The notes beneath the pieces were generated by a model. That model saw nothing but the letters and a program-made list of their open reading frames with translations. It had not been told where the DNA came from and did no database searches. This document shows positions 1 to 12,649 of a DNA stretch of 12,649 nt, in pieces. The first letter of the stretch is position 1; each line of letters starts with the position of its first letter. The position numbers and the translations under genes are program-made. Source of the DNA: Lachnospiraceae bacterium (GTDB lineage: Bacteria; Bacillota; Clostridia; Lachnospirales; Lachnospiraceae); the NCBI GenBank assembly GCA_017476305.1, contig JAFVAA010000538.1, positions 1-12,649 on the forward strand. The letters run 5' to 3'.

Positions 1-2
1 AA

Positions 3-272
3 GCAGCGAAGCCGGAAGCAAAGGCTGCAGTACCGGAGAAAAAGGCTCCGGGAGCACAGGCTGCCGAGACGAATACACAGGCTGCAGCACCGGAGACAGA
101 AAAGTCAGCAGGAGTACAGGCTGCCGATGCAAAAGCACCGGAAGCAGTAAAGCCCGCAGTACCGGGGGCATCAGAGACAGAAAAGCCGGGAGCACAGGCT
201 GCTGAGGCAAAAGCAAAGACTGCAGCACCGGAAACAGATAAGTCGGCAGAATCAGCTGCAAAAGCAGAATAA
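3..272 (+). CDS. C-terminal tail of an unidentified protein, Ala/Pro/Glu/Lys-rich repeats (partial)
   Basis: The frame is open from the window edge and stops at TAA 270-272; the start lies outside. All 89 visible residues are low complexity, dominated by Ala, Pro, Glu, Lys, Thr and Gln. Imperfect units of about 20-26 residues recur: copies of GAQAAE followed by AAPETEKSAG or AAPETDKSAE are easy to see. There is no hydrophobic segment and no recognisable domain, so this is probably a disordered, possibly length-variable C-terminal extension rather than the functional part. It reads toward hypF, 109 bases upstream, and I see no hairpin terminator between them, so co-transcription is possible. 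The parent protein cannot be identified from this tail. Confidence 0.75.
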   Translation, partial: AAKPEAKAAVPEKKAPGAQAAETNTQAAAPETEKSAGVQAADAKAPEAVKPAVPGASETEKPGAQAAEAKAKTAAPETDKSAESAAKAE

Positions 273-381
273 AATTTCTAAAAAAGTCAGGAAATGCAGA
301 TGAAACGGAGTTATATCCGGACTTATTAAAGTTGGAATTATTTTAGGAAGTGTAGACTTGCGAAGATGGAGAGTTTAGTGC

Positions 382-3201
382 ATGATGGAGTATCATCAAA
401 TTGAGATTACGATATATGGACTGGTGCAGGGAGTCGGGTTTCGTCCGTTTGTGGCAGAGCAGTCAGAGAAGCTTGACCTTACCGGCACGGTTCGGAATAT
501 CGGCGGAATCGTAAGGATTTCTGCTAGTGGGAAAAAAGAGGCGTTGGACGAGTTCGTTCATCGCCTTTCTGCGTGTCCACCGGAAGGAGCGAGAGTGGAC
601 CGGGTGGAGGTTACAGAAGCATCTGAAGAAATTCATTTTGAAGAAAAATTATCAGAAGGAGTTCCGAAAGAAGTTTTGAGAAGAGAAACTTCTGTATTAG
701 AAAAAAAATCCGGGGGGCAGGCAGAATTTATTATCGTAGAGAGCGAATCGGGGGAGGATAGTCTGCGCTTTTTGCCACAGGATATAGCGACCTGTGATTT
801 CTGTACGGAGGAGCTTTTCAATCCGAAAAACAGGAGATACCGCTATCCGTTTATCAGTTGTACTGCCTGTGGTCCACGGTTTTCTATTATGGAGAATGTT
901 CCATATGACAGAGATACGATTACCATGCGGAATTTTAAAATGTGCCCCGAATGCCGGAGGGAGTATCAGGAAAGGGGAAATAAAAGAAGACATGCGCAGA
1001 CGATTGCCTGTGCGGAGTGCGGACCAGAGGTAAAACTGTATCCATTTGCCATCGTGGAGGAGTTCCCATTTAAGGATGAAGTTTTTAAAGATGAAAATCT
1101 GTTCCATGGGGGCGATGCCTTGGAGGGACAGAAAGAAAAGACTGGAAGACCTTCCGGAAAAGAGATGCATGCATGGGGACTTACAGGAGATACTGCGAAT
1201 ACACCGATAGCGAAAAGTATTCAGATGCTAAAAGAGGGGAAAATTCTGGCTATCAAGGACATCGGAGGCTTTCATTTTGCCTTTGATCCGAAAAACAGGG
1301 AACCGGCAAGGAGACTTAGACATTTTAAGAGACGGGAACGAAAAGCCTTTGCCGTGATGTTTCCATCCGTTTCTGACATTGAAAGGTACTGTGAGGTATC
1401 GGAAACAGAAAAGCGGCTTTTATGCTCGGATGCACGTCCGATTGTCCTTTTGAAAAAGAGACCTGGAATGGATTTCGTGCCGGAGGTCTGTGGAGAGAGC
1501 AGATATATCGGAGCCATGCTCCCGTGCAATCCACTGCAGATTCTGATTTTAAAGGAAACGGGACCTTTGGTGATGACAAGTGGGAACCGGGGTGGAGAGC
1601 CCATTATAACAGACGAGAAAGAAATGTTTGCCTTTTGGGAAGGGCGGGCGGCGAAAGATGATTCTTCCTTTTTTGAAGCACGGGCCGGGAAAACAGAAGA
1701 TAGATTTATGGAAAATCAAGAATGGGAAAAAGATTTTAGGAATGAAATGAAACCGGTGCCGGATGCGATTTTAACACATAATAGAAAGATTGTATATGGT
1801 CTGGATGATTCGATTTATCAGGTGACGATGTGTGGAAATCGGGAGATGATTCAGATAATCCGGCGTGCGAGAGGGCTGGTGCCGGAGCCTGTAGAGCTGC
1901 CTGTACACCTATCCTGTGATACCTTTGCTGCCGGGGGGGATTTAAAGGCGGTTTATGCACTGGGAAGAGAAAACATGGCATATCTCTCCGGACATTTCGG
2001 GGATTTAGAGGATGTACATGCTGCAGAATCACGAGAAAAGGCGCTGGAGGGAATGTGTGAACTTTTCGGGATTTCTCCGGTTCATGCAGTCTGTGACATG
2101 CATCCGGGATATATCTCTGCGAGGCATGTGAAAGAGGAATTGAACTTTGCAGCTATCCCGATGACTGTTCATCAGAAAAGGACATTGAAATGCAGCAGAG
2201 AAAAAAATGAAATAGAAAGAGAGCAGAAAACTTCTTTTGAAAAGAATTATAAAGAGCAGGATATCTTTCAAATCAGGAAAGTACAGCATCACCACGCACA
2301 CATTGCGGCTGTGATGGCAGAATATGCACTGGAGGGAAAGGTGCTTGGAGTTGCCTTTGACGGCACAGGTTATGGAGCGGATGGAACCGTCTGGGGCGGG
2401 GAGTTTCTGCTCTGTGAGGGAAAGGAATTTGTACGTGTGGGGCATTTGGAGGGCGTCTTTTTGACCGGAGGAGATGCATCTGCGAAGAATGCACTGGTCA
2501 CAGCGTATGCGTATCTCTGCGCTGCGGTTAAAAAGGGCTATATGACAGAGGAGGAACGAAGTCTTTTTTTACCGGAGTTTTCAGAAGAAAAAAAACTTCT
2601 TTTAAATGGGGCATTGGAAAATAAGATCAATACGGTGGAGTCTTCTTCCATAGGGCGGCTTTTTGATGCAGCAGCAGCGGTTTTAGGGATTTGCAGGGAA
2701 AACAGCTATGAAGGGGAATGTCCGGAAAGGCTGCAGGCATATGCAGAAAAGTATTTAGAGGAGGCTTATTCTACTACCCCGGATTTGTATGAGAGAAAGG
2801 AGGAAAACAGCTTAGAGAATTTTTTGGAAAACAGAGAAGCAGGAGTGGATTTTTTCATTTATCAGGAGCAGGATATGTGGATGATGGATGGGGTATATTT
2901 GATTTCTTCCTTAGCAAAGAAAAGGAGTGAAGGAGTCCCTGTGGCTAAACTCGCATTTGAATTTCATAGAAGCCTGGCAGGGATGACTGTCCGGATGTGC
3001 GAGAAAATCTATAAGAAAATTGGATGTGTTCGAAAGCAGATTGCACTGGGTGGCGGGACGATGTATAATCGTCTGTTTTTAAAGCTTTTGGTTCCTGCTT
3101 TGGAGGAAAAAGGATATGAAGTCTATATCAATGAAAAGGTTCCATCCGGTGACGGAGGACTGGCATACGGGCAGATGGCACTAGAGGCATGGTGGGATTA
3201 G
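382..3201 (+). CDS. hypF: Carbamoyltransferase HypF, NiFe-hydrogenase maturation
   Basis: HypF is the cytoplasmic enzyme that makes the thiocarboxamide on HypE from carbamoyl phosphate and ATP, the source of the cyanide ligands of the NiFe-hydrogenase active site. All family domains are visible in order: acylphosphatase (about 6-90, motif VQGVGFRPFV at 15-24), a zinc-finger region with four CxxC pairs (C138/C141, C160/C163, C188/C191, C210/C213), a YrdC-like domain (about 270-410, with SGNRGGEPI at 400-408), and a Kae1-like carbamoyltransferase domain (VQHHHAH 634-640, DGTGYGADGT 660-669, GGGTMYNRLF 890-899, PSGDGGLAYG 921-930). GGAGA at 368-372 supports the ATG at 382; a second ATG follows directly. 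At 939 residues it is much longer than the usual 750-780, because of charged insertions between domains. No other hyp gene lies in the window. Confidence 0.97.
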   Translation: MMEYHQIEITIYGLVQGVGFRPFVAEQSEKLDLTGTVRNIGGIVRISASGKKEALDEFVHRLSACPPEGARVDRVEVTEASEEIHFEEKLSEGVPKEVLRRETSVLEKKSGGQAEFIIVESESGEDSLRFLPQDIATCDFCTEELFNPKNRRYRYPFISCTACGPRFSIMENVPYDRDTITMRNFKMCPECRREYQERGNKRRHAQTIACAECGPEVKLYPFAIVEEFPFKDEVFKDENLFHGGDALEGQKEKTGRPSGKEMHAWGLTGDTANTPIAKSIQMLKEGKILAIKDIGGFHFAFDPKNREPARRLRHFKRRERKAFAVMFPSVSDIERYCEVSETEKRLLCSDARPIVLLKKRPGMDFVPEVCGESRYIGAMLPCNPLQILILKETGPLVMTSGNRGGEPIITDEKEMFAFWEGRAAKDDSSFFEARAGKTEDRFMENQEWEKDFRNEMKPVPDAILTHNRKIVYGLDDSIYQVTMCGNREMIQIIRRARGLVPEPVELPVHLSCDTFAAGGDLKAVYALGRENMAYLSGHFGDLEDVHAAESREKALEGMCELFGISPVHAVCDMHPGYISARHVKEELNFAAIPMTVHQKRTLKCSREKNEIEREQKTSFEKNYKEQDIFQIRKVQHHHAHIAAVMAEYALEGKVLGVAFDGTGYGADGTVWGGEFLLCEGKEFVRVGHLEGVFLTGGDASAKNALVTAYAYLCAAVKKGYMTEEERSLFLPEFSEEKKLLLNGALENKINTVESSSIGRLFDAAAAVLGICRENSYEGECPERLQAYAEKYLEEAYSTTPDLYERKEENSLENFLENREAGVDFFIYQEQDMWMMDGVYLISSLAKKRSEGVPVAKLAFEFHRSLAGMTVRMCEKIYKKIGCVRKQIALGGGTMYNRLFLKLLVPALEEKGYEVYINEKVPSGDGGLAYGQMALEAWWD

Positions 3202-3279
3202 AGGGTGTGTACGATTGTTTCCATTTTGATAAATGGCGTTTCTTTGTTGAAAGAAAGGAAATGCTGCGGAGAATCGTCT

Positions 3280-3295
3280 GGGAAATAGGGGAAAG
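3280..3295 (+). repeat. Left copy of a 16-bp direct repeat
   Basis: GGGAAATAGGGGAAAG occurs here, between hypF and the PBECR-like gene, and again identically at 5253-5268 after the HSDR_N-type gene. The bases on either side differ, so the identity is exactly 16 bases. Its position at the step from the hypF composition to AT-rich accessory DNA makes it a possible insertion boundary, though it is purine-rich and low in complexity. Confidence 0.5.
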
Positions 3296-3336
3296 AAATA
3301 GAGGATGGTAGTTATTACAAAAGGAAGAGGTTAATC

Positions 3337-3714
3337 ATGCAGTTTGTTGGAAAAATAAACAAAGAGATTTATCAATGTATTACAGAAAATATTTTAACAG
3401 ATGAGGTGATTATAACAGATGAACGAATAGCACACATTCGAGATAGACATCCGGGAGATTATGAAAAATTTTTTCATTATATTTCTGGAATTATTGCTGA
3501 ACCAGATTATATTATAGCATCAAATAAAAAAAATACAGCTGTTTTGTTAAAAAATTTTGAAGAAAAGGACAGAAAATTCAAAGTGATTTTGAGATTAAAA
3601 TTGGAGACTGAGCCTTTTTCGTATAAAAACTCTATCGTTTCTTTTTGGCACATTGGAGAAACAACATGGAAGAAAACTATAAAAAACAAGTTGGTTCTTT
3701 ACAAACGGACATAA
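3337..3714 (+). CDS. Small PBECR-like (Barnase/EndoU/ColicinE5-D/RelE-type) nuclease, possible toxin
   Basis: This 125-residue protein has the look of the PBECR families (phage Barnase-EndoU-ColicinE5/D-RelE-like nucleases). Near the N-terminus lies ITDERIAHIRDRHPGDYE (26-43), with a conserved-looking His33 and Arg37-His38. EPDYI follows at 55-59, then a beta-rich middle, then WHIGETTWKK (104-113) near the C-terminus. Such proteins occur in phages and mobile elements and are predicted RNases or toxin domains. There is no signal peptide or membrane segment. GGAAGAGG at 3323-3330 places the ATG at 3337 well. No adjacent protein antitoxin is visible; instead the end of the gene carries the promoter of a structured RNA. 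The assignment rests on motif resemblance read by eye, and the catalytic role is inferred. Confidence 0.6.
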   Translation: MQFVGKINKEIYQCITENILTDEVIITDERIAHIRDRHPGDYEKFFHYISGIIAEPDYIIASNKKNTAVLLKNFEEKDRKFKVILRLKLETEPFSYKNSIVSFWHIGETTWKKTIKNKLVLYKRT

Positions 3715-3726
3715 TTTTTGTATAAT
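3698..3726 (+). promoter_or_regulatory. Near-consensus sigma-A promoter for the structured RNA
   Basis: TTTACA at 3698-3703 and a perfect TATAAT at 3721-3726 are separated by exactly 17 bases. The -35 element lies inside the last codons of the preceding nuclease gene. A start about 7 bases after the -10 box would be near 3733, just before the first arm of the inverted repeat at 3741. It could also supply transcription to the gene starting at 4017. Confidence 0.7.
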
Positions 3727-3732
3727 TATGAT

Positions 3733-3851
3733 ATATATAAATAGAAAAGGAAACTTTGAGGTGGAAAATGCGTTCCCATACGCCACATGCTTTTTGTAAT
3801 GGGCAAAAGTGATGTCGGGAGTGACGCTCCGACCAAAGTTTCCTTTTCTAT
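3733..3851 (+). ncRNA. Candidate structured RNA: 18-bp closing stem, two inner hairpins, possible pseudoknot
   Basis: Arms 3741-3758 and 3834-3851 are perfect reverse complements over 18 bases and would close a helix of about 111 nt. Inside, hairpin P2 pairs 3761-3763 with 3784-3786 and 3770-3773 (GCGT) with 3780-3783 (ACGC). Hairpin P3 pairs 3814-3821 with 3827-3833 with one bulged G, and its 3' strand abuts the closing stem, as in a coaxially stacked three-way junction. The P2 loop CCCAT (3775-3779) can pair with ATGGG (3799-3803), a possible pseudoknot. A strong promoter starts just upstream and no reading frame fits. I do not recognise a known RNA family. It could be a regulatory or effector RNA, an untranslated leader of the next gene, or a small element with terminal inverted repeats; I see no target-site duplication. 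Confidence 0.55.
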
Positions 3852-3854
3852 GTG

Positions 3855-3882
3855 AATAAATATTTTTATTAGTGTATTTATT
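3855..3882 (+). repeat. AT-only hairpin just after the structured RNA
   Basis: AATAAATA (3855-3862) and TATTTATT (3875-3882) are perfect 8-base inverted repeats, followed by a short T-rich stretch. It could be a weak transcription end for the RNA, but a helix of A-T pairs only would be unstable, and it may be chance in AT-rich DNA. Confidence 0.25.
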
Positions 3883-4016
3883 TTATCCGATCCTTTTTTG
3901 GTGGTTCAAGTTTTTTAACTAAATGAAGGAAAGGGTTGTGGACATAAAAAGTTCTTGTTTACATTGTAGCCAAATGAGACTCCCAAATGCTAAAAACTGA
4001 AGAAGGAGGAAATTAT

Positions 4017-5210
4017 TTGAGAATAGATAGTATACTTAATAATATTGAATTGCCTGCTGTTTATGAGCGTGAGGGAAAAAAGTGTTATTATGATCCCTAT
4101 CGTAAAAAACTTATTGAAATTACTCCGGAGGAAACTGTTCGACAAAGAGTGGCAGCAATGTTTGAAAAAGTTTATAAAGTTCCTAGAGATATGATTTTTT
4201 TGGAGGTTCCAATGTCATATTATGCTAAGGGTTTTTCTGGAAGAGCAGATATTATCATTCATGCGTTAGAGGAAGAAAGTAAAAGCAGTTATCCGATTCT
4301 GGTTATAGAATGCAAAAATGAAAAAGTATTTTTAACCGATTTGGTGGCAGAACAAGCTGGTAGATACTGTGATATCATTGATGGAAAATATATTGCAATT
4401 ACTAACGGTCTTGAAATGGAATTTGCAGTATATAATGAAAAAACGAATTCTTATGTATTTTTGGATAAGGTCTTATCCTATGTGCAGATGGTTGGTGAAG
4501 AAGTCTTAATACCTAAATTAGAAGAAGAAAAAATAATAAGATATTCTATTGAAGAACTTAAAAATCAAGAATTATTATCAAATTATAATGAATCAGGAAT
4601 GTGGATTTTTGGTGAAGATACCTATCCAAAATTTCGTTCTCTTGCTGTAAATTTTTATCAAGCTCTTTTGGATACTGAGCACTGTCTTCCCAAAATTAAG
4701 CGAAAAAATTTTGAACTGATTGATGATCTTGGTCGAAGATATTCGGATTATGGCAATGCTGGTGGTGGTCATTACAACGGAATTTACCGTGCTTTTCTTG
4801 TTAGAGATGGATTTAATGAGGTACAGATAATTTCTATGTCGATATTTGGAACAGATGCAAATTTTCGGGCAGAACATCGCAATAGCTATACTTCGCTAGT
4901 TGTGGCTGTGGACCGCTTTAAGACTAGTCATTCTTCTTTACAGTATAATGTAGATAAGTTTGTAAAAATAACAGGAGAAAAAGCTCATTTTTTATATAAT
5001 GGGCAAATTAGCGGCTATAAAAGTGACTGTGTAAAAGAGATGATTTTATTGAATGGAGATGGAGTAACTCTTAGTTCATGTGGTATTAAATTAGGGATTA
5101 TTGATATAAATAAAGTGTTATACCTTGATGACAATGATGTAACCGAGCTTGTGTATAATTTTATTGAATATGTTCTTTTGAGGGAAGAAGTTCGTAAAAA
5201 ACGGTCGTAA
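4017..5210 (+). CDS. Stand-alone HSDR_N-type PD-(D/E)XK nuclease-like protein
   Basis: The first ~155 residues match the type I restriction HsdR N-terminal fold (HSDR_N_2 type). They show a YYDPYRKK/TPEETVRQR stretch (24-44), LEVPMS (62-67), GRADII with Asp78, IECK with Glu98 and Lys100 forming the D...ExK core, then EQ...RY and ITNG (112-131). The remaining ~240 residues show no helicase motifs and no domain I recognise, so this is not a full HsdR. AGGAGG at 4004-4009 with a 7-base gap selects TTG 4017 as start (397 residues). An in-frame ATG at 3987 would put this site inside the gene and has none of its own. No hsdM or hsdS is near. It follows the structured RNA and may share its promoter. 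A defence or mobile-element role is plausible but inferred. Confidence 0.75.
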   Translation: MRIDSILNNIELPAVYEREGKKCYYDPYRKKLIEITPEETVRQRVAAMFEKVYKVPRDMIFLEVPMSYYAKGFSGRADIIIHALEEESKSSYPILVIECKNEKVFLTDLVAEQAGRYCDIIDGKYIAITNGLEMEFAVYNEKTNSYVFLDKVLSYVQMVGEEVLIPKLEEEKIIRYSIEELKNQELLSNYNESGMWIFGEDTYPKFRSLAVNFYQALLDTEHCLPKIKRKNFELIDDLGRRYSDYGNAGGGHYNGIYRAFLVRDGFNEVQIISMSIFGTDANFRAEHRNSYTSLVVAVDRFKTSHSSLQYNVDKFVKITGEKAHFLYNGQISGYKSDCVKEMILLNGDGVTLSSCGIKLGIIDINKVLYLDDNDVTELVYNFIEYVLLREEVRKKRS

Positions 5211-5252
5211 TTGCACTTTTACTCTTGTTATGAATTGTAGAGGGGGCTCGAA

Positions 5253-5268
5253 GGGAAATAGGGGAAAG
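5253..5268 (+). repeat. Right copy of the 16-bp direct repeat
   Basis: This is identical to 3280-3295 and lies in the gap between the HSDR_N-type gene and the methyltransferase. The two copies bracket about 2 kb with the PBECR-like nuclease, the structured RNA and the HSDR_N-type protein. No integrase or transposase is present inside. Confidence 0.5.
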
Positions 5269-5329
5269 CTCTTTATTTTAGGTTATTTCAACGATTCGTC
5301 GATTACATGAGATGGAAGGAAGGTGAACC

Positions 5330-6073
5330 ATGTCAAAGCAAAATATTTATGATAACGAACTCTTTTTTGAAAATTTTAAAAGACTTCGTGGAGAAGAACT
5401 TAATTTTAATGATGTTATTGAAACTCCAATAATATTAGGAATGATGCCTGACCTGATGGATAAAAAGGTTTTGGATATAGGCTGTGGTATGGGGCAACAT
5501 GCGATGCAGTATATAAAGATGGGAGCTAAATCGGTTCTTGGTATTGATATTTCAGAAAAGATGTTAGCTTTTGCAAAAGAAAATAATTCTGCAGAAAATA
5601 TAATTTATCGAAGGCTTGCATTTGAAGATTTAGAAGAAATTACTGAAACATTCGATGTGATTACAAGTTCATTAGCATTTGATTATGTTCAGGATTTTGG
5701 CAAACTTATGAAAAAGATATATAACCTGTTGAATGTAAATGGAAAGATTGTGTTTTCGATGTCTCACCCGATAAGTACAGCATATGATGGAGTTTATGAT
5801 AGATATACAAGAACAGAAAATGGAAAAAGATTATATGCTAATCTTCATAATTATGGTATAGAAGGAATACGAAAAATCCATTGGGTGGTAAATGGGTATG
5901 AATTATACCATAGAACATTTTCAACTCTTGTCAACGAATTAGTATCGGCAGGTTTCATAATCGAAGAATGTCAGGAATCTAAATTACCAGAAGAGATAAG
6001 AAAAAGCAATGAAGATTTATTCGGAGGGGTTATCCATCAGCCGGACTTCATTTTTTTTCGTTGTTGTAAGTGA
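5330..6073 (+). CDS. Class I SAM-dependent methyltransferase
   Basis: The 247-residue protein has the Rossmann methyltransferase core. Motif I VLDIGCGMG (47-55) binds SAM, the acidic residue after strand 2 is Asp73 in GIDIS, and the motif IV region FDVITSSLAFDYV (108-120) is followed by NGKIVFSMSHP (137-147). This matches the Methyltransf_11/25 type, which acts mostly on small molecules, and the SHP segment is common among its members. The C-terminal ~100 residues probably form the substrate cap. There is no target-recognition domain or DPPY/NPPY motif, so a DNA methylase is unlikely. A purine-rich SD (GGAAGGAAGGTG, 5314-5325) supports ATG 5330. It is a monocistron between the HSDR_N gene and a toxin-antitoxin pair. 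The substrate is unknown. Confidence 0.85.
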   Translation: MSKQNIYDNELFFENFKRLRGEELNFNDVIETPIILGMMPDLMDKKVLDIGCGMGQHAMQYIKMGAKSVLGIDISEKMLAFAKENNSAENIIYRRLAFEDLEEITETFDVITSSLAFDYVQDFGKLMKKIYNLLNVNGKIVFSMSHPISTAYDGVYDRYTRTENGKRLYANLHNYGIEGIRKIHWVVNGYELYHRTFSTLVNELVSAGFIIEECQESKLPEEIRKSNEDLFGGVIHQPDFIFFRCCK

Positions 6074-6353
6074 TTTATTTGATAAAAGAGGAATACTGCT
6101 CAATACCTTATGTCATGCAAAGCATAGAAATTTTATTTATTTCCTACTCAATAGGAGCGAATGATATCAAATGCATGCAAAGTTCTAAAGAGTTATATCA
6201 TAAGATTATAAAAAAAGAGAAAGATTTAGTTTTTTTAGCATAACTCTAAATTTGTTTAGGAAATTAACTAAATAATTTCCTAAAAGAATGAAAAAGAGAA
6301 GAATGTTTGTTTGCTCCTTTCGTTTTGATTTTGAGAATAACAGATTTGTTTTA
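6074..6353. other. Intergenic stretch with inverted repeats, no gene seen
   Basis: No supported coding sequence lies between the methyltransferase and the antitoxin promoter. The stretch holds the 9-base direct repeat CATGCAAAG (6114-6122 and 6174-6182), an inverted repeat AGAGTTAT/ATAACTCT (6189-6196 and 6240-6247) enclosing an A-run and a T-run that can also pair, and a strong AT hairpin at 6255-6284. It may be the remains of a small repeat element. Confidence 0.4.
6255..6284. repeat. 12-bp perfect inverted repeat, AT-rich hairpin
   Basis: TTTAGGAAATTA (6255-6266) and TAATTTCCTAAA (6273-6284) are perfect reverse complements around a 6-base loop. There is no T-run directly downstream on the plus strand, so it is not a canonical terminator. 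It could be one for the methyltransferase transcript or a cruciform-type regulatory site upstream of the toxin-antitoxin promoter. Confidence 0.45.
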
Positions 6354-6382
6354 TTTACGAATGAGTATGGTTATGTTATAAT
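6354..6382 (+). promoter_or_regulatory. Promoter of the toxin-antitoxin pair, extended -10
   Basis: TTTACG (6354-6359) and TATAAT (6377-6382) are 17 bases apart, and TG at 6374-6375 makes an extended -10 element. Transcription would start near 6389, about 25 bases before the antitoxin ATG. Autoregulation by the antitoxin is typical of the family, but I see no clear operator palindrome. Confidence 0.6.
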
Positions 6383-6414
6383 TTAAACTATCAAGATATG
6401 GAGGGGGAATAAGT

Positions 6415-6696
6415 ATGAGTACAACGATTACTTTTAGTACAGACGAAGAATTGAAAAATCAGGCTTCAAAACTGTTTGATTCTCTTGGAATGGATTTGAC
6501 GGTAGCACTAAATCTGTTTATGAAGCAAGCTGTGTTAAAGCAAAAATATCCATGCAGCTTAGAAATAGAATTAGTTGAAAATGCAAAGCCGACTTATCCA
6601 GATTCCTTTTTTAATTTGTTTGGTTCGGGGAAAGGACTTGGATTTGATGAAGAGCCAGAGGATTTGTTAATAGAAAAGGAGAATATAGCTTTATGA
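6415..6696 (+). CDS. RelB/DinJ-family antitoxin
   Basis: The 93-residue protein begins with a ribbon-helix-helix segment typical of RelB/DinJ: a TTITFSTDEELKNQASKLF strand and helix (3-21), then SLGMDLTVALNLFMKQAV (23-40). The acidic C-terminal half (about 55-93) is probably the disordered part that wraps the toxin. It should bind its own promoter as a dimer and neutralise the downstream toxin. GGAGGGGG (6400-6407) is a strong SD for ATG 6415. Its stop codon overlaps the toxin start (ATGA, 6693-6696), so the two are translationally coupled. The usual partner of this antitoxin type is a RelE/YafQ toxin; here it is a PIN-domain toxin. Confidence 0.88.
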   Translation: MSTTITFSTDEELKNQASKLFDSLGMDLTVALNLFMKQAVLKQKYPCSLEIELVENAKPTYPDSFFNLFGSGKGLGFDEEPEDLLIEKENIAL

Positions 6697-7094
6697 AATA
6701 TTTTTTGGATACGAACATAATCATATATTCTTTAAAAGATTCTTTTCCTGCAGTTAAAACACATTTTTTGAAAATACCATCACAATCTATTGTAATACCA
6801 GCAGTTGTAATGGCTGAAATAGAATATGGGGCTATGAAAAGTTATAATTATGAAAAGACGATTAAGCAGTATAAAATGTTTACTGATGTATTTGAAAAAG
6901 TTTCTTTCTCAGAGGAAGCTTGTTATTATTACGGAAAAATAAGAAGTGATTTGGAGAAGCAGGGAAAAATCATTGGTGCAAATGATATGCTGATTGCTTC
7001 GATTGTGTTAGCAGAAAAAGGTATATTGGTAACACATAATATTGGTGAATTTCAAAGGATAAAGGAACTGCAAATTGAGGATTGGACAATTTAA
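6693..7094 (+). CDS. VapC-type PIN-domain toxin (RNase)
   Basis: The 133-residue length and motifs fit VapC: LDTNIII with Asp6 at the N-terminus, AEIEYG with Glu42, GANDMLIAS with Asp98, and THNIGEF (114-120) at the end. These acidic residues form the metal site of PIN ribonucleases, and VapC toxins cleave tRNA or rRNA. All catalytic positions look intact, so it is probably active when free. The start overlaps the antitoxin stop by 4 bases, and AAAGGAG at 6674-6680 upstream gives a possible SD. A clear terminator follows. The pairing with a RelB/DinJ antitoxin rather than VapB is the odd feature. Confidence 0.9.
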   Translation: MKYFLDTNIIIYSLKDSFPAVKTHFLKIPSQSIVIPAVVMAEIEYGAMKSYNYEKTIKQYKMFTDVFEKVSFSEEACYYYGKIRSDLEKQGKIIGANDMLIASIVLAEKGILVTHNIGEFQRIKELQIEDWTI

Positions 7095-7111
7095 TGAGGT
7101 CAATGAACATT

Positions 7112-7146
7112 GGGAGAAGATATTAAACTTCTCCCTGTGTTTTTTT
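7112..7146 (+). terminator. Rho-independent terminator of the toxin-antitoxin operon
   Basis: GGGAGAAG (7112-7119) and CTTCTCCC (7128-7135) form a perfect 8-bp stem with an 8-base loop, followed by TGTG and seven Ts ending at 7146. It lies 17 bases after the toxin stop. Confidence 0.85.
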
Positions 7147-7259
7147 GAAAATAATATGTTTTATTTCAAATATTTAATATCTATTTTTGTGATAAATTAT
7201 ATTTCATGGCTTCCAACAATTCCGCTCCCTATTTTCCATCATCTTCACCTAAGCACTAT

Positions 7260-7276
7260 GCGAATCTTTGATTCGC
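7260..7276. repeat. Short 7-bp hairpin GCGAATC/GATTCGC
   Basis: The arms 7260-7266 and 7270-7276 are perfect around a TTT loop. Outer bases (CTTCACC near 7243, GGTGAGAAG near 7280) can extend the structure imperfectly. It sits directly upstream of the oxidase remnant. Function is unknown. Confidence 0.3.
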
Positions 7277-7300
7277 TATGGTGAGAAGGGAGCTTGATGA

Positions 7301-7420
7301 TATGATTTTTTAAGGAAATGCGGAACATTTTATCTTGCAACCGATGATGATGGGCAACCGCGTGTCCGTCCATTTGGTGCACTGAGCGACTATGAGGGAA
7401 AGCTTTATATTGAGACCAAC
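7301..7420 (+). pseudogene. Remnant of a pyridoxamine 5'-phosphate oxidase-like flavoprotein
   Basis: Read in the frame starting at 7301, this encodes about 40 residues: YDFLRKCGTFYLATDD, then GQPRVRPFGAL, then a YEGKLYIETN segment. That is the characteristic start of the FMN-binding PNPOx-like family, where the RVRPFG stretch is part of the split-barrel flavin site. Family members are about 130-150 residues, so only the first quarter to third is left. The frame has two stops directly upstream (7295-7300), no usable start codon, and a stop at 7433-7435. After about 7420 the sequence no longer resembles the family and instead fits a different gene on the other strand, so this looks like a deletion or insertion junction. 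Confidence 0.65.
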
Positions 7421-7471
7421 AGAAAATGCCTTTGACCGGTTATTGCGGGATTTTTTTGTTTGTGTCTGCAA
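7418..7471 (-). pseudogene. Possible 5' fragment of a mobilisation (MobC-like) gene
   Basis: On the minus strand, AAGGAGA (7485-7479) stands 7 bases before a TTG at 7471-7469. The following ~17 residues read (M)QTQTKKSRNNRSKAFSV, a basic N-terminus like those that precede the ribbon-helix-helix of MobC-type mobilisation proteins in Clostridia. The likeness ends near 7420, where the opposite strand becomes the oxidase remnant. It is too short for a firm call, but the SD, start and composition suggest a gene start cut by recombination. Confidence 0.3.
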
Positions 7472-7639
7472 GCTGGTATCTCCTTTTCATTTTCAATCAC
7501 CATCCTTTCCCTTGCTGATTTCCAATGTATTGTTCTTTCTTTTTGTGTCCGATTGCGCCTTTTTGTGCCACTTTGGAAAGATTGATGATTGATTGCCGAA
7601 AAAATCTATGTTCCCAAAATCCCTTTTTGAATTTTTCTA

Positions 7640-7701
7640 ATCTTTTTTCGTTTTCAAATAGTTATTTGATAAAAAACAACAATTTGAAAACGAAAAAAGA
7701 T
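7640..7701. repeat. Perfect 20-bp inverted repeat with a 22-base loop
   Basis: The arms 7640-7659 and 7682-7701 are perfect reverse complements over 20 bases (first arm ATCTTTTTTCGTTTTCAAAT). The first arm also overlaps a smaller palindrome, CAAATA-GT-TATTTG (7655-7668), so two hairpins compete. One arm is T-rich and the other A-rich, so it could act as a terminator for the membrane peptide gene read on the minus strand, whose stop is 11 bases away. It also resembles element-end inverted repeats. Confidence 0.6.
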
Positions 7702-7711
7702 GCAGAGAATA

Positions 7712-7858
7712 TTATTTTGTCATTGATTTTTTGTCACTCCAAAATCTATAAGCTGCATAGCCAACCCAAATCACCCAAGACCATGACCATATATGAAAGG
7801 CAAGGTTAATTGCCAAATAAATAACCGCAACCATTGTTGCAATATACCATTGTTTCAA
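7712..7858 (-). CDS. Small membrane protein, 48 residues
   Basis: A minus-strand frame starts at TTG 7858-7856, 8 bases after a strong GAGGGGG (7873-7867), and stops at TAA 7714-7712. The peptide begins (M)KQWYIATMVAVIYLAINLA, continues with an aromatic stretch rich in Trp (HIWSWSWVIWVGYAAYRFW), and ends in a polar SDKKSMTK tail. It has one or two closely spaced membrane helices with positive charges after the second, which suggests a cytoplasmic C-terminus. Small peptides of this composition occur near regulators in Clostridia, but I cannot name a family. The neat SD and the 20-bp hairpin just after the stop support a real gene. A nearby out-of-frame ATG (7865) is too close to the SD. Confidence 0.6.
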   Translation of the reverse strand: MKQWYIATMVAVIYLAINLAFHIWSWSWVIWVGYAAYRFWSDKKSMTK

Positions 7859-7873
7859 TTCTCATTCCCCCTC

Positions 7874-8179
7874 TCGAAATCAAATTATTTAATATGTTCG
7901 ATTTTAATACTTTAATCCACAAATAAAAAAACTGCTCTACTTTCCTTACAGTTTCATGAACAGTACCCTTCGTAGTTCTTTCAATCCAATGTTACTGTCT
8001 TGATGCCACCATATTTGTCACACCCACAAAAATCGTCATATATTTCAATCTATATTCTACCATAAGACTTTTCAAAATGCAATTCTCCAAATCCTTAAAC
8101 CGCCCTAAAACTTTTCTCTCTTTTTTGCTTTTTAAATCATTTAGACAACCATTTATATACAAACAGGAATTTGCTACAA
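7874..8179. other. Non-coding or decayed stretch between membrane peptide and acetyltransferase
   Basis: I see no gene here. A minus-strand frame at 7992-8183 lacks an SD and has no protein-like pattern. A short run near 7990-8040 could be decayed coding sequence, but it is interrupted by stops in every frame. The promoter for the 48-residue membrane peptide is presumably inside this stretch, but no convincing -35/-10 pair was found. Confidence 0.35.
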
Positions 8180-8614
8180 TCAAATAGACTTCTTAAAGCA
8201 AATGATACGGTTTACTTCCTCAAATCCCATTGCAATATGGAATTTCAAGCTGGCATCATTTACAAGTTCACAATCACTAGCGAACTCCGAACAATGCTTT
8301 TCTTTTGCCCACTCTTCACAGCATTTGAGAAGTTCCTTTGCATACCCAAGATGTCTAAACTCTTCAAAAATGAAAATTCCTTCCAAGTATCCTACTGGAG
8401 ATGTCTCTGTTCCTTCAACATAATCTTTTCTAAGCTGACATTGAGCAAATCCAATAGGCTTTTCATCTTCATATTTGATAAAACAAACAGAGGTATCATC
8501 TTCTGTAAGTTTCTCAAAATCGGCTTTTAGACTGCTCAAGGTATTATCATTCCACAAATGTATTGCCAATTCAGCAAGGATTATACTATCAGCTTTTTTA
8601 GCAGCTTTAACCAT
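8180..8614 (-). CDS. GNAT acetyltransferase, AAC(6')-type aminoglycoside 6'-N-acetyltransferase
   Basis: The 144-residue protein has the GNAT fold with the signature of AAC(6')-I enzymes (the Ic/Ig/Ih kind): LAIHLWND near the N-terminus, IGFAQCQLRKDYVEGT followed by SPVGYLEGIFI, an acetyl-CoA loop region FRHLGYAKELL (the usual RGxGxA is RHLGYA here), then CSEFASDCEL and MGFEEVNRIICFKK. These enzymes acetylate the 6'-amino group of aminoglycosides using acetyl-CoA. ATG 8614 aligns with the family start. Upstream, the frame stays open to a TTG at 8674, but those 20 residues do not fit the family. No SD precedes the ATG, and the upstream DNA seems to belong to another gene read on the plus strand, so expression may be poor. 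Activity against a given drug cannot be inferred. Confidence 0.8.
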   Translation of the reverse strand: MVKAAKKADSIILAELAIHLWNDNTLSSLKADFEKLTEDDTSVCFIKYEDEKPIGFAQCQLRKDYVEGTETSPVGYLEGIFIFEEFRHLGYAKELLKCCEEWAKEKHCSEFASDCELVNDASLKFHIAMGFEEVNRIICFKKSI

Positions 8615-8759
8615 TAAAGGACTTGAAACAACTCCAAGATCACAATGTGCATTAGATGCCTTAGCTATCGACAATCCCTTAGAATATGCCAGACTTGTCT
8701 TAAATAGCGAAATACAGGAATGGATCTGGGCAGAAGATCATCTGAATGTTATTGACTGA
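8615..8759 (+). pseudogene. C-terminal fragment of an unrecognised gene, facing the acetyltransferase start
   Basis: On the plus strand an open frame ends at TGA 8757-8759, and its last ~47 residues look like a real protein: CALDALAIDNPLEYARLVLN then SEIQEWIWAEDHLNVID. Further upstream the same frame is only the complement of the acetyltransferase gene, so this is a truncated 3' end whose 5' part is missing. The helical, acidic end resembles small proteins of clostridial conjugative elements, but I cannot name it. The junction falls within a few bases of the acetyltransferase ATG. Confidence 0.4.
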
Positions 8760-8785
8760 TAAGAATTATAAATCCAGATAAAACA

Positions 8786-8824
8786 AACATCAGCAGAGTG
8801 GTATTTATGTACTCTGCTGATGTT
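8786..8824 (-). terminator. Strong 14-bp hairpin, terminator-like on the minus strand
   Basis: AACATCAGCAGAGT (8786-8799) and ACTCTGCTGATGTT (8811-8824) form a perfect 14-bp stem with an 11-base loop. Read on the minus strand it is followed by TGTTTTATCT, a T-rich tail, and it lies just after the stop of the minus-strand frame at 8832. It may also stop plus-strand transcription from the 8615-8759 fragment. Confidence 0.6.
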
Positions 8825-8831
8825 ATATCCC

Positions 8832-9071
8832 TTAATCTCCAGAAGTACACGCCACATGCAAATTTCCCTTTTCATCCCATATCGCAAGATTCCTTACCGT
8901 AGACTGTGTATCCGGTATCGTCACATTAAACCGATGATTGAAATCATCAATTTCATAGATCAGATTCCGAAACAACGTGGCACTCGGACAGAGTTTGTCA
9001 AGGGTGGTTGTCAGATTTTCTACAAAAAACTTCATGTACAGTGAAATATTCCCACATTTCCATCTGTACAT
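8832..9071 (-). pseudogene. Unrecognised minus-strand frame, probably a 3' gene remnant
   Basis: The frame encodes up to 79 residues from an ATG at 9071, or 67 from an ATG at 9035. The later part looks protein-like (TTLDKLCPSATLFRNLIYEI, then FNHRFNVTIPDTQSTVRNLA and an acidic end), but I recognise no family. Neither ATG has a convincing SD, and both lie in the arms of an inverted repeat. A terminator-like hairpin follows the stop closely, as expected for the end of a transcript. It is best read as the tail of a gene whose 5' part was lost, or a very small gene of unknown function. Confidence 0.3.
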
Positions 9072-9076
9072 GAAGT
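9029..9076. repeat. 13-bp perfect inverted repeat
   Basis: ACTTCATGTACAG (9029-9041) and CTGTACATGAAGT (9064-9076) are perfect reverse complements separated by 22 bases. On the minus strand each arm contains an in-frame ATG (9071 and 9035) of the uncertain frame there. It could be an element end, a regulator site or a hairpin; I see no flanking duplication. Confidence 0.5.
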
Positions 9077-9149
9077 CTCTTAAAATTCCATCAAATTATC
9101 ATTACCACACCTTTCTAATCTGATGGCTCTCCGTTTTAACACAAACGCC

Positions 9150-9482
9150 CTATGATTTTTGAGGTGTAAGAAGTGCAAGAACATATTCCTTAGTGACATT
9201 AAAGTTCTCTATGATTTTAGTCATTATCTCATTATCTGACATCCCAGCAATCTGCATCCCTTTAATCGCCCCAGTGACTTCCTTTTCCTTCCAATTATTT
9301 TTATCTGAAACTAAAGCCCTGACAGCTAATATCCCGCTATGTTCTTCCCCGTCCTTATCTACAAATCTGAGACTATAAATAGCAAAAATACTGAAAACCA
9401 CAGATAATATTATTACCACAGCCATAAGAAACCGATTTGACCTTTTCTGCCATACTTTTTTCATTTCATATTTTAACATCAT
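9150..9482 (-). pseudogene. Truncated ABC-2 permease fused to a foreign C-terminal tail
   Basis: The first ~66 residues look like the start of an ABC-2-type permease: a basic N-terminus (MLKYEMKKVWQKRSNR), one membrane helix (about 19-37, FLMAVVIILSVVFSIFAIY), and an outside segment ending ...ALVSDKNNWK. A complete permease of this kind has several more helices and several hundred residues. Instead, the last ~44 residues (GAIKGMQIAGMSDNEIMTKI, then an NVTKEYVLALL stretch) are soluble and helical, like the tail of PD-(D/E)XK transposase or Rpn-type proteins. The first codon overlaps the stop of the ATPase gene (ATGA, 9482-9479), and a second ATG follows directly and fits the AGGAG spacing better. 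The break is near 9285. The exporter is therefore probably non-functional unless a permease exists elsewhere. Confidence 0.6.
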
Positions 9483-10357
9483 TCTCCTGCACCTGCCCTT
9501 TCCCCAAAATAGTACAAAAACGCATCCTCTAAGGTAGCCTGTTCCTGTCTTGCCGATATATCTGGTGATTGATCTGCAAGAATACGAAGTTCCACTCCTT
9601 CAGATAGTGATTTTACATTTGCAACCAGATAATTCTTTGAATATTTCTCCATATCTTCTTTGGGAACTTTAAATATCCAGACTTTTCTACTAATCGATGC
9701 GATAATTTCTTCGGATGTTCCGGTGAAAAAGAATTTTCCTTGATTCATGAGGATAATTTCTTTTGCAATAAATTCCACATCAGATACAATATGGGTTGAT
9801 AACAATACCAGACGGTCTTCTGAAAGCTCACTGATAAGATTTCTAAAACGGATTCTTTCATTCGGATCGAGTCCGGCAGTCGGTTCATCTAAAACCAAGA
9901 TTTTAGGATTATTTAACATTGCCTGGGCAATCCCAACACGCCTGATCATGCCTCCTGACAATTTTCGCATCTTTACTTTCATTCTGTTTTCCATACCTAC
10001 CTGCTCTAAAAGTTCTTTTATCCTCTTCTTTGCATAAGCCTGCCGTAATCCTTTGATCGAGGCAATATACATCATATAGTCGAATACAGAAAGATCCGGA
10101 TAATATCCAAATTCCTGCGGAAGATATCCAATTTCCTTCCGATAAGATTCTTTCAATGCAAAAATATCTTTTCCATGATAAGTAATCGTTCCACTCGTCG
10201 GTCGAAGCAGAGTGCATATCATTCGCAATAAAGTTGTTTTTCCGGCACCATTTATCCCTAATAGTCCGTAAACACCACTTTCCATCGTGAAATCAAGACC
10301 ATCTACTGCTGAAAATGTGCCAAATTTTTTTGTCAGATCATTCAATGACAGTTTCAT
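9479..10357 (-). CDS. ABC transporter ATP-binding protein (ABC-2 export type)
   Basis: The 292-residue ATPase is complete: Walker A GINGAGKTT (34-42), Q-loop YLPQEFG with Gln81, signature LSGGM (133-137), Walker B ILVLDEPTAGLDP (153-165) with Glu158, and the switch His189 in LLSTHIVSD. It has the C-terminal extension of about 70 residues usual in DrrA/CcmA-like export ATPases. It should drive export with a membrane partner from the cytoplasmic side. GGAGG (10370-10366) is a clear SD for ATG 10357. It overlaps the membrane-protein gene upstream by 20 bases and the permease gene downstream by 4, so the operon is translationally coupled. The natural permease partner looks truncated, and the substrate is unknown. 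Confidence 0.93.
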   Translation of the reverse strand: MKLSLNDLTKKFGTFSAVDGLDFTMESGVYGLLGINGAGKTTLLRMICTLLRPTSGTITYHGKDIFALKESYRKEIGYLPQEFGYYPDLSVFDYMMYIASIKGLRQAYAKKRIKELLEQVGMENRMKVKMRKLSGGMIRRVGIAQAMLNNPKILVLDEPTAGLDPNERIRFRNLISELSEDRLVLLSTHIVSDVEFIAKEIILMNQGKFFFTGTSEEIIASISRKVWIFKVPKEDMEKYSKNYLVANVKSLSEGVELRILADQSPDISARQEQATLEDAFLYYFGERAGAGE

Positions 10358-11093
10358 TTCTTTTTACCTCCATGTATTTTTCACATTCTTTTATTAGATG
10401 ATGAACTAAGAACATCAAAAACAAACATGCCGCCACAAACACCAATCCCCATATCCATGAAACGATTGCCAGATAAAAAAAATCATTTCCAGAAACAAAC
10501 CACCAGAGCACACTCCACATACAGCAAAAGAGAAGTGCTGTTCGTTCATTTTGGTATCCTTTGCAAAGAAGATACAGGCAGATACAGGCGGTCATAACTA
10601 GCGGAAGCAGAAAATCTTTAATCAGTTCCATTAAAGAAAATTTCATACAGATACAGACACAACCGCCAAATCCCGTCAGCATGAACACATCTGCGATTCC
10701 AAATAATAAAATTTTAGCCGCATAAATTTGACGCAGGGAATAATATGCTGTGATTTCAATTTCCATACATCTGTTTGACAAATTTTTCCACAATTCCGGT
10801 ATGACCAGTATTACAAACAGAGCAGAAAAAATTCCCATTCCACGCCGAATATGGAAAAAGTCAGGTTCCACCGAAAGAAACCGCCATGCCATATATAATA
10901 AAATAAATTGAAGAATCCACCATCGTTTTCCTATCATGCAAAACTGATTCCATAAAAAATCATGGAAAGATAATACCCGTTTTTCTTCCTGTTCTAAGAA
11001 TACCTTCTTAGAATTTTGTATGACAGACTGTATTTCTGCCTGACTGATTGCTGGTTCCATTCGTTCCGCTTTCAAAATCCTCTCAATATTCAT
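10338..11093 (-). CDS. Six-helix membrane protein of a sigma factor/ABC exporter operon
   Basis: The 251-residue protein begins with a hydrophilic N-terminus of about 55 residues, the first part charged and helical, followed by about six hydrophobic segments (near 58-74, 85-102, 127-148, 160-178, 185-201, 206-231) and a charged C-terminus. In clostridial operons, a gene of this layout often sits between an ECF sigma factor and an ABC-2 ATPase. It may act as the anti-sigma or sensor partner, or as a membrane subunit of the exporter; no zinc-binding anti-sigma motif is visible, so the role is open. GGAGG just upstream of ATG 11093 lies inside the sigma gene, which overlaps by 11 bases. Confidence 0.75.
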   Translation of the reverse strand: MNIERILKAERMEPAISQAEIQSVIQNSKKVFLEQEEKRVLSFHDFLWNQFCMIGKRWWILQFILLYMAWRFLSVEPDFFHIRRGMGIFSALFVILVIPELWKNLSNRCMEIEITAYYSLRQIYAAKILLFGIADVFMLTGFGGCVCICMKFSLMELIKDFLLPLVMTACICLYLLCKGYQNERTALLFCCMWSVLWWFVSGNDFFYLAIVSWIWGLVFVAACLFLMFLVHHLIKECEKYMEVKRNETVIE

Positions 11094-11643
11094 CGAATCC
11101 CTCCATCCTAAGAAATATCTCCATCTGCTCCTTTGCCTTTTTCAAACGATATTTGACAAGCGGCAATCCAATTCCCAGCAAATCCGCAATCTCTGACTGC
11201 TTTAGCTCCTGATAATAATATAAGATAAGCACTTCTCGATACTCCTCCTTAAGTTTTTCTAAACATATACGCACGACAAGTTGAGTTGTCATGTGCTTTT
11301 CCATATAATTCTCAGAAAACTGCCCTGATAACATATTCTCTGCAAATACTGTATCATCAAGAGATTCCGTCAGATACTCTTTTGTTTTTTTATAAAAATT
11401 TTTGCATAGGTTTCCTGCAATTGTATAGAGATAATTTTTTGTTTTACCTCTATATTTATAATCAGAAAACCCACGAAAAAAATGAAGAAAGGTATCCTGT
11501 GCCAAATCTTTCGCTTCTTCCTTATCCTGGCAATGATAGAAGCAATATCTAAGCACATCCGGATAATACTTGTTTACAAAAGTATCAAAAGCCTTTTCAT
11601 CCCCCCGCCTCATCTTTTTTATCAAAAAATAATCTGTATCCAT
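11083..11643 (-). CDS. ECF-type RNA polymerase sigma factor (sigma-70 family)
   Basis: The 186-residue protein has only regions 2 and 4, as ECF sigma factors do. Region 2 (about 20-86) includes YYPDVLRYCFYHCQDKEEAK and the -10-binding helix DLAQDTFLHFFRGF (46-59), followed by KTKNYLYTIAGNLCKNFYKK. Region 4 (about 128-175) has EVLILYYYQELKQSEIADLL and a recognition helix around GLPLVKYRLKKAKEQM. It should direct polymerase to its own operon and perhaps to other genes in response to an envelope or drug signal. AGAAGG ahead of ATG 11643 is the SD. It is the first gene of a minus-strand operon with a membrane protein, ABC ATPase and permease fragment. The cognate anti-sigma is not certain. Confidence 0.93.
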   Translation of the reverse strand: MDTDYFLIKKMRRGDEKAFDTFVNKYYPDVLRYCFYHCQDKEEAKDLAQDTFLHFFRGFSDYKYRGKTKNYLYTIAGNLCKNFYKKTKEYLTESLDDTVFAENMLSGQFSENYMEKHMTTQLVVRICLEKLKEEYREVLILYYYQELKQSEIADLLGIGLPLVKYRLKKAKEQMEIFLRMEGFDEY

Positions 11644-11695
11644 ATAATCTCTGCCTTCTTGTAAAAAGCTGCCTTTCTCACTTGCTAATTTTTTT

Positions 11696-11726
11696 ATTCT
11701 ATCATATATAACAGCAGAATCGTCAA
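11696..11726 (-). promoter_or_regulatory. Candidate promoter of the sigma/ABC operon
   Basis: On the minus strand TTGACG (11726-11721) and TAGAAT (11701-11696) are 19 bases apart, and TG-A before TAGAAT gives an extended -10 element. It lies about 50 bases ahead of the sigma factor ATG. The spacing is longer than ideal. No separate ECF-type motif (AAC near -35) was evident. Confidence 0.5.
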
Positions 11727-11830
11727 AAAAGATAGTTAAAAATAAATTTTGAATCAGAAATTTATATAATTTTGAAAAAACTTTCTATGCGAACAACCTA
11801 AACCCTGTTTTTGAATCATAACACCTATCA

Positions 11831-12649
11831 TTATCTCGCCCCCAGACTACGTTCATCTTTGCTTTTTCGCTGTCTGTTCCGATTATATTCGTCTGCCCTC
11901 TGCCTGCTCCGTGCAATCCACGCCCGGATGGAGACATCCTCCGGCAGTTCCGAAACTTTTATCTGTACAGTCTTTGCCTTATATCCCCTTTCACTCATGA
12001 ACTGTATTGCTGATTCAAGCGGCATCTTCCCGGAGATGATCCGCTTATTCAATGCTTCCAACTGCCTCTTTTGTTCGTTCCACTATGTCGCTATCCGGTT
12101 GTATCCGTCCACCTGACCTTTCAATTCACGAAAAACCTTCATGAATTCCGTTGCCGTTTCAAATCCGTGCTGTTTTAGGGCAGATGATAATTCCCGCTTC
12201 TTCTTTGCGATCTGTTTCTCTAAATCGTCAATCTCTCTTGTCAGTTTATTCTTTTTGATCACATTGAATCTGCCAAGGTCATCCCTCTCGATTTCCTTTG
12301 CATTACGCTCTTTCTGTAAAGAAAATATCGAATCCTGCTGTTGCTTTAGCTGTTCATTCAACCGATACATTTCCGTATAATCATAGCTCAGTATCGGCTT
12401 AACAGGAACCGGCGGCAGGGCAAGAAGTGTTATCACGGGTTCTTCTCTTTTTGAAATAATCGGTGTTTCCGGTGTCCGCACGATTGTATTGTAATCCAGC
12501 TCCCTGTCTGGTTCCTGCTTTGGTGCATGAGTCACAAAAACAGTATTGACAATCGTAGTATCTGTTATTTCCTTATCTTTTATATCGGTCTGGGCAGTAG
12601 TCGACAAAATCTCTTTCTCTTTTGTCTTATCCTCTTTATCTGCATAAAA
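11831..12649 (-). pseudogene. C-terminal part of a coiled-coil mobile-element protein split by an in-frame amber codon (partial)
   Basis: The minus-strand frame is open from the window edge, so its start is outside. It runs to TAG at 12085-12083, then continues in the same frame without another stop to 11831. The first part has a polar, Thr/Pro-rich stretch, then a long charged coiled coil (LNEQLKQQQDSIFSLQKERN, then GRFNVIKKNKLTREIDDLEK and KKKRELSSALK). Past the TAG the sense is protein-like: WNEQKRQLEALNKRI, SAIQFMSERGYKAKTVQIKV and an arginine-rich end (ADEYNRNRQRKSKDERS). The style matches C-terminal tails of relaxases and large proteins of clostridial conjugative elements (MobA/MobL-like), but no catalytic motif is in view, so that naming is a guess. 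Either the gene is broken or the TAG is read through. Confidence 0.55.

Follow-up and report, generated by a model that had tools for sequence, protein, structure and literature searches.

The structured RNA encoded in a 12,649-nt stretch of Lachnospiraceae DNA (hereafter the window, at its full length) belongs to the skipping-rope family, and it is virtually certain that this RNA and the nuclease-like PBECR gene directly ahead of it form a genetic partnership. An RNA that lies behind a predicted RNase gene and co-evolves with it suggests an antidote of the toxin, and, judged from sequence comparison, this is probably the role of the skipping-rope RNA. That the antidote would act by binding the protein directly is likely as well, by analogy with known systems, and we hold it slightly less firmly. 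We infer that PBECR would be toxic and would act as an RNase, and that the RNA would bind and neutralise it.

A PBECR gene and a skipping-rope RNA in the window

The features of the pair are collected in Table 1. The spacing between the end of the PBECR gene and the skipping-rope RNA is 37 nt, and the final codons of the gene contain the −35 box of the RNA promoter. The near-consensus promoter reported by the first-pass annotation (TTTACA at 3698-3703, 17 nt, TATAAT at 3721-3726) is the only promoter-like match of the window that reaches 11/12. The pair is flanked upstream by a hypF-type carbamoyltransferase gene (382-3201, + strand) and downstream by a gene for a 407-aa HSDR_N_2 protein (PF13588; 3987-5210, + strand). 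At 2.6 kb from the RNA, a RelB-like gene (just under the Pfam cut-off) and a PIN-domain gene (6415-7094, + strand) probably constitute a type II toxin-antitoxin pair.

Table 1. Features of the PBECR-skipping-rope pair (positions in the window)
Feature	Position	Strand	Remarks
PBECR2/PBECR3 gene, 125 aa, solo	3337-3714	+	toxin candidate, predicted to be an endoribonuclease of the BECR fold; His33 and Ser102 are candidate catalytic residues
Sigma-70-type promoter of the skipping-rope RNA, TTTACA-17-TATAAT	3698-3726	+	11/12, top match of the window (predicted)
Skipping-rope RNA (RF02924) including extended closing helix	3741-3851	+	cmscan 3751-3841, 52.9 bits
P1 closing helix, 5′ strand	3741-3758	+	pairs with 3834-3851; 12/18 pairs changed on both sides
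P2 hairpin, 3761-3764/3776-3779, loop holds 3770-3774	3761-3779	+	all cells paired, 1 compensatory pair
Kissing-loop strand in P2 loop	3770-3774	+	pairs with 3823-3827; A5 shows only U-G/C-G variation
P3 hairpin, 3782-3784/3802-3804, 3786-3788/3799-3801, 3789-3790/3796-3797	3782-3804	+	all cells paired, 2 compensatory pairs
P4 hairpin, 3814-3818/3829-3833, loop holds 3823-3827	3814-3833	+	all cells paired, 2 compensatory pairs
Kissing-loop strand in P4 loop	3823-3827	+	pairs with 3770-3774
P1 closing helix, 3′ strand	3834-3851	+	pairs with 3741-3758

In Pfam, the window gene matched only PBECR2 and PBECR3 at E ≤ 0.001, and at the same threshold the intact RNA-linked domains matched PBECR2 in 55/56 cases and PBECR3 in 52/56. 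The predicted active site of PBECR comprises a His of the N-terminal helix and a C-terminal Thr/Ser, and the RNase activity is likewise presented as a prediction in the available part of the source (PMC5512222). In the window protein, His33 falls within a helix (28-37) and Ser102 within a strand (98-106); the homologues kept the candidate site, with the His in 51/56 and the Thr/Ser in 56/56. We infer that the window PBECR is a BECR-fold RNase, as predicted, and a candidate toxin. NCBIfam and PADLOC gave no name to PBECR, and the one matching family in PHROGs is annotated as being of unknown function. A PDB sequence search returned a chance match only (E 1.8), and Foldseek returned nothing at E ≤ 0.001.

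The RNA adopts the skipping-rope fold

The structured RNA with a promoter of its own that had been proposed earlier was borne out by its closing helix, its fold energy and the 11/12 promoter match. It had been presented as unrecognised, but the Rfam covariance search identified it as RF02924, skipping-rope, at 3751-3841 (52.9 bits versus a gathering score of 36.7). Matches to Rfam rliE lay far under the cut-off and were discarded. The folding energy of 3733-3860 was −46.4 kcal/mol, as compared to −25.0 ± 3.4 in shuffles (z −6.2; 0/200 as good). The minimum-energy fold of the single strand, which was without P2 and P3 of the comparative fold, was set aside.

For the comparison of folds, the window RNA was aligned with five relatives that share its subtype (A5). 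Of the elements in the first-pass annotation, the closing helix of 18 perfect base pairs (3741-3758/3834-3851) was present, as was the second inner hairpin (3814-3833). Its first inner hairpin (3761-3786) fared worse, as the fourth pair was broken in 4/6 A5 RNAs with no compensatory change. The pseudoknot proposed between CCCAT and ATGGG also showed no compensatory change in the six RNAs, and 96.7% of its cells stayed paired through one-sided changes. In place of these two elements we adopt a fold resembling that of Rfam, composed of P1-P4 and a pseudoknot in the form of a covarying kissing loop; over the whole fold, 94.2% of the A5 cells were paired and 17/40 pairs had changed on both sides. 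In the six RNAs, P2, P3, P4 and the kissing loop were paired in 100% of the cells, and compensatory changes were seen in P1, P2, P3 and P4.

The kissing loop is near-constant within A5, and its support comes from other subtypes. In a wider test, where 55/151 RNAs fitted the search pattern, we found 13 distinct loop pairs, 12 of them perfectly complementary, versus 13/156 non-cognate combinations; at the three variable positions, 0/10,000 permutations reached the observed mean. P1 and P4 covaried across 73 RNAs. On these comparative grounds, the score together with covarying P1-P4 and the loop-loop pseudoknot places the window RNA in RF02924.

The family was reportedly first described by Weinberg et al. 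in 2017, and we know of no function for it. Rfam assigns it the type sRNA gene and depicts it with a pseudoknot supported by covariation (PMC7779021). Skipping-rope has been counted among phage ncRNAs (PMC8501573) and serves merely as a data set in the available portions of PMC11507696 and PMC7682815. Within the literature searched, parts of which were accessible as full text, no function of the RNA and no work joining it to PBECR was found; the passages of PMC7779021, PMC8501573, PMC11507696 and PMC7682815 in which the RNA is named contain no link to a toxin.

PBECR genes and skipping-rope RNAs are linked in both directions

Rfam searches returned RF02924 matches in 10/61 relatives, 71/392 genomes of the order and 28/398 of the phylum. 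The 125 distinct RNA places, including four tandem groups, amounted to 119 clusters in 100 genomes. PBECR was located upstream on the same strand as an intact gene in 56 clusters and as a broken one in 10; it was convergent in 2 and absent in 49, the remaining 2 clusters being situated at contig ends. The distance from the stop of the intact gene to the RNA model was 18-91 nt. In all 66 clusters with a same-strand PBECR the RNA was downstream of it, and no PBECR was found downstream of an RNA on the same strand within 1.5 kb either side in the 119 clusters. Three further RNA places from the search of the phylum, of which one has an intact PBECR in the corresponding position and the others have none, brought the totals over 122 clusters to 57 intact and 10 broken PBECR genes upstream on the same strand, and 55 clusters without one there. 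An opposite-strand PBECR, convergent to the RNA, occurred in just 2 of the 119 clusters (L098 and L122), which both belong to one genome (G696).

The RNA had previously been tied to either the PBECR-like or the HSDR_N gene. The first of these ties held, the linkage being strong in both directions, whereas the second was rejected: phmmer with the window protein detected an HSDR_N relative within 1.5 kb of the RNA in 1/119 clusters, which is the window itself, although remote relatives could escape this search. The source genome (~79% complete) carries a second skipping-rope RNA, also behind a PBECR gene, the frame of which is broken. With the RNA present at two PBECR-linked places of this genome, it is no repeat family there, and a transposable repeat was dismissed. 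A third PBECR of the source genome (L176, 542-832, − strand) is N-terminally truncated and has no RNA.

For the reverse direction, the fair test was a search of 146 genomes with the Pfam PBECR2 model, a query free of RNA-linked bias. This yielded 20 places, 18 of which had the RNA behind them; the two places without it, permissive scan included, were an open frame of 151 aa (G086:C27) and a truncated copy (G000:C313). The RNA adjoined window-type PBECR in 33/35 loci of viral contigs and in 80/80 genes of named genomes (the best 80 of 180 relatives), both counts being biased upward because RNA-linked genes had been used to build the query sets A2 and A6. In one of the viral exceptions (L126) an IS had split off the RNA, and the other (L156) was cut by the contig end. 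Among the best 80 of the 180 relatives, the R1 model started 24-60 nt past the tblastn match in 79 cases and 142 nt past it in one, and 9 of these 80 loci contained a further RNA. The linkage extended to a second phylum, as the RNA was present in 6/6 records comprising Fusobacterium plasmids (5 of 7 matching) and one matching phage record.

Several details of these loci deserve description. The IS in L126 (3485-5356; ~2 kb, 623-aa transposase) is inserted between the MuF-PBECR gene and the RNA and is accompanied by a 161-bp direct duplication. In another viral contig (L129), the skipping-rope RNA is followed after ~250 nt by GP20-b (RF03003; 3757-3817), which is likewise a candidate RNA. In the Fusobacterium plasmids L178-L180, L182 and L183, a gene of ~75-80 aa directly precedes PBECR, and those of L178 and L179 weakly match HTH profiles.

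The RNA has its own predicted promoter beyond the window as well. Within 70 nt upstream, a promoter-like pair (at least 9/12) was found for 62 of the 72 RNA places that follow a PBECR hit, where 14.7 were expected from shuffles and the downstream control gave 5/71. For the other RNA places the count was 30/53 (8.4 expected; downstream control 7/53). By eye, the order in L178 is toxin stop, terminator-like hairpin, TTGACA and TATAAT, and then the RNA.

The RNA and the toxin candidate diverge together

Protein distances and RNA-core distances were strongly correlated (Mantel rho 0.761 over 82 pairs; the highest value among 2000 permutations was 0.159), also for the 67 pairs under 70% identity (0.717; null maximum 0.145). 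The clusterings of RNA and toxin agreed fully at three groups, and with an adjusted Rand index of 0.78 at eight. The nearest RNA from another genome belonged to the same toxin clade (of five) in 81/82 cases, near-duplicates included. Four genomes carry toxins from two clades, and there 8/8 RNAs tracked the clade and not the host. Protein families of at least 50 aa recurred beside the pair in at most 4/56 loci downstream and 2/56 upstream. The skipping-rope RNA was the only constant companion of PBECR that we found, proteins of at least 50 aa having been compared.

Skipping-rope RNAs often outlast the toxin candidate and form arrays of unlike members

The RNA persisted beside a broken PBECR in 10/119 clusters and stood without PBECR in 49/119. 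A tblastn search with all PBECR proteins gave at least 25 bits upstream on the right strand for 5/50 orphan RNAs, as compared to 1, 0 and 1 in three controls; 4 of these 5 matches, all weak, lay within 70 nt of the RNA. With a weak remnant in only 4/50 orphans, most orphan RNAs show none. In view of the clusters without detectable PBECR (the 49/119 and 2/3 of the later ones), the RNA may have other roles. The PBECR frames of L001 (1627-2030, − strand) and L008 (987-1360, + strand), from one genus, are broken at about the same site of the domain (profile positions 71-79), and the RNA behind each is intact. This may reflect shared decay, a sequencing error or recoding.

Single RNAs made up 115/119 clusters, and the others were four arrays of 3, 3, 2 and 2 RNAs. 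All four arrays combined unlike RNAs (core distance 0.35-0.81), and two of the four mixed RNAs of different toxin clades. Among RNAs paired with an intact toxin, the nearest relatives of the array members were at a distance of 0.02-0.26. In L186, a PBECR 65% identical to that of the window was accompanied by its RNA and two further RNAs. RNAs that outlast a broken or lost toxin and that gather in unlike arrays behave in the manner of immunity genes, which would not be expected of a cofactor or a 3′ element.

Some orphan RNAs were encountered behind other toxin-antitoxin pairs: RelB-containing type II pairs with ParE (L010), YafQ (L058) or PIN (L089), and a HEPN-MNT pair (L101). In addition, the RNA of L012 is accompanied by a DUF2442 gene, with a gene resembling ParE at a greater distance upstream, and in L108 one gene matches HicA weakly and under the cut-off. 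Orphans may settle beside toxin-antitoxin modules, or else toxins other than PBECR may be served by some of the RNAs. As the antidote model does not predict such neighbours, the orphans behind type II and HEPN-MNT pairs were counted against it.

PBECR domains on phage-head proteins

Part of the PBECR domains sit C-terminally on MuF or minor-head proteins, which is a likeness to the MuF polymorphic toxins of temperate phages. Thus, the L062 gene encodes a Phage_Mu_F protein and the L081 gene a minor capsid protein, both with a C-terminal PBECR2 and the RNA behind. At least 100 aa preceded the PBECR domain in 6/57 genome rows, 23/34 viral loci and 24/79 named-genome loci. According to the available text of PMC5576092 and PMC12226406, genes for MuF toxins are followed, or are expected to be followed, by genes for small immunity proteins. 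In the loci described here, the skipping-rope RNA occupies this immunity position. The two cases differ in that the immunity factors of MuF toxins are proteins and here would be RNA, and in that the window PBECR is a solo gene without a MuF or minor-head part.

Discussion

In the model that we favour, positions 3337-3851 would constitute a two-part mobile module, in which an RNase toxin of the BECR fold (PBECR2/3) precedes its antidote, the compact skipping-rope RNA with its kissing loop, expressed from its own promoter. The folded RNA would bind and block its cognate RNase in the manner of type III RNA antitoxins. If the module were lost with a plasmid or prophage, the RNase would be freed in cells without the RNA, and the entry of a virion with a MuF-PBECR protein would deliver the RNase into cells that lack the RNA. 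On this view, RNAs that stand alone or in arrays would provide immunity against the toxins of relatives. The broader idea, that skipping-rope RNAs are immunity RNAs against phage-head (MuF-PBECR) toxins and the solo toxins of plasmids and genomes, with single antidotes and gathered arrays of unlike ones as a small repertoire against competing phages, appears plausible to us, if somewhat doubtful on balance.

Other explanations of the pairing have to be weighed against the antidote model. The fixed linkage and the co-divergence would suit any obligate RNA-protein pair, including one in which the RNA is a working partner that guides or activates PBECR, the RNA-protein particle being the effector, for example against phages. 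However, a cofactor that lacks its enzyme should decay, and the RNA persists without the nuclease in 49/119 clusters and beside a broken gene in 10; moreover, arrays hold subtypes whose own toxins are missing from the locus, and a virion-fused PBECR would require packaging of the RNA too. We therefore consider a working partner unlikely. Slightly less likely still is that the RNA acts in cis on the toxin mRNA, as a 3′ stabiliser, a terminator or an autoregulatory cleavage site. This would suit its position 18-91 nt past the stop of the intact gene, where the closing helix could stop transcription, but it fits poorly with the own promoter predicted before 62/72 of the RNAs, with the terminator-like hairpin that was seen by eye ahead of the RNA promoter in L178, and with the orphan RNAs, the arrays and the two convergent cases in G696.

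A protein antitoxin of PBECR, with the RNA doing something else, would be in line with the Fusobacterium plasmids, where a small HTH-like gene immediately precedes PBECR, and with the several orphan RNAs behind type II or HEPN-MNT pairs. Set against this are the scarcity of recurring protein neighbours of at least 50 aa among the 56 intact loci, which also separates the PBECR-RNA pair from type II toxin-antitoxin systems, and the identity of the neighbours in the window, which are hypF and the HSDR_N gene; we regard this option as improbable. Finally, the occurrence of the two genes on viral contigs and plasmids, and the copy split by an IS, could mean that they merely hitch-hike in shared mobile cassettes without functional contact. 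This is very improbable indeed, as the pair is kept while the other neighbours change, and as the RNA subtype follows the toxin clade within a genome for 8/8 RNAs.

Among known systems, the antidote model comes closest to type III toxin-antitoxin systems, to which, besides ToxIN, CptIN and TenpIN belong. ToxIN consists of an endoribonuclease and a pseudoknotted RNA (PMC8860590 and PMC5772629, available text), and the pair described here shares this combination, its endoribonuclease being a predicted one. In type III systems, however, the antitoxin RNA is upstream of the toxin gene and consists of tandem repeats of one unit, whereas the skipping-rope RNA was downstream in 66/66 same-strand clusters, is a single RNA or comes in unlike units, and has a separate predicted promoter. 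PBECR takes the place of a ToxN-, CptN- or TenpN-type toxin. Since the logic is that of type III while layout, RNA family and protein differ, we refer to the pair as type III-like rather than classing it within type III.

The mechanism proposed for PBECR and skipping-rope has a counterpart in AbiF-RCd22 of a Clostridioides difficile prophage, in which a phage-borne toxin is neutralised by a small structured ncRNA via direct binding (PMC12373285, accessible sections). According to the same sections, that RNA is upstream of and co-transcribed with its Abi_2 toxin, unlike the downstream skipping-rope RNA with its own predicted promoter. The RNA and protein families differ too, and Abi_2 and the abiF motif were not among the window matches. 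The PBECR domains of polyvalent proteins share their Pfam families and predicted active site with the window gene, and the available text of the source (PMC5512222) makes no mention of a noncoding RNA or an RNA antitoxin. With regard to RF02924, the present analysis concerns the same family and adds a partner gene, coupled evolution and arrays.

Together, the results give a partner and a likely job to a family that had been an orphan in Rfam and whose pseudoknot is well supported. To our knowledge, only protein inhibitors are known for the BECR RNase fold. If the antidote model is true, the RNA-antitoxin systems would be joined by one in which the gene order is reversed and the antidote has a promoter to itself, and a class of phage-head toxins would acquire its missing immunity factor. 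RNA instead of protein immunity to a polymorphic toxin would then be a new principle. The strong co-divergence itself represents a large natural data set on how an RNA may recognise one protein versus its cousin.
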